Below are positions 1-64,000 of a stretch of 64,000 nucleotides of DNA, in pieces. The translations under genes and the position numbers were made by a program. The DNA is from an uncultured Rubrobacteraceae bacterium (GTDB taxonomy: Bacteria; Actinomycetota; Rubrobacteria; Rubrobacterales; Rubrobacteraceae). The stretch is taken from contig CADCVH010000073.1 in NCBI GenBank assembly GCA_902806085.1, positions 1-64,000 of the forward strand. Reading direction: 5' to 3'. The notes under the pieces were generated by a model that was not told the origin of the DNA, searched no databases, and saw only the letters and a program-made list of their open reading frames with translations. Numbering within the stretch: the first letter of the stretch is position 1; each line of letters opens with the position of its first letter.

Positions 1-959
1 CGGGCGCTGCCGAGCTGGTTGAGCTGGGTGTTCTCGAGCTTGAGGCCGAGCTCCTCGGTGATGACCTCGCCGCCGGTGAGGATCGCGATGTCCTCGAGCA
101 TCCTCTTGCGCCGGTCGCCGAAGCCGGGGGCCTTGACCGTCGCGGCGTTGAACGTCCCGCGCAGCTTGTTGACGATCAGGGTGGCCAGAGCCTCGCCCTC
201 GACGTCCTCGGAGACTATGAGGAGCGGGCGGTTGGACTGCATGACCTGGTTGAGGATCGGGAGCACGTCCTGGACATTGCCGATTTTCTGGTTGGCGATC
301 AGGACGAGCGGCTCGTCGAGGACGGCCTCCATGCGCTCCTGGTCGGTCACGAAGTACGGGGAGAGGTAGCCCTTGTCGAACTGCATCCCCTCGGTGAACT
401 CGAGGTCCATCCCGAAGGTCTGGCCCTCCTCGACGTTGACGACGCCGTCCTTGCCGACCTTATCGATGGCGTCGGCTATGACGTTGCCGATCTCGTCAGA
501 ACGGGCGGAAATAGCGCCGACCCGCGAGATCTCGTCCCGGCCGCTGATCTCCTGAGACTGGTTCTTGACGGCCTCAACAGCCGCGGCAACGGCCTTGTCG
601 ATGCCGGCCCGCAGGATCACCGGGTTCGCGCCGGCGGCCACGTTCTTGAGGCCCTCGCGTACGATGGTCTGCGCGAGCACCGTGGCCGTGGTCGTCCCGT
701 CGCCGGCTACGTCGTTGGTCTTGGTGGCGACTTCCTTGACGAGCTGGGCGCCCTGGTTCTCGAAGATGTCCTCGAGCTCGATCTCCCGGGCAATGGTTAC
801 GCCGTCGTTGGTGATCGTCGGCGAGCCGAACTTCTTGTCGAGCACCACGTACTGGCCCTTGGGACCGAGCGTGATCTTGACCGCCTCGGCGAGCTTGTTG
901 ACCCCCGCCTCGAGCGCCCGACGCGCCTCGGTATTGAACCTTAGCTCTTTGTGCGCCAC
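1..959 (-). CDS. groEL: 60 kDa chaperonin GroEL (3' part beyond window)
   Basis: Reverse translation from GTG at 959: [105 protein letters not shown] Shine-Dalgarno just upstream. Confidence 0.98.
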
Positions 960-1007
960 TGCCTACCTCCTCTGCTAGACTACGCAACACGCGATTTCTT
1001 CACGCGT

Positions 1008-1034
1008 TTGGCACTCTTATCCTCCGAGTGCCAG
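1008..1034 (-). promoter_or_regulatory. CIRCE operator (HrcA site) upstream of groEL
   Basis: TTGGCACTC-N9-GAGTGCCAG, near-perfect match to TTAGCACTC-N9-GAGTGCTAA. Confidence 0.93.
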
Positions 1035-1041
1035 CGGCGAA

Positions 1042-1070
1042 AGTATATTCCTGGCCGGGGTACAATTCAA
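1042..1070 (-). promoter_or_regulatory. Predicted groEL promoter
   Basis: Minus strand TTGAAT-N17-TATACT directly upstream of CIRCE. Confidence 0.7.
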
Positions 1071-1073
1071 TCC

Positions 1074-1319
1074 GTGGGCGTCTTCCGTACAGACAAGATA
1101 CCGGGCCTGAGCAGGATCCCGAAAGAGCTCGGCCGCGAGCAACGCGCCTGCGACCGTTGCGGCACCCGAACCCAGCACATCCTCTACCAGGTCCCCAAGA
1201 AGCTGGTCTTCGTCTACCTCAAGGACCACCCGAACAGCCTGCACGCGACCTGCGTGGGGTGCGCCACCAGCACGGTCCTCACCGGCGAGGAGCGCGAGAG
1301 GGTTCTCGGAGCACACTAA
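1074..1319 (+). CDS. Small zinc-ribbon protein
   Basis: VGVFRTDKIPGLSRIPKELGREQRACDRCGTRTQHILYQVPKKLVFVYLKDHPNSLHATCVGCATSTVLTGEERERVLGAH; two CxxC pairs; -10 TACAAT 7 nt before GTG. Confidence 0.75.
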   Translation: MGVFRTDKIPGLSRIPKELGREQRACDRCGTRTQHILYQVPKKLVFVYLKDHPNSLHATCVGCATSTVLTGEERERVLGAH

Positions 1320-1517
1320 ACCGCGAGCCTCTAACTCCCGGCGGTCGGCTACCGGCGAAGATCCCGGAACTCGGGACGAAAGTCGCGCGCGGCCTTGCTA
1401 GCAGGCTTCGCTTCGCGCCGGTCTCGGATCGGTCCCGCGCCGGCGGAACGCGGCGTCCGGGCGGTGGAGAGGCCCCGGTGTCTTCCCTGCGGGGTGTAAC
1501 GAGTGCGCGGAAGTCAT

Positions 1518-3029
1518 CTATCCGGTTTTGGAGGGCCGGGCGGTTCTTTCCGGAGGCTTGCTGGGCGTCGGTTCGCCCGTTTGGGCCTCGCTTCCGCCGG
1601 TTGGGGGGCCAGGCGCGGTTGCCGCGGCACCGTCGTATTGATCTTCCGCCGGTTCCAGCGGGCTGGGTTTGGAGGTGTTCCGGCCGGGGGCCGGCCGTTC
1701 CGGTTTTTCGGTGTCGGTTGCGACAGGGGGCTTCGGGGGTTCGGCGGGCTTGGGGGGGTTAGCGGGCTGCGGCCGGTTCGAGTTCTGGGGTTTGGCCGGG
1801 GTATTGGAGGGGTCCGCCTGGGGCTGTTCCTCGGGGCGGTCCGGCTTCTTTGCGGGCGGGTCCTGCTTGCGGGCCCGCCTTTCGACGGCGGGGTCCGGCT
1901 TCGGGTTCTCTTTGCGGGCGTCGCTTTGGGCGGGGCTCGGTTTGGGGTCGTTCGAGCCGGTGTCGAGGTCGGGGCTGATGCCCGGGTTGGCTGGTCCCTC
2001 GTCGGGGCCGGAGGGGATCGGCGGGGCGGGTCTTTGGGCCTCGCAGAAGCGGGCTTCGGAGTCGCCGGTGACGGCGCCGCCGTTCGCCTTGATCCACTCC
2101 AGGAGCGGGTAGGGGTTCATGGCGCCGGAGTCGGCTTGCTCCCTGGCGCCGCCCACGTCGTACCAGCCGAGGTGCAGGTGCGGCGGGAAGAGGCCGCGCG
2201 TGGCCGGCGGGCCCTGGCCGGTGTCCCCGGCGTAGCCGACCACCTGCCCGGCCTGGACCCTGGAGCCGATGGGCAACGCGCTCTCCTTCTCCAGGTGCGC
2301 GTAGTAGAAAAGGTCGCCCTGTTTTATGGGGCCTATCGAGTAGTCGGCCCGGACCATCACCGTGTAGCCGCCCAGGGTGTTCCACCCGTCGGCGTCGGAC
2401 CCGGCGACAGGGACCACGGTGCCGTCGGTGATGGCGTACTCGGGGACGCCGGACGGGGTCATGAGGTCCGTCCCTTCGTGCCCGCCCTGCGTGCGCGGCG
2501 CCCCCCAGGTGTCTTCGTAAGAGTAGTAGAAGCGCTTCTCCAGGGGGAACACGACCCTGCCGCCCTCAGGCGCGTCTTCGAGGTTCCCGCACACCGGCCC
2601 GGCGGCCGGCGCGGCGCCCGGATCCGGAGGACGGTAGAAGACCGGCGGCGCGGCCTCGGGGGCCTTCGGCCCTCCGTCCACCGGTACTTCGTCCACCGGT
2701 ACTTCGTCCACCGGTACTTCTTGCGCGCGCACGGCGTCGTGTCTTTCCGCCTCGGCGGGGACCGGGGGGAGGCGGGGCTCGGCGATGTTCGGGCCGACGT
2801 CCGGCCGCCCCGTGCTGCCCCGGATGTCTTCTAGGGAGGAGATCACGTCCTCCGTAAAACGCGTGACCTGCGGGGTTTCGCGCTTGCCGGCTGGAGGTTT
2901 CGGGGCTTCGGGCTCCCGCGCGGTCAGGGAGCTGGCCTCCGCGTTCGGGCCGCCCACCCGCGCGAGGGACACCAGGATCGTCAGGACGAAGAGCAGGTAG
3001 GCGAGCCTCATCCAGCCGAACCGCGGCAC
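1518..3029 (-). CDS. M23-family peptidase with Pro/Lys-rich C-terminal tail
   Basis: N-terminal signal/TM segment; GGHEGTDLMTPSGVPEYAITDGTV and HLHLGWYD LytM motifs. Confidence 0.85.
   Translation of the reverse strand: MPRFGWMRLAYLLFVLTILVSLARVGGPNAEASSLTAREPEAPKPPAGKRETPQVTRFTEDVISSLEDIRGSTGRPDVGPNIAEPRLPPVPAEAERHDAVRAQEVPVDEVPVDEVPVDGGPKAPEAAPPVFYRPPDPGAAPAAGPVCGNLEDAPEGGRVVFPLEKRFYYSYEDTWGAPRTQGGHEGTDLMTPSGVPEYAITDGTVVPVAGSDADGWNTLGGYTVMVRADYSIGPIKQGDLFYYAHLEKESALPIGSRVQAGQVVGYAGDTGQGPPATRGLFPPHLHLGWYDVGGAREQADSGAMNPYPLLEWIKANGGAVTGDSEARFCEAQRPAPPIPSGPDEGPANPGISPDLDTGSNDPKPSPAQSDARKENPKPDPAVERRARKQDPPAKKPDRPEEQPQADPSNTPAKPQNSNRPQPANPPKPAEPPKPPVATDTEKPERPAPGRNTSKPSPLEPAEDQYDGAAATAPGPPTGGSEAQTGEPTPSKPPERTARPSKTG
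2676..2720. repeat. 3 x 15-bp perfect tandem repeat (GTCCACCGGTACTTC), encodes VPVDE x3
   Basis: Direct reading. Confidence 0.97.
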
Positions 3030-3122
3030 CCGTCACCCCCTTCCCGGCGATCCTCCAACAGACGCGCCCACTCTCACAGATCGGCCAACGGCCGTCAAGG
3101 GTTCGAGCCCCGGGCCGACGCC

Positions 3123-4109
3123 CTACACGCTGCGGGCGTTGAGCGCCAGGTAGTCCGGGAAGGGAACGGCCGGCGAGAGCGGGACGGCCGCCCCGATCAT
3201 GGCCGCGTTATCGGTACACAGCCCGGGGGGCGGGATGACGAGGCGAAGCCCGCGAAGGCCGCACTCCTCTTCCAGGGTGCGGCGCAGGAGCCCGTTGGCG
3301 GCCACACCCCCGGCGACCACGACCGCCGGGGCGTCGTGCGCCTCGGCGGCGCGCAGGAGCTTGCGGGAAAGGGCCTCGACCACGGCCGCCTCGTAGCCGG
3401 CGGCCAGGTGCGGCAGCTCTTCGCGCGCCCCGGCTTCGTCCAGCGCTTTCAGCTTGTAGAGCAGGCTCGTCTTCAGGCCGGAGAAGCTGAAGTCCAGGTT
3501 GTTCTTGTCCCTGAGGCCGACGGGGAAGTCGTACCGGGCCGGGTCCCCATTCTGGGCGGCGCGCGAGATCTCCGGTCCTCCGGGGAAGCCGAGCCCTAGC
3601 ATCCGGGCGCCCTTGTCCAGGGCCTCGCCCGCCGCGTCGTCCAGCGTCTCACCGAGCAGGCGCATGCCGTCGGTACCTACCCAATAGAGGGCGGTGTGAC
3701 CGCCCGAGGCGATCAGGGCGACGAAGGGCGGTTCCAGGTCCGGCCGGGCGAGGTAGGCCGCGGCGACGTGACCCTCCAGGTGGTCAACCGGGACGAGCGG
3801 CAGCCGGCGGGCGTAGGCCAGGCCCTTCGCGGCCGAGACGCCGACGAGGAGCGCCCCGATAAGGCCCGGCCTCACCGTCACCGCCACGCTCGTGACGTCG
3901 TCGAGGTCCACGTCCGCGTCGGCCAAAGCCCTTTCGACCACGCCGTCCAGGCGTTCGAGGTGGGCGCGGGAGGCCACCTCGGGGACGACGCCGCCGTAGC
4001 GGGCGTGCTCGGTCTGGGTGTGGACGACGTTCGAGAGGGCCCTCCGGCCGTCGGGTGCTAGGACCGCGGCGCAGGTGTCGTCGCAGGAGGTCTCTATGGC
4101 GAGGATCAT
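3123..4109 (-). CDS. tsaD: tRNA N6-adenosine threonylcarbamoyltransferase TsaD
   Basis: MILAIETSCDDTCAAV..., HxxxH motif region, SGGHTALYWV. Confidence 0.97.
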   Translation of the reverse strand: MILAIETSCDDTCAAVLAPDGRRALSNVVHTQTEHARYGGVVPEVASRAHLERLDGVVERALADADVDLDDVTSVAVTVRPGLIGALLVGVSAAKGLAYARRLPLVPVDHLEGHVAAAYLARPDLEPPFVALIASGGHTALYWVGTDGMRLLGETLDDAAGEALDKGARMLGLGFPGGPEISRAAQNGDPARYDFPVGLRDKNNLDFSFSGLKTSLLYKLKALDEAGAREELPHLAAGYEAAVVEALSRKLLRAAEAHDAPAVVVAGGVAANGLLRRTLEEECGLRGLRLVIPPPGLCTDNAAMIGAAVPLSPAVPFPDYLALNARSV

Positions 4110-4403
4110 GCCAGGGGTTATAGCACCCGACGGCCGGCCGCCGCCGCGGCCTCTACGCGGCCGGATCTACGGCCCCGTTCGCGAGAAATTTTGTTCCGCA
4201 ACAGAATCGATACACGAACGTCACCCGGCCTTAACGCGGCGGCCCGATAATGCGGAAGAACCTCCGGCGAAGCAGAGATCCCCCTCCGCTTGCACAACAC
4301 GCCGGGGGTTTCTCTCTGCCCGCGGCGGGGCGGTGGCTCCCGCGAACCCGGTGGTGTGAAGGCCGTTGCCGGGCCCGACGAACCGGGGCGCTATACTCCT
4401 TGC

Positions 4404-4676
4404 ATGCGGACCTACTCGCTCTTGTTTGCCCTGATCTCGCTGGTCATGCTGGTGATGTTCTCCATCTACGTGTTTCGTGGGCCGGTGGACCCCCTGATCG
4501 CAGCCGGCCTCTTCGCCTCTTTTCTCGCCTGCGCGGTCCCGGCCCTGCTCTTGCTGAAGCCTTTCGACCCGCCGGAGGAGTTGCGCCGCCGCGAGGAGGC
4601 CCGCCGGGAGCGGGTGGCCCGGCGCGGGTTTACCGACCGCCCCCGGAAGGACCCTCCGAAAGGTCGAGGGTCATGA
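4404..4676 (+). CDS. Small two-TM membrane protein
   Basis: MRTYSLLFALISLVMLVMFSIYVFRGPVDPLIAAGLFASFLACAVPALLLLKPFDPPEEL...; -10 TATACT 6 nt before ATG. Confidence 0.7.
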   Translation: MRTYSLLFALISLVMLVMFSIYVFRGPVDPLIAAGLFASFLACAVPALLLLKPFDPPEELRRREEARRERVARRGFTDRPRKDPPKGRGS

Positions 4677-5112
4677 GCACCGCGTCCTCGTCCCCGTAGT
4701 AGCGGGGCCTGCGGCCGGTCTCCCGGAAGCCTAGCGACGCGTAGAGCCTGCGGGCCGTCCGGTTGGAGGGCCGGACCTCCAGGTGGACGAGGCGGGCGTC
4801 GGGGTAGGCGGCCAGGGTGGCCCAGATCAGGGCGCGGGCGTGGCCGCGGCGCCGGTGCTCGGGGAGGACGGCGATGGTCGTGATGTGCATCTCGTCGAGC
4901 ACGCTGCGGACGCCTATCTGCCCGATCACCTCGTCCCCCTGCTCGAGGGCGAGGTAGAGGCCGAACGGGCTCGTAAGCTCGTCGCGCCAGATCCTCTCGC
5001 CCCAAGGCTTGGGCAACGAGCGCCTGTCCACCTCCATGGCCGCCGGGAGGTCCGAAAGCGTCATCCGGCGCAGGAACGGCCCCGTCTCGGCCTCCCTCAC
5101 GACCGCCCCCAC
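4630..5112 (-). CDS. rimI: Ribosomal-protein-alanine N-acetyltransferase RimI
   Basis: GNAT fold; IAVLPEHRRRGHARALIWA, NRTARRLYASLGFRETGRRPRYY; tsa cluster context. Confidence 0.92.
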   Translation of the reverse strand: MGAVVREAETGPFLRRMTLSDLPAAMEVDRRSLPKPWGERIWRDELTSPFGLYLALEQGDEVIGQIGVRSVLDEMHITTIAVLPEHRRRGHARALIWATLAAYPDARLVHLEVRPSNRTARRLYASLGFRETGRRPRYYGDEDAVLMTLDLSEGPSGGGR

Positions 5113-5774
5113 GGGTTCAGGTCGCGGCGGACCTCGGCGTCCGGCTCGCGGACGTAGATGGGGACCAAGTCATCGGCGCCCACCGGGGAGAGGTCGGCCG
5201 AGATCACGTGCCCCACCGCCGAGACCCGGTGCAGCGGCGAGCCGTCCGGGGGGATAGGGCCAAGGCCTTCGAGCGCCCCCCTGTAGCGCACCGCGCCGTC
5301 ACCCACGACGAGCGGGTTTCCCTCCGTCGAGAGCCCTTCGGGCGCCATACAAGAGATGCCGGTCGTGGAACCGTCCGCCGAAAACCTCCGGGCGAAGACC
5401 TGCCCCCTCCTGGCGTCGATGACGGCGAGGACGTCCGCGCGGCACGAGAGCGCGGGGGCGGCGAGGGCGTCCAGGGTGGGGTTTTTGGCGAGGGCAGCAC
5501 CCGTGCCGAAGGCGAGGGCGCGGGCGGTGGCCGCCGCGATGCGGATGCCGGTGAAGGTGCCGGGGCCGACCCCGCAGAGCACGCGCCCGACGGAGGAGAG
5601 CTCCTCGCCCGCGAAGCCCAGGGCGGCGTGGACGGCGGGGAGCAGGGCTTCGGAGGCGCCGCCGGACGGGCCGCCGGAGGAGACGGAGATCTCGGCGAGG
5701 ACTTCCCGGTCCTCCATCCTGGCGACGGCGACCGTGGTGACGGGGGTGGAGGCGTCGAGCGCCAGGATCAGCAC
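5097..5774 (-). CDS. tsaB: tRNA threonylcarbamoyladenosine biosynthesis protein TsaB
   Basis: VLILALDASTPVTTVAV..., GVGPGTFTGIRI. Confidence 0.95.
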   Translation of the reverse strand: MLILALDASTPVTTVAVARMEDREVLAEISVSSGGPSGGASEALLPAVHAALGFAGEELSSVGRVLCGVGPGTFTGIRIAAATARALAFGTGAALAKNPTLDALAAPALSCRADVLAVIDARRGQVFARRFSADGSTTGISCMAPEGLSTEGNPLVVGDGAVRYRGALEGLGPIPPDGSPLHRVSAVGHVISADLSPVGADDLVPIYVREPDAEVRRDLNPWGRS

Positions 5775-6213
5775 AGCCGCCCCGCGACGGGACCCGTGAT
5801 GGTTACGCGGCGGGTCTCCGGGCTCTCGTGGTCGAGGCGGACGACCGTCGGGTCCTTCAGGGCGTCGAGCGCGGGCTCGGCCCACTCTATGAACGTCACG
5901 GCGTCCGCCCCGAGGTAGTCGTCCACCTCCAGGACGTCCGGCGCCTCGATGCCCTCGAGCCGGTAGAGGTCCAGGTGGTTGACCGTCACCGGACGCCCGT
6001 CCAACTTCCCCTCGTAGCCGCGGGCGAACTGGTAGGTCGGGCTCGTGACCCGCCCCCCGACGCCCAGGGCGGGGGCGGCGGCCCGGACGAAGGTCGTCTT
6101 GCCGGCGCCGACGGGCCCGGAGAGGACTACCACGTCGCCGGGGACGAGCGCGCCGGCCACGCGGGCGGCAAGGTCCCCGAGGGCGGCCTCGTCGAGGACT
6201 CCGAGATCCACGG
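5768..6213 (-). CDS. tsaE: tRNA threonylcarbamoyladenosine biosynthesis ATPase TsaE
   Basis: LSGPVGAGKTTFVRAAAPALG (Walker A), VTSPTYQFA, VNHLDLYRL, FIEWAE. Confidence 0.95.
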
Positions 6214-6228
6214 CGGGGCCTCCGGTAC

Positions 6229-6855
6229 CTACCAGAGCCCCGGCTGGAGAGGTTCGGGCTCCTCGGAGCGGGTGACGTTCAGGGTCTCGTAGGTGGAGGG
6301 GCGCTCGGCCGCGAGAAGCTCCGGCAGCCGGGAGAAGTCCGACAAGAGGAGCGCCCGGTCGGCCGGGGTGTAGAGCGCCCGCGAGAGGGAGAGCGTCGGG
6401 AAGACGTAGCGGCCGTCCAGGGGAATGGCCCGGCCCCGGATGCGGGCGGCGGACTCCTTTCTCCCGGTGAGCACCCGGCTCGCCAGGTCCCCCATCGCCA
6501 CGACCACGAGCGGGTCCACGGCGGCGAGCTGGGAGAGGAGGTAGGGCCGGCAGGAGCTTATCTCCGCCGGCTTCGGCGGCCTCGGGGGCGACCCCGGCGG
6601 GCGGCATTTGACCAGCGTGGTCAGGTAGGCCCCATCCCGACCGACCCCCACAGAGTCGAGCAGCCGGTCGAGGAGCATCCCCGAGGCGCCCATAAAAGGC
6701 TTGCCCTGCGCGTCCTCGTTAAAGCCGGGCGCCTCGCCGACGACGAAGAGGCCAGCGTTTAACGGCCCCTCGCCGAAGACGACCCGCGTCCTGGACTGGC
6801 TCAGGCCGCACTTCGTGCAACCCAGCGCCTCCTTCTGGGCCTCCGCGAACTCCAA
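6229..6855 (-). CDS. Family 4 (Fe-S) uracil-DNA glycosylase
   Basis: CTKCGLSQSRTRVVFGEGPLNAGLFVVGEAPGFNEDAQGKPFMGASGMLLDRLL. Confidence 0.95.
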   Translation of the reverse strand: MEFAEAQKEALGCTKCGLSQSRTRVVFGEGPLNAGLFVVGEAPGFNEDAQGKPFMGASGMLLDRLLDSVGVGRDGAYLTTLVKCRPPGSPPRPPKPAEISSCRPYLLSQLAAVDPLVVVAMGDLASRVLTGRKESAARIRGRAIPLDGRYVFPTLSLSRALYTPADRALLLSDFSRLPELLAAERPSTYETLNVTRSEEPEPLQPGLW

Positions 6856-6858
6856 GCC

Positions 6859-7059
6859 CTAGAACTCGTCGCTCTCCGGCAAGACGGCGCCAAGGATGAT
6901 GTAGACGACGAGCACCGGGATGAGGCTGAAGCCCGGGATCGCGATCGCGAGCACGGCCGTCACCAGCCGCACGACGTTCGGGTTCCACCCCTGGGCGCGG
7001 GCCAGCCCGCCGCACACGCCGAGCAACCAGCGGTCCCTCTTTGCCCTTTGGAAACGCAA
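6859..7059 (-). CDS. PspC domain protein
   Basis: RDRWLLGVCGGLARAQGWNPNVVRLV + hydrophobic tail; TTG start with GGAGG. Confidence 0.85.
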   Translation of the reverse strand: MRFQRAKRDRWLLGVCGGLARAQGWNPNVVRLVTAVLAIAIPGFSLIPVLVVYIILGAVLPESDEF

Positions 7060-7242
7060 TACGATTACCTCCCCCGGCCCCCGCGGGGCCGCCTTCGTGT
7101 GCCCGAATTTTACAGCACGCCGCCGTTGGCGGCTGTCGGCGCGCCGGCTTCGCCACCCTTTCGGCGCGCTCCGGCTACGCCTCCGCTTTCGGCACGGCGC
7201 CCCGCGCCTCTCGGGACCCGGACTCCGGCGGCTTTCAGCCCG

Positions 7243-8028
7243 TCAGGCCTTGCTCTGTTGCAGCAGGGATCTGGCGTGGGTTAGCGCCGCCTTGTTTGCG
7301 GACTTGGGGTGCAGGCCGCGGGCCGTCAGGAGGCGGGCGTGGCTTGCGGTGTGGCCGACGTCCGCGGGGGAGCCGGAGGGGAGGCTTGCGGCGAGCGCCC
7401 CGTAGTCGGGTTCGGGGTACGGGCCGAGTCGGCGGCTGGTTTGCAGGAAGCCGGCGCAGAGGTTTTCGTGGCGCTCGACGTGTTCGGGCTTGAGGCTCGG
7501 GCCCTGGGCGGCGAGGCGGTCGGCGAGGCTCAGGACGGCGAGCTCTTCGCCGAAAGGGCCGGCGGCGTTGGCCAGGCGTTCGGGGGGGTGGTCGGTGCGT
7601 TCGTTTTGCATGAAGCCGATCTTGAGGTGCAGGGCGGTGAGGGTCGCCGCGAGGTCCGTCTCCTTTGCGGGGAGGTTCAGGCGCCGGCACACCCGCCGGA
7701 CGAGGGCCGCGCCCAAGGAGTCGTGGGCGACGAAGAGGACGCGGCCTTCGAGCTCGCCCCTGGTTACGGGCTTGGCCACGTCGTGCAGCAGGGCGGCCAG
7801 GCGCAGGCCGTCCACCCGGTCATCCGGTACGCGGGCGCCGAGGCGGCCCCCGGCGAGCTCGCGCTCTACGCGCCGGATCACCTCCAGGACGTGGTCGAGG
7901 GTGTCCAGGTGGTGGTAGGGGCTGCCCTCGAGGCCGCGGGCCAGGGAGAGTTCGGGGACCCGGTCCAGAAGCTCGGTGGGGTCCGCCGGGGGTTCGAGCG
8001 CGTAGAAGAGGGCCTCTCGGGTGCGCAA
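7243..8028 (-). CDS. HD domain protein (tRNA nucleotidyltransferase-like HD region)
   Basis: HHLDTLDHVLEVI... LRLAALLHDVAKP HD signature. Confidence 0.75.
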   Translation of the reverse strand: MRTREALFYALEPPADPTELLDRVPELSLARGLEGSPYHHLDTLDHVLEVIRRVERELAGGRLGARVPDDRVDGLRLAALLHDVAKPVTRGELEGRVLFVAHDSLGAALVRRVCRRLNLPAKETDLAATLTALHLKIGFMQNERTDHPPERLANAAGPFGEELAVLSLADRLAAQGPSLKPEHVERHENLCAGFLQTSRRLGPYPEPDYGALAASLPSGSPADVGHTASHARLLTARGLHPKSANKAALTHARSLLQQSKA

Positions 8029-8030
8029 CG

Positions 8031-8375
8031 CTACCGCTTGCGGCGGTTCTTCCGGCGGCTCGTGTTCGGGTTCGGGCGGCCCTTGAGCGCGCTCGAGACC
8101 TCCGGGTCGCCTTCGGGGCGGGCGGGTTTGGCCGACTGGTTCTTTTTGGCCTGCTCGATGCGCCGGTTTTTGTTGCGCTCGACGAAGGCGTAGACGAACG
8201 TGAAGACGAAGAAGAAGACCACGGCGTTTATGAGGAGGCCCGTGATCTCGGCGCGGTCGCCCAGGCCGAAGGTCTGTGGGAAGGCGACGCCCAGGACGTA
8301 GAACAGGGCGATGTAGATACCGATAACGATCGCCGACCGGCGGGCGGCGGCTCTCCAGTTAAGGCCCTCGAACAT
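8031..8375 (-). CDS. Conserved hypothetical membrane protein
   Basis: Predicted TM segments, basic tail; tightly packed between neighbours. Confidence 0.6.
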   Translation of the reverse strand: MFEGLNWRAAARRSAIVIGIYIALFYVLGVAFPQTFGLGDRAEITGLLINAVVFFFVFTFVYAFVERNKNRRIEQAKKNQSAKPARPEGDPEVSSALKGRPNPNTSRRKNRRKR

Positions 8376-9468
8376 CCGTGTAGCTCCTCTCGACGCGCCG
8401 GGGGTTGATCCCGGTCGTTATCTCGTAGTTTATCGTGCCGCCAAGCCGCCCGAGCTCCTCCGCCGCCACTTTTTCGCCGTCCTGCTCCCCGACGAGCACC
8501 ACCTCGTCCCCGGCCGCCACCTCACCGTCCACCTCAAAGACGCAGGCGTCCATCGTAACCCGCCCGAGAAGCGGCCTCCTCCTGCCCCGGATCAAGGCGT
8601 AAGCCCTCCCCGAGAGGGACCGCCTGTACCCCTCCGCGTACCCGACCGGCACCGTCGCGGCGTACGTCGCCTCTTCGGCCCGAAAGGTCAGCCCGTAGGA
8701 TACCCCCTCCCCCGGCAGGAGCCGTCGCACGTCGGCGACGTAGCTCCTGAGGGACATGGCGGGCCGCAGTCCCTCATCGGCCGGGTCCCCCACGTCCCCT
8801 CCCGGGTGCAGGCCGTAGACCGCGATGCCGGGCCTGACGCAATCGTGGTGGGACCCCGGGTGCCACAGAAGGGCCGCGGAGTTCGCCGCGTGGACGAGCA
8901 CGCCGCCCAAGGGCTGGTCGGCGAGCACGGCGTCGAAGCGTTCCCCCTGCAGCCTCGTCGCCTCCCGGTCGGAGTCCGCCGAGGCGAAGTGGGTGTAGAT
9001 GCCGGCAAGTTGGGCGCCCAGGATGCCGCGGGCCTCCCCCACCTCAGAAGGCCCCACGCCCCAGCGGTTCATGCCCGTGTTGACCTTCAGGTGCGCCCCC
9101 AAACCGGGCACGGAGGAGATGCGCCTCGCGCTCTGGACGGAGTGCGCCGTCACGGCGAGGCGGTTCCGGTGGGCGAGCAGGAGCTTTTGCGGGAGGAGGT
9201 CGGTGAAGACCAGGATCGGGGCCGTTATCCCGGCGTCCCGCAGCTCCGCGCCCTCTTCGGCCGTTACGACGGCCAGGGAGTCTGCGCCCCCTTCGATGGC
9301 GGCCCGGGCGACGGGGACGGAGCCGTGGCCGTAGGCGTCCGCTTTTACGACGGCCATGAGCCGGGCGTCATCTGCGCGGCGTTTGAGGGCGCGGACGTTG
9401 TGGCGGACGGCGCCGAGGTCTATCTCCGCCCGGGTGCGGCCCTCGGTGGTGGGGGGGGCGGTCTCCAA
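8359..9468 (-). CDS. alr: Alanine racemase
   Basis: VVKADAYGHGSVPVARAAIEGGADSLAVVTAEEG PLP site; VTMDACVFEV. Confidence 0.97.
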   Translation of the reverse strand: METAPPTTEGRTRAEIDLGAVRHNVRALKRRADDARLMAVVKADAYGHGSVPVARAAIEGGADSLAVVTAEEGAELRDAGITAPILVFTDLLPQKLLLAHRNRLAVTAHSVQSARRISSVPGLGAHLKVNTGMNRWGVGPSEVGEARGILGAQLAGIYTHFASADSDREATRLQGERFDAVLADQPLGGVLVHAANSAALLWHPGSHHDCVRPGIAVYGLHPGGDVGDPADEGLRPAMSLRSYVADVRRLLPGEGVSYGLTFRAEEATYAATVPVGYAEGYRRSLSGRAYALIRGRRRPLLGRVTMDACVFEVDGEVAAGDEVVLVGEQDGEKVAAEELGRLGGTINYEITTGINPRRVERSYTDVRGP

Positions 9469-9481
9469 GGGGCCCCCCGCG

Positions 9482-9961
9482 TTACCGGCGGGGGTTGAGG
9501 ACGTGGAGGGTCAGGATGTCCATGCGGGTGACGACGCCGCGGAGGGTGTCGTCGTCGGTGACGGGCAGGATCTTGACCCTGTTCTCGGCCATGATGGTGG
9601 CGGCTTCGGCGAGGGTGGCGTCCGGGGAGATAGTCCTGACGTCCCTCGTCATCACCTGGTCCACCGTGACGCCGGCGCTCTTCAGCGCCTCCTGGCGGTA
9701 CTCGTCCCAGTTGCCGAGCGGGATCATGCCGCCCAGGATGTCCAGAAAGCCGGGGGACTTGATGTCCGCGTCGCGGAAGATCAGATCCCCCTCGGTCACG
9801 ATGCCGACGAGCCTGTCGCCCTCCACGACGGGCGTGCCCGAGATGCCGGACTCGGCGAAGGCCTTGATGGCGCCCTCCACGGTCTCGTCCGGCCCGAGGG
9901 TGGGCCATTCCTCGTGCGCTATGTCCGAGACCTTTAGCTCCCGTATGTCCTGCTGTTCCAT
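9482..9961 (-). CDS. CBS-domain pair protein
   Basis: Two CBS units: ISGTPVVEGDRLVGIVTEGDLI, ILPVTDDDTLRGVVTRMDIL. Confidence 0.9.
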   Translation of the reverse strand: MEQQDIRELKVSDIAHEEWPTLGPDETVEGAIKAFAESGISGTPVVEGDRLVGIVTEGDLIFRDADIKSPGFLDILGGMIPLGNWDEYRQEALKSAGVTVDQVMTRDVRTISPDATLAEAATIMAENRVKILPVTDDDTLRGVVTRMDILTLHVLNPRR

Positions 9962-10005
9962 CCCGATCCCCCTGCTCTGTCCTGGACCAACCCTGCGCCG
10001 CTATT

Positions 10006-10823
10006 CTAGACGGACCGAAGCCCCCCCGGACCCCACCCCCTCCGCACGGGCTCGATGGCGATCGCCTCCCGCGCGTCGAGGTCGAACTCGACGAGGGCGC
10101 CGTTGAGGACCACGGGCCCTCGGGTCTCCACAGGGATGCCGCCCTGTCTATTCCAGCCGTCCTCCGTCAACAGGGCGAGAAAGCCGTCTTTGTCGAACCC
10201 GATGACGCTATCGGAGCAACCGGTCATGCCGACGTCGGAGGCGTAGGCGGTGCCGCCCGGCAGGACCTGCGCGTCGGCCGTCGGGACGTGGGTGTGGGTC
10301 CCGAGAACGGCCTGGGCCCTGCCCGCCAGGTGGTACCCGAGCGCCTGCTTCTCCCCCGTCGCCTCCGCGTGCGAATCGACCAGGACGAGATCCGTCCGAT
10401 CCTCGAGGTCCGTCAAGGCCCCGTCCGCCGCCTCGAAGGCCGACGTTTTCGTCCTGTCTATAAACACCTTCCCGAGCACGTTGACGATCCCAACCCTCAC
10501 GCCGCCCGCCTCGAACGCGCCCCACCCCCGGCCCGGGTGGCGGCCGTCGAAGTTGGCGGGCCGTATCACCCTCTCCTCGTTCTCGAGAAACCCCTCGTGC
10601 CCTTTCGCGTCGAAGGCGTGGTTGCCTAAAGTGAGGAAGTCCGCGACCTCCAGCAGGGCCGCCCCGCTCTCGGCGGAGACCCCGCGCCCGGTGGGCGCCG
10701 AGTTCTCGGCGTTGGCGACGACGGCATCCAGCCCCAGCTCCTCGCGCAGTTTCGGGACGAGGTCCAGGGCCGCCGCGCACCCGGACGGGCCAACCACGTC
10801 CCCGACAAAGAGCAGCCGGAAGG

Positions 10824-10827
<4 letters not shown>
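10006..10827 (-). CDS. YmdB-family metallophosphoesterase
   Basis: FRLLFVGDVVG, NAENSAPTGRGV, LGNHAFD, DSHAEATGEKQALG, LGTHTHVPTAD. Confidence 0.9.
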
Positions 10828-12334
<1,507 letters not shown>

Positions 12335-12338
<4 letters not shown>

Positions 12339-12727
12339 CGCTCCTTGCGCACGACGCAGACGGCGACGGCGGAGAGCTCGGAGTGGGTGATGGAGAGGTG
12401 GAGGTCCTCTTCGCGGATGCCGACCATGTCGGCGAAGCGTTGGATCTTGCGCCCCGTGATGCGGATCGTCGGGGCCTGGCGGGGCTTGCGGACGACCTCG
12501 ACGCCGTTCCACTGGATCAGGCCGCAACCCAAAGCCTTGGTGACGGCCTCTTTGGCCGCCCAGCGCCCGGCGTAGTGGCGGTCGAAGAAGCGGAACTTCT
12601 CGCAGTAGGCGATCTCGTCCGGCGTGAAGAGGCGCTGGCGTATCCTCGGCGTGCGTTCGAGGGCGAACCTCATCCGCTCGACGTCCACCACGTCCACCCC
12701 GACACCCGGTACCACGAATCCATCCAT
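12335..12727 (-). CDS. acpS: Holo-[acyl-carrier-protein] synthase
   Basis: GVGVDVVDVERM, RWAAKEAVTKALG. Confidence 0.95.
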
Positions 12728-12795
12728 ACGCCCTATGTTACGCGAGATCCGTCGCCGGTAAAAGGACTACCGGTAAAAGGACTATAGTAGGAAGC

Positions 12796-13674
12796 ATGAG
12801 AGTCAACCCCGACGCGGTCATTATCGGGAACCCCAACTCCGGGCGCGCCGGCGACCAGGATTACCTGGAGAGCCACGCGGAGATCCTGCGCTCCGGGGGC
12901 CTCTGCGTGGAGGTCCTGAACACGGAGCGCCCGGACCACGCCACGGAGCTCGCGGCGGCGGCCGGCGACCGCCTGGTCGTGGCGGCCGGCGGCGACGGCA
13001 CGGTAAACGAGGTGGTAAACGGCCTCTCGCCGGGGGCCACCCTCGGCATCCTCCCCTTCGGCACGGCGAACGTGCTCGCGCGGGAGCTCGGCCTGCCGCT
13101 CGACGCGCAGGAGGCCTGCGGGCGCATCCTGAACGGGGAGGAGACGCGGGTGGACCTGGGCGTCGCCACGGACTCGGGGGGCGTCGAGCGGCGCTTCGCC
13201 TGCATGGCCGGGGTGGGCTTCGACGCGAAGGTCGTCGGCGAGGTCTCCCCGCGCCAGAAGCGCTACCTGAGGGGCCTGGCCTTCCAGGTTACGGCCTTCA
13301 GGGTCCTCTTCGGGAACACGTTTCCGCCCGTGGAGATCACGGCCGGCGACGAGGTCCACGTCGTGCGGTCCGCCATCGTCGCGAACGGCCACTACTACGG
13401 CGGGGACTACCGGGTCTCCGGGCCGGGCCTCCTCACCAGCGGCAAGCTGGAGACCGTCCTCATGGAGCGCGTGGGCTCGCTCCTGCGGCCCGACGTCTTC
13501 TGGGGCATCATCTTCCGCAGGCCCCTCAACTCCAAGATGAAGTCTTTCACGGCGAGGGAGGTACGCGCGGAGTCCGCCGGCGCCCAGGTCCCCGTCCAGA
13601 TCGACGGCGAACTCTGGGGCTACCTCCCCATGTCTTTCCGCGTCGAGCCGGCCGCCCTGAAGGTGGTGTGTTGA
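12796..13674 (+). CDS. Diacylglycerol/lipid kinase family protein
   Basis: IIGNPNSGRAG, AAGGDGTVNEVVNGL, LPFGTANVLARELGLP. Confidence 0.95.
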   Translation: MRVNPDAVIIGNPNSGRAGDQDYLESHAEILRSGGLCVEVLNTERPDHATELAAAAGDRLVVAAGGDGTVNEVVNGLSPGATLGILPFGTANVLARELGLPLDAQEACGRILNGEETRVDLGVATDSGGVERRFACMAGVGFDAKVVGEVSPRQKRYLRGLAFQVTAFRVLFGNTFPPVEITAGDEVHVVRSAIVANGHYYGGDYRVSGPGLLTSGKLETVLMERVGSLLRPDVFWGIIFRRPLNSKMKSFTAREVRAESAGAQVPVQIDGELWGYLPMSFRVEPAALKVVC

Positions 13675-13835
13675 AGGGTGGGTATCAGGCTCCGGGTTTA
13701 GAGGTCTCTCTGATGCCCGGAATCTGAGGCCTATTCCGGGGTCCGTCGATACGCAATGCGCCGTGAGCCCGGTCCATTCAACGGCGACCGAAGTGGTACG
13801 TCAGGGTCGTCGGTGGTTCCCGGGGGTCTCCGGAG

Positions 13836-14190
13836 CTAGCGGCGGTCTTGCAGGACCAGACGCAGGCCGAGGCAGATCAGGACACCTCCGCGGTGAGCCA
13901 GCCCTGGCCGTCCGCGAACTTCTGGCGGGTTCTCAACCACGATCCGAGGGTTCCGGAGAACAGCGCCTGCGCGCTTAATATCGTCAGGGGAGCAGCGAGA
14001 AGACCAGCCCGTAAACGAGCGCTTGGAGGGTCGTGCCTATCGCCGGGTCCGCGAACTGCGTCAGGTACGCAAGGGATAACACGGCGATCTTGGGGTTCAG
14101 GAGGCTGGAGGCCACGGCCCGGGCAAAAACCTTTCGGAGCGCGATCGGGGCCCCTCCCCCCGCGTCCCGGGCGCAACTCGTCGTGGCTTC
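13836..14190 (-). pseudogene. LysE/RhtB-family exporter relic (N-terminus lost, at least two frameshifts)
   Basis: Minus-strand pieces in successive frames: ARDAGGGAPIALRKVFARAVASSLLNPKIAVLSLAYLTQFADPAIGTTLQALVYGLVFSLLP / LTILSAQALFSGTLGSWLRTRQKFADGQG / LAHRGGVLICLGLRLVLQDRR*. Confidence 0.7.
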
Positions 14191-14200
14191 GACGCAGGAT

Positions 14201-14233
14201 CTTAACGGGTCCTTGACGCACTCTTAACGGGCG
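14201..14233 (+). promoter_or_regulatory. 11-bp direct-repeat array A
   Basis: CTTAACGGGTC|CTTGACGCACT|CTTAACGGGCG, exact 11-bp spacing. Confidence 0.7.
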
Positions 14234-14333
14234 CAGGGCCTTCGGCGGTCCGCCCCGTGTTAGGGTCTTTTGTAATGCGGACAGCGGCAACGACCAGGCC
14301 CGGCCGTCATCCTGACCCGGATTCGAGGGCCGG

Positions 14334-15377
14334 ATGACGAGGGGGAATCTGTCCGACCGCGGGCTTCTGCGGGCCGTGCTGGTCGCCTTCGCGTTGCTGG
14401 CGGTCTGGCGCTTCGCGGCGGCGGTGGCCACGGTCGCGCTCTTGCTCGCGACGGCGCTTCTTTTGGCCGTGGCGCTCTCGGCGCCGGTCGAGGCGCTACA
14501 CCGCAGGAAGGTGCCGAGACCGGCCGCCGTGGCGGCCATAGTCGTGGTCGTCCTGGCCATCCTGGGGGTCGTCGGCTACCTGCTGCTGCCGACCCTCGTC
14601 CGAGAAGTGGCGCTGCTCGCGTCCTCGTTGCCGGATGCCGTACAGCAGCTCGTCGAGCGGGTGAGGGAGCTGGCGAACAGGTTGGGGGTCAAGATCGGCG
14701 GCGGGAGCGGCGGCGGGATCTCGCCGCGCACCCTGGCGAACGCCGCGCGCAGGGTCCTCGGCGGCCTACTCGGCCTCTTCGGCGGGCTGGCGTCCCTCTT
14801 TACAGCGCTGCTCGTGCTGCTCTTCGTCCCCCTGTACCTCACGGCGATGCCGGAACCGGTGTCGGACTGGGTGGTGAGGCTGTTCCCGCCGGAGAAGAGG
14901 GCGAAGGCGCGGGAGACGCTTTCCGAGTCCCGCACGAGCCTGCTCGGCTGGCTGCAGGGACGCCTGTTCTCGATGGTCGTGGTCGGGGTCCTCGCCACCG
15001 TCGCCCTTTACTTTATAGGCGTGCCGGGCGCCCTCTTTCTCGGCGTGTTCTCGGGGCTCGTCGCCTTCGTGCCCATAATCGGCTCCGTGGCGGGGGCTAT
15101 ACCGCCCCTGATCCTCGCGTTCGCCGGCAACCCGTGGGACGTCTTGTGGGTCCTGCTGGCCTACCTGGCGATCCAGCAGGTAGAGAGCAACCTGCTCACA
15201 CCCATCGTGATGCAGAAGGCCGTCTCCCTGCACCCGGTCGTCGTCATAGCCTCCGTCACGGTGGCGGGTGCGGCCTTCGGCGTCCTGGGCGCCCTGCTCG
15301 CCGTCCCGGCCACGGTCGTGGCCGGCATCCTGATCCAGAAACTGTGGTTCGAACGCCTGGAAGGTTCCTCCGGATAA
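14334..15377 (+). CDS. AI-2E/PerM-family membrane transporter
   Basis: Multi-TM; LFLGVFSGLVAFVPIIGSVAGAIPPLIL, QQVESNLLTPIVMQKAVSLHPVVVI. Confidence 0.93.
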   Translation: MTRGNLSDRGLLRAVLVAFALLAVWRFAAAVATVALLLATALLLAVALSAPVEALHRRKVPRPAAVAAIVVVVLAILGVVGYLLLPTLVREVALLASSLPDAVQQLVERVRELANRLGVKIGGGSGGGISPRTLANAARRVLGGLLGLFGGLASLFTALLVLLFVPLYLTAMPEPVSDWVVRLFPPEKRAKARETLSESRTSLLGWLQGRLFSMVVVGVLATVALYFIGVPGALFLGVFSGLVAFVPIIGSVAGAIPPLILAFAGNPWDVLWVLLAYLAIQQVESNLLTPIVMQKAVSLHPVVVIASVTVAGAAFGVLGALLAVPATVVAGILIQKLWFERLEGSSG

Positions 15378-15457
15378 AGGGTCTTCCCGAAACGCGGGGG
15401 CGACAAGGCCCGAGGTCGGGACCTCGGCCGATAGCCGACCGCCAAAAGCCGTCCTCC

Positions 15458-16222
15458 TTAGAAGGCCACCAGCAGGACGGCGGCGTAGGCGGCGGCCCCG
15501 AGGGCGAAGGCCCAGAACCGGCTCCCGCGCTCCTCCGGCAACTCCTCCTTGAGGACGTTCATGATCACGCCCCCGGCGAGAAAGGCGAACAGCACCGCCA
15601 GGGCGGCCTCGGAGATCCCCGACAGGAGCCCCACGACCCAGCCCACGAGGATAGCCGCGGCCAGCACCCAGCGCCCGGCCCGGTCGTAGGCCCCCTCGTG
15701 GTCCTCGCGCAGCCCGAAGTCGTTGACCACGAAGTGAACGCCCATCGCGAAAGCGAAGAGGACGAGGCTACCGAAACCCGGCTCCTCCCGGTGGAGCATC
15801 AGGTAGCCGATGAGGGCATTGTAGAGGGCGAACGACCCCGTGTGCAGCCAGAAGACGCCCCTCCCGGTGGCGTCTCCCTTGCCCCTTCGCCGCCTCCCTC
15901 CGCGCGACACCTTCGCGGCCCGTTCGAGCCCGTAGAACGTTGCGAGGCCGACGAGCGCCACGAGGTAGACGTGGTACTCGAGGAACGAGAAGCCCTCCCC
16001 GACGGCCTCGCGCAGGGCCTCCTGCTCCTCGGCGAGGTCCGGCAGGAGGTGGACGAAGACGTAGGCCGCGGAGACGCCGCCGGCCGCGGAGAGCCAGCGG
16101 CTGCGCGGCGAGGCGCTCGGGAAGCGCATCCTCCCGGAGAACAGGTGCACCAGGGCCAACCCGGCCGTCAAGAGCAAGGAGAGGAACACCAGCGTCGCAC
16201 CCGGGCCCACCCCGAGGGTCAT
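15458..16222 (-). CDS. Conserved multi-TM membrane protein
   Basis: Several TM segments, VFVHLLPDLAEEQE. Confidence 0.75.
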   Translation of the reverse strand: MTLGVGPGATLVFLSLLLTAGLALVHLFSGRMRFPSASPRSRWLSAAGGVSAAYVFVHLLPDLAEEQEALREAVGEGFSFLEYHVYLVALVGLATFYGLERAAKVSRGGRRRRGKGDATGRGVFWLHTGSFALYNALIGYLMLHREEPGFGSLVLFAFAMGVHFVVNDFGLREDHEGAYDRAGRWVLAAAILVGWVVGLLSGISEAALAVLFAFLAGGVIMNVLKEELPEERGSRFWAFALGAAAYAAVLLVAF

Positions 16223-16257
16223 CCTTCGGCGGAGAGCTTCGTGGTCACGCCGTGGGA

Positions 16258-16316
16258 CCGTCCGTTCGGGACCCCGCCCGGCACGGGGTTCGGGCGGGGT
16301 CCCGCGGTACGGACGG
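16258..16316. terminator. Very long GC hairpin (8-bp outer + 14-bp inner stem)
   Basis: CCGTCCGT-t-CGGGACCCCGCCCG-GCACGGGGTT-CGGGCGGGGTCCCG-cggt-ACGGACGG; no T-tract. Confidence 0.6.
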
Positions 16317-16453
16317 GCCTGCCCCGGGTGCTTGGTGAGATCTCCACTTGTTGCGTCCTCACTCTCTTGCCGCCACGCTGCGGCATCCTACCCGGCACCG
16401 GGGGTCCACATCCCGGGCGAACCGGCGGGGAAGGCCCCTGCGGACGGTCGTCC

Positions 16454-17803
16454 CTAGGCCTGGTCCACGATCTCCTGCAGCTCCCTGTCCAGCGTGTTGG
16501 CGGCCTCCTCCGGCGACTTCTCGCCCTTGACGCAGGCGTTGAACTGCTCGGCCATCACGAGCGACATGTCCGAGTAGTAGGGGGACAGGGGCCGCGGGCG
16601 GGCGTTCTTTATGGCGCTCTCGCCCAGGGCGATAACCGGAACCCCCTCGACTATCTCCTCGTCGTCGTAGAGGGCTTCGAGCGTCGGCAAGAACGAGCCG
16701 TTCAGCGCCCGGAACTTCTGCTGCTCGGGGGCGATGGCGAACCTCACGAACTCGTAGGCCGCGTCCTTCTCCTCCTCGGATGAGGCGTCGTTCAGGTAGA
16801 AGTTCCAGCCGCCCAGGCCGCTGAAGCTTTGCCGCCCACCACCGGCCACCGGCAACGGGGCGACCCCGATCTGGCCGGGTTCGATGTTCGACTGCCCCTC
16901 CTCGGAGGCAAGCGCGTACATGTAGGGCCAGTTGCGGCAGAAGACCGCCCGGCCGTTCAGGAAGGCGGCCTGGCACTCCTGCTCGGCGTAGGTGGAGACC
17001 GCCCGGGGCGCCACGCCGCTCTCGACCATGCCCCGCTCGATGCTCAGGCCTTCCACGGCGCGCGGGTCGTCAACGACCACCCTCTCGGGGTCGTCCCGGT
17101 CCACGACGTCGCCGCCGGCGGTCCAGATGTACTCCAGGCCGTTGACGGTGCCGCCCTCGTACTCCGCGGCCTGGAACACGAAACCGTCCTCGGCGTCGGA
17201 CTCCCGGGTAACCCTGGTCGCCTGCTCCTCGAGCTCCTCCCAAGTCTCCGGGGGCTCCGAGAAACCGGACTCCTCGAGCAGGTCCCTGCGGTAGTAGAGC
17301 ATCCCGGCGTCCGTGAACCACGGTACGCCGTAGACCCCGTCCTCGTAGGTGCAGGACTCGACCGGAGCCGGCAGGAAGGCCCGGCGTTCTTTTTCGGTGA
17401 AGCGGTCGGAGAGGTCTTCGATCCAGCCGTTCGCCGCGAACTGCGCCGGCCAGACGACGTCGCCCCCGATCAGGTCTATCTCCCCGCCGCCGGCCTGGAA
17501 CTCCGTCTTCACCTGGTTGAAGTATTGGCCGGTGTCGGCGGCCATCACGCGGTACTTCGCCCTGTAGCGGCCTTCGAACTCTTCGTTGAACCGGCGGACT
17601 ATCTCCTCGAGGCTGCCGGAGTTGTCGGGCCCGAAGGAGAAGGTGAACTCGGTGACCCCCGACCCTCCCTGGCTTCCTCCGCCGCACCCCGCCGCCCCGA
17701 GCAAGGCCGCCCCCGCCAGGGCCGAACCCCCGACCTTCAAGAAGCTTCTTCTGCTCAGCCCCCTGCCTCCGGGTACCTGACGTTGCAAGTTTGCCTGCCG
17801 CAT
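16454..17803 (-). CDS. Extracellular solute-binding protein family 1 (Tat-type lipoprotein)
   Basis: LSRRSFLKVGGSALAGAALLGAAGCGGG; carbohydrate/G3P-type SBP body. Confidence 0.92.
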   Translation of the reverse strand: MRQANLQRQVPGGRGLSRRSFLKVGGSALAGAALLGAAGCGGGSQGGSGVTEFTFSFGPDNSGSLEEIVRRFNEEFEGRYRAKYRVMAADTGQYFNQVKTEFQAGGGEIDLIGGDVVWPAQFAANGWIEDLSDRFTEKERRAFLPAPVESCTYEDGVYGVPWFTDAGMLYYRRDLLEESGFSEPPETWEELEEQATRVTRESDAEDGFVFQAAEYEGGTVNGLEYIWTAGGDVVDRDDPERVVVDDPRAVEGLSIERGMVESGVAPRAVSTYAEQECQAAFLNGRAVFCRNWPYMYALASEEGQSNIEPGQIGVAPLPVAGGGRQSFSGLGGWNFYLNDASSEEEKDAAYEFVRFAIAPEQQKFRALNGSFLPTLEALYDDEEIVEGVPVIALGESAIKNARPRPLSPYYSDMSLVMAEQFNACVKGEKSPEEAANTLDRELQEIVDQA

Positions 17804-17867
17804 GCCGCTCCTCTCCGCGCGCTCGTTACGTCTCCTTCCCGATGTTAGGCGCCGAAAGGGTGGCTAC

Positions 17868-17917
17868 CGTTAGCGACGGTAAGGCCCGCGTAAAGAAACC
17901 GTAAGCGCCCGGCAAAG
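17868..17917 (-). promoter_or_regulatory. ~11-bp direct-repeat array B
   Basis: Minus strand CTTTGCCGGGCG CTTACGGTTT CTTTACGCGGGC CTTACCGTCG CTAACG; TAACAT -10-like at 17847..17842. Confidence 0.6.
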
Positions 17918-17985
17918 ACCGTCCCGGCAAAGACCGTCCCGGCAAAGACCGTCCCGGCAAAGACCGTCCCGGCATAGGCCGTTCC
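17911..17985. repeat. 15-bp tandem repeat (GGCAAAGACCGTCCC), 4 perfect + 1 degenerate copy
   Basis: Direct reading. Confidence 0.97.
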
Positions 17986-17994
17986 GGCCGGGGC

Positions 17995-19095
17995 CTACTC
18001 GACGAAGACCTCCACCTCCGTACCGGCCAGGGGGCCGTCGGGCGAGCCCCGGCCGCCCACGCGCAGCGTCGCCAACCCTTCGTGACCCGAAAACCCCAGC
18101 GTGGTCCCGAAGGGTTCCCAAGCAGCCGCGCCCCGGCCGCCCGCGCGAACCGTCTTCGACGCTATGATCTCCCGCTCCCGGTCGAGCAGGGAGACCGTCA
18201 CACCCTTCCCGGAGTGGCGCGAGTACCCCCGCACGTTGAGGGGGCTTCCTACCTCTTCCGCCTCCCGGGGTTGCAGCACGACGGACCTAGCGCCCGTCGT
18301 CGGCGGAAGGTCGAGCTCCTCGCGCACGCCGCGGAAGTCCAGGGCGAGCCGCCCTGACCCGGGAAGCTCCGTCACCCGGTAGAGGAACGCGTGCAGGGCA
18401 AAGACGTCCGCGGAGATCCCGCCATCCGGGTTGCGGACCACGTAGAGCTCGCCCAGCACGGAGCCGACGAAGTCTTCGTCCGTGATCTCCGTCGAGGCGA
18501 CGCCAGGAAAGCGAAGGCGGACGTAGCCCCCTTCCGCGGGGCTTTCGACGGACCAACGGGGGACGCCGGCGGGGACGCCGGCGGGCCCGCCGTCCCGGCC
18601 GAAGTCCATGAGCAGGCGCTCGTAACCGTCGAAGATCCGGAACCGCACCCCCTCGATCCGGTCCGCCGCCCCGGCCTCGCCGCCCCTGATCTCCCCCGAC
18701 GCGACGAAGCCCGTTTCGCCGCCTTCCGGCCCTGATGCCTCGTCCTCGGTTCCGATCTCCGAGTCTAGGGTGGTTCCGGGCGCTCCCGCCCCGGCGGGAT
18801 CTTCGGCCTGCCCTGTCGGAGCCTCTCCCCTATCGTCGGCGCCGCAGCCCGCCATCGAAACGAGTACGGCCGCGAGCGCGGCCACCGCGATCGTCTCGAA
18901 CCGACGGCCGCCCGATGCGGACGCGATGTTCGTCCGCGATGGTCTTGCGTGGGGTTGGGGGGCTCTCCCGTAACCGGAGGAAGCGGCCTCCGCAGGAGCT
19001 TGGGCCCGACCGGGCCCGGCATGGGCTGCGGGGATGAAGGGGGCGACGTCCGCCGGGGCCACGGGCGGACGTCGTGGCAAGTCCCGAACTTTCAC
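17995..19095 (-). CDS. Lipoprotein with AMIN-like and Gmad2-like (spore-germination Ig-like) domains
   Basis: Lipobox VLVSMAGCGADD; FRIFDGYERLLMDFG; SPLNVRGYSRHSGKGVTVSLLDREREIIASKTVRAGGRGAAAWEPFGTTLGFSGHEG. Start uncertain. Confidence 0.7.
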   Translation of the reverse strand: MKVRDLPRRPPVAPADVAPFIPAAHAGPGRAQAPAEAASSGYGRAPQPHARPSRTNIASASGGRRFETIAVAALAAVLVSMAGCGADDRGEAPTGQAEDPAGAGAPGTTLDSEIGTEDEASGPEGGETGFVASGEIRGGEAGAADRIEGVRFRIFDGYERLLMDFGRDGGPAGVPAGVPRWSVESPAEGGYVRLRFPGVASTEITDEDFVGSVLGELYVVRNPDGGISADVFALHAFLYRVTELPGSGRLALDFRGVREELDLPPTTGARSVVLQPREAEEVGSPLNVRGYSRHSGKGVTVSLLDREREIIASKTVRAGGRGAAAWEPFGTTLGFSGHEGLATLRVGGRGSPDGPLAGTEVEVFVE

Positions 19096-19099
19096 CCGC

Positions 19100-19420
19100 T
19101 CAGTCCTCGGTGAAGCGTTCCGTGGGCATGTTCCGGAACCAGCCGTCGACCACCCGGTCGTAGGCGTCGCCGGGGACCACGCCAGGACCCACGAGCAGGC
19201 CGACGAAGATGGCGACCGTGCAGAGCACCACCGGCAGGGGGCCAAGCCTTCTGGCCCCCAGCACGTAACCCGCGATCCCGAGGAACACGCCCACCGCCCC
19301 CGTCGCTATCGAGACGAACAGCGCTCCTAGTGGGACGCAGAAGACCAGGGCGACGACCGAGAGCACCCGTCCCGCGTTGAGCTTCCACACCTCCTGGTTT
19401 TTCTCGGGGTTCGCGTCCAT
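19100..19420 (-). CDS. Small membrane protein
   Basis: MDANPEKNQEVWKLNAGRVLSVVALVFCVPLGALFV...; TM segments. Confidence 0.7.
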   Translation of the reverse strand: MDANPEKNQEVWKLNAGRVLSVVALVFCVPLGALFVSIATGAVGVFLGIAGYVLGARRLGPLPVVLCTVAIFVGLLVGPGVVPGDAYDRVVDGWFRNMPTERFTED

Positions 19421-19423
19421 GGC

Positions 19424-20542
19424 CTACCTCATCTCCTCTAGCTCGACCGTAAACCCGCGCGCCTCGCCCTCCCCGGCGACGGTCAGCTCCACGGGTTCGC
19501 CGGGGTCGTAGCCGCGCAGGACCGCGAGAAGGTCCCCGGTGCCCGTGACCTTCTCGCCTTCGACGGCGGTCACGACGCCGCCCGGCTCGATGCCGGCGTC
19601 CGAGGCCGGGCCGTCTGGGTCCAAGCCGGTGACTATCGCCCCGGACTCGACGGAGGCGCCGAACCGGCGCGCGGCCTCCGGGGTCAGGTCGGCGAGGGAG
19701 ACGCCCACGTAGGGGTGCTCGGCCCGGCCGTCCTCGATGATCGCGTCCGCAACGTCCCTAGCCGTGGCGGAAGGGATGGCGAAGCCGAGGTTGACCGCCC
19801 CCGTCTGGGCGGGCGGCAGGTAGGCGACGTTGATGCCGACGACGTCGCCGTTTTGGTCCACGAGCGCCCCGCCGGAAGAGCCCGGCGAGATGGCCGCGTC
19901 GGTCTGTATGAGGTCCACCAGGGCGCTCTGCTGGGGCCCGCCGGTGATCTCGGGCGGTATCTCGCGGTTGAGGCCGCTTATGATGCCGGAGGTGACGGTG
20001 GACTGGAAACCCGAGGGGCTGCCGGCGGCCACGGCGAGCTGGCCGACGACGAGGTCCCGGCTGTCGCCGAACTTCGCGGCGGGGAGACCCTCCCGGTCCA
20101 CCTTGACCACGGCTATATCGGTGTACGGGTCGCCGCCGACGACCTCGCCCGTCTCCACCGAGCCGTCGGCGAAGGCGACGTTTACCGTGTCCGCGCCCTC
20201 GACGACGTGGTTGTTGGTGACGACGTAGCCGTCCTCGCGGTAGATCACGCCGCTACCCAACCCCTGCGCCTCCTGGGGCCCGTAAGGCGACGTCTGGATC
20301 GAGGATACGTTGACCTGCACCACGCTCGGCTCGATCTCCCGCGCCACATCGGCCACCGGGGAGACGGCGGCGGCGGGCGCGTTTCGCCCCGCCTTCGCGT
20401 CCTGCCGGGTCCCCGCCTCCTCTCCCTGGGCCCCCGCCTCCTCTCCCCCGCAGCCGGCCGCCAACAAGCCGGCCGCCAGCAAGGCAACGCCGAGCCGTTT
20501 GGGCGGCCGAAGGGTTCTTCTCTTGATGCTGTTATCTGTCAT
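19424..20542 (-). CDS. Trypsin-like serine protease with PDZ domain (HtrA/DegP)
   Basis: GSGVIYREDGYVVTNNHVVEGAD, DIAVVKV, QTDAAISPGSSGGALVDQNGDVVGIN, C-terminal PDZ. Confidence 0.97.
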   Translation of the reverse strand: MTDNSIKRRTLRPPKRLGVALLAAGLLAAGCGGEEAGAQGEEAGTRQDAKAGRNAPAAAVSPVADVAREIEPSVVQVNVSSIQTSPYGPQEAQGLGSGVIYREDGYVVTNNHVVEGADTVNVAFADGSVETGEVVGGDPYTDIAVVKVDREGLPAAKFGDSRDLVVGQLAVAAGSPSGFQSTVTSGIISGLNREIPPEITGGPQQSALVDLIQTDAAISPGSSGGALVDQNGDVVGINVAYLPPAQTGAVNLGFAIPSATARDVADAIIEDGRAEHPYVGVSLADLTPEAARRFGASVESGAIVTGLDPDGPASDAGIEPGGVVTAVEGEKVTGTGDLLAVLRGYDPGEPVELTVAGEGEARGFTVELEEMR

Positions 20543-20581
20543 CTCGCGCTCTCCTTTATGGCTCGAAACTCTGGTCTCGCG

Positions 20582-20788
20582 CTACCGGGCGACCGTGTCG
20601 TCCCGCAGGGCGGGCTCCTTCTCGGGTAGCTCTCCGGCGGTCTCCTCGTCGTCTAGCTCCCCGGGCGACAAGGTGGTCTCCTCGCCCGCGGACGGCGGCT
20701 CGTCCTCCTGGCTCGGGGAGTTCGCGCCCTCGCAGCCCGCGCAGCCCAGGACGAGCGCCACGAGGACGGTGGCGGTCCTCTTTCTCAT
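20582..20788 (-). CDS. Small acidic lipoprotein
   Basis: MRKRTATVLVALVLGCAGCEGANSPSQEDEPPS...; lipobox; SD upstream. Confidence 0.65.
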   Translation of the reverse strand: MRKRTATVLVALVLGCAGCEGANSPSQEDEPPSAGEETTLSPGELDDEETAGELPEKEPALRDDTVAR

Positions 20789-20801
20789 GCTTCCTCCTAA
20801 C

Positions 20802-21000
20802 TGTTGGCGTTTCGGTTCTGCCAGGCCCGGTAGGGTGTCCGGCCGCAGTAGGCGCGGAGCTTCTCCTCGTAGACCCTGTCGGTGGGAATGTGGGGGTTCC
20901 AGGCGGGGGTCGATATCGCCGAAGCTCCCAAGCATCTTTGACCTCCTCGATCTCCTGGTCTGGCGCTTGCGTTCCGGGGTCCGCCGGGGTCATTTTTCGG
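20802..21000 (-). pseudogene. Small ORF with apparent -1 frameshift in a C5 run
   Basis: MTPADPGTQAPDQEIEEVKDAWELRRYR then, if one C is restored near 20905-20909, PPAWNPHIPTDRVYEEKLRAYCGRTPYRAWQNRNANS*; start ATG overlaps upstream stop (ATGA). Boundaries approximate. Confidence 0.45.
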
Positions 21001-21475
21001 TGGCCCCGGCGGACAAGGGTTCTCCCAGCTTTCCCCCGACGAAGCCGCCGAACAGGTTTATCAAGAAAAGGACGAAACCCGCCAGGAGGGCCGCGGAGGC
21101 GAGCCCGAAGCCCACGGGCGGAAGGGCTGCTCCCTCCGCGAAGACGACGCCGAACATGCCCAGCACGGCGGCAAGTATCAGGCCCGCGATCAGCCCGAGA
21201 ACCGCCGACAGGGAGCCGTGCTTGCCGCCGGAGTAGCCCGCCACCCTGGCCGCGACGTAGCCCCCGATCAGGTAAGACAGGAACCCGGCGACCAGGGAGA
21301 TGACCACGAGCGTCGCGGTGAGTTCTCCACGCTCCACCGGCGGCTCCGAGAAGGAGGCGTAGAGTATCCGCAACACCGGACTCACGAGGAGCCCCGCGAA
21401 GACGGCCACGGCCCATCCCAGGGCCACCGCCCCCCACCGGGTTCCGCCGGCCTTCTTGCTGTCCACGAGGGTCAT
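20990..21475 (-). CDS. Conserved membrane protein (four TM)
   Basis: VALGWAVAVFAGLLVSPVLRILY..., GGYVAARVAGYSGGKHG. Confidence 0.75.
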   Translation of the reverse strand: MTLVDSKKAGGTRWGAVALGWAVAVFAGLLVSPVLRILYASFSEPPVERGELTATLVVISLVAGFLSYLIGGYVAARVAGYSGGKHGSLSAVLGLIAGLILAAVLGMFGVVFAEGAALPPVGFGLASAALLAGFVLFLINLFGGFVGGKLGEPLSAGATEK

Positions 21476-21543
21476 CCCTTCGAGTAGGGGCTGTTTCCGA
21501 CGCCCCTATTCTCTTCGCGGACCGTTAACCGCCCGCCCACCGG

Positions 21544-21572
21544 CGTAAGCGTTCGGCAAAGGGCGCGTTAAG
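21544..21572 (-). promoter_or_regulatory. ~11-bp direct-repeat array D
   Basis: Minus strand CCTTAACGCGC|CCTTTGCCGAACG|CTTACGCC. Confidence 0.5.
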
Positions 21573-21602
21573 GGCGCTTTACAGTTCCCCGGGGGGCCCC
21601 GG

Positions 21603-22482
21603 CTACGCGACGATGGCGCGCAGAAGATCGCCCTGGCGGCCCTCGCGCAGGATCTCCTCGGCCTCGCGCTGTATCTGCCGCACGCGTTCGCGGGAGACGC
21701 CCATCTCGCCGCTGAGCTTGGCGAGCGTGGCCGCGTCCTCTTCGTCCAGGCCGTAGCGGCGCACGAGCACGTAACGGTGGCGCTCGGGCAGCCCGCCCAC
21801 GGCCTCCCCCAGCCGCGCCAGCGCCAGGCCCTGGATCGTCTCCCCGGCCGGGTCCGGCGCGCGGACGTCCTCGACGAGTTCGCCGATCTCCGACCCGTCT
21901 CCGCCCTCCGAGGAGAGCTGCCGGTTGAGGCTGGTGGCGTCCGGCATAGCGCCCTTCGCGAACTTCACCTCCTCGGGATCCCATCCCAGGAACTCCGCGA
22001 GCTCCGCATCCGTCGGTTCCCGGCCCAGGCGCGGCAGAAGGTCCCCGCGGGCGCGCGAGATCTTGCGGATCTTCTCGCCCATGTGCACCGGCACCCGGAT
22101 GGTACGGGCCTTGTCGGCCACGGCCCGCCCGACGGCCTGCCTTATCCACCACGTAGCATAAGTCGAGAACCTGTAGCCCCGATCCGGGTCGAACTTCCCG
22201 ACGGCGGTCATGAGGCCGACGTTGCCCTCCTGGATGAGGTCCTCGAAGGGCAGGCCCGGCGAAGCCCCGCGGTACCTCTTGGCGACGCTGATCACGAGCC
22301 GCAAGTTCTTCTCGACCAGCCGGTGCCTGGCGCGCTCGTCCCCGGCCTTCGCCCTCCTGCTCAACTCCGCCTCCTCCCGGCGCGTGAGCAGGTCGCCCTT
22401 GTCGATGCGGTCGAAGTAGCCCCTGATGAGCCCGGGCGTCTCGCCCGGTCGTTCCGCTCGATGCCTGCCTGCGGTATCGGAC
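21603..22482 (-). CDS. RNA polymerase sigma factor, sigma-70 group 2-like
   Basis: [58 protein letters not shown]; region 4 [19 protein letters not shown]. Start chosen near VSDTAGRH; approximate. Confidence 0.93.
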
Positions 22483-22540
22483 ACGTTTGCTCCTTCGCGG
22501 TCGTCGGTCGTTCTGCCGAAAGCCCCAGTTTCGCGGCCGT

Positions 22541-22660
22541 TGCTTAAATGCCCGTAAAGCCCCGTTAAGGGACGATAAAGCTCCGGTAACACGTTGGTAA
22601 CCGGCCTCTGTCTCCGTGCCCGCGGAGTTTCTGTTAGGGGACGGTAAAGGTTCCGTTAAC
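22541..22660. promoter_or_regulatory. Direct-repeat array C in the sigma factor / sensor kinase intergenic region
   Basis: TAA cores at about 22545, 22555, 22566, 22576, 22587, 22598 (10-11 bp apart), then 22635, 22645, 22657. Confidence 0.65.
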
Positions 22661-22721
22661 GACCGGCGAGCCGGCGCCTGTCGTGGGGCGGTGGTCGGCG
22701 ACCGAAAGGTACAATCGTCCC

Positions 22722-24428
22722 GTGCGATACAGGTTCCGAGTCTGGATGCCGCTGCTGGCCGTCCTCATAGTGTTGCTCTCGATCGGGACGCTCCTCCTCT
22801 ACGGGTTGCCGGCGGCCAGGACGCGCCTCGGGCAGTTCTCCGAAGAACGCGCGCTCGCGCGGGCTGCTGCGGCCGCGCGAGGTGTGGAGACCGCCGGGGG
22901 CAAGGACCTCCGGCGCGCGCTGATCATCGCCGCGCGCACGGGCAAGGGGGAGGTGCTGATCGTCAGCGCGCAGGCCCGCGTGGTGGACCGCGGCGGCCCC
23001 GAGATGCTGCCCTCCCCGCCGAAGTTTGTGTTGCGTTCGGCGGCCGAGGGCCGCCGGACCATCGAGGAGGTCGAAGGGGTCAGGATCGCGACCGTCCCGC
23101 TTATCCGCGACGGCCGCCTCGACGGTGGCCTGATCTTCGTGCCAGACGAGGCCGAGAACACCATCTTCGGCATCTTCTCGCGCAGCAGCGTGGAGGCGGC
23201 GGCGATAGCCGCGGTGCTGGGCGGCGGCCTGATGCTCCTCGTCGCAGCACTCCTTTCGAGGCGGGTGGAGCGGCTGACCCTCGGGGCCAGATCCATCGAG
23301 CGGGGAAACCTCTCCTACCGCCTCGAACCCGGCTTCGACGACGAGCTGGGGGGGCTCGCCAAGAGCTTCAACGCGATGGCGGCCAAGCTCGAAGGTTCTT
23401 TCTCCGAGCTGGAGGAGCGCAAGGCGGCCCTCGGCGTGATCCTGGACAACCTCAGCGAGGGCGTCCTCGCGACGGACCTTGAGGGCCGGATCATGTTCGC
23501 GAACCCGGGCGCCCGGGCGATGCTCGGGATGGACGGCGAGGAACCGCCTGAGGAACATCCTGAGGCGCTGCCGAACCCGTGGGCCGAGTTCGACCTGCCA
23601 AAAGCGGTGGCCCGGTGCGCCGAAGAGGGGGAGTGCGGGGAGGCCCGCGTCCGGGGCGAGGAGACCTACCTGCGGGTCAACCTGCGGTCCCTGCCCGAGC
23701 ACGACGAGCACGGTGGCGGGGTGCTCGTCGTCATCCAGGACCTCTCCGAGGGCAGGCGATTGGAGGCGAACCAGCAGCGTTTCTTGGCGAACGCCGCCCA
23801 CGAGCTGAAGACCCCACTGACCACCATCCTCGGCGCCTCCGACCTGCTTCTTGACGGGGACGAAGACGACCCCGAACTGCGCCGCCGCTTTCTCGGGCAC
23901 ATAAACACGGAGGCCCGACGCATGCAGCGGCTCTCGGAGACCCTGCTGCGCCTGGCCCGAACAGGGTTCGACCTGCGGGAGCCCCACCTGGGCGCGGTCG
24001 ACCCGAACGAGGTCGCCCGGAGGGCCGCCGGGAGCATGGAGCCGCTCGCGGAGAGCGCGGGCCTGGAGCTCTCCGTCGAGGGGCACGGGGCCCGGCTCCG
24101 CGCGGATGAGGAGTGGCTAGAGCAGGCGCTGCTCGTGCTACTCAGCAACGCGATCAAGCACTCGAGGCGCGGCGGACACGTCCGGTTGCGCGTGGACGGG
24201 GCCAGCGTGACGGTGGAGGACGATGGGGAGGGCATGGGCCAGATAGACCTCCGCCACGCCTTCGAGCGCTTCTACCAGGGCGCGGGGAGCTCCGGCGGCT
24301 TCGGGCTCGGCCTGCCCATCTGCAAGGAGTTGGTCGAGCGGATGGGGGGCAAGATCTCCATAGAATCCGAGGAAGGGAGCGGCACCACCGTGAAGATACA
24401 CCTGCCGGAGGCCGGATCGGATGCCTAA
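22722..24428 (+). CDS. Sensor histidine kinase (PhoR-like, HAMP-PAS-HisKA-HATPase)
   Basis: FLANAAHELKTPLTTILGASDLLL H-box; VLLSNAIKHSRRGG N-box; GSSGGFGLGLPICKELVERMGGKI; -10 TACAAT 6 nt before GTG. Confidence 0.95.
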   Translation: MRYRFRVWMPLLAVLIVLLSIGTLLLYGLPAARTRLGQFSEERALARAAAAARGVETAGGKDLRRALIIAARTGKGEVLIVSAQARVVDRGGPEMLPSPPKFVLRSAAEGRRTIEEVEGVRIATVPLIRDGRLDGGLIFVPDEAENTIFGIFSRSSVEAAAIAAVLGGGLMLLVAALLSRRVERLTLGARSIERGNLSYRLEPGFDDELGGLAKSFNAMAAKLEGSFSELEERKAALGVILDNLSEGVLATDLEGRIMFANPGARAMLGMDGEEPPEEHPEALPNPWAEFDLPKAVARCAEEGECGEARVRGEETYLRVNLRSLPEHDEHGGGVLVVIQDLSEGRRLEANQQRFLANAAHELKTPLTTILGASDLLLDGDEDDPELRRRFLGHINTEARRMQRLSETLLRLARTGFDLREPHLGAVDPNEVARRAAGSMEPLAESAGLELSVEGHGARLRADEEWLEQALLVLLSNAIKHSRRGGHVRLRVDGASVTVEDDGEGMGQIDLRHAFERFYQGAGSSGGFGLGLPICKELVERMGGKISIESEEGSGTTVKIHLPEAGSDA

Positions 24429-25119
24429 GGTGCTGGTGGTCGAGGACGAGCCCGCCGTGAGGGACGTGGTCGAGCACGCCCTCTCCCGCGAGGGCATCGA
24501 GACCGCGGCCGTAGGCGACGGGGAGGCCGCCCTGGAGCGGCTGCGGGGCCAGGAGACCTTCGACCTGGTGATCCTGGACGTCATGCTCCCCGGGATGGAC
24601 GGCGTCTCCGTGTGCCGGGAGCTGCGGGCCGGGCAGGCCAACAGGGACGTCCCGGTGCTCATGCTCACCGCCCGCGACGACGAGACGAGCGTGGTGGTGG
24701 GCCTCGAAGTCGGCGCCGACGACTACGTCACCAAGCCGTTCAGGCCCCGCGAGCTCGTCAGCCGCGTGCGGGCCCACCTGAGGCGCCGGCGCATGGAGGC
24801 GGACCCCGGGCCCGGGCGGAGGTTGGAGTTCCCGGGTCTCAAGATGGACCTCCTGCGCCGGGAGGTCGTCGGCCAGGACGGCGTGGCCCCCCTGACGGCC
24901 AAGGAATTCGAGGTGCTCGCCTTCCTGGCCTCGTCCCCGGGGCGCGTCTACAGCCGGGAGCAGATCATGCGCCACCTCTGGGACGGGGACTTTTTCGGCG
25001 AGGCCCGGGCCGCCGACGTCCACGTCCAGCACATCCGCAAGAAGGTCGAACCCGACCCCCAGAACCCCCGCTACGTCCTGACCGTGCGCGGCGTCGGCTA
25101 CAAGTTCGCCGACCTATAG
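24421..25119 (+). CDS. OmpR/PhoB-family response regulator
   Basis: MPKVLVVEDEPAVRDVV, DLVILDVMLPGMDG, DDYVTKPFRPRELVSRV, winged-helix C-terminus. Confidence 0.97.
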   Translation: MPKVLVVEDEPAVRDVVEHALSREGIETAAVGDGEAALERLRGQETFDLVILDVMLPGMDGVSVCRELRAGQANRDVPVLMLTARDDETSVVVGLEVGADDYVTKPFRPRELVSRVRAHLRRRRMEADPGPGRRLEFPGLKMDLLRREVVGQDGVAPLTAKEFEVLAFLASSPGRVYSREQIMRHLWDGDFFGEARAADVHVQHIRKKVEPDPQNPRYVLTVRGVGYKFADL

Positions 25120-25212
25120 AAGAGCCGGACGTGCCCCAGGTTTCGGGTTGGGTATCTCGCCACGCGCCGAAGCTCGGGCGGTCCTGCCCGGGCGGATTGG
25201 GGGAGGCCGAAG

Positions 25213-25650
25213 TTGGTACACTCCCCGCCCGGGACCCGGGTTTCGGAACCGTTCTTCGGATCGAACACCGGGAGAAGTTTGCTCAGGATCTACGCTTGCG
25301 CCGCCGGATCGATGCTCCTGGCGGTCGGCCTGGCGGGCTTCGTCGTCTTGCCGAAGATGAACGCCGCGGAGGGCTTTTTCCACCTGGCGGTGGGCGCCCT
25401 GTTCGCCTACCTCGGCCTCTGGCAGGGGGACCGCGACGTCGTGCGCACGGTCGTCGGGGGGATGGCCGTGCTCCTTCTAGTCAGCAAGGGCGCCGTCGTG
25501 GCGCTCGTGGTGCCGGGGGGAAACGAGGAGCCCGTCTTCGGCCCGGTCGAGGTGGTGTGCTTCGGGGTCGGGTTCCTGAGCGTAAACGTCGCCCGCCTGA
25601 ACGGGGGCGCGTCGACCGGCGCGGGGTCGGGCGGAGCGGGAAGCGGTTGA
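25213..25650 (+). CDS. Hypothetical membrane protein
   Basis: MLLAVGLAGFVVLPKMNAAEGFFHLAVGALFAYLGLW...; start uncertain. Confidence 0.6.
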   Translation: MVHSPPGTRVSEPFFGSNTGRSLLRIYACAAGSMLLAVGLAGFVVLPKMNAAEGFFHLAVGALFAYLGLWQGDRDVVRTVVGGMAVLLLVSKGAVVALVVPGGNEEPVFGPVEVVCFGVGFLSVNVARLNGGASTGAGSGGAGSG

Positions 25651-25756
25651 GCCTCTTCCCGAGCGCCGCCGGCCTTCGGCTTCTGGAGCCTCTTTGGGCC
25701 CCGGTTGCGAGAAGACGGTTTCCGTTCTCTGGGGCGCGAGGGGGCGTGGGTGCGCG

Positions 25757-27226
25757 ATGGGGCGGCTAGCCTCCGCGTGGGAGAAGCTGGGCTCCTCCTT
25801 CTGGTTCGTCCCCGCCGCGACGCTGGCCGCCACGGTAACGCTGTTCGCCGTCACCTTGCAAGTGGACCAGGCGCTGCGGGGAAACCTCTCGGACCTTTCC
25901 ATAATCTTCTCCGGCGGCCCCACCGCCGCCCGCAGCGTGCTCTCCACGATCGCGGGGAGCATCATAACCGTGGCGGCCACCACGTTCTCCCTGACCATAG
26001 TAGCCCTACAACTCGCCTCCAGCCAGTACTCTCCCCGCGTCCTACGCAACTTCACGTCGGATCTAGGTGTGCAGGTGGTCCTGGGGACCTTTATTGCGAC
26101 GTTTTTGTACTCCTTGCTGGTCCTGCGGATCGTCAGGGCCTCCGAGGACGGGGCGCCGACGTTCGTGCCGGTGATCTCGGTGACCACGGCGGTGCTCATG
26201 GCCCTCGTGTCCGTGGGGCTACTCGTCTACTTTATCCAGCACATCGCCACCATCATCCAGTCCTCGACCATCGTCGAGCAGTCCCGCAAAGACGCCGTGG
26301 AGAGCATCTCTCACCTCGAAGATCTGGACTCTTACCAACCCCCGGAGCGAGAGTTGGAAGAGCGCTTCCGGCTAAAGGTCTCAGGCGGCGGGGAGCCGGC
26401 GGTCGTGCGGGCGAAGCGGAGCGGCTACGTGCAGTACCTCGACGCGGGCGTCGTGCTCGATGCGGTGGCGGCCTCCTGCGATCCGGAGGCCGTCGAGATC
26501 CCCTTCGGCCCCGGTCACTTCGTCGCCGCCGGGTTGCCGATCGCAAAGGTTTGGCCCGCGCCGGAGGGGGGTCTCGACGCCGACACCCGGGAAAGGGCGC
26601 ACAGGGCGTTCTACTTCGGACGGGAGCGCTCCTTCCGACAGGACTTCGCCTTCGGCCTCCGGCAACTCTCGGACATAGCCCTCAAAGGGCTCTCGCCGGG
26701 GGTCAACGACCCGACCACCGCCATGCAGGCGATGGACCAAGTGGAGGCCATCTTCGTCGCCCTGGCCTCGAAGGCCATGCCCCAGCGCCTTCGGGAGCGG
26801 GAGGCGGACGGATCGGCGGTGCTGCTCAAGACCGGGCACTACGGCTTCGACGACGCCGTGGGGCTGGCCTTCGACCAGATCCGGCGGGCCGCCTTCGCAA
26901 GCGGGCAAGTCGCGGTCCTGGAGAGGCTGCTGCAGATCCTGGGCAGGCTTACGGAGGCGAACGACCTGCCCGAACGCCGGGAGGCCCTGTGGAAGAGGAC
27001 GTTCGCCGTTGCCCGTCTGGCCCCGGGGCAGATCCCGGATCCGCACGACGCATCGAACCTCGTCCTGCGGGCCGTGGAGATCGCCTCCGTAAGCCTGCCA
27101 AAGACCGGGCGGCCGAAGACGATGGACGAGGACCTCACGGCGTTGATCGACGCGTCGAAGGGGCTACCCGAAGATGAACGTATCCGCGAGGCGGTGCGCG
27201 CCGCCCGCTCGCACGCCAGCGCGTGA
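25757..27226 (+). CDS. DUF2254-family membrane protein
   Basis: SAWEKLGSSFWFVPAATLAATVTLFAVTLQVD..., TTFSLTIVALQLASSQYSPRVLRNF. Confidence 0.88.
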   Translation: MGRLASAWEKLGSSFWFVPAATLAATVTLFAVTLQVDQALRGNLSDLSIIFSGGPTAARSVLSTIAGSIITVAATTFSLTIVALQLASSQYSPRVLRNFTSDLGVQVVLGTFIATFLYSLLVLRIVRASEDGAPTFVPVISVTTAVLMALVSVGLLVYFIQHIATIIQSSTIVEQSRKDAVESISHLEDLDSYQPPERELEERFRLKVSGGGEPAVVRAKRSGYVQYLDAGVVLDAVAASCDPEAVEIPFGPGHFVAAGLPIAKVWPAPEGGLDADTRERAHRAFYFGRERSFRQDFAFGLRQLSDIALKGLSPGVNDPTTAMQAMDQVEAIFVALASKAMPQRLREREADGSAVLLKTGHYGFDDAVGLAFDQIRRAAFASGQVAVLERLLQILGRLTEANDLPERREALWKRTFAVARLAPGQIPDPHDASNLVLRAVEIASVSLPKTGRPKTMDEDLTALIDASKGLPEDERIREAVRAARSHASA

Positions 27227-27259
27227 GGAGGCCCGGTGGCACCTCACTTCCCCAGCCGG

Positions 27260-29107
27260 CTACTCCACCGTGACGCTTTTCGCGAGGTTGCGGGGCTTGT
27301 CCACGTCCAGACCGCGCCCCGTGGCGACGTCGTGGGCGAGGAGTTGCAGCGGCACGCTCCAGACCAGGGGGCGCAGGATCTCGGGCGCCTCCGGGACGGG
27401 CAGCACGACGCGGGCCACGCGCCCCGCGGCCGGGTCGTCTTCCCCGGCCACGGCGATCACGTTGGCGCCCCGCGCGACGGTCTCCTCGACGTTAGAGAGG
27501 GTCTTCTCGCGAAGGACCCCCTCACCGAGAATCGCCACGACCGGACACTGCTCGTCGACGAGGGCTATGGGGCCGTGCTTCATCTCGCCGGCCGCGTAAC
27601 CTTCAGAGGGGATGTAGGAGATCTCCTTAAGCTTCAAGGCGCCTTCGAGCGCGACCGGGAAGGCGGGCCCGCGCCCGAGGAAGAGCGAGCATCCGGCGTC
27701 CTCAAAGAGTTCGACCGCCGCCCCTATCTTCCCTTCGAGCAAGGCCAGGGTCGCCGCCACCTTCTCCGGCGCGAGGCGCAAGTCCCGGCCCAGGGCGAGG
27801 AGGTCTCTCTCCGGCAGGGTCGCTTTGACGCGGGCGAGCTCCAGGGCGAGCAGGTCCAGCGCGGCGACCTGGGCGGCGAAGGCCTTGGTCGAGGCGACGC
27901 AGATCTCAGGCCCCGCCTCCGTGAGCAGCACCGCGTCGGCCTCGCGCGTGATGAGCGAGCCCCGCGTGTTTGTCACGGCCAACACCTTCCCCCCGAACCC
28001 GCGGGCGGCCTCCACCGCCGCGAGCGTGTCCGTCGTCTCCCCGCTCTGGCTTATGGCGACGACGAGGGTCCTCTCGTCCCCGATGGGATCCGCGTAGCGG
28101 TACTCGCTGGCGACGGCCACCTCCACGGGGACGCGGGCGAGGCGCTCGATGAGGCCCTTGCCGAGCAGGCCAGCGTGCAGGGCCGTGCCGCAGGCCACGA
28201 CGACGACGCGGTCCACGTCGGAGAGGTCGAGGCCCGTCTCCGAGAGGTCGACCCGGCCGTCGGCGTCCAGGCGATCCGCGAGGGTGGCGCGGAGGGCTTC
28301 GGGCTGCTCGTGGATCTCCTTCGTCATGAAGTCCTCGTAGACGCCAAGCTCGACGTCCTGGGCGTCCCAGTCCACCTCGAACGGCTCGCGCTCGACCGGT
28401 TCGCCTTCCCGCGTGAAAAGGGCGACCGAAGCGCCCGTGACCTCGACGACCTCCCCGTTCTCCACGACCAGAAACCGGCGCGTCTCCCCAAGAAGCGCCT
28501 GCACGGCGCTCGCGAGAAAGTTCTCCCCCTCCCCGAGCCCGACCACGAGCGGGCTCTGGTGCCGGGACGCCACGATGACCCCGGGCTCCTTCACGCCCAC
28601 CGCCGCGACCGCAAAGGAACCCTCCAGACGCCCCAGCACCGCCGCGAGCGACCCGCGCAACGGCTCACCGGGGTTTGCCTCCACCCTCTCGGCGAGCAGG
28701 TGCGCCATGACCTCGGTGTCGGTCTCGGACTCGAACCGGACGCCACGCCCTGCCAGCTCGGCCTTGATCTCCGCGAAGTTCTCGATGATGCCGTTGTGCA
28801 CCACGGCCACGGTCCCGCCACCCCCGAGCTGCGGGTGGGCGTTCTTCTCGCTCGGGCGGCCGTGCGTGGCCCAGCGGGTATGCCCGATGCCGGCCCGCAT
28901 TCTGGAGAGGTGTCCGTTACGGGCTGCCACGGCCCTGCCCAGGTTCTCCAGGCGTCCGACCTCCCGGATCGGCTCGATCCCGCCCTCGCCGTGCAGCGCG
29001 AGCCCGGCCGAGTCGTAACCGCGATACTCCAGATGCGAGAGACCTTGCATGAGCACCTCCACGCACCGCTCCCTGCCAACGTAACCGACGATGCCGCACA
29101 CGGGCAT
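27260..29107 (-). CDS. glmS: Glutamine--fructose-6-phosphate aminotransferase (isomerizing)
   Basis: CGIVGYVGRERCVEVLMQGLSHLEYRGYDSAG; two SIS domains; C-terminal DVDKPRNLAKSVTVE. Confidence 0.98.
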   Translation of the reverse strand: MPVCGIVGYVGRERCVEVLMQGLSHLEYRGYDSAGLALHGEGGIEPIREVGRLENLGRAVAARNGHLSRMRAGIGHTRWATHGRPSEKNAHPQLGGGGTVAVVHNGIIENFAEIKAELAGRGVRFESETDTEVMAHLLAERVEANPGEPLRGSLAAVLGRLEGSFAVAAVGVKEPGVIVASRHQSPLVVGLGEGENFLASAVQALLGETRRFLVVENGEVVEVTGASVALFTREGEPVEREPFEVDWDAQDVELGVYEDFMTKEIHEQPEALRATLADRLDADGRVDLSETGLDLSDVDRVVVVACGTALHAGLLGKGLIERLARVPVEVAVASEYRYADPIGDERTLVVAISQSGETTDTLAAVEAARGFGGKVLAVTNTRGSLITREADAVLLTEAGPEICVASTKAFAAQVAALDLLALELARVKATLPERDLLALGRDLRLAPEKVAATLALLEGKIGAAVELFEDAGCSLFLGRGPAFPVALEGALKLKEISYIPSEGYAAGEMKHGPIALVDEQCPVVAILGEGVLREKTLSNVEETVARGANVIAVAGEDDPAAGRVARVVLPVPEAPEILRPLVWSVPLQLLAHDVATGRGLDVDKPRNLAKSVTVE

Positions 29108-29485
29108 ACCTCCCTATTTTCCACGGACGAAGCCTCTTGAGGCGAAGAGAAAGGCGCAGGACGAAAAGTGTCCTGCCGGGCCGAACGGCGTTTTGTCCCC
29201 GGCGTCGCCGCCGGATTTTGTCGCCGCCCTATCGACCGCCCGAAGCCGAGACGCACCCGCCGAATAACTCGATGAACGTCTCCCTCGTCGACTCCCGTGT
29301 TGCGGACCTCTAGGTCCCGGGAGCCCTGGCGCTTGTTCTTGTTCTCTCCGTCCCGCAAGCCCCGACCATCCTGTCGTGACCACCGGGCGTTACCCTACGT
29401 AGATTTCTCTGCTCTACCTCCCATCTTCCGGGCCGTGGGACCGTTAACTCTACCCGCCGCGTCGCAAAAAAGAAACCCGGACCCG

Positions 29486-30265
29486 TCAGAAAAGGTTCAG
29501 GTCCACCACGCCTAGCGCGGCGAGCAGGGCGACGAGCAAGGGCTGGTGCACGAGGTAGATCGGGAGCGAGTTCCTGCCGAGCGGGAGCAGCGGCCTCGCG
29601 ACGATCGGGGACCGGGCCGGCAAGCCGGCGGGCCTTCCCTCGCCGTAGACTATGTTGCCGAGGAACAGCCCTATCAGGACGACCCCGAACCAGGGCAGAA
29701 GGGGCCTGTAGTCAGGCATGATCCAACCCTCGGGCACGACCCCGAGGGGCAGCAACCACGGGCTGCCGGACGGGTCCCCGGCCCGCACGTACAGGCCGGC
29801 GGCGAACACGGCGACGCCGAGAACAAGGTTGGCAAGCCCGAGCTTCAGGAACGGGTAGGCGAGGACGATGGAGACCCCGATCAGATGCAGTATCCCAAAC
29901 GCGACGATCCCCATGCCGAAGACGAGGAAGACCGCCGTCAGCAACATCCCGTAGCCGAAGATCCTCAGCCCCCGCAGCAGATACCGGCGAAAGCCCCCGC
30001 CCCCGTCCTCCCTGCTAGCGGTAATGGCGAGCGAGACGCCGACGAGCAGGAGGAAGAGGCTCGCGGTTGCGTCGGCGAAACGGGCCCAGAAGCCGGTGAC
30101 CGCATCCACCTCGTACCCGCCGAAGGCGTAGAGGTCGTAGGTGAAATGGTAGACGACCATCATGAGGATGGCGACGCCGCGGGCGGCGTCCACCTCCCAG
30201 AACCGGCTACCGCTCCTCGTGGCTCTCTCTTTCGCGCGTTCCCCTTCGGCCTGTCGCGGGATCAT
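29486..30265 (-). CDS. DUF1624 / heparan-alpha-glucosaminide N-acetyltransferase-like membrane protein
   Basis: RFWEVDAARGVAILMMVVYHFTYDLYAFGG. Confidence 0.85.
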   Translation of the reverse strand: MIPRQAEGERAKERATRSGSRFWEVDAARGVAILMMVVYHFTYDLYAFGGYEVDAVTGFWARFADATASLFLLLVGVSLAITASREDGGGGFRRYLLRGLRIFGYGMLLTAVFLVFGMGIVAFGILHLIGVSIVLAYPFLKLGLANLVLGVAVFAAGLYVRAGDPSGSPWLLPLGVVPEGWIMPDYRPLLPWFGVVLIGLFLGNIVYGEGRPAGLPARSPIVARPLLPLGRNSLPIYLVHQPLLVALLAALGVVDLNLF

Positions 30266-30309
30266 ACCCCACCCGCCGCGTGCCGCGAAGCATGGGGTAG
30301 GATTGCAGG

Positions 30310-30804
30310 ATGGAAGCAGAAAACTTCACCATCCGCCCGGCCCGCGGGGAGGACGCCGCCGAGGCGGCGCGGCTGTGGATGCAGAGCGCCGAAGAGCACA
30401 CGGCCCACGACCCCGTCTACGCGACCGCCCCTGACGCCGAGAAGACCATGCGCCGCTTTCTCGCGGACCTCGCCCGCAACAGCTACGCCTTCGTCTTCAT
30501 AGCCACCACCGGGGACCGGACCGTCGGCTTTGTCTCAGGCGAGCTGCGCGAAGGCTCCCCGACCTTCAGGCCCAAGACCTGGGCCTCCGTGGACGACGTA
30601 TTCGTCGAACCCGACCACCGCAACGGGGGCATCGGCCGCGCCCTCCTCGCCAACGTAGCGGAGTGGGCGCGACAAAAAGGCGCCGACGGCGTCTCCCTGC
30701 AGGTCGCGGCGGCCAACGCCAGGGGCCGCAAGTTCTACGAAGACCTCGGTTTTCGCGAGGTCTCCGTCTACGAGCTGCTGGAGTTTGATCGGGCTTCAGG
30801 CTAG
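30310..30804 (+). CDS. GNAT N-acetyltransferase
   Basis: VDDVFVEPDHRNGGIGRALLANVAEWARQKGADGVSLQVAAANARGRKFYEDLGF. Confidence 0.93.
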   Translation: MEAENFTIRPARGEDAAEAARLWMQSAEEHTAHDPVYATAPDAEKTMRRFLADLARNSYAFVFIATTGDRTVGFVSGELREGSPTFRPKTWASVDDVFVEPDHRNGGIGRALLANVAEWARQKGADGVSLQVAAANARGRKFYEDLGFREVSVYELLEFDRASG

Positions 30805-31283
30805 AGGCTTCGGGTTTCGGGTTTTTCGTTCCGCCGGTCACCGATGACGAGAGACCTGGAAAAGACCCGCACATCGGCCTCCCGCTCGTACCCGGAAGCG
30901 GCGTAGAAGGGGTCCGCCTCCCTTTCCTCCACCTGAGCTTCAACGTAATGTACGCCGCGTTCTCTGCAACGTTCGTCCGCAGCTTTCAAGAGGGCTCCTC
31001 CGACGCCGCGGCGCCTGGCCTCCGGGCGGGCGTAGAGGTCTTCGATGCTGGCGAAGGGGCCGCCGAGGGAGATGTTGGGCCGGAAGGCGAGCACCAGGAC
31101 GCCCACCATCCGGTCGTCGAGGTACGCGGCGAGCACCTCGACGTCGCCGGCTTCGACGGAGTGCCGGAGCTCCCCGACGAAGTCGTCCGGCACGGGCTCG
31201 CCGTCCCTGAGCCATTCTTCCAGGAGGCTTAGGGGCCCGCGGAGCTCCGGGGCGGGTACCGGCGCGACCTCGATCCGGCTCAC
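30801..31283 (-). CDS. GNAT N-acetyltransferase
   Basis: IEDLYARPEARRRGVGGALLKAADERCRERGVHYVEAQV; GTG start overlaps the ltaE stop. Confidence 0.9.
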   Translation of the reverse strand: MSRIEVAPVPAPELRGPLSLLEEWLRDGEPVPDDFVGELRHSVEAGDVEVLAAYLDDRMVGVLVLAFRPNISLGGPFASIEDLYARPEARRRGVGGALLKAADERCRERGVHYVEAQVEEREADPFYAASGYEREADVRVFSRSLVIGDRRNEKPETRSL

Positions 31284-32296
31284 CGTTCGACGGCTGCGGT
31301 TACCCTGGACGCGGCCTCGACGGCCGCTTCTATATCGTCGTCGCCCACGTCCAGGTGGGTGCAGAGTCGGGCGTAGCCGGGCCTGCCGAGGGTGGCGAGG
31401 ATGCCCTCGCGCGCCAGGGCCTGCAGGAACCCTTCCGGGTCGTCCACTTCGACGAGCACGAGGTTGGTCTGGGGTGGATCCACTTTGTAGCCGACTTCCC
31501 TCAACCTGTTTGCGAGGTTCTGGGCCCGCTCGTGGTCTTCGGCGAGCCTCTCCTGGTGGTTCTCGAAGCCGTAGAGGGAGGCGGCGGCGATGACGCCGGC
31601 CTGACGCATGCCGCCGCCGAACGCCTTGCGGGCGCGGCGGGCCTCGTCGATGGCCTCGCTGGTCCCGGCGAGCAGGGAGCCGACGGGGGCGCCCAGGCCC
31701 TTGGAGGAGCAGACGGAGACCGTATCCACGTGGTCGCACCACTCGCGGGCGGGGATGCCGGTGGCCGCCTGGGCGTTGAAGAGCCTGGCGCCGTCAAGGT
31801 GCACCTTGAGGCCGCCCTCCCGCGCCACGGCGGCGACCGCGGCGAAGTCCTCCAGCGGGTAGACCGTCCCGCCGGCGGTATTGTGGGTGTTCTCCAGGCA
31901 GAGCAGGCGGGAGCGCGGGAAGTGGACGTTCTCCGGCCGGATCGCCTTCCGGACGGTCTCGGGGTCCAAGACGCCGCTTTCGCCGGGGAGGGTGCGGAGT
32001 TGGACGGAGGAGAGGAGGGCGGGGGCGCCGCCCTCGTAGACGAAGACGTGGGCGCCCTCGTGGATCAGGACTTCCTCCGCGCGGTTCGTGTTGACGTGGA
32101 CCCCGATCTGGTTGGTCATCGTCCCCGACGGCGCGTACATGGCCGCCTCCTTGCCGAGCAAGTCGGCGACGTACTCCTCGAGCCGGTTGACGGTCGGGTC
32201 CTCCCCGAACACGTCGTCCCCTAAAGGTGCCTCCATCATGGCCCGGCGCATCCCCTCCGTCGGCCGCGTAACCGTGTCGCTGCGAAGATCTATCAC
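31280..32296 (-). CDS. ltaE: Low-specificity L-threonine aldolase
   Basis: MIDLRSDTVTRPTEGMRRAMMEAPLGDDVFGEDPTVNRLE; SKGLGAPVGS. Confidence 0.95.
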   Translation of the reverse strand: MIDLRSDTVTRPTEGMRRAMMEAPLGDDVFGEDPTVNRLEEYVADLLGKEAAMYAPSGTMTNQIGVHVNTNRAEEVLIHEGAHVFVYEGGAPALLSSVQLRTLPGESGVLDPETVRKAIRPENVHFPRSRLLCLENTHNTAGGTVYPLEDFAAVAAVAREGGLKVHLDGARLFNAQAATGIPAREWCDHVDTVSVCSSKGLGAPVGSLLAGTSEAIDEARRARKAFGGGMRQAGVIAAASLYGFENHQERLAEDHERAQNLANRLREVGYKVDPPQTNLVLVEVDDPEGFLQALAREGILATLGRPGYARLCTHLDVGDDDIEAAVEAASRVTAAVER

Positions 32297-33228
32297 GAGT
32301 TTCCTCCGTCCTTGTCTCTTCCGAGCACCTTCTCTGTCGTGGCGAAATGGACCTTCGCCACCTCCGCCAGCCCCTCCTCGCCCAACTCCTCGACCACCCG
32401 GCGGGCGGCTTCGAGGACGTGCGTGGCCCCAAGGGGCAACTTGAACCCTACCTTACCGGAGAGCCGGTCCACCTCATCGAGCTGCCTCGCCCGCGCCACC
32501 ACGGAGGCGGCCGCCACCGCCGCGTCGTCCTCCGCCCTGGGCCGCACCTCCAGGCGCACGCCGGCCGGGACCGACGGCCCCAGACGCGAGCGGGCGGACT
32601 TCGCGTACTGGTCCACTACCACGAGCTCTACCTCACTTGCAAGTTCACGGATGATCCCGGCGTCCACCTCGCCGAGCAGCTCGTTCACGTTGCCGGCCGC
32701 CCCCCGCCTGGCCTCGTACTCTCCGGGGCCGAGCACCACGACGCGGGCGTTCCCGGGACCGACGGCCTCGAGGACGCGCTCCGCCATCGCCCGTACCCCT
32801 AGCACGCCCACCGTCTTGGAATCCCGCACCCCTATCTCGCGCAGCCTCTCCGCCACCTTGTCGCCGGTCACGCGCACCCCGGCCACGACCAGGGGGCCGA
32901 AGTAGTCCCCTTTGCCGGCCTCGTCGATCCCGAGCCGCGGCGTGCCAGACAACACGGGCCTGGGCCCGGCGGCCGGACCCGGACGACCCTCGCCGGCCTT
33001 TTTCCCGCCCGTCCTCCAGCCTTCGAGCGCCTCCCTCAACCTTGAGGCTTTACCCCCGGTAGACACCTTGCCCGTGCGGTAGACGTTGAGCTTCGCGGTC
33101 TCGCCGTTTCGGACGAGGTCGAACTGGGTTCCGTGGTCTATGGGGCGGCTGCCGGCGACCTTCGCGCCCTCGTCGTCGAGCAGGCGGCGCAGGCCGGCGG
33201 GGATGCGGTTGCGATCGTCCGGGCTCAA
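32293..33228 (-). CDS. rnhC: Ribonuclease HIII
   Basis: GIDEAGKGDYFGPLVVAGV, DSKTV; N-terminal TBP-like domain. Confidence 0.92.
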   Translation of the reverse strand: MSPDDRNRIPAGLRRLLDDEGAKVAGSRPIDHGTQFDLVRNGETAKLNVYRTGKVSTGGKASRLREALEGWRTGGKKAGEGRPGPAAGPRPVLSGTPRLGIDEAGKGDYFGPLVVAGVRVTGDKVAERLREIGVRDSKTVGVLGVRAMAERVLEAVGPGNARVVVLGPGEYEARRGAAGNVNELLGEVDAGIIRELASEVELVVVDQYAKSARSRLGPSVPAGVRLEVRPRAEDDAAVAAASVVARARQLDEVDRLSGKVGFKLPLGATHVLEAARRVVEELGEEGLAEVAKVHFATTEKVLGRDKDGGNS

Positions 33229-33506
33229 CGGACCTCGAAGCCCGTCAGGTCTTCGCGGCCCGGCCCGAAGTCCGCGCTCACGTCCTCGACGGAGGCGTCC
33301 GGCGGGCCCTGCTCGCACCACCGGACCATCTCCCTGACCCCTTCCGAGGGGCCCTCGAAGACCGCCTCCACGGCGCCGTCCGGCGAGTTGCGCACCCAGC
33401 CTGAGAGGCCGAGGCGCTCGGCGTTGCGGCGGGCAGAGTCCCGAAAGAACACGCCCTGCACCCGGCCCGTGACGCGTACGTCGGCCCGTTCTCGTTCGTC
33501 TTGCAC
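33225..33506 (-). CDS. acyP: Acylphosphatase
   Basis: VRVTGRVQGVFFRDSARRNAERLGLSGWVRNSPDGAVEAVFEG. Confidence 0.96.
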   Translation of the reverse strand: MQDERERADVRVTGRVQGVFFRDSARRNAERLGLSGWVRNSPDGAVEAVFEGPSEGVREMVRWCEQGPPDASVEDVSADFGPGREDLTGFEVR

Positions 33507-33595
33507 GCTGCGTACCTCCGTAAGGTTCCTATCCTTTAGTGTGGGGCCGACCTCTGTTTGGGGGCCCCAACCCGATATGCTAGCCTAGAGCGGCT

Positions 33596-35155
33596 ATGGA
33601 GACAGAAGGGCGGGCGACGGACCGCGCGAGCGGGGGGGTACTGGGGGAGCGCACCGGCGGGGTGCTCCTTACCCTGGTCGTGCCGACGCGTAACGAGGCG
33701 GAGAACGTGGCGGGGCTGGTGGGCGGGCTGCGCGAGAGCCTCGCCGGCGTCGAGTACCGGGTCGTCTTCGTGGACGATTCCACCGACGGGACGCCCGAGG
33801 TGATCCGGGGCCTCGCGGAGGAGGACGGGCGGGTGGTCCTCGTCCACCGCGAGGGCGCCCAGCGGGAGGGAGGCCTCTCCACGGCGGTTACGACCGGGAT
33901 AGAGCTGTTCTCCGGCGAGAGCGAGTTCACCTGCGTGATGGACGCGGACATGCAGCACCCACCGGAGAAGGTCAGGCAGATGCTGGAGGTCGCCCGCTCG
34001 GGCGAGGCGGACGTCGTGGTGGCGAGCCGGTACGCGCGCGGCGGAAGCTACGAGGGCCTAGCCGGCCGCACCCGGAGGGCCGTCTCCGTGGGGACCAAGT
34101 ACCTCGCCCAACTGGTCTTCAAGGAGGCGCGCAAGACCAGCGACCCGATGACCGGGTTCTTCCTCGTGCGCAACGGGTCGATCTCGGGCATCCAGTTCCG
34201 GCCGACGGGGTTCAAGGTCCTGCTGGAGATACTCGTGTGCGCACCGGAGCTACGGGTCGTCGAGGTGCCGTTCGGGTTCCAGGCGCGCAACGCGGGTGTC
34301 TCCAAGGCCAGCCTGCGCCAGGGCCTCGAGTACCTGACGCACATCCTCAGCCTCTTCTGGTACGTGCCGTCGGCCGGCCGTTTCTGGAAGTTCGCGCTCG
34401 TGGGGGCCTCCGGGGTGCTCGTCAACAGCGCCGTGCTCGTAACCCTCGCCGAAGTTTTCGACGCGCACAAGGTGATCGCCTGGATGTTCGCCGTGGGGCT
34501 CTCGATCTTGAGCAACTTCCTCCTGAACAACGCCTTTACCTGGCGCGACATCCGGCATTCGAGCCGCATCCACTTCCTCCTGCGCGGCGCCCTCGCCTAC
34601 CCGGTCGCCGTCGTGGGCATCGGCGCGAACTTCGCGGTCTTCTACCCGCTCTTGAAGTACGTCTCGGACGAGTTTCCCTTTTACGTGATCTTCAACCTCC
34701 TCGGCATCCTGGCCGCGACGGCCGTGAACTTCGTCCTCTCCTCACGCCTGGTCTTCAGGCCCTCCCTGCCAAAGAACCTCGACCCCCACGCCCCCCCGAG
34801 ACAGGTCGCAGAAGAGATGCGCCGCGAGCTCAAGGCCGACCGGGTCGTCCTCGTCGCCGCCCCCGGCCTCTCCCCCCTGGACGCAGACGCCCACGCCCTA
34901 ACCCCCGCGGACCGCGGCGTGATCCAGCTAGTGACGGACACAGCCCAGCCCACCCTCACGGTGACCGGCCCCCGCCGCCTCCCCCAGGCCCGCACCAACG
35001 CCCGCTGGACCAACTCCCTCGCCGTCCCCGTACTCCGGGGCAACCAACCCGTCGGCGTGGTCTACGCCACCCGCCGCTCGACCGAACCTTTTACCGAGGA
35101 AGACCTCCACTGGCTCACCGCCCACACCAGCACCGCCGCGCCACTGTTCGAATAG
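33596..35155 (+). CDS. Glycosyltransferase family 2 fused to GtrA-like TM domain and C-terminal GAF-like domain
   Basis: TLVVPTRNEAENVAGLV, FVDDSTDGTPEVI, VMDADMQHPPE; FALVGASGVLVNSAVLVTLAEVFD; C-term DRGVIQLVTDTAQPTLTV...NSLAVPVLRGNQPVGVVYATRR. Confidence 0.92.
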   Translation: METEGRATDRASGGVLGERTGGVLLTLVVPTRNEAENVAGLVGGLRESLAGVEYRVVFVDDSTDGTPEVIRGLAEEDGRVVLVHREGAQREGGLSTAVTTGIELFSGESEFTCVMDADMQHPPEKVRQMLEVARSGEADVVVASRYARGGSYEGLAGRTRRAVSVGTKYLAQLVFKEARKTSDPMTGFFLVRNGSISGIQFRPTGFKVLLEILVCAPELRVVEVPFGFQARNAGVSKASLRQGLEYLTHILSLFWYVPSAGRFWKFALVGASGVLVNSAVLVTLAEVFDAHKVIAWMFAVGLSILSNFLLNNAFTWRDIRHSSRIHFLLRGALAYPVAVVGIGANFAVFYPLLKYVSDEFPFYVIFNLLGILAATAVNFVLSSRLVFRPSLPKNLDPHAPPRQVAEEMRRELKADRVVLVAAPGLSPLDADAHALTPADRGVIQLVTDTAQPTLTVTGPRRLPQARTNARWTNSLAVPVLRGNQPVGVVYATRRSTEPFTEEDLHWLTAHTSTAAPLFE

Positions 35156-35652
35156 CACGCCGGCTACGCCGGCTTTCGGCACGCACCAGCCTTCGGCTTC
35201 CGCTCTTAGTACGCCACGGTAACCGCCTCCGCTTTCAGCATTTCGGCCTTGATCCCTTCAAGGCCCACCCGGCCACACGGGAAAAACCCTCCCAGCAGCA
35301 TCGTTTCGGAGATGCGCTCGTCCCCCTTACCTGCCGCCGTCCACCTTCAAGCCGAAGCCGCCTGAATGCGCCGTGCTGAAAGCCTCCGAAAGAGGCGTGC
35401 TGAAAGGAGCGAAGCCGAAGCGCGCTAAACGACGTGGCGCCCCGGCGACGGATCGCCGGGACGCCCGGCTCGATTCCTCCTCCCAGGGAACCGTAGACCG
35501 GGCCCTACCACCCCTCCCGACCGGTAGAGCCCTGAACGAACCCCGTCTCAACCCAAGCTTTACACCGAGCCTCCGGGTCACGGGATTCGCCCGGGGGATT
35601 ATTAGCACCCCGCCCGACGCCACGCAACACCGGTTAATCCTTATACTTAAGC

Positions 35653-35670
35653 CAAAACACCGATGTTTTG
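35653..35670. repeat. Perfect inverted repeat CAAAACA-CCGA-TGTTTTG
   Basis: 7-bp arms, 4-nt loop, in AT-richer intergenic DNA. Confidence 0.9.
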
Positions 35671-35808
35671 ACCCCGCATGCACGAGATGTTCTTTGAGTC
35701 GGCAACCACGACACAACATCTTGCTACTCGACCAAAACCACAGGATGACCTCGGACTAACATGAACTTCCAGTCGAGGTTTATACACGTCGAAGGTGCCC
35801 TTTGGCCG

Positions 35809-36702
35809 CTACCTCGTGGGATGGTCCTCGGGGGCGTCGTGTGTTGGGATCGACAACACGTGGCGGCGTTCGGAGGCCACGAGCCTGAACCCGGCGTTTC
35901 GGAGAAGGGGGGCGGAGGTGGCCGCGTTTGCCTTGGTCAGGGCCAGCGTGGCGCCGAGGGCGTGGGCGAGTCGGCACCTCCCGGCTACCAGGGCGCGGTA
36001 GGCGCCCCGTCTTCTGTGCTCCGCGAGCGTTCCGGCTCCCCACAGCCGCACCGTTTCGCCGACGACCTCCGCCCCGGCGGTCGCGACGGCCCTATCGTCC
36101 CCGTGCGCCGGGTCTTGCGCGAAGGCCAGGAACCGGAGCGCGCAAGCGCCGTCTTTGGCCGCGTCCGGTCCGGGCTTCCGGTGCTTCAGGCCCTCGATGC
36201 CGCCCAGGTAGGCGTGGATCTCCGGCTCCACGAGAACCGAGGGGTTAGGAAAGACGCGGGACTCGACCGCGTGGGCGGCCCGGAGCCCCGCCTCGTCGCG
36301 GGCCAGGTCTACGCGCACGTCGGCGGGAAGGTCGAGCCGGGGGAGCCTCGGCTGCGGGCCGTCGCCCAGTTCGAAGGCGAGGACCTCGAGGTCTTCGGTC
36401 TTCTCGAAGCCCCGGCGCGAGAGGAGGGCATCCATGAAGGGTGGGGAGACGGCGTCGCCGGTGTGCCATACGAGCCGTCCCCCGCCGGACGCCCGGAGCT
36501 CTTCTACCGTCTCCAGGATCAGGGCCTCCGCCCGATCCCGCGCCGGCCACGAGCGCCACACGCGGCTCGTGCCCCGGCGTCCGGGCGGGTGGACCAGGAG
36601 ACGCTCACCGTCCTCCACGAGGGTGCCGGCGGCCGGGACGTGCACCCAGCGCTCCGACTCTCGCAGGACTGCTTCGTCCGTGCACCTTTGCGTGGCTCCC
36701 AC
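35809..36702 (-). CDS. GNAT-type acetyltransferase (two-domain)
   Basis: VRLWGAGTLAEHRRRGAYRALVAGRCRLAHALGATLALTKANAATSAPLLRNAGF. Confidence 0.85.
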   Translation of the reverse strand: MGATQRCTDEAVLRESERWVHVPAAGTLVEDGERLLVHPPGRRGTSRVWRSWPARDRAEALILETVEELRASGGGRLVWHTGDAVSPPFMDALLSRRGFEKTEDLEVLAFELGDGPQPRLPRLDLPADVRVDLARDEAGLRAAHAVESRVFPNPSVLVEPEIHAYLGGIEGLKHRKPGPDAAKDGACALRFLAFAQDPAHGDDRAVATAGAEVVGETVRLWGAGTLAEHRRRGAYRALVAGRCRLAHALGATLALTKANAATSAPLLRNAGFRLVASERRHVLSIPTHDAPEDHPTR

Positions 36703-36744
36703 GCGGTTAGCCTAGCGGACGCGGCCGGTCGGGACAGGCACTCT

Positions 36745-37326
36745 TCACCCAGACCCGTCGAGGTCTTCCCGGATCATCGAGAAGATCAGGGTGTTGCGGG
36801 GGGTGCCGTCGGTGCCGACGGAGTCGTTGCGCAGCTCCCCTTCCAGCCGGAAGCCCGCGCGCTCGGCGACCCTGGCGCTGGGACGGTTCAGGGGATCGCA
36901 CCGGATCTCCACGCGTTGGGCGCCGAGGACGCCGAAGGCGAAGGCGGAGATTCCGCGCACCGCCTCTGTGGTGTAACCCCGGTCGGCGAAAGGCGTGCGG
37001 CACCAGTAGCCGATCTCGAACTTCGGGACCGACCAGTCGATGTGGTGCAGCCCGCTGCTTCCGACGAGGGTCCCGGTCCCCCTGAGAAACAGGTGCATCC
37101 GGAGCTCGGTCCTCTCCAGAAAGCGGACCCGCGCCTGACGCGCGCTCGCCTCCGAGTCATCCACCGTCCCGTGCTCCCGCGGCCAGGGCATCCAGGGCAG
37201 CAGCTCGTCCATCGACTCCCTGACGGCCGCGTGCAATTCGGGGCCGTCGCCGGGCATCGGTGAGCGGACGGTGAGCCGCTCCGTCTCGAGCTCGTCCGCA
37301 AAGTCTTTGAGTATCGGTGGCCGCAA
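36745..37326 (-). CDS. RimJ/RimL-type GNAT acetyltransferase
   Basis: LETERLTVRSPMPGDG, FEIGYWCRTPFADRGYTTEAVRGISAFAF, NRPSARVAERAGFRLEG. Confidence 0.93.
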   Translation of the reverse strand: MRPPILKDFADELETERLTVRSPMPGDGPELHAAVRESMDELLPWMPWPREHGTVDDSEASARQARVRFLERTELRMHLFLRGTGTLVGSSGLHHIDWSVPKFEIGYWCRTPFADRGYTTEAVRGISAFAFGVLGAQRVEIRCDPLNRPSARVAERAGFRLEGELRNDSVGTDGTPRNTLIFSMIREDLDGSG

Positions 37327-37508
37327 GCCTCATCCCCCCTCCGTTTATTCCAGCATACACGCGACGGACAAGCCTTTCGCGCTGGGTCGAAAGCTTCGGC
37401 CCCGGGGAACCCGCCTCGCCAGAACATCGTGTCCGTCAGACCCCGCACGGGAAGTACACGGCGCACCTGCCCGCTGGCCCGGACCGCTCGGCGCTTTATA
37501 CTAAGGTC

Positions 37509-38333
37509 ATGAGGCCCGTGTGTTTTCTGACGGATTTTGGGCTCGCCGACGACTTTGTCGGCACGTGCAAAGGCGTGATGCTCGGCGTCGCGCCGGGGCT
37601 GACCATCGTGGACCTTACGCACGAGGTGCCCAGCTTCGAGGTGGAGGCGGGGGCCGAGATCCTGCAGCACGCTACCCGCTACATGCCGCCGCAAACGGTC
37701 TACCTGGCCGTGATAGACCCCGGCGTCGGAACGGGCCGCCGCGCCCTCGTCCTGAGAACCGGCACCGAGGCGCTGCTTGTCGGGCCGGACAACGGCCTGC
37801 TTCTCCCGGCGGCCAACTCCTTGGGCGGCGTCCTGGAAGCGGTGGTTCTCACAAACCCCGACTACCAGGTCCACCCCGTCTCGAACACGTTCCACGGACG
37901 CGACGTCTTCGCCCCGGCGGCCGCCTACCTCGCCTCGGGAACCCCGCTCGGGGAGCTCGGACAGACGGTGGATTCTTCCTCCCTCATGCGCCTCGACGAG
38001 ATACGGCCGTCCCGGGAACAGGGCGAGGCGCTTGAGGCCGGCATCATCTCCATCGACCGTTTCGGCAACGCCAGGCTCTCGCTCATGCAGGAAGAATCCG
38101 GGCTCGAATACGGCGACGTCCTGCAGGTCGACACCGGAGACGGACAAATGTTCGTTCGCTACGTGGAGACCTTCGGCTCTTCCAACGCGGGGGAACTGGT
38201 CATCGTGCCGGACTCTCACTGGCGTCTGAGCCTCTCGATCAACAAGGGAAACGCCTCCCAGGCGCTCGGCCTGAGGGTGGGAAACCGGGTGCGATTGCTT
38301 CCCCCGGAGGATCCGGCCGGTGCCGGTGTCTGA
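37509..38333 (+). CDS. SAM hydrolase/SAM-dependent halogenase family (DUF62)
   Basis: VCFLTDFGLADDFVGTCKGVMLGVAPGLTIVDLTHEVPSFEVEAGA, VIDPGVGTGRRALVL, HGRDVFAPAAAYLA. Confidence 0.95.
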   Translation: MRPVCFLTDFGLADDFVGTCKGVMLGVAPGLTIVDLTHEVPSFEVEAGAEILQHATRYMPPQTVYLAVIDPGVGTGRRALVLRTGTEALLVGPDNGLLLPAANSLGGVLEAVVLTNPDYQVHPVSNTFHGRDVFAPAAAYLASGTPLGELGQTVDSSSLMRLDEIRPSREQGEALEAGIISIDRFGNARLSLMQEESGLEYGDVLQVDTGDGQMFVRYVETFGSSNAGELVIVPDSHWRLSLSINKGNASQALGLRVGNRVRLLPPEDPAGAGV

Positions 38334-39054
38334 TCCCGCAAACGGGGGAGCACCGGGGCCCCCGTCCCTCACGCCCCAGGCCCGGCGCCGGGTCGTGCGG
38401 GCCGCGGCGCTGCGCCCGCTGAACGTCCTCGTCCTCGTAATCGGCGCCGTCTTCTTCGCCGCGACCCTGGCCTGGTGGTTGGTGCCGCTTACCCTCGCGA
38501 CCTACGCCGCCCTTGTCTTTCTGGGGGCCTCGGACCCGATCCTCCAGCGGCGGACCCTCGGCCTCCAAGCGCCTGTTATAGATCAAGCCCAAGACGTTTC
38601 CCCGGAGCGCCGCGCCCGGTGGCTACCCCGGGGCGAGGTCCGGCAAAAGGTTGATGCCGCGCTCGCGGAGTACCGTAAGGTAGTGGCGGCCATAGAAGTC
38701 TCCGACGACGTTACCCGGGCCGTCCTCGAAGACACCATACCAAGGCTACACGCCACCGCCGACCGGCTCGTCGACGTCGCCCTTCAGAGGGAAAAGGCGG
38801 CGGAGACCGTTCGCGACTTGCGCGAAAAGCCCGGGGCCGGCACGAGGTCGGACGACCTTCGACGGCTGCAGACGCGGGTAGACGAGGCGGATGCGGAGAT
38901 CTCGGCGACCCACGAAGAACTGCTCGACCTACGCGCCAAGGTGGTCAGGATCTCCATAGACACGGACGATGCCCGCAAGGCGGACGCCCTCAACGCTTCC
39001 CTGGACGAGCTGAACGCGCGCTTAGAAGCCCTCGGCGACATGACCTCTCCCTAA
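38320..39054 (+). CDS. Hypothetical membrane/coiled-coil protein
   Basis: N-terminal TM pair then coiled-coil; overlaps preceding stop. Confidence 0.7.
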   Translation: MPVSDPANGGAPGPPSLTPQARRRVVRAAALRPLNVLVLVIGAVFFAATLAWWLVPLTLATYAALVFLGASDPILQRRTLGLQAPVIDQAQDVSPERRARWLPRGEVRQKVDAALAEYRKVVAAIEVSDDVTRAVLEDTIPRLHATADRLVDVALQREKAAETVRDLREKPGAGTRSDDLRRLQTRVDEADAEISATHEELLDLRAKVVRISIDTDDARKADALNASLDELNARLEALGDMTSP

Positions 39055-39092
39055 ACGGAAAATTTAGGGAAACCCGGGGCCCGATCCGTTAC

Positions 39093-39112
39093 GCCCCCGA
39101 CGTGCCGGGGGC
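39093..39112. terminator. Short GC hairpin after the 38320-39054 gene
   Basis: GCCCCCG-ACGTGC-CGGGGGC. Confidence 0.5.
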
Positions 39113-39388
39113 TGAGTGACGGAAGGATCCCACGCGAAATCGCGCGCGGCAAATCGCGCGCGGCAGGAACGAAGGCCAACGCCAACTCTAAGCTATCCCC
39201 AAGCGAGAGTGGCCGGAGCGCCCGTTTTGCGCATCGGTCACGCGTGGAGAAGCTGGCGCGCTTCAGGGGTCCGTGTCGTTATAAGGGTACGGTTTTTGTA
39301 TGAGAGAACGGCCGAGGCACGCCGGCCTCGAAAAGCGGCGTCGCGCTGTTTGGCCGGAGGTCGGTCGTGGTTGGCGAAGGCGTTTCTG

Positions 39389-39928
39389 CTAGGCCGAGCT
39401 TGCCCGCCAACCGCGACCGTCGTTGTCCTCTTCGAGGACCTCCGGCTGGGGCGTTGGACGATGCACGGGAACGCCGCTGAGCTCCTGCCTGGACTCTTCC
39501 ACGGAGACCAACGAGTCCTGGAACCAATCCTCCAGCTGGCCCATCACGCGGTCCCTGTACACCTCGGAGCCGCTTGCGACCTCCTCGGCGTACCGCTCGG
39601 CGCCGTCCGTGATCTCCCCCGCCCGACGCTCCGCGCGACGGCAGAGCTCGGTCTCGGGGACCATGGCGTTGGCCCGGTGGTGGGCCTCCTCCACTATGCG
39701 TCTGCCTTCCTCCTCCGCGGAGGCGACCATGACGCCGCACTCCCGCCGAAGGGCCTCGGCCTCGGCCAACTCGCGCGGCAGAGAAGCCCTGAGCTCATCT
39801 AGCATCACGAGCAGATCCGACCGGTCGACGACGGCCCGTCCTTTACGCATCGGCACCCCGGATGCGTCTTGAACGATCGCCTCTAACTCGTCCAAAACCC
39901 CACTGATGTACTGCATGTCTTCTCTCAT
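39389..39928 (-). CDS. Coiled-coil (DivIVA-like) protein
   Basis: Acidic heptad-rich sequence: EAEALRRECGVMVASAEEEGRRIVEEAHHRANAM... Confidence 0.65.
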   Translation of the reverse strand: MREDMQYISGVLDELEAIVQDASGVPMRKGRAVVDRSDLLVMLDELRASLPRELAEAEALRRECGVMVASAEEEGRRIVEEAHHRANAMVPETELCRRAERRAGEITDGAERYAEEVASGSEVYRDRVMGQLEDWFQDSLVSVEESRQELSGVPVHRPTPQPEVLEEDNDGRGWRASSA

Positions 39929-40061
39929 GGGGGCAACCCTAGCACGCCCCTTTGGACTACGCTAGCCTTTCTGAAAGTATTTTTTGCTGCTCTACCTCAT
40001 TCTCAGGTTTAATTTTATCTTAGGGTTAAGTGCAAGTCTTCTACCGATGTTCGGCCACGCG

Positions 40062-40088
40062 GTCCGCGGCACCTCCCGCGGACTTTTG
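40062..40088 (+). terminator. Rho-independent-like terminator
   Basis: GTCCGCGG-CACCTC-CCGCGGAC followed by TTTTGTG. Confidence 0.6.
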
Positions 40089-40113
40089 TGCTTTAGAATG
40101 GCGGCTCGTGCAG

Positions 40114-40122
40114 TTATCCACA
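40114..40122 (+). other. Perfect DnaA-box sequence TTATCCACA
   Basis: Exact 9-mer; isolated. Confidence 0.4.
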
Positions 40123-40485
40123 GGCAGAAGCGTGGTATTGCAAGGTTCAACCGCGCCGCCAGAGTGGATTGAAGCGGGTGTAGAGGGCCCCGTTTGCGAT
40201 GCACCGCGCCCGTCTTGCGCGACGGCCGCCGGCTGGCGGGAGTGATGCGGCCCAAGAGGTTTTAGGGCGGTGATCTCCGGGGCGAAACCTGGCGGATGCG
40301 CATGGTTCCTGCGCCGGACCGGGCTTGTACGAAGGCCGTTTCGCCTCGCCGGAATCCCAAGCTGCGAGGGGAGGCGGCAGAGCTTTCCGCGCCCGAAGTC
40401 GGGCGGGACGGGCGGCGATGCTGCGGATGCCCGTGGCGACGCGTGCGGTGCTGCGCCGGCGGACGGGATCTCGTAAAACCCCGGG

Positions 40486-40974
40486 TTAGAGTTGGCGATT
40501 CGCGACGCCGGCGGCGATCATCGCGATCACCATCGCGACGAGACGGATGGGGTTGACGACCCCCTCCAGAACGCCCGGGCCCAGGACCACGAAGAACGGT
40601 ACCGCGGTGGCGACGACGGAGACGAGGATGGCTATGGGGCCGCCGTTGCGACCGCCGGCGCGGTTGATGAGGGTTCCCGCCCCGTAACCGGCGGCGGCCG
40701 AGATGAGCAACGTAAACGGGAGCGCGAAGAGTACGTAAGCCACCACGAAGGTCCCGACGGCGGCGATCCCGACGCCGGCGAGGAGGGTCTTCAAGATCTG
40801 GTTCGGCTTCATGGCGCCCGCCCGGGCGCCGCGGGGGAGCCTGGCGTCTTCCGGGCACTTTATGCCGACTTCGGTCTGGCGCATGCACTCGGTGCAGATG
40901 GGCCGCCCGCAGGTGGCGCACGAGACGCGCGTCTCCCTCCTGGGGTGCCGGTAGCAATGCATGGGTTCGGACAT
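40486..40974 (-). CDS. B-box-type zinc-finger membrane protein
   Basis: MSEPMHCYRHPRRETRVSCATCGRPICTECMRQTEVGIKCPEDA then TM segments. Confidence 0.85.
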   Translation of the reverse strand: MSEPMHCYRHPRRETRVSCATCGRPICTECMRQTEVGIKCPEDARLPRGARAGAMKPNQILKTLLAGVGIAAVGTFVVAYVLFALPFTLLISAAAGYGAGTLINRAGGRNGGPIAILVSVVATAVPFFVVLGPGVLEGVVNPIRLVAMVIAMIAAGVANRQL

Positions 40975-41381
40975 CAGCGCCCCCTCCGGCCCCGACGGGC
41001 GCGCGCCAACTCGCCCCTGGGCACCAGGACGATCTCCCTCTTGTAGCTCTGGTGGATCTCGGCGATGGCCCTGTCGTGCTCCAGCTCCCGCCTGCTCAAC
41101 TCTTCTCGCAGCAGCCGGTTCTCGGCCGCTAGCCCGGCGACCCGGCCTTCGAGGTCGAGGACCGTCTTGACCCCCGCCAGGTTCATCCCCATCTCCTGGG
41201 TTAGCCGCTGGATGTGGCGGCCAAGCTCGACGTCCTCCTGGGAGTAGAGGCGCGTGTTCTTGATGCTCTTGCGCGGGCGGAGCAGTCCCTTCTGCTCGTA
41301 CATCCGCAACGTCTGGGGGTGGACCCCGATCAACTCGGAGGCGATGCCTATCATGTACAGGGGCCGTTTGCGGAGGCTCAC
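40974..41381 (-). CDS. hspR: MerR-family heat-shock repressor HspR
   Basis: LYMIGIASELIGVHPQTLRMYEQKGLLRPRKSIKNTRLYSQEDVELGRHIQRLTQEMGMNLAGVK; adjacent to dnaJ. Confidence 0.95.
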   Translation of the reverse strand: MSLRKRPLYMIGIASELIGVHPQTLRMYEQKGLLRPRKSIKNTRLYSQEDVELGRHIQRLTQEMGMNLAGVKTVLDLEGRVAGLAAENRLLREELSRRELEHDRAIAEIHQSYKREIVLVPRGELARARRGRRGR

Positions 41382-42523
41382 GACCCCGCCCTCCTGAACA
41401 GCTCGGCCCGCACGTTCTCGTCCCGCTCTTCGGCCAGCGCCTCCAGGATCTCACGCTCCCGCCGCCTGAGCTTCTTCGGCACGACCACGCCCACCCGCAC
41501 GATAAGGTCCCCCCGCTCGGGCCCGCTCCTTCTGGTCCTCGGGGCCCCGGCCCCCCTTACCTTGAACTGCTTGCCGTCCTGCGTCCCGGCCGGGAGCTTG
41601 AGCCTGACCGTCCCGCCCCCGGGCCTGGGCGCCTCGATCTCCGCCCCGAGCGCCGCCTCGACGAAGCTAACCGGCACCGAGACCACGAAATCGTCGCCCT
41701 TCCTCTTGAACACGGGGTGCTCCTCGACCCTCGTCACCACGAAAAGGTCCCCGGCGGGCCCGCCGCTCCTCCCGGCGCCCCCCCTCCCCGGTATCCGCAC
41801 CTTCATCCCGTCCCTGGCCCCGGCCGGGATCCTGACCTTCACCTGCTTGACCGACCGCGTCTTCCCGGCGCCTTTGCACCTGGGGCACGGCGTCTCCACG
41901 ATGCTGCCCCGCCCCCCGCACCGCGTGCAAGCCGTCGAGAGCGCGAACAAACCCTGATCCCGGCTCTGCGTCCCGCGCCCGCCGCACTGCGGGCAGGTCC
42001 GCGGCGAGGTCCCGGGAGCGGCCCCACTCCCCCCGCAATCCCCACAAGCCTCCTCCACCGGCACCCCAACCCGCGTCGTAACGCCTTCGAGGGCCTCTGC
42101 GAACTTCAACTTCACGCTTACTGTTACGTCCTCGCCCTTGGGCGAGGTTTGGCGGCGGGTCGAGGTGGCTCGCCCGAAGACGTCGCCGAGGTTGCCGAAG
42201 CCCCCGAAAAGGTCCGAGAGGTCGGAGAGGTCCTGGAATTCCGCGCCGCCGGCGGTGCCACCGGCGGTACGGCCGGCGCCCTGTCCGGCGTTTCCGGACC
42301 CGAAGAACTGGCGCGGGCCCTCGTCGTATTCCCGGCGTTTCTCGGGGTTGGAGAGGACCTCGTAGGCCTGCTGGATCCCCTTGAAGCGCTCCTCCGCGCC
42401 GTCGTCGCCGGGGTTGGCGTCGGGGTGGTACTTGCGGGCGAGGCGGCGGTAGGAGCGCCGGATCTCGTCCTGCGAAGCACCCTTGGATACCTCCAGGACT
42501 TTGTAGAGGTCCTTCGTCTCCAC
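41378..42523 (-). CDS. dnaJ: Chaperone DnaJ
   Basis: J domain with YHPDANPGD, four CxxCxGxG-type zinc motifs. Confidence 0.98.
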   Translation of the reverse strand: METKDLYKVLEVSKGASQDEIRRSYRRLARKYHPDANPGDDGAEERFKGIQQAYEVLSNPEKRREYDEGPRQFFGSGNAGQGAGRTAGGTAGGAEFQDLSDLSDLFGGFGNLGDVFGRATSTRRQTSPKGEDVTVSVKLKFAEALEGVTTRVGVPVEEACGDCGGSGAAPGTSPRTCPQCGGRGTQSRDQGLFALSTACTRCGGRGSIVETPCPRCKGAGKTRSVKQVKVRIPAGARDGMKVRIPGRGGAGRSGGPAGDLFVVTRVEEHPVFKRKGDDFVVSVPVSFVEAALGAEIEAPRPGGGTVRLKLPAGTQDGKQFKVRGAGAPRTRRSGPERGDLIVRVGVVVPKKLRRREREILEALAEERDENVRAELFRRAGS

Positions 42524-42526
42524 GGC

Positions 42527-43195
42527 CTAAACCTGCTTCGCGACCACAACCTTCGCGGGGCGTATGGCCCTGCCGTTGAGCAGATACCCCCTCTGAAAGG
42601 TTTGGAGGACGGTGCCGTCTTCGTGCTCTTCGGAGGGGCGGCCCATGACGGCCTCGTGCACGTTCGGGTCGAAGGGCTGGCCGTCGGAGGCGACGGGCAG
42701 GAGGCCCTCGTCGGCCAGCACGCCGGCGAGCTGCTCGCGGGTGGCCTGGACGCCCTCCCGGACGTCCCCGTTGGACTCCAGGGCGCGGTCCAGGTTGTCC
42801 AGCACCGGCAGGATCTCCTGCACCAGTTTCTCGGAGGCGGCCTCGAGGGTCCTCGCCCGCTCCCGCTCCTGCCGCTTGCGGGAGTTGTCGAACTCGGCCT
42901 TCAGGCGCCGCAGGGCGTCCAGGTACTGGTCCCGCTCCGCGCTTACGGCCTCGAACTCGGAGAGCGGCACGACGGCCTCTTCCTCGGCCACCTCCGGGAT
43001 ATCGGCCCCCGGGATTCCGGCCTCCGGTGCGTCCGCCTCTTCGTCCACCTCCCCCGTCTCCTCGACGATGTCCGGATCGACCGGGGAGCCCTGCGCCTCT
43101 TCTACGGGGCCGGGCTCCTCCCGGAGGGAGTCGTCCTCCGGGAGGTTGGGGTCGCGCCTCTCCTCTGTGTCGGCCAACTTACCTGCGCTCCCCAT
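42527..43195 (-). CDS. grpE: Nucleotide exchange factor GrpE
   Basis: [73 protein letters not shown]. Confidence 0.96.
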
Positions 43196-45086
43196 CCTGC
43201 TGCTCTTCCTCGTCCTCGACGACCTCGGCATCCTCGACAAGGTCGTCGGTGTCGGTGGCCTCGGAGGTGCCGGCCTGCTGGTCCTGGACCTGGCTGTAGA
43301 GGGCCTCGGAAAGCTTGTGGGAGGCCGTGACGAGCGCCTCTTGCTTGGTCTTGATCTCCTCGACGTCCCCGCCGGCGAGGGCCTCCTTCGCCTCCTTGAT
43401 GGCCTGCTCTATCTCGAGCTTCGTGTTCGGGTCGACCTTGCCGTCCACGTCCTTGAGGGAACGCTCGACGGAGTAGACGAGGTTGTCCGCGTTGTTGCGA
43501 ACGTCCGCCTCCTCCTTGCGCCGGCGGTCCTCCTCGGCGTGCGCCTCGGCGTCCTGCATCATCTGCTGGATCTCCGAATCGGAGAGGCCGCCCGTGGCCG
43601 TGATCGTGATCCTCTGCTCCTTGCCCGTCCCGAGGTCCTTGGCGCCCACGTTCACGATGCCGTTCGCGTCGATGTCGAAGGCGACCTCGATCTGCGGTAC
43701 GCCCCTCGGCGCCGGCGGGATGCCGACGAGCTGGAAGTTGCCGATAAGCTTGTTGTACGCGGCTATCTCGCGCTCGCCCTGGTAGACCTTGATCTCGACC
43801 GAGTTCTGGTTGTCGTCGGCGGTCGTGAAGGTCTCACCCTTGCGCGTAGGTATAGTCGTGTTCCGCTCGATGAGCTTCGTGAAGACGCCGCCCTTGGTCT
43901 CGATACCCAAAGAGAGGGGCGTGACGTCGAGGAGCAGGACGTCCTTCACCTCGCCGGCGAGCACGCCGGCCTGGATGGCGGCGCCGATGGCGACGACCTC
44001 GTCGGGGTTGATGCCCCTGTGGGGCTCCTTGCCCGTGATCTCCTTGACCTTGTCCTGCACCGCCGGGATGCGCGTCGAGCCGCCGACGAGGATGACCTGG
44101 TCGACTTGGCCCTGCTGCAGGCCGGCGTCGCTCATCGCCTGGCGAACCGGGCCGGCCGTGCCCTCGACGAGGTCGGCGGTCAGGTTGTTGAACTGCGCGC
44201 GAGAGAGCGTCAGGTCCATGTGCTTCGGGCCGTTCTGGTCGGCCGTGATGAACGGGAGGTTTATAGAGGTGCTCGTCGTCGACGAGAGCTCCCTCTTGGC
44301 CTTCTCGGCGGCCTCGATGAGCCGCTGGGTGGCCATCTTGTCCTTGGAGAGGTCTATGCCCTCGGCCCGCCTGAACTCGGAGGTCATCCACTCGACGATC
44401 TTGGTGTCGAAGTCGTCGCCGCCGAGATGGTTGTTGCCGCTCGTGGCCTTGACCTCGAAGACGCCCTCGCCGAGCTCCAGGATGGAGACGTCGAAGGTGC
44501 CGCCGCCGAGGTCGAAGACGAGGATGGTCTGGTCCTGCTCCTTGTCCATGCCGTAGGCGAGGGCCGCGGCGGTGGGCTCGTTGATGATCCGCTTCACGTT
44601 GAGGCCCGCGATGCGCCCCGCGTCCTTGGTGGCCTGGCGCTGGGCGTCCTCGAAGTACGCGGGCACGGTGATGACCGCGTCGGTCACCTCGTCGCCCAGG
44701 TAATCTTCGGCGTCCTTCTTGAGCTTCTGGAGGGTCATCGCGCTGATCTCCGGCGCCGAGTAGCTCTTCTCGCCGACCTTGACCTGGATGTCCCCGCCGG
44801 ACCCGGACTCGACGTTGTAGCCGACGCGCCCGGCCTCGGCCTTGATGTCGCTGAACCGGCGGCCCATGAAGCGCTTGATCGAGTAGATCGTGCGGTCCGG
44901 GTTGGTTACCGCCTGCCTCCTGGCGAGCTGCCCCACCAGCCGGTCCCCGCTCCTCTTGTCGAACGCCACCACCGACGGCGTCGTCCGCTCACCCTCGGCG
45001 TTGGTGATGACCGTCGGCTCACCGCCCTCCAACACCGCAACACAACTGTTCGTCGTCCCCAGGTCTATCCCTATGCTCTTGCCCAC
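43179..45086 (-). CDS. dnaK: Chaperone DnaK (Hsp70)
   Basis: [42 protein letters not shown]. Confidence 0.99.
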
Positions 45087-45127
45087 GCGCCTGCCTCCAA
45101 CGGTATCGAATTATCTGAGTTGCCGAG

Positions 45128-45157
45128 AGTATAAAATGTGAGTGTCAGGCCTTCAAG
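45128..45157 (-). promoter_or_regulatory. dnaK promoter with HAIR-like (HspR) operator
   Basis: Minus strand TTGAAG-N17-TATACT; overlapping CTTGAAG-N7-ACTCACA (45157..45137) vs HAIR CTTGAGT-N7-ACTCAAG. Confidence 0.7.
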
Positions 45158-45172
45158 TTTTACGTTGATGGG

Positions 45173-45940
45173 ATGAGACGGCGGCATAGGGTAGGATACC
45201 GTGGCCCCTCGCGGGCGGGCGAGGGGCAAGACCTGGAGGTTTCTGGAGGCTTGGACGAGACTATATTGTTGGTCGACGACGACGCGGCCCTTCTGGAGGT
45301 GACCTCCATCGTGTTGGCGTCGGAGGGGTACCGGGTCGTGACGGCGATGGATGGCACGGAGGCTTTGAGGGCGCTCGAGGGCGAAGATTTGGACCTCGTG
45401 GTCCTGGACATCATGCTGCCCAGGATGAGCGGGTTCGAGGTCTTGAAGAAGATGCGGGAGCAGAGCGACGTGCCGGTGGTGTTGCTCACGGCCAAGAGCC
45501 AATCGGTGGACAAGGTCGTGGGGCTCGAGCTCGGGGCCGACGACTACATAACCAAGCCCTTCGACACCAAGGAGTTGCTCGCCAGGATCAAGGCGATCCT
45601 GAGGCGGTTCGGGCGCGGGGGGCGGGGCCGGGAGGGGCTCTTGCGGCTCGGGAACCTGGAGTTGGACCCGGGGGCTTACACGGTCAGCCGGGACGGCCGG
45701 CTGTTGGAGCTCACGCCGACGGAGTTCAAGATCCTCGCGTTGTTGATGCGGCGTCCTGGGCAGGCCTTTACGCGGGCCCAGATCTCCGAGGCCGTCTCGA
45801 CGGGTTCGCACTACCTCGCCAGCCGCTACATAGACGTCCACATAAGCAGGCTCAGGGCCAAGGTCGAGGGGGACCCGTCCAGGCCGCAGATCATACAGAC
45901 CGTGCCGAGCGTGGGTTACCGGGCCGCCAGGCCGGGTTAG
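45173..45940 (+). CDS. OmpR-family response regulator
   Basis: ETILLVDDDAALLEVTSIVLASEGY, DLVVLDIMLPRMSG, DDYITKPFDTKELLARI, wHTH; true start may be TTG near 45252. Confidence 0.93.
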   Translation: MRRRHRVGYRGPSRAGEGQDLEVSGGLDETILLVDDDAALLEVTSIVLASEGYRVVTAMDGTEALRALEGEDLDLVVLDIMLPRMSGFEVLKKMREQSDVPVVLLTAKSQSVDKVVGLELGADDYITKPFDTKELLARIKAILRRFGRGGRGREGLLRLGNLELDPGAYTVSRDGRLLELTPTEFKILALLMRRPGQAFTRAQISEAVSTGSHYLASRYIDVHISRLRAKVEGDPSRPQIIQTVPSVGYRAARPG

Positions 45941-45950
45941 GAGCGGCGCC

Positions 45951-47825
45951 ATAGAGAAGAAGAGCAAGAGAAGGGGGCTGCTGCCCCCGGCAAGCTTCCA
46001 GGCCCGCATCTTCGTGGCCCTGGTCGGCATCTCCTCCGTGACGAGCCTTATAATCGGCCTCGTCCTCTACTCTTTCGCGCAGGACCAGCTTACTGACGCG
46101 GAGAACGAGCTCCTCCGCCAACGCTCCCAGACGGCGAACGCCGGCGCCCAGGAGTTTCTGGAGGGCCAGCGGGACCCGGAGGACCAGACCCTCCCCCCCG
46201 CCGAGGTCTACGCCGAGGAGCTCGTCACCACGGTCGGCGACCCGACGGGCCTCGAGGTCCTCTACGTCGGCCCCGACGGGGAGCCGCTGGCCGCCCGCGA
46301 CGGGCTCGGGGACCCGGCGGCCCCGGGCCGGACGCTCGACAGGCTCGGGCTGGAGCCCGGCACCCTGGAGGAGGTGGCCGCGTCCTCCCGACAGGAGGGT
46401 CGGACGGTTTGGAGCGAGGAGAGGTCGGGCTACGTGGCGGTCCTGCCGCTCGTGAACCGGGACGGGACGTCCGAGGGCACGCTCATCTACGACGTTCCAA
46501 AAGACGAGATCGGCGAGACGCTCCGCTACTTGCGCTTCGGCATCGTGGGGGCCATTTTGACTAGCGTGCTCCTCGCCGCCGCGGCGAGCCTGCTGCTGGC
46601 CCGCCAGCTCACCCGCCCGCTCTCGGAGACCCGGGACGCGGCGATAAGGGTAGCCTCGGGGGATTACGCCGCCGTCGTGCCCGTCAAGAGCCGCGACGAG
46701 CTCGGCGAGCTCGCCCGGGCCTTCAACTACATGGCAGAGGAAATAGAGCACTACGTCGGGGAGATCCAGGAGCAAAAAAGCCGCCTGGAGGCCGTGCTGG
46801 AGGCCTCCCCCGAGGCGGTTGTCGCCACCGACGGCGCCGGACGCGTGACCATGGTAAACCCCGCCGCCGCGAGGATGCTCGGCGTCAGGCACTCGGACCG
46901 GGGCCGCGCGCTCGACGAGCTCGGCACGCCGGGGGGCATCGTCCGGTGCGTCCGGGAGGCCGACGCCAACGGGGTCGCCGTCCGGGAGGTGGACCTCGGG
47001 GAGAAGACGTTCTGGGCCTACGCGGCGAGGATGGACCGTGGGGAAGACAACGGCGCGGCCGGGGACGCCGGCATCATCCTCGCGGTCAGGGACATAACGG
47101 AGCACCGCTCGCTGGAGAAGGCCAAGACGGCCTTCGTCTCGGACTTCTCCCACGAGCTCAGGACGCCGCTCACGACCATACAGAGCGCCGTCGGCCTGCT
47201 GGAGCGCGCCCGCGAGAGGCTCGACCCGCTCGAGCACCGCGCCCTGGAGCTGGCCGAGGGCGAGCTCGCCCGCATCCGCGCGATGGTCGAGGAGCTCCTG
47301 ACGCTTGCCCAGATGGACTCCTGGCAGTACCAGCTCGAGGTCGGCCCGGCCGACCTGGGGGACGTGATCCGAACCGCCATGCGCTCCGTGGAGACGAAGG
47401 CCCAGAGGTTCGGGATAGAGGTCTACTTCGAAGACGCGGTCGAGCACCGCTGCGTCTGCGACGTCCAGAAGGTCTACCAGGTCTTCCTGAACCTCCTGGA
47501 CAACGCCATAAAGTACTCAGACCCCGGGGACCGCGTGGACGTTTCGGTCGACGAGGACGTCTCCTGCATAACCGTCCGCATCAAGGACACGGGCGTCGGC
47601 ATCCCGGAGGAGGACCTCGAACAGCTCTTCGAGCGCTTCTACAGGGTAAACAAGGACCGCTCGCGCGCCACAGGCGGGAGCGGCCTGGGCCTCGCCATAA
47701 GCAAGCAGATCGTGGAGATGCACGGCGGGGGCATCTCGGTAGAGAGCGAGGTCGGCCGCGGTTCGACCTTCCTGATCCACCTTCCCAAAACCCCGCCCTC
47801 CCGCTCTTCGAGCTATGCACTCTAG
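45951..47825 (+). CDS. Sensor histidine kinase (TM-extracytoplasmic-TM-HAMP-PAS-HisKA-HATPase)
   Basis: FVSDFSHELRTPLTTIQSAVGLLERA; LLDNAIKYSDPGDRV; GGSGLGLAISKQIVEMHGGGISVESEVGRGSTF; start codon unresolved (ATA 45951 or GTG 46014). Confidence 0.9.
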   Translation: MEKKSKRRGLLPPASFQARIFVALVGISSVTSLIIGLVLYSFAQDQLTDAENELLRQRSQTANAGAQEFLEGQRDPEDQTLPPAEVYAEELVTTVGDPTGLEVLYVGPDGEPLAARDGLGDPAAPGRTLDRLGLEPGTLEEVAASSRQEGRTVWSEERSGYVAVLPLVNRDGTSEGTLIYDVPKDEIGETLRYLRFGIVGAILTSVLLAAAASLLLARQLTRPLSETRDAAIRVASGDYAAVVPVKSRDELGELARAFNYMAEEIEHYVGEIQEQKSRLEAVLEASPEAVVATDGAGRVTMVNPAAARMLGVRHSDRGRALDELGTPGGIVRCVREADANGVAVREVDLGEKTFWAYAARMDRGEDNGAAGDAGIILAVRDITEHRSLEKAKTAFVSDFSHELRTPLTTIQSAVGLLERARERLDPLEHRALELAEGELARIRAMVEELLTLAQMDSWQYQLEVGPADLGDVIRTAMRSVETKAQRFGIEVYFEDAVEHRCVCDVQKVYQVFLNLLDNAIKYSDPGDRVDVSVDEDVSCITVRIKDTGVGIPEEDLEQLFERFYRVNKDRSRATGGSGLGLAISKQIVEMHGGGISVESEVGRGSTFLIHLPKTPPSRSSSYAL

Positions 47826-49023
47826 GCGTAGACGTATCCGCCCCCTGCTCCGGGCGGCCCTGCTGACCGCGATCGTCGCCGCGGCGGCCGGGTGCGCGCA
47901 CGACGACGAGCTTTCCATACCCCCGCTCCCCGCCACGGAGGGGCACGTAAACCCGGGCCTCGGGGCGGAGGCCCGGCCCCTGAGCTCGGGCCCCGGGTAC
48001 AAGGGGGCGCCGAGTTGGGCGCCGGGGGGCGAGCGGGTGGCGTTTTTGGTGGACGGGTACGTGGTGGACAGGACCGTGGACAGGACCGTGGACGGGAACG
48101 AGGCGACGCGCTGGACCACCAGGGACTTTGCGGCGGAGGAGGCCGAGTGGACGGGCGACGAGGCCCTGACCGTTCTCGGCGCGACGGACGGCGGGCCGGG
48201 GTCCCTCTACCGGGCCTCGGGCGAAGCCTCGCTCGCTGTCGAAAAGGTCGCGTCGGGCGTCCTCGCCGTGGGCCCCGGCCCGGAGCGGGGCCAGGCCCTC
48301 GTGGCGCTCGAACTCGGGCGGGGGGAGGGCGGGGTCGCCCTGCTGCAAGACGGGCGGGTGGAGCGCATCTACAAGGGTGCCGTGGGGGGTAGGATCACAG
48401 GCCTCTCCCCCTCGCCCGGCGGTGAGAAGGTCGCCCTCGCGGTGCGCCCGGTCGGGGGCCGCCTGGCGAACGAGCTGCACGTCTTCGACCTCCGCGAGGG
48501 GAAGGACCTCAAGGTGTCCGACCTCGACGACCGGGGCATCCTGGGGTCGCCCCAGTGGACGGACCGCGGCATCTACTTCGTGGCGGGCTCGGACGCGGTC
48601 GTGGAGGAGGGCGGCGAGCCGCCCTACGACCTGTACCGGGCCGGTCCCGAGCCCGGGAGACCCGAGCCCGCGCCGGGGGTCGGCGAGGACTTCGTGGCCG
48701 GCAGCGCCCGGGTCTCCCCGGATGGAGAGCGCCTCGCAGTCGTCGGGCGTCTCAACCCCAAATCCCCCGCGAACCTCTACGTCCTGGAGCTCTCCACCGG
48801 GGACTTTGCTGCCATGACGACGAACGAAGACATGGAGATAAAGGCCGGTCCGGACGACCTCGCCTGGTCGCCCGCGGGCACCAGCGTCGCGATAGTGGCC
48901 CGCGGCGCCTCCACCGGGGAGCCCGAGGTGCGCGCCGCGCCCGCGGACGACCTTCTGGACGACTTCTACAACCTCTACGAGGTGCCGGTCCTGGCACCGG
49001 CCCCCCCCGGGGAGGCGCGGTGA
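47815..49023 (+). CDS. TolB/WD40-like beta-propeller lipoprotein
   Basis: Lipobox AAAAGCAHDDE; repeated PSWAPGGERVAFLV / LSPSPGGEKVALAV / VSPDGERLAVVG units. Confidence 0.8.
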   Translation: MHSRRRRIRPLLRAALLTAIVAAAAGCAHDDELSIPPLPATEGHVNPGLGAEARPLSSGPGYKGAPSWAPGGERVAFLVDGYVVDRTVDRTVDGNEATRWTTRDFAAEEAEWTGDEALTVLGATDGGPGSLYRASGEASLAVEKVASGVLAVGPGPERGQALVALELGRGEGGVALLQDGRVERIYKGAVGGRITGLSPSPGGEKVALAVRPVGGRLANELHVFDLREGKDLKVSDLDDRGILGSPQWTDRGIYFVAGSDAVVEEGGEPPYDLYRAGPEPGRPEPAPGVGEDFVAGSARVSPDGERLAVVGRLNPKSPANLYVLELSTGDFAAMTTNEDMEIKAGPDDLAWSPAGTSVAIVARGASTGEPEVRAAPADDLLDDFYNLYEVPVLAPAPPGEAR

Positions 49024-49520
49024 GGGAGGTAGCGCTCTGGGCCTCCGGCGCGGCGCTGGCCTTCTTCGTCACCGCGGGCGCCTTCCTGCTGCTGGCGAAC
49101 CTGGCGACCGGCTCCTCGGGTGAGAACCTCTCGCCGGACGCGGGGCCAGGCAAATCCGGTCCGGCCCTGGACCTCGACCTCAACAAGGGGCAGCTCGCCT
49201 TCCTCGAAGCGGGAACGGGCCAGAAGCTGCGGCTCGCCGTGCAGAACGGGGGCGCCCAGGACTTCTCGGACGTCAACCTCACGCTCGAAGTCTCCTCCGG
49301 GAACACCGCCATCCCGGAGACCCGCTACTACCGGCATACCCTGCGGACGCTCGAAACCGGAGAGACGCGAAACGTGGAGTTCGTCCTGGATCTCTCGGAG
49401 TCCGAAAGCACGAACGCGGCCGTCCCGAGCGCCCAATCAGAACCGCAAAAACTCATCGAGATCCGGGCCACCACCCCCCAGGGCGTCTCCGCCGTCAGGA
49501 CGGCCATCATACCGCTGTAG
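49020..49520 (+). CDS. Membrane-anchored exported protein
   Basis: VREVALWASGAALAFFVTAGAFLLLANLATG; GTG start overlaps preceding stop. Confidence 0.75.
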   Translation: MREVALWASGAALAFFVTAGAFLLLANLATGSSGENLSPDAGPGKSGPALDLDLNKGQLAFLEAGTGQKLRLAVQNGGAQDFSDVNLTLEVSSGNTAIPETRYYRHTLRTLETGETRNVEFVLDLSESESTNAAVPSAQSEPQKLIEIRATTPQGVSAVRTAIIPL

Positions 49521-49700
49521 CGCGCTACGGCCGTCGCCTCCGCTTTCGGCTTTTCGTTCTGGAACTCGCCCGCCCCCGGTCGGCGCGGGGTCAGCCGCCG
49601 GGCAGGACTGGAAGCCCGCTCCTACGAGGTGGCCGGTTTCCGAGGCGGACCGGTAGTCCATATACTCGTCGGCGATCCGCCCAGCGCCCGGGGCGGCGTG

Positions 49701-50318
49701 CTATCCGTCCCGGTGTTCGCCCTCTGCCTGGGCCAGGACGCCGGGGGATGGGACTTTTCCTTTTAGGCTTGGCAGGCGGACCTTGCCGACCAGGGAGCGG
49801 GCCAGCTCCCCCACCTCGACCGCGCTTCCGAGCTCCGTGCGGACCAGGGTGTAATGGCCGAGTCGGTACGACGCGCGGCGCACGGGCCGCCAGCCGCTCT
49901 CCAGTAGAAACCGGGTGTGGGCGTGGTGGGCCGTCTCCCGGTCGCTGGCGACGGCGTCCACCGCGGCGACGCCCCGGAGGCGGAGGTCCCTCAGCATCCG
50001 AACCAGCAGCCGGCGGCGGGTGCGCGCGTCGCCATCCACAAAGGCGAGCAGCACGGCGTCATCATCGAGGGGGCCAACGGGGTATCGGCCCGCGCGCGGG
50101 AGGGCCTCCCGCGGCGCGAAGAGCACGAAGCCATGGACCTCGTCGCCCCTGCGCAGGACGAAACCCGCCGTCCCCCAGCAGTTCTCCACCTCCCGCAGCC
50201 ATTCCTCCGCGGGGCGGCCCTCGGTCCAGAAAGAGATCGTGGCCTCCAGGACAGGCACCTCGTCGGCCCGGTCCGCCGAGATCGCCGAGATCGTCGGCAC
50301 GAAGGAGGCGGCTTTCAT
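49701..50318 (-). CDS. GNAT-like acetyltransferase
   Basis: FVLRRGDEVHGFVLFAPRE... VDGDARTRRRLLVRMLRDLRLRGVAAVDAVA ... FLLESGWRPVRRASYRLGHYTLVRTEL. Confidence 0.65.
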   Translation of the reverse strand: MKAASFVPTISAISADRADEVPVLEATISFWTEGRPAEEWLREVENCWGTAGFVLRRGDEVHGFVLFAPREALPRAGRYPVGPLDDDAVLLAFVDGDARTRRRLLVRMLRDLRLRGVAAVDAVASDRETAHHAHTRFLLESGWRPVRRASYRLGHYTLVRTELGSAVEVGELARSLVGKVRLPSLKGKVPSPGVLAQAEGEHRDG

Positions 50319-50728
50319 CCTTCCGGGCCCCTCCCGATGTCGCGCGTGCCCCGGAGCCGCTCGCGCGTCTCGCGCACCTTTCTCCGCAGCTCTTCGGACC
50401 TCTCCGCGTCGCCGGCGAAGCCCTCCGGGTCCCCGGGCTCGACGCCGCTCGACACGTCCCGCAATCGCGGGCCGGCGGTGGCCGCGTTCGTGGGGGGCGC
50501 CTCCGGCTCGGGATTGGGAGGGCGGCGGCCCTCGCGGGAGGCGGCCACGCGCTCGCGCATCCCCTCCTGGGCCTCGAAGTAAGATTCGCGCCCGCGCTCG
50601 CGGGCTTCACCGGCGCGGTCCGCGAGGGAGCCCCGCAGTTCCCTGCCGCTGCGGGGGGCGAGGAGCACGCCCGCCACGAGCCCCGCGGCCCCGCCGACCA
50701 GGAACGTTCTCAGCCGTCCTTTATCCAC
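50315..50728 (-). CDS. YtxH-like protein
   Basis: RTFLVGGAAGLVAGVLLAPRSGRELRGSLADRAGEARERG. Confidence 0.75.
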   Translation of the reverse strand: MDKGRLRTFLVGGAAGLVAGVLLAPRSGRELRGSLADRAGEARERGRESYFEAQEGMRERVAASREGRRPPNPEPEAPPTNAATAGPRLRDVSSGVEPGDPEGFAGDAERSEELRRKVRETRERLRGTRDIGRGPEG

Positions 50729-50760
50729 ACCTCTGCCTCCTCGTGGGCCTTTCGGGTATT

Positions 50761-51744
50761 CTAACCGCTTTCGGTTCGGGAGATCGGGATGCCCTGGCGC
50801 GGGGTGTCCGCGCCCATCAGGAGCGGGGAGGTCCGCCGTTCGGCCCTCTCGGCGATCCCCGAGACGCGGTTCGCCACGATCTCGACCACCTCATCCGAGG
50901 TGTTCTCTATGGAGAGGTTCTCGACCGCGTTGACGCCGGCGCGGCCCGCGCTCTCGACTATGTAGTCGTGGATCTGGCGTATCTGCTGGAAGTGGCTTAT
51001 GTACTCCTCCGCCGGCCGGCGCATCGCCGTGCCCATGGCCCGGATGTAGAACCTGGAGCGGTGGACGTTCTCGTCGGAGAGGTGGACCACGAGCGTGCAG
51101 ACGTTCGGGTGATCCAGGTATCGCTCGGGAATGATCTCCGGCACCAGGTGAACCCCCTCGACGACGAGGTTCGTCCCCTCCTTGAGCCCCCGCTCCACGA
51201 TCGCCTCCACCCCGACGCAGACCCTCGCCGTCTGCTCCCTGAAACCGAAGAGCACGGCTTCGTCCTCGTCGACCGGCACCCGCACGTCCTGGCGCTTGAT
51301 CTCGTAGGAGCTCTTGTGCAGGATCGGCAGCAGGTCGGGGCTGATGGCGTGGCGCAGGACCTCCCGGATGGAGTCCGTCCCGACGACGCTCTGGATGTTC
51401 AACCGCCTGGCCACGTCCGCCGCGAGCGTGCTCGTCCCGACGCCCGTGGCGCCCCCGATCAGGACCACCACGGGCTCGCTGGACTCGCGCAGGATGCGCC
51501 ACTTGTCCAACCTGCCCACGGCGATGGCGTCCTTCCTGACGAGCTTGTCCCGGACGCGCGCGAGGACCTCTTCCTCCTCGACCGTGAAGCGCTGCTCGGC
51601 CATCAGCTCGGCGCGGACCTCGCTCGCTATCTGGTGGGACAGCTCCGGGCCCGCGCCCGCCTGGGCCAGCGTCTGGGCCAGAATGCCGCGGGAGAACGGG
51701 GTCTGGCGCCCGCCCTTGACGATGGTGATCTCACGTTCCTCCAT
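50761..51744 (-). CDS. ATP-cone + 2-phosphoglycerate kinase-like P-loop protein
   Basis: N-terminal ATP-cone; VVVLIGGATGVGTSTLAADVARRLNIQSVVGTDSIREVLRH; VEGVHLVPEII. Confidence 0.85.
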   Translation of the reverse strand: MEEREITIVKGGRQTPFSRGILAQTLAQAGAGPELSHQIASEVRAELMAEQRFTVEEEEVLARVRDKLVRKDAIAVGRLDKWRILRESSEPVVVLIGGATGVGTSTLAADVARRLNIQSVVGTDSIREVLRHAISPDLLPILHKSSYEIKRQDVRVPVDEDEAVLFGFREQTARVCVGVEAIVERGLKEGTNLVVEGVHLVPEIIPERYLDHPNVCTLVVHLSDENVHRSRFYIRAMGTAMRRPAEEYISHFQQIRQIHDYIVESAGRAGVNAVENLSIENTSDEVVEIVANRVSGIAERAERRTSPLLMGADTPRQGIPISRTESG

Positions 51745-51771
51745 GGCGCCCTCCCAAGGGAACCGACGACC

Positions 51772-52344
51772 CTAGTCGCCGAGGATGCGCAGGCCCCCGA
51801 ACTTCCTCCCCCGCCGCTTCCTGATGCGAGCGTAGAAGAATAGCAGAAACGCCACGAGCAGTACCGGCAAGAGGGGCACGAAGAGGGCCAGAATTCCGCC
51901 CACCAATGCCACCGCGTCTTCGATCAGGCTGAGAAAAGAAGTGGACACCCCGGAAGAGGCGTCCCGCGCCGGTGGTCGCAGCAAAACCTTGAGCACGGCG
52001 ACGACCCCCGCCACGATTCCGCCCGCGACGAGCCACGGCACGGCGTCCGCAGCCACACCCGAAGCGAGGCCGAACAGCAGCGCGCCCGACGCGGCCCTGA
52101 TCGGGACCATGATCCAGTTAAAGACGCGTTCTATCGCCCGGATTTTATCCAGCACGATCTCCAGGATCGATAGACCCGCCAGGCCCCCAAAGAGGGCCCA
52201 CTCGTTCACCGCGACGCCAGGCGCCGAGAGATCGAACACCCCAAGAGCGGCGAACAGCACGGACAGCGCAGGCAACAGAAACGCCCTCACCCCCGCCACG
52301 GAGGCGAGGCCTACGCCAAGTCCTACTGCAAGCAAAATTTCCAT
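51772..52344 (-). CDS. DUF4126-like membrane protein
   Basis: [57 protein letters not shown]. Confidence 0.8.
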
Positions 52345-52537
52345 GCCGACATTATACCTGTGGCAGATAGGCTTCAAGGCCGGCGAACTGCCCCGAAGAG
52401 GCGAACCTCGCGGCGCTCGGGGTGGGTCAGGTAGCGGTTCGCCGGACGGCCCTGGTTGCCCCGATCCCCGTTTACCTCTAGGCTATACTTGCTCAAATTC
52501 GTGGCGTGTACGCCGCAAAAGATCCGGAGGATTGAAC

Positions 52538-53920
52538 GTGTCGCAGGCCGTTACGATGGAGAAAGTTGTCGCCTTTTGCAAGCGCCGGGGCTTCGTGTAC
52601 CAGAGCTCGGAGATCTACGGCGGCCTCCGGTCCTCTTACGATTACGGCCCCTTGGGCGTCGAGATGAAGCGGAACATAAAAGAGGAGTGGTGGCGGAGCA
52701 CCGTCCACATGCGCGACGACGTGGTGGGCCTGGACGCGGCGATTATCATGCACCCCAAGGTGTGGGAGGCCTCCGGGCACACCGCGACCTTCAACGACAT
52801 GCTCGTCGAGAGCCGCACCAGCAAGCGCCGCTACAGGGCCGACCACCTCATCGAGGACGCCACCGGAATCGACGCCGAAGGGCTGAGCCCCGAGGAGCTG
52901 ACGAAGATCATCCAGGAGGACGACCGGGTCAAGGACCCCGTGGACGGCGGGCGGGACTTCGCGCCGGTGCGCCCCTTCAACCTGATGTTCGAGACGTACA
53001 TGGGGCCGGTCAAGAGCGAGGAGAACCTGGCGTATTTGAGGCCGGAGACGGCGCAGGGGATCTTCGTGAACTTCAAGAACGTGACCCAGACGAGCCGGGT
53101 GAAGGTGCCGTTCGGCATCGCGCAGCAGGGCAAGTCCTTCCGAAACGAGATCACGCCCGGCAACTTCATCTTCCGCACCCGCGAGTTCGAGCAGATGGAG
53201 ATGGAGTTCTTCGTCGAGCCCGGCACGGACGAGGAGTGGCACGAGTACTGGATCGAGCAGCGCTGGAACTGGTACCTGAACCTCGGCATCAAGGAGGAGA
53301 ACCTCCGCCGCTACGAGCACCCGCGGGAGAAGCTCTCCCACTACTCCAAGCGCACGGTGGACATCGAGTACAACTACCCGTTCGCCGGCTGGTCGGAGCT
53401 CGAAGGCGTTGCCAACCGCACGGACTACGACCTCAAGCAGCACGCCGAGCACTCCGGCGAGAGCCTGGAGTACATAGACCAGGCGACCAACAAGCGCTAC
53501 TACCCGTACGTCATAGAGCCCGCCGTCGGACCGGACAGAATAATGCTCGCCTTCCTCATGGACGCCTACACGGAGGAGGAGATAGGCGGCGAGGAGCGCA
53601 CCGTCTTGAAGCTCCACCCCCGCATCGCCCCCACCAAGGCGGCCGTCTTTCCGCTCTCCAAAAAGCAGCCCGTCTCGACCATAGCGCGCGAGCTCTACGA
53701 TGACCTCAAGGGGGACTACCGGCTCTTCTACGACGACTCGGGCTCCATCGGCCGGCGCTACCGGCGCCAGGACGAGGCCGGCACCCCTTTCTGCGTCACG
53801 GTCGACTTCGACACCATCGAGGACAGGCAGGTGACCATCCGCGACCGCGACACGCTAGAGCAGGAGCGCGTCCCGATAGAAGCGGTGCGGGACAGGTTGA
53901 AGGCTTTGATCTCGGGCTAG
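52538..53920 (+). CDS. glyS: Glycyl-tRNA synthetase (class II, alpha2 type)
   Basis: [63 protein letters not shown] before GTG. Confidence 0.98.
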
Positions 53921-53957
53921 CTTGGCTTCGCGCGTGGGGCATCGGGAGAGGTAGGGC

Positions 53958-54410
53958 GTGCCGGTCGAGGTGATCGGAATAGACCACGTCTTCGTCGCGG
54001 TGCGCGACATGGACGCGGCGACGGAGTTCTACGACCGCGTGATGCCCGTCCTCGGCTTCAGGCGGGGCGACGGAAGCCTCGGCGGAGACCCCCACGTCTT
54101 CTACTACGGCCGTCAGCTCGTGTACGCGTTGAGGCCGGCGAAAGAGGGCACAGCGGACCACGATCCCTACGCCCCGGGCCTCCACCACCTCTGCTTCAGG
54201 GTGGTGGACGAGGAAGCCGTGGACCGGGCCGCCGGCGAGCTCGTCGAAGCGGGCGTCGAAGCGACGCCGCCCCGCTACTACCCGGAGTACGGTCCCGACT
54301 ACTACGCCACCTTCTTCGAGGACCCCGACGGGATACGGTTGGAGGTCATGAACTTCCGGGAGCTCAGGCGCAAGATCATGTACGACTGGGAGGCGGGGGC
54401 CGGCCGTTAG
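53958..54410 (+). CDS. VOC/glyoxalase-family protein
   Basis: IDHVFVAVRDMDAATEFYDRVMPVLGF; HHLCFRVVDEEAVD; FFEDPDGIRLEVM. Confidence 0.93.
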   Translation: MPVEVIGIDHVFVAVRDMDAATEFYDRVMPVLGFRRGDGSLGGDPHVFYYGRQLVYALRPAKEGTADHDPYAPGLHHLCFRVVDEEAVDRAAGELVEAGVEATPPRYYPEYGPDYYATFFEDPDGIRLEVMNFRELRRKIMYDWEAGAGR

Positions 54411-54608
54411 GGAACGCCTCTCGTCTCTCTGAAGCACCCCGGATCGCGCCGCCGTCTAGCTTTCTCGCCGGGACGTTCGAGGCGGCCCGGCGTTGCGCGA
54501 GAGATCTAGTTCACACGCGGCTTCGGCCGTCGTCCCTGGAATCCTGTTTCTGCTGGTACAGTCCGCGTGAGAAACCCACCAAACCCTAGCAAAGGAACAG
54601 TAAAGATC

Positions 54609-55208
54609 ATGGATATCGCCGTGCTGGCACAACTCCTGTCTTCCCTTGGCACCCTCGTCGTTGCGTCCGGGATCCTCTACCAGGGCAGGCAAGCGCGCAA
54701 GGCGCGCGACGACACGGACCGGCCGCAGATCATAGTCGACGCGGACTACACCGGGCGCTTCACCACCAACATAGTGGTGCGCAACATCGGGAACGGGACG
54801 GCCAAGAACATCACGTTCGAGTTCTCGGCGCCGCTTGAGAGCACGAGCGGGTACGACATCACCGAGCTGCCGTACTTCAAGCACGGCATAAACTTCATGG
54901 CCCCGCAGACGGACCTCCCCGCCGTCTGGGACTCGTACCAGAACGTGGTGCAGAACCTGAGGGACAAGGGCCTGACGAAGGGCATCACGATCACCTCGAA
55001 GTACCAAGACCGCAACGGAGAGCCGTACGAGACCGAGTGGACCATAAACCCGCTGCTGCTCGAAGGGAGCGGCTACTCGGACTACAAGGGTTACGAGGAC
55101 GAGGTGCAGGCCCTGCAGGACCAGGCGAGGGCCATGGAGCAGATCTCCGAGGACCTCAAAGACCTCAAAGAGGCCGCGGGCCATCGACTCGACGAACGGG
55201 TGAGCTAG
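54609..55208 (+). CDS. Hypothetical membrane-anchored protein
   Basis: MDIAVLAQLLSSLGTLVVASGILYQGRQARKARDDTDRPQIIVDADYTGRFTTNIVVRNIGNGTAKNITFEFS. Confidence 0.75.
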   Translation: MDIAVLAQLLSSLGTLVVASGILYQGRQARKARDDTDRPQIIVDADYTGRFTTNIVVRNIGNGTAKNITFEFSAPLESTSGYDITELPYFKHGINFMAPQTDLPAVWDSYQNVVQNLRDKGLTKGITITSKYQDRNGEPYETEWTINPLLLEGSGYSDYKGYEDEVQALQDQARAMEQISEDLKDLKEAAGHRLDERVS

Positions 55209-55276
55209 GCAACCCGGACCGGCCCCCGGCCGTACCGGCGGCAGGCGCCGCCGAGAAAAACGAACGCGCCGACAAA

Positions 55277-55306
55277 GCGGAGCCCCCGCAGAGACGGGGG
55301 CTCCGC
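55277..55306. terminator. Bidirectional-type hairpin between convergent genes
   Basis: 12-bp perfect stem GCGGAGCCCCCG-CAGAGA-CGGGGGCTCCGC. Confidence 0.75.
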
Positions 55307-55326
55307 CAGAGTCTGCTCCGGGCCGG

Positions 55327-56760
55327 TCAGCCGGTCAGCTCGACCGGGTTCCGCCAGCCGTCGAGCGCCTCGCGGCGGGGGATCAGGTGCTCTTCCGGCG
55401 TCCCCTGATCCTCGAGGAACCCTATGGCGTCTTCGCAGAGGGCCTCGCCCTCTCCGGGGCGGCTGCGCCAGACGTTGTTCGTCTCCCCAGGGTCGGTGCG
55501 GAGGTCGTAGAGCTCGGGCTGGTCGTTCGGGCCGCCGAGGATCGCGGAGCGTTCGCGGGTGGTTACGGTGAAGGGCATGTAGCTCGCGACCTTGCGGGGC
55601 GTGGAGTCGACGGCGGTCGTGATCTCCCCCTCCGCCATGTACAGCGGCCACGAGCTGACCACGAAGGGCCGGTGCTCGCTCTTGTGCCCGGTGAGCACGC
55701 CGCCGAAGGACTCGCCCTTCATCGTCATCGGGTTGGCGAGGCCGGTGAGGTCGAGGATCGTGGGCGCTATGTCCGGGGCCGTGGTCATGGCGTGGCGGTG
55801 GCCCGGCGTGAGGCCGGGGCCTCGGGCTATCAGGGGGATGCGGCTGATCTCGTTGTACAGGGGCGACCACTGCACCGTGAGCAGCCACGACTCGGAGAGC
55901 CAGGCCGGCAGGTTCGAGCCTTCCGAAACGGCCGCTTCGGGCTCGTGGACCCACTCGGCCTTGCCGAAGTAGTCGTGCTCCCCGAAATAGAAGCCGTGGT
56001 CGGTGGTGAAAATCACGATGGTGTTATCGCGCAGGTTCAGCGCGTCGAGCTTGCCGAGGAAGCGCCCGATCCAGAAGTCCACCATCGTGACCTCGCCGCA
56101 GTACGTCGCGTGCGCGAGCTCGACGTCGTCCTCCGTGAGCCCCGCCTCCCGCCAGTTGCCGTAGGCGGGGTAGATCTGCTCCCCTTCGAAACCCTCCCGG
56201 TACTGCTTCGTGTAGTAGTCCGGCGCGTCCCAGGGCTCGTGCGGGTCCCACGTGTCCACGTACAGGAAGAACTGCTCGTCGTGGTGCCGCTCCAGCCACC
56301 TCTCGGCCTCGGTCATCGTCCGGGCCACGAGCCGGTCTTCCTCCCTCGTCCACGTCGAGCGCGCGTCGGCCCTCTCGTGGGGCCTTGTGTCGTCCCCCTG
56401 CCCCCTCACCCAGATGAAGTCGTCGAACCCCCGATCGTAGCCGAACCCGTTCCTGACATAGAACGGCGTGTCCACAACCCCCATCGTCGTGTACCCCGCA
56501 CCCGACATGACCTCGGGCAGCGTCGTCAGGTGCCGGGGCAAGGGCTCCCAACCCATGTGCGTGTACGAGAACGTCCCCGTCAGGACGTCCGCCCGCGCCG
56601 GCATCGTCGGGAACGACGACGCGACGTGGTGGTCGAACACCGCCGACTGGCGGGCGAACGCGTCCAGGTAAGGGGTCTTGATATAAGGGTTCCCGTATGC
56701 CCCGATGTGGTCCCGCCGGAAGGTGTCCGCCACGATCACCACGACGTTCGGTCGATCCAT
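55327..56760 (-). CDS. Sulfatase-fold (alkaline phosphatase superfamily) hydrolase
   Basis: MDRPNVVVIVADTFRRDHIGAYGNPYIKTPYLDAFA...PTMPARADVLTG; FTTDHGFYFGEHD; SD GGAGG. Confidence 0.93.
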   Translation of the reverse strand: MDRPNVVVIVADTFRRDHIGAYGNPYIKTPYLDAFARQSAVFDHHVASSFPTMPARADVLTGTFSYTHMGWEPLPRHLTTLPEVMSGAGYTTMGVVDTPFYVRNGFGYDRGFDDFIWVRGQGDDTRPHERADARSTWTREEDRLVARTMTEAERWLERHHDEQFFLYVDTWDPHEPWDAPDYYTKQYREGFEGEQIYPAYGNWREAGLTEDDVELAHATYCGEVTMVDFWIGRFLGKLDALNLRDNTIVIFTTDHGFYFGEHDYFGKAEWVHEPEAAVSEGSNLPAWLSESWLLTVQWSPLYNEISRIPLIARGPGLTPGHRHAMTTAPDIAPTILDLTGLANPMTMKGESFGGVLTGHKSEHRPFVVSSWPLYMAEGEITTAVDSTPRKVASYMPFTVTTRERSAILGGPNDQPELYDLRTDPGETNNVWRSRPGEGEALCEDAIGFLEDQGTPEEHLIPRREALDGWRNPVELTG

Positions 56761-57131
56761 TCTTCCTCCAGCTAACTCGTCTCGTAATCCAACGGGGCGA
56801 TACCCTACAATATACTCCACTCAATTGCTAGACAAACTTATGAAATCCACAAGAAAATATGTCGGGTGGCCCACGCGCTACACGCTGTGCGTTGGGATAT
56901 CGTGGGTTAGACGCAGAGAGAATCCCACTTGGGGAAGCGTGAGCAGGTGGTAGCCCAAACGGTGCGGGTCGTCGTTGACCAGGCGCTCGATGGCGACCGA
57001 GCCCTCAGAACCCCGGATACTGAACGGTATCCTCAGCTTGCCTTGTAACCCCGAAGCGGTGCAAGACCACTCCCGCATAGTCACGCCCGTAGCCCATTCG
57101 CCCATCTCCGAGAAAAAGTCGCCTCACACCA

Positions 57132-57161
57132 TTGACAAAACTAATGTCGTTAGTATATAAC
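57132..57161 (+). promoter_or_regulatory. Promoter with palindromic operator upstream of DUF4260-tetR
   Basis: TTGACA (57132-57137), TATATA/TATAAC -10; ACTAA-TGTCG-TTAGT palindrome 57140-57154 in the spacer. Confidence 0.7.
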
Positions 57162-57213
57162 TACCTCAGTTAGTAAATCGGGCGGGACGAGGTTCCGCGG
57201 AGAGGAGCAGATC

Positions 57214-57636
57214 ATGGAATCGGCGATGGACCAGAGGCAGCGAGAGGAACGGGCGATGAACAGGACTTCCGGGCCCCTTTCTTGGACGCGTCCGGCGGCG
57301 ATGCTGAGGGCCGAGGGGGCGGCCATGCTGGCCGGTGGTGCGGCGTTGTACTGGCTCAACGGGGAGAGCTGGTGGTTGTTCGCGCTGCTGCTCTTGGCCC
57401 CCGACGCGTCGATGGCGGGCTACCTGGCGGGTCCGAGGGTCGGGGCGGCCCTCTACAACGTCTTCCACTCCTATCCGTTGCCCGCCGCCTTGGGGATCTT
57501 CGGTCTCTTGGCGGGGGCTCCGCTCGCCGTTGGTGTCGCCTCGGTGTGGTTCGCGCACATCGGAATGGACCGGATGTTGGGCTACGGCCTCAAGTACGGG
57601 AGCGGTTTCAAGGACACGCACCTCGGGCGGGTGTAG
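57214..57636 (+). CDS. DUF4260-family membrane protein
   Basis: LRAEGAAMLAGGAALYWLNGESWWLFALLLLAPDASMAGYLAGPRVGAALYNVFHSYPLPAALG; GFKDTHLGRV. Confidence 0.88.
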   Translation: MESAMDQRQREERAMNRTSGPLSWTRPAAMLRAEGAAMLAGGAALYWLNGESWWLFALLLLAPDASMAGYLAGPRVGAALYNVFHSYPLPAALGIFGLLAGAPLAVGVASVWFAHIGMDRMLGYGLKYGSGFKDTHLGRV

Positions 57637-57680
57637 GGTTTCCGTGGAGGATGTTCCGACATGGACCGAGGGGTTCGGGC

Positions 57681-58268
57681 ATGCCTAGGGCGGGTTTGAA
57701 TCGGGCGGCGGTGGTGGAGGCGGCCGCCACCCTGGTTGACGAGGAAGGGGCGGGCGAGGAGCTCTCGCTCGCCCGTCTCGCGGAACACCTCGGCGTCCGC
57801 AAGCCCTCGCTCTACAACCACGTCTCCGGGATCGGCGACTTGCGGCGCGAGTTGGCCCTCGCGGGTCTTCGTGAGTTGGGACGAAGCCTCTCCCGCGCCG
57901 CCCTCGGCAGGGGGGGCGAAGAGGGTCTTTTCGCGCTCGCGGAAGCGTACCGTAGCTTCGTCAAAGAGCGGCCGGGGCTCTACGAAGCCACCGTCAGGTC
58001 TTACCGGCTCTATGCTCCCAACGACCCGGGGTTGGGGGCGGCCGAGGGGGAGACGCTGGAGCCGGTGTTGGCCGTGCTCGACTCTCTCGGCCTCCGTGAA
58101 GAGGAGGCCATCCACGCGGCGAGGGGCCTGAGGAGCGTGGCCCACGGCTTCGCCACGCTGGAGAAGGCCGGGGGCTTCGGCATGGATGTGGACCAAGACG
58201 AGAGCTTCCGAAGGCTGGTGTGCGCGTTCGTCGACGGGCTTTCCGGAAGACCGCCGTCCGGGATTTAG
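57681..58268 (+). CDS. TetR/AcrR-family regulator
   Basis: GLNRAAVVEAAATLVDEEGAGEELSLARLAEHLGVRKPSLYNHVSGIGDLRREL. Confidence 0.93.
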   Translation: MPRAGLNRAAVVEAAATLVDEEGAGEELSLARLAEHLGVRKPSLYNHVSGIGDLRRELALAGLRELGRSLSRAALGRGGEEGLFALAEAYRSFVKERPGLYEATVRSYRLYAPNDPGLGAAEGETLEPVLAVLDSLGLREEEAIHAARGLRSVAHGFATLEKAGGFGMDVDQDESFRRLVCAFVDGLSGRPPSGI

Positions 58269-58462
58269 CGAGGCTCGGGGGCGTGGCCGCCCGGTCCAGC
58301 GCCGGGCGGCTCTCGCGGTTCCGCAAGAACCTGTACGGCTGTCCGAGACGCCGAGCGGACGCCGCCGAGCAGGCGCAGGGCGACGCCCTGCTCGTCCGCG
58401 ATCGCGGCCACGCGCCGGGCCTCTTCGACCACGTCCGAACACCGTCCGTTGGTTTCTTGCAT
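58265..58462 (-). pseudogene. N-terminal remnant of a nucleotidyltransferase-like protein
   Basis: MQETNGRCSDVVEEARRVAAIADEQGVALRLLGGVRSASRTAVQVLAEPREPPG...; LRLLGGV matches the start of an NTase-like domain and then diverges. Confidence 0.4.
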
Positions 58463-58467
58463 CGCTC

Positions 58468-59385
58468 CTACCCTTCCTCGGCCCGACGGGCGGCCTCGAT
58501 CCAGGGCCGCACCGCGTCCCGGTTCTCCGACTCCTCCAGCCAGTCGCGCACGCCGTCGTCCACTTCCCTCTCCTCGTCCACGGCCTCGTTGATCGCCACC
58601 TCCAGGGAGCCGACCTGGGTGGCGTCCAGCCTCACGGCGCTTATGAGGGCGTGGGCGACGGGGTCGTCTTCGGCAAAACCCTCGCGGGCCACGGTGTGGA
58701 GCGTCTGGGGGTCGTCCGCCGTGCCCAGGGCGTTCTTCGGGTCCTCCAGGTAGCGGAAGTCGTACTCCAGGTTCATCCAGTGCGGCGACCAGGCGACGAA
58801 CACGAAGGGCTCGCGCATGGCGTAAGCCTTCTGGAGCTCGACGAGCATCGCGGGGGTGCTCGCCTCCACGAGCCTGAAGTCCAGGTCGTACCGCGGGAGG
58901 GCGTTGCGGCTGATCTTCTCCATCAGCACGGCACCCGGCTCTATGCCGGTGATCATGCCCGGCTCGGTGGACTTGAGGTCGCCTATGCTGTCGATGCCTT
59001 CCATGTAGCGGGGGACGGCGACCCCGAAGACGGTCTCCCCCTCGTACCAGGGCTCCCGGTGGACTTCCACCCGGCTCCCGGCCCTGTCGACGTACTGCCG
59101 GTGGTTCGGCATCCAGGCGTCCATGAAGACGTCCGTCTCCCCCTCGGCCACGCCCCTGAAGACCTCGGGCACCTTCTCCGCGCGCTTTAGCTGCACGTTC
59201 TCGTAGCCGAGGTCCTCCTCCAGGAGAACGCGGACAAGGTTGGAGTTCGCCACGTTCTCGTCCCAGGCCAGGTAGCCGAGCGTGACCTGTTTCAGCCCGC
59301 CCAGGCCGCAACCGGCCGGCAGGACGACGAGCGCCACGAGCACCACGCCGACGAACAAGGCCCGAAGCCCCCGCACGCTCCTCAC
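58468..59385 (-). CDS. Glycine betaine/choline ABC substrate-binding lipoprotein (OpuAC/ProX type)
   Basis: Lipobox VVLPAGCGLG; VTLGYLAWDENVANSNLVRVLLEEDLGY; DVFMDAWMPNH; FVAWSPHWMN. Confidence 0.93.
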   Translation of the reverse strand: MRSVRGLRALFVGVVLVALVVLPAGCGLGGLKQVTLGYLAWDENVANSNLVRVLLEEDLGYENVQLKRAEKVPEVFRGVAEGETDVFMDAWMPNHRQYVDRAGSRVEVHREPWYEGETVFGVAVPRYMEGIDSIGDLKSTEPGMITGIEPGAVLMEKISRNALPRYDLDFRLVEASTPAMLVELQKAYAMREPFVFVAWSPHWMNLEYDFRYLEDPKNALGTADDPQTLHTVAREGFAEDDPVAHALISAVRLDATQVGSLEVAINEAVDEEREVDDGVRDWLEESENRDAVRPWIEAARRAEEG

Positions 59386-59752
59386 GCCCCCGCCCCGCGA
59401 CGCGGCCGTCCAGGCCCGTGAGATCCCGCGCCCTTCCGATACCGCCGCCCGAAAACCACCGGACGGTAATCGAACCGGACGATCGGGGCCTCTCCCAGTT
59501 CTCCTCTTTACGTGGCCTCTCCTCCGTCAGCCCGCTACGTGAGCTCGCGCCACCCACCGCCGCCCTTCCAACCGCCGGAACGGAGATGCATGCAACCCGC
59601 TTATCCTGTCAACCCTACCCGGATGTGAACGGCAGCATCATACGCCGTCCCCCCACCCCATTCAACTAAAGGGGCGCACGAAACGCACCCCCCACAAAAC
59701 CTCCGGCGGCGGTGGCAGCCCCGCCCTCCCCACGATAAACTACCCGAGCCTT

Positions 59753-59828
59753 GCGCCTGTAGCTCAGGGGATAGAGCATTGGTTTCCTAAACCATGTGTC
59801 GGAGGTTCGAATCCTTCCAGGCGCACCA
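59753..59828 (+). tRNA. tRNA-Arg(CCT)
   Basis: GCGCCTGTAGCTCAGGGGATAGAGCATTGGTTTCCTAAACCATGTGTCGGAGGTTCGAATCCTTCCAGGCGCACCA; cloverleaf with encoded CCA, anticodon CCT. Confidence 0.95.
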
Positions 59829-59891
59829 CGCGAACGCAAGACCGGGGCCAACCCGGGGCCAACTAGAAACGGACGAAATCCAGGAAACGCG

Positions 59892-59915
59892 GCCCCCCGG
59901 AGAGCGGGGGCTTTT
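59892..59915 (+). terminator. Probable terminator downstream of tRNA-Arg
   Basis: GCCCCCC-GGAGAG-CGGGGGC followed by TTTT. Confidence 0.7.
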
Positions 59916-59932
59916 CCGTGGGAAGGAGCACC

Positions 59933-60103
59933 GTGACCGACCGCCGGGACGAGGAACGCAACGACCGCGAGAGGGAGGACGCCGAACGCCGGCGGGAGCA
60001 GGACGAGCGCAGGTCCGACGAGCTCAGGGAGGCGTGGCGCCGCAACCACCCCACCACGCCGGAAGAGGGCGAGAGGGCCCGACGCCCGAGGGGGCGGCCG
60101 TAA
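59933..60103 (+). CDS. Small highly charged helical protein
   Basis: VTDRRDEERNDREREDAERRREQDERRSDELREAWRRNHPTTPEEGERARRPRGRP; GGAAGGAG before GTG. Confidence 0.5.
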   Translation: MTDRRDEERNDREREDAERRREQDERRSDELREAWRRNHPTTPEEGERARRPRGRP

Positions 60104-60226
60104 GCGCCAAGACGGGTCCCCTCATAGTCCCTCATCGTCGGGCCTCACGAGTTCCACCCCGCGGGAGTCCTCCCGCCCGAGGAGTTCCCCCGCCGCGTAA
60201 CCGGGACTAGGGCGCCGGGCGTGCGG

Positions 60227-61042
60227 TCATGAGGCGTGCGCCCCTCCCTCTCGCGAGAGACTCGTCACCTCTCCTTCGTACAGCTCGAGCACGCCGTCGC
60301 GCGTTTCGAGCAACAGGGCGCCGTCCGGGGCGATGTCCGCGGCCAGCCCTTCGAGGACTTCGCCGGATCTCCTGACGCGAACGCGCTCCCCGAGCGTCAG
60401 GCTCAGCGCGCGCCAATCGTCCAGGATAGCGGCGAAATCGTGTACGCGGCGCAGTTCCGCGTCCAGGTTTCGGAGGAGGCGGCGGAGAAGGTCGAGGGCG
60501 TCCACGTCGCGGCCGAGTTCGTGACGGAGGGTGGCGACCTCGCGGTCCGTCACGCCCAAGTCTTCGGGGTCCAGGTTGGCGTTGAGGCCGACGCCGAGGA
60601 CGACGTGGTCCACGCGGGGCACGTTTTCGGCCTTTGCGGTCCGGATGCTCGACTCGGCGAGGATGCCACAGACCTTGCGTCCGCCCGGCTCGACCAGCAG
60701 GTCGTTGGGCCACTTGATGCCCGCGTTCGCCCCGATGTCCCGCAATGCCTTGGCCACGGCGACGGCCGCCGTCTGGGTGAGGCGGGGCGCCGCGGCGGCT
60801 TCCAGATCGGGGCGAAGCACGAGGGACATCCAGAGCCCCCCCTCCGGCGAGCCCCATGACCGCCGGAGCCTGCCGCGCCCGCCGGTCTGGACGCCCGCCA
60901 GGACGAGCGTGCCGTGGGGGGCCCCGGCCTGGGCGAGCTCGCGGGCCCGCTCCTGGGTGGAACCCAACGCCCCGTGTGCCTCGACGACGCGGGCGAGCGG
61001 GCTTCCGAGCGAGAGGACGGACTCCTCGGTGAGGCCGTTCAA
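60227..61042 (-). CDS. birA: Biotin--[acetyl-CoA-carboxylase] ligase
   Basis: ALGSTQERARELAQAGAPHGTLVLAGVQTGGRGRLRRSWGSPEGGLWMSLVLRP; GIKWPNDLLV. Confidence 0.95.
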   Translation of the reverse strand: MNGLTEESVLSLGSPLARVVEAHGALGSTQERARELAQAGAPHGTLVLAGVQTGGRGRLRRSWGSPEGGLWMSLVLRPDLEAAAAPRLTQTAAVAVAKALRDIGANAGIKWPNDLLVEPGGRKVCGILAESSIRTAKAENVPRVDHVVLGVGLNANLDPEDLGVTDREVATLRHELGRDVDALDLLRRLLRNLDAELRRVHDFAAILDDWRALSLTLGERVRVRRSGEVLEGLAADIAPDGALLLETRDGVLELYEGEVTSLSREGGAHAS

Positions 61043-62100
61043 CCGAAACCGAGCTCTTCGAGCGTCGCCATCTCCCCGAGCGTGCGCGCGGCGGCCTGGA
61101 CCAGGGGGACGGCGAGCAGGCCGCCGGTCCCCTCACCGAGGCGCAAGCTCAGGTCGAGGAGGGGTTCGAGGCCGAGGTGGTTCAGGGAGACCCTCGCGCC
61201 CGGCTCCGACGAGAGGTGGCCGACGATCGCGTACCCGATCGAATCGGGGGCAAAGGCGTGGGCGACGAGGGCGGCGGAGTTGGAGACGACGCCGTCCAGG
61301 ATAACGGGCACCCCGCACGCGGCGCCCATCAGGATCACGCCCGCGATGGCCCCGTGCTCCAGCCCCCCGACCGCCGCGAGGACGCCCAGCGGGTCCCCGG
61401 GATCCGGCCGGTGCAGGTCCAACGCTTCGCCCACCACCCTGACCTTGAGCTTCAGAGTCTCGTCGTCTATGCCGGTGCCGCGCCCGGTGGTCTTCTCGGG
61501 GGGACGGCCGGTGAAGGTCGAGATCAGGGCCGAGGCGGGCGTGGTGTTGGCGATGCCCATGTCCCCGACGACGAGCAGGTCCACCCCCCCGCTCTCGACG
61601 AGCTCCTCCGCAACGCCCGCCCCGGCGAGCACCGCCCGGGCGGCCTCCTCCCGGCCCATGGCCGGCCCGCGGCTCAGGTCGTCCGTGCCCGCCCTGACCT
61701 TCGCCCCCCGCAGGGACGGATGCCGCCCCAAGTCCCCGGCGACCCCGACGTCGAGCACGCTCACCCGCGCCCCGACGGTCTTCGCGATGGCGTTGACCGC
61801 CGCCCCGCCGGCGCAGAAGTTCCCCACCATGGCCGCCGTCACCTCCCGCGGCCACGGCGAGACGCCCCGGTCAAGCACCCCGTGATCGCCGGCGCAGACG
61901 ACGACGGCCGGGCCCTCCGGCACGGGTGGCGGGCTCTCCCCCGCCATGCCGGCCAGCCGTCCGCCAAGCTCCTCCAGCCGCCCCAGGCTACCCGGCGGTT
62001 TGGCGAGCGTGGGGTGCCGCTCCCCGGCCCTGGCAACGGCGCCCTCGTCGGGCGGCTGTACCTCCGCCGCGAGCTCCCTGACCCTGTCCTCCAGGCTCAA
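61039..62100 (-). CDS. cobT: Nicotinate-nucleotide--dimethylbenzimidazole phosphoribosyltransferase
   Basis: PPGSLGRLEELGGRLAGMAGE, VCAGDHGV, GDMGIANTTPASAL, EPLLDLSLRLGEGTGGLLAVPLVQAAARTLGEMATLEE. Confidence 0.97.
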   Translation of the reverse strand: MSLEDRVRELAAEVQPPDEGAVARAGERHPTLAKPPGSLGRLEELGGRLAGMAGESPPPVPEGPAVVVCAGDHGVLDRGVSPWPREVTAAMVGNFCAGGAAVNAIAKTVGARVSVLDVGVAGDLGRHPSLRGAKVRAGTDDLSRGPAMGREEAARAVLAGAGVAEELVESGGVDLLVVGDMGIANTTPASALISTFTGRPPEKTTGRGTGIDDETLKLKVRVVGEALDLHRPDPGDPLGVLAAVGGLEHGAIAGVILMGAACGVPVILDGVVSNSAALVAHAFAPDSIGYAIVGHLSSEPGARVSLNHLGLEPLLDLSLRLGEGTGGLLAVPLVQAAARTLGEMATLEELGFG

Positions 62101-62109
62101 CCCGGCCGC

Positions 62110-63060
62110 CTAGTGGTGATTGCCGTGCGAATGGTCGTGGCCGTGGTGATGGCCGTGGTCGTGGCCCGGCTCGTCGGGGTGGTAGTGGGGCGTGGCGGGG
62201 GCGCCGACCTTCTCCTCGAAGCCGGGAAGTGCCACGCGGTGGACGCAGACGTCGCAGTTCATGCGGATGTCCCCCCGGACGGCCTCCGCGTAGCGCTCCA
62301 TCAGGAGGTCGGCGACCCGTCCGTCGGGGCCGAAGTAGCCGGCGTAGCGCACCTCGACGTCCCCGTTCTCGGCTGCGAAGGCTTCGGCCTGCTCGCGGAT
62401 GCGCTCTTCCAGGACGCCCGTAAAGAGGAAGTACGAGAAAACGACGACACGCCGGGCGCCGAGCTTGCGGCAGCGGTCGAGGCCTTCCCGGACGGTGGGC
62501 GGGGTCATGCTTATGAAGGCGCTCTCCACCAGGGGGTACTTGCGGCCCTCGTAGAAGAGGCGCGAGATCTTTGTGATGTCTGAGTTCGCGTCGGGGTCCG
62601 AGGAGCCGCGGCCGACGACGAGCACGGCCGTGTCGGGCTTTTCGTGTTCGGGGACGACGGCGGAGATCCTCTCCTCCATGAGCTCGAGCAGCTCCGGGCG
62701 GACGCCGAGCGCGCGGCCGTACTGGAAGCTCATGTCCGGGTGGTCTATCCCCTCGCGCACGAGCGTGGCCGGGATGTCGTCCTTGGCGTGGCCGGCGGCG
62801 AGGAGCATGAGGGGGACCGCGGCAACGTTTCGGGTACCGCCCTCGGAGATCCGGCCCACGCACTCAGAGATCGGGGGCCGCGACAGCTCTATGAAGCCAC
62901 CCTCCACGGGCAGGCCGGGGTTGCGCCCCCGGACCAGTTCCACGAGCTCGTGGAATTCCCTGGCACCCCGGGGGTCGCGGCTGCCGTGGCCCACGATAAG
63001 CAGCGCGGGATCCCCCCCGCCCTTCCCGTTCTTCCTCCCGATGCTAACCGTCTCTCGCAT
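62110..63060 (-). CDS. Sirohydrochlorin cobaltochelatase CbiX-type with His-rich C-terminus
   Basis: LLIVGHGSRDPRGAREFHELVELVRGR; duplicated CbiX domain; C-term HYHPDEPGHDHGHHHGHDHSHGNHH. Confidence 0.92.
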   Translation of the reverse strand: MRETVSIGRKNGKGGGDPALLIVGHGSRDPRGAREFHELVELVRGRNPGLPVEGGFIELSRPPISECVGRISEGGTRNVAAVPLMLLAAGHAKDDIPATLVREGIDHPDMSFQYGRALGVRPELLELMEERISAVVPEHEKPDTAVLVVGRGSSDPDANSDITKISRLFYEGRKYPLVESAFISMTPPTVREGLDRCRKLGARRVVVFSYFLFTGVLEERIREQAEAFAAENGDVEVRYAGYFGPDGRVADLLMERYAEAVRGDIRMNCDVCVHRVALPGFEEKVGAPATPHYHPDEPGHDHGHHHGHDHSHGNHH

Positions 63061-63643
63061 CTTCCTCCTCGTAGTAGATAAGCGCGTTCAACGCCGCCGC
63101 CGCGACCGCGGAGCCGCCCTTAGGCCCCCGGTTCGCCACGCCCGGCAAATCGCTGTCCAACAATGCTTCCTTCGACTCGGCCGCCCCGACGAAGCCGACC
63201 GGAAGCCCGATCACGAGCGCCGGACATATGTCCGTTTCCAGGAGCCAGAAGAGCGCCGTCGGCGCGTTCCCCACGACCCAGACGGCCCCGTCGCCGACCT
63301 TCTCCGCCGCGAGCCAGAACCCCGCCGCCGACCGCGTGATGCCGAGCCCTTCCGAGAGTTTCCCCGCGCGAGGATCCGAGACAAAGCAGAGGGTCTCCCG
63401 CGCGGTGATGCCGGCCGCCACCATCCCGACGTCCGTCACGACGGGCGCGTCCCGGCGCAGGGCATCGACGCCGCCTTGCAGGGCCGGCTCGTCCAGGACG
63501 AGGCTCTCGGCGTACTCCGGGTCCGCGGAGGCGTGGATGACGCGCTCGGCGACGGCCCGGCCCAAAGGCCCCAGGTGGGAGAGGTCCACCATCCCGCGCA
63601 GGATACGGTAGCTCTCCCTCTCGATCGGGTGGACGCGCCTCAA
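63044..63643 (-). CDS. cbiC: Precorrin-8X methylmutase
   Basis: HPIERESYRILRGMVDLS; RVIHASADPEYAESL; VVTDVGMVAAGI; LPVGFVGAAESKEALLDS. Confidence 0.96.
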   Translation of the reverse strand: MRRVHPIERESYRILRGMVDLSHLGPLGRAVAERVIHASADPEYAESLVLDEPALQGGVDALRRDAPVVTDVGMVAAGITARETLCFVSDPRAGKLSEGLGITRSAAGFWLAAEKVGDGAVWVVGNAPTALFWLLETDICPALVIGLPVGFVGAAESKEALLDSDLPGVANRGPKGGSAVAAAALNALIYYEEEDARDG

Positions 63644-63843
63644 CCGTCCTCCAGCAGGACTTCGACGCAGGCGGAGACCGGGCAGACCTCGGCGCACTCG
63701 GCGCAGCCCGAGCAGCGGTCTTCGAGCACGATCAGGGGCGAACCGTAGCCCCGCGGGGCCGGCTGTATCGCCTTCTCGGGGCAGGTCTTTATGCACGCCC
63801 CGCACCCGGCGCAGGCGTCCGTAACGGCGAAGACGGACTTCAC
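63640..63843 (-). CDS. 2[4Fe-4S] ferredoxin
   Basis: CAGCGACIKTCPEKAIQ ... CSGCAECAEVCPVSACVEV. Confidence 0.93.
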   Translation of the reverse strand: MKSVFAVTDACAGCGACIKTCPEKAIQPAPRGYGSPLIVLEDRCSGCAECAEVCPVSACVEVLLEDG

Positions 63844-64000
63844 GACAGGTACCCCCGTGGGGTGACCATGCGGCCGGCGACGAGCTTCGTCTGCGAGCTG
63901 CCGACGACCACGACCGTCAGCATGTCCACGTCTTCGGGGCGCAGCGAGGCGAGGTCGGTCAGGGTGACGGCCTGCGTCGGGCGGTAGGCGTCCTTCACCA
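63840..64000 (-). CDS. cobJ: Precorrin-3B C17-methyltransferase (C-terminal part)
   Basis: Reverse translation ...VKDAYRPTQAVTLTDLASLRPEDVDMLTVVVVGSSQTKLVAGRMVTPRGYLS*. Confidence 0.85.
   Translation of the reverse strand, partial: VKDAYRPTQAVTLTDLASLRPEDVDMLTVVVVGSSQTKLVAGRMVTPRGYLS

Follow-up and report, generated by a model that had tools for sequence, protein, structure and literature searches.

Evenly spaced half-site arrays at the predicted promoter hub of an actinobacterial two-component system and a neighboring group-2 sigma factor gene

The window analyzed here, by which we mean the whole 64-kb stretch of DNA, contains a divergent spacer between a group-2 sigma-70 gene and the sensor kinase gene of a two-component system, and this spacer carries an array of six half-sites followed by a second array of three (arrays 4 and 5, Table 1). 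We read the array of evenly spaced half-sites as a real, conserved docking platform, the ligand of which is most likely the neighboring response regulator, P0003. It is probable, in our judgment, that P0003 binds the arrays, activates the gene of a stress-type sigma factor along with a local regulon of membrane and envelope genes, and autoregulates. The regulatory logic is known and this instance is new; sequence alone was enough to derive a binding motif and a promoter rule, and to outline a small local regulon, for what appears to be an uncharacterized actinobacterial two-component system.

On the plus strand, the TAA cores of array 4 lie at 22545, 22555, 22566, 22576, 22587, and 22598, at steps of 10, 11, 10, 11, and 11 bp. 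The mean step of 10.8 bp is one helical turn, so all six sites would lie on the same face of the DNA. Array 5 has the cores GTTAG, GTAAA, and GTTAA at two steps of 11 bp. The first-pass annotation had described six TAA-core repeats plus a second cluster of three; both clusters are present, except that the first member of the second has TAG and not TAA. It had also held that the array fills almost the whole intergenic region, which was overstated, as the likely start codons are 237 bp apart and the arrays take up about 90 bp. The underlying observation, a half-site array between a sigma-70 gene and a sensor kinase gene, is borne out by simulations of both chain length and matrix score. The longest chain of TAA cores at 10- to 12-bp steps in the window is the six of array 4, while among 200 composition-matched 64-kb sequences from a first-order Markov model, the longest chain was at most 2 in 191, 3 in eight, and 4 in one. 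With a half-site matrix trained on orthologs only, arrays 4 and 5 score 28.5 to 28.7, compared with a best score of 19.0 in 60 simulated windows. A terminator-like stem at 22612-22627 occurs at the chance rate and was set aside. A longer sigma factor reading frame, which runs from 22592 through the array, probably does not mark the real start; we rejected the array as coding for the N-terminus of the sigma factor because both genomes with the open frame have a good start and ribosome-binding site downstream of the array.

Table 1. Coordinates of the genes, half-site arrays, and predicted promoter elements (window positions unless a contig is named).
Feature	Position	Strand	Remarks
Array 1	14199..14229	-	three half-sites; upstream of the AI-2E-family gene
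AI-2E-family membrane protein	14334..15377	+	
Extracellular solute-binding protein (SBP_bac_1)	16454..17803	-	
Array 2	17868..17919	+	about five half-sites; upstream of the solute-binding-protein gene
HtrA/DegP-type serine protease with PDZ	19424..20542	-	in the gene run downstream of memb161
memb161 (P0004), small membrane protein	20990..21475	-	no family match
memb161 -10, GAGAAT	21508-21513	-	belongs to array 3
Array 3	21523..21572	+	half-sites at 21523, 21544, 21555, 21566; oriented to memb161
Sigma-70 gene P0001, group 2	21603..22484	-	GTG start at 22484, GGAG upstream
Predicted sigma -10, GAAACT	22527..22532	-	weak, 3/6; 9 nt after proximal half-site TTTAAGC
Array 4, six half-sites	22542..22602	+	GCTTAAA 22542, CGTAAAG 22553, CGTTAAG 22563, GATAAAG 22574, GGTAACA 22585, GGTAACC 22596; orientation suited to activating the minus-strand sigma gene
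Array 5, three half-sites (kinase-proximal box)	22632..22660	+	TGTTAGG 22632, GGTAAAG 22643, CGTTAAC 22654; consensus in relatives GTTAGCNTTCGGTAAAGGTTCGGTTAA
Predicted kinase -10, TACAAT	22710..22715	+	6 nt before the start codon
Sensor histidine kinase P0002	22722..24428	+	likely GTG start at 22722; extracytoplasmic N-terminal part, HAMP, PAS, HisKA, HATPase_c
Response regulator P0003, OmpR/PhoB-type	24421..25119	+	receiver and winged-helix DNA-binding domain; presumed array-binding protein
pst-operon box	G000:C132:4170-4197 (L177 4156-4198)		

The genes around the arrays were classified from their domains. P0001 has sigma regions 1.2, 2, 3, and 4 (Pfam) without the RpoD-specific N-terminal part, as expected of a group-2 sigma factor. 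P0002 and P0003, whose genes overlap by 8 bp, form a two-component system of the OmpR/PhoB family, with a receiver and a Trans_reg_C winged helix in the regulator and a HisKA-HATPase kinase as its partner (Pfam, over cut-off); none of the three proteins reaches the cut-off of a named equivalog model, PhoB, MtrA, CseB, PnpS, and WalK among them. Behind memb161 follows a run made up of a short reading frame, the HtrA-type protease gene, a small membrane-protein reading frame, and a gene for a Gmad2 protein.

Across the 64-kb window, a matrix built from relatives only found just five clear arrays, scoring 25 to 29 with the next best site at 16.1. All five lie within 9 kb around the two-component system, and they precede the AI-2E-family gene, the solute-binding-protein gene, memb161, the sigma factor gene, and the kinase gene; arrays 1 to 3 are additional to the sites of the first-pass annotation. 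Between memb161 and the kinase gene, all three groups of half-sites point to the minus-strand genes, with the kinase gene behind them. Abutting array 2 is a 15-bp tandem repeat (CCCGGCAAAGACCGT, 5.4 copies, 17908-17988), each unit of which carries the half-site variant GGCAAAG at a 15-bp step that is out of helical phase.

In 9 of 37 arrays, read towards the target gene and anchored at the gene-nearest half-site, a -10-like hexamer begins at offset 10, with 9 nt between it and the proximal half-site. The most at any single offset in 1000 shuffles was 4. Several of the nine are orthologous memb161 promoters and hence not independent. Four further arrays have a -10-like hexamer at offset 21, one repeat further on. 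The solute-binding-protein promoter has TAACAT at this offset, one helical turn on, and its counterpart in genome G006 likewise has TAGCAT. In E. coli, PhoB binds 8-bp repeats joined by 3-bp linkers, located 10 bp upstream of the -10, and at PhoB-activated promoters the repeats stand in for the -35 (PMC1906773). The same class II layout, with tandem 11-bp repeats of which the last lies about 10 nt before the -10, is found at memb161. At the sigma promoter the -10 is also in place, reading TTTAAGC-9 nt-GAAACT in the window, where it is weak, and CTTAAGC-9 nt-AAGAAT in G006, where the -10 matches at 4/6. Since the spacing from array to -10 is that of the published PhoB layout, activation is the likely sign of control at both genes, and by this analogy the regulator likely activates the sigma and memb161 promoters. 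A consensus promoter scan found no sigma-70 promoter, a result that we set aside because activated promoters here are without a -35. At the kinase promoter, the predicted -10 (TACAAT in the window, TATAGAAT-like in orthologs) is about 6 to 8 nt ahead of the start codon, which implies a leaderless mRNA, and nearly all orthologs share this arrangement.

Absence of repeats from the orthologous intergenic region, named in the first-pass annotation as the observation that would speak against a functional array, was looked for and did not materialize. In a leave-one-out motif test, the array upstream of the kinase gene is present in 10 of the 11 genomes having this two-component system; nine regions outscored every one of 400 shuffles of their own 250 bp, G010 outscored all but one, and in G024 the two-component system is present and the kinase upstream region does not stand out from its 400 shuffles. 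In every clear ortholog, GTTAGCNTTCGGTAAAGGTTCGGTTAA or a variant of it precedes the kinase gene. G006 has arrays at the same three positions as the window, with array 4 kept as five half-sites (locus L105), and G004 and G005 have several arrays near their pair. A triple-site pattern allowing at most one mismatch gave 33 matches in the 11 genomes with the pair versus 3 in 14 others, where the others include G017 with a basal relative of the pair, and one of the 3 matches (in G011) is a phosphate-operon box. A stricter three-site pattern taken from the orthologs gave only two matches, both unrelated, and a scan of genome contigs with P0002 returned one useful relative (L001, on the same contig as G002:C247), the others being distant kinases. 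G002 has 21 pattern matches over several contigs, a higher number than any other genome searched, and carries the pair in more than one copy; its regulon seems to be expanded. Two arrays lie within about 200 bp of each other in G007 (G007:C13:1663-1876), a genome in which no ortholog of the pair was found; the pair may have been lost, may be unassembled, or the arrays may be read by another regulator.

Control by the adjacent two-component system, as the first-pass annotation had suggested, is supported by motif position, co-occurrence, regulator type, and promoter spacing, because the motif precedes the system in nearly every ortholog and at paralogous loci, strong matches are far more common in genomes with the system, P0003 belongs to the OmpR/PhoB type, and the spacing of the sigma promoter is that of a PhoB-type activated promoter. 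From what can be read off directly, namely the array, its conservation and co-occurrence, the spacing, and the gene order, we infer binding, activation, signal, and cascade as follows. The region would be the promoter hub of the two-component system, where P0003 would bind as dimers, head to tail, to 11-bp-spaced half-sites of the form SGTWARS (CTTWACC when read towards the target gene). Array 4, predicted to overlap the sigma -35 region and to leave 9 nt between its last half-site and the -10, would activate the sigma factor gene as a class II, PhoB-like promoter, and array 5, behind the leaderless kinase-regulator promoter, would autoregulate this promoter, either positively or negatively. 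Through arrays 1 to 3, P0003 would also control the AI-2E-family gene, the solute-binding-protein gene, and memb161 with the run that contains the HtrA gene. In this lineage, a duplicated group-2 sigma factor gene has probably been inserted between memb161 and the kinase gene and come under an array of its own, which would add a sigma-factor relay to an envelope-type response.

Several other explanations can be weighed against this one. The spacer is richer in A+T than its surroundings (61% G+C versus 69% for the window), and TAA cores might cluster in it by chance; this is contradicted by the Markov simulations, by shuffles of local composition, and by conservation across genera, and we regard it as next to negligible. 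The arrays could also be bound by another OmpR-family regulator, such as the universal MtrA/WalR-like one (G000:C118:68239-68901), which is the sister group to the P0003 clade among the regulators compared and belongs to a family with similar sites. This regulator, however, also occurs in genomes without arrays, and at its own locus the best score is 12.9, short of a strong array. All array-associated regulators, including the paralogs at separate loci, form a single clade (support 100/99); this clade, the co-occurrence of the motif, and the position of the MtrA/WalR-like regulator outside the clade together point to P0003, and binding by another OmpR-family regulator appears quite unlikely. 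An improbable reading takes the arrays for ordinary Pho boxes and the two-component system for a phosphate-starvation PhoR-PhoP pair. In half-site (CTTAACC-type), 11-bp pitch, and -10 spacing, the arrays almost match the Pho boxes of cyanobacteria and E. coli (PMC1906773); with the PhoB model P0003 reaches 216 bits, and P0002 comes close to the PnpS/PhoR models. Both proteins nevertheless stay below the PhoB, PnpS, and PhoR cut-offs (215.8 bits for P0003 versus 296.2 for PhoB), phosphate genes (pst, phoU) are absent among the array-bearing targets identified in the window, and pstSCAB-phoU lies on another contig (G000:C132) under a distinct box. This pst-operon box, TTTAAC-N5-TTTARC-N5-GTTTAC, is highly conserved and found once per genome in 19 of 25 genomes, ten of them without this pair, so another regulator must read it there. 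A phosphate regulon is thus unlikely. The pst boxes score 18 to 30 with the array matrix, which means that the matrix alone cannot separate related regulators, and cross-talk between the arrays and the pst boxes is possible.

Alternatively, the array might act on the kinase operon (and memb161) alone, with the sigma factor gene a passenger that has no functional link to it. Only the window and G006, 2 of the 11 genomes, have the sigma factor gene between memb161 and the kinase gene; the array is older than the gene, and the sigma -10 is weak. Against this, in both genomes an extra array faces the sigma factor gene with an exact 9-nt spacing to a -10-like hexamer, a separate array is retained at memb161 (window) or at its former position (G006), and a second genus has the same pairing with a different sigma factor. 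We consider a passenger role improbable, and the co-control of an alternative sigma factor proposed in the first-pass annotation is supported, for a gene found here in only two of the genomes examined.

The history of the sigma factor gene can be traced in part from gene order. In most orthologous loci, the divergent neighbor of the kinase gene is memb161, which in the window lies beyond the sigma factor gene, and we take the sigma factor gene to be a lineage-specific insertion and memb161 to be the ancestral divergent partner. In a tree of group-2 sigma genes, a fast-evolving pair (100/100) made up of P0001 and its counterpart in G006 falls among those of the same genus, while the array-bearing sigma genes of G009:C3 and G021:C22, which adjoin a paralogous kinase-regulator pair, sit on a distant branch, 1.08 changes per column. 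At these paralogous loci (L112 4407-8012 in G009:C3, L113 4658-8283 in G021:C22), the kinase matches only the cytosolic part of P0002, the pair adjoins the group-2 sigma gene and a divergent gene for a 259-aa protein, and arrays face both genes. The only group-2 sigma genes preceded by arrays are those beside this system or its paralog; at 28 other group-2 sigma loci, no array was found. Two independent recruitments are the simplest reading of these patterns. We give about even chances to the broader proposal that the promoter hub of this regulator family has taken in group-2 sigma genes on two or more independent occasions, with 11-bp arrays acquired each time. If true, two-component systems would have a recurrent evolutionary path to a sigma relay, here in a regulon clustered around the regulator's own genes, and two separate captures would offer a natural test of how two-component systems acquire sigma-factor relays.

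Among known systems, the closest parallel in site architecture is the Pho box of class II PhoB promoters, bound by E. coli PhoB and cyanobacterial SphR (consensus CTTAACCT), with which the arrays share 11-bp tandem direct repeats, CTTAACC-like half-sites, a last repeat about 10 nt before the -10, and a winged-helix regulator (PMC1906773, PMC4415409). Unlike in Pho systems, the targets here are sigma factor, HtrA, AI-2E, solute-binding-protein, and membrane-protein genes and not phosphate genes. In its targets, the system resembles MprAB of mycobacteria and corynebacteria, which likewise has an OmpR-family regulator acting on sigma genes, an HtrA protease gene, and its own operon. In M. tuberculosis, sigE, sigB, and pepD, an HtrA protease gene, are under direct MprAB control (PMC3062566), and in C. 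glutamicum MprA binds TKTTAAGAAM, a motif resembling the half-sites here, upstream of sigB, sigE, htrA, and mprA (PMC12113857). Whereas pepD/htrA lies directly downstream of mprAB, the HtrA gene in the window is on the opposite side, behind memb161; here the sigma gene is divergent and adjacent and the 11-bp arrays are long. The arrays link the system to an alternative sigma factor and an HtrA protease, a combination of targets that it shares with MprAB, at a differently organized locus.

Two-component control of the transcription of an adjacent sigma gene is also seen in the cell-envelope stress response of S. coelicolor, in which CseBC controls sigE (PMC6767563). SigE, though, is an ECF sigma factor whose gene shares an operon with cseABC and is the only CseB target known, while the sigma factor here is of group 2, divergently encoded, and one of several targets; P0003 also scores far below the CseB model cut-off (193.8 versus 350). 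Its best NCBIfam model is MtrA, at 223 bits and below the cut-off of 300, and MtrA binds short direct repeats separated by 5 nt (PMC5650626). P0002 scores 141 against an MtrB cut-off of 450, and in Rubrobacteraceae-like genomes another, universal regulator scores higher with the MtrA model, at 252 bits. By analogy, the system would work like its MprAB and CseBC parallels, but it does not show the membership features tested for each of them.

Other regulatory elements were observed elsewhere in the window. A glmS ribozyme (RF00234, 100.7 bits) lies at 29173-29344 on the minus strand, upstream of the glmS gene at 27260-29107. The window also holds a second OmpR-type system (45263-45928 and 46287-47792), whose regulator has a 97% identical counterpart on a separate contig (G000:C111:597-1262), which suggests that the duplication was recent.
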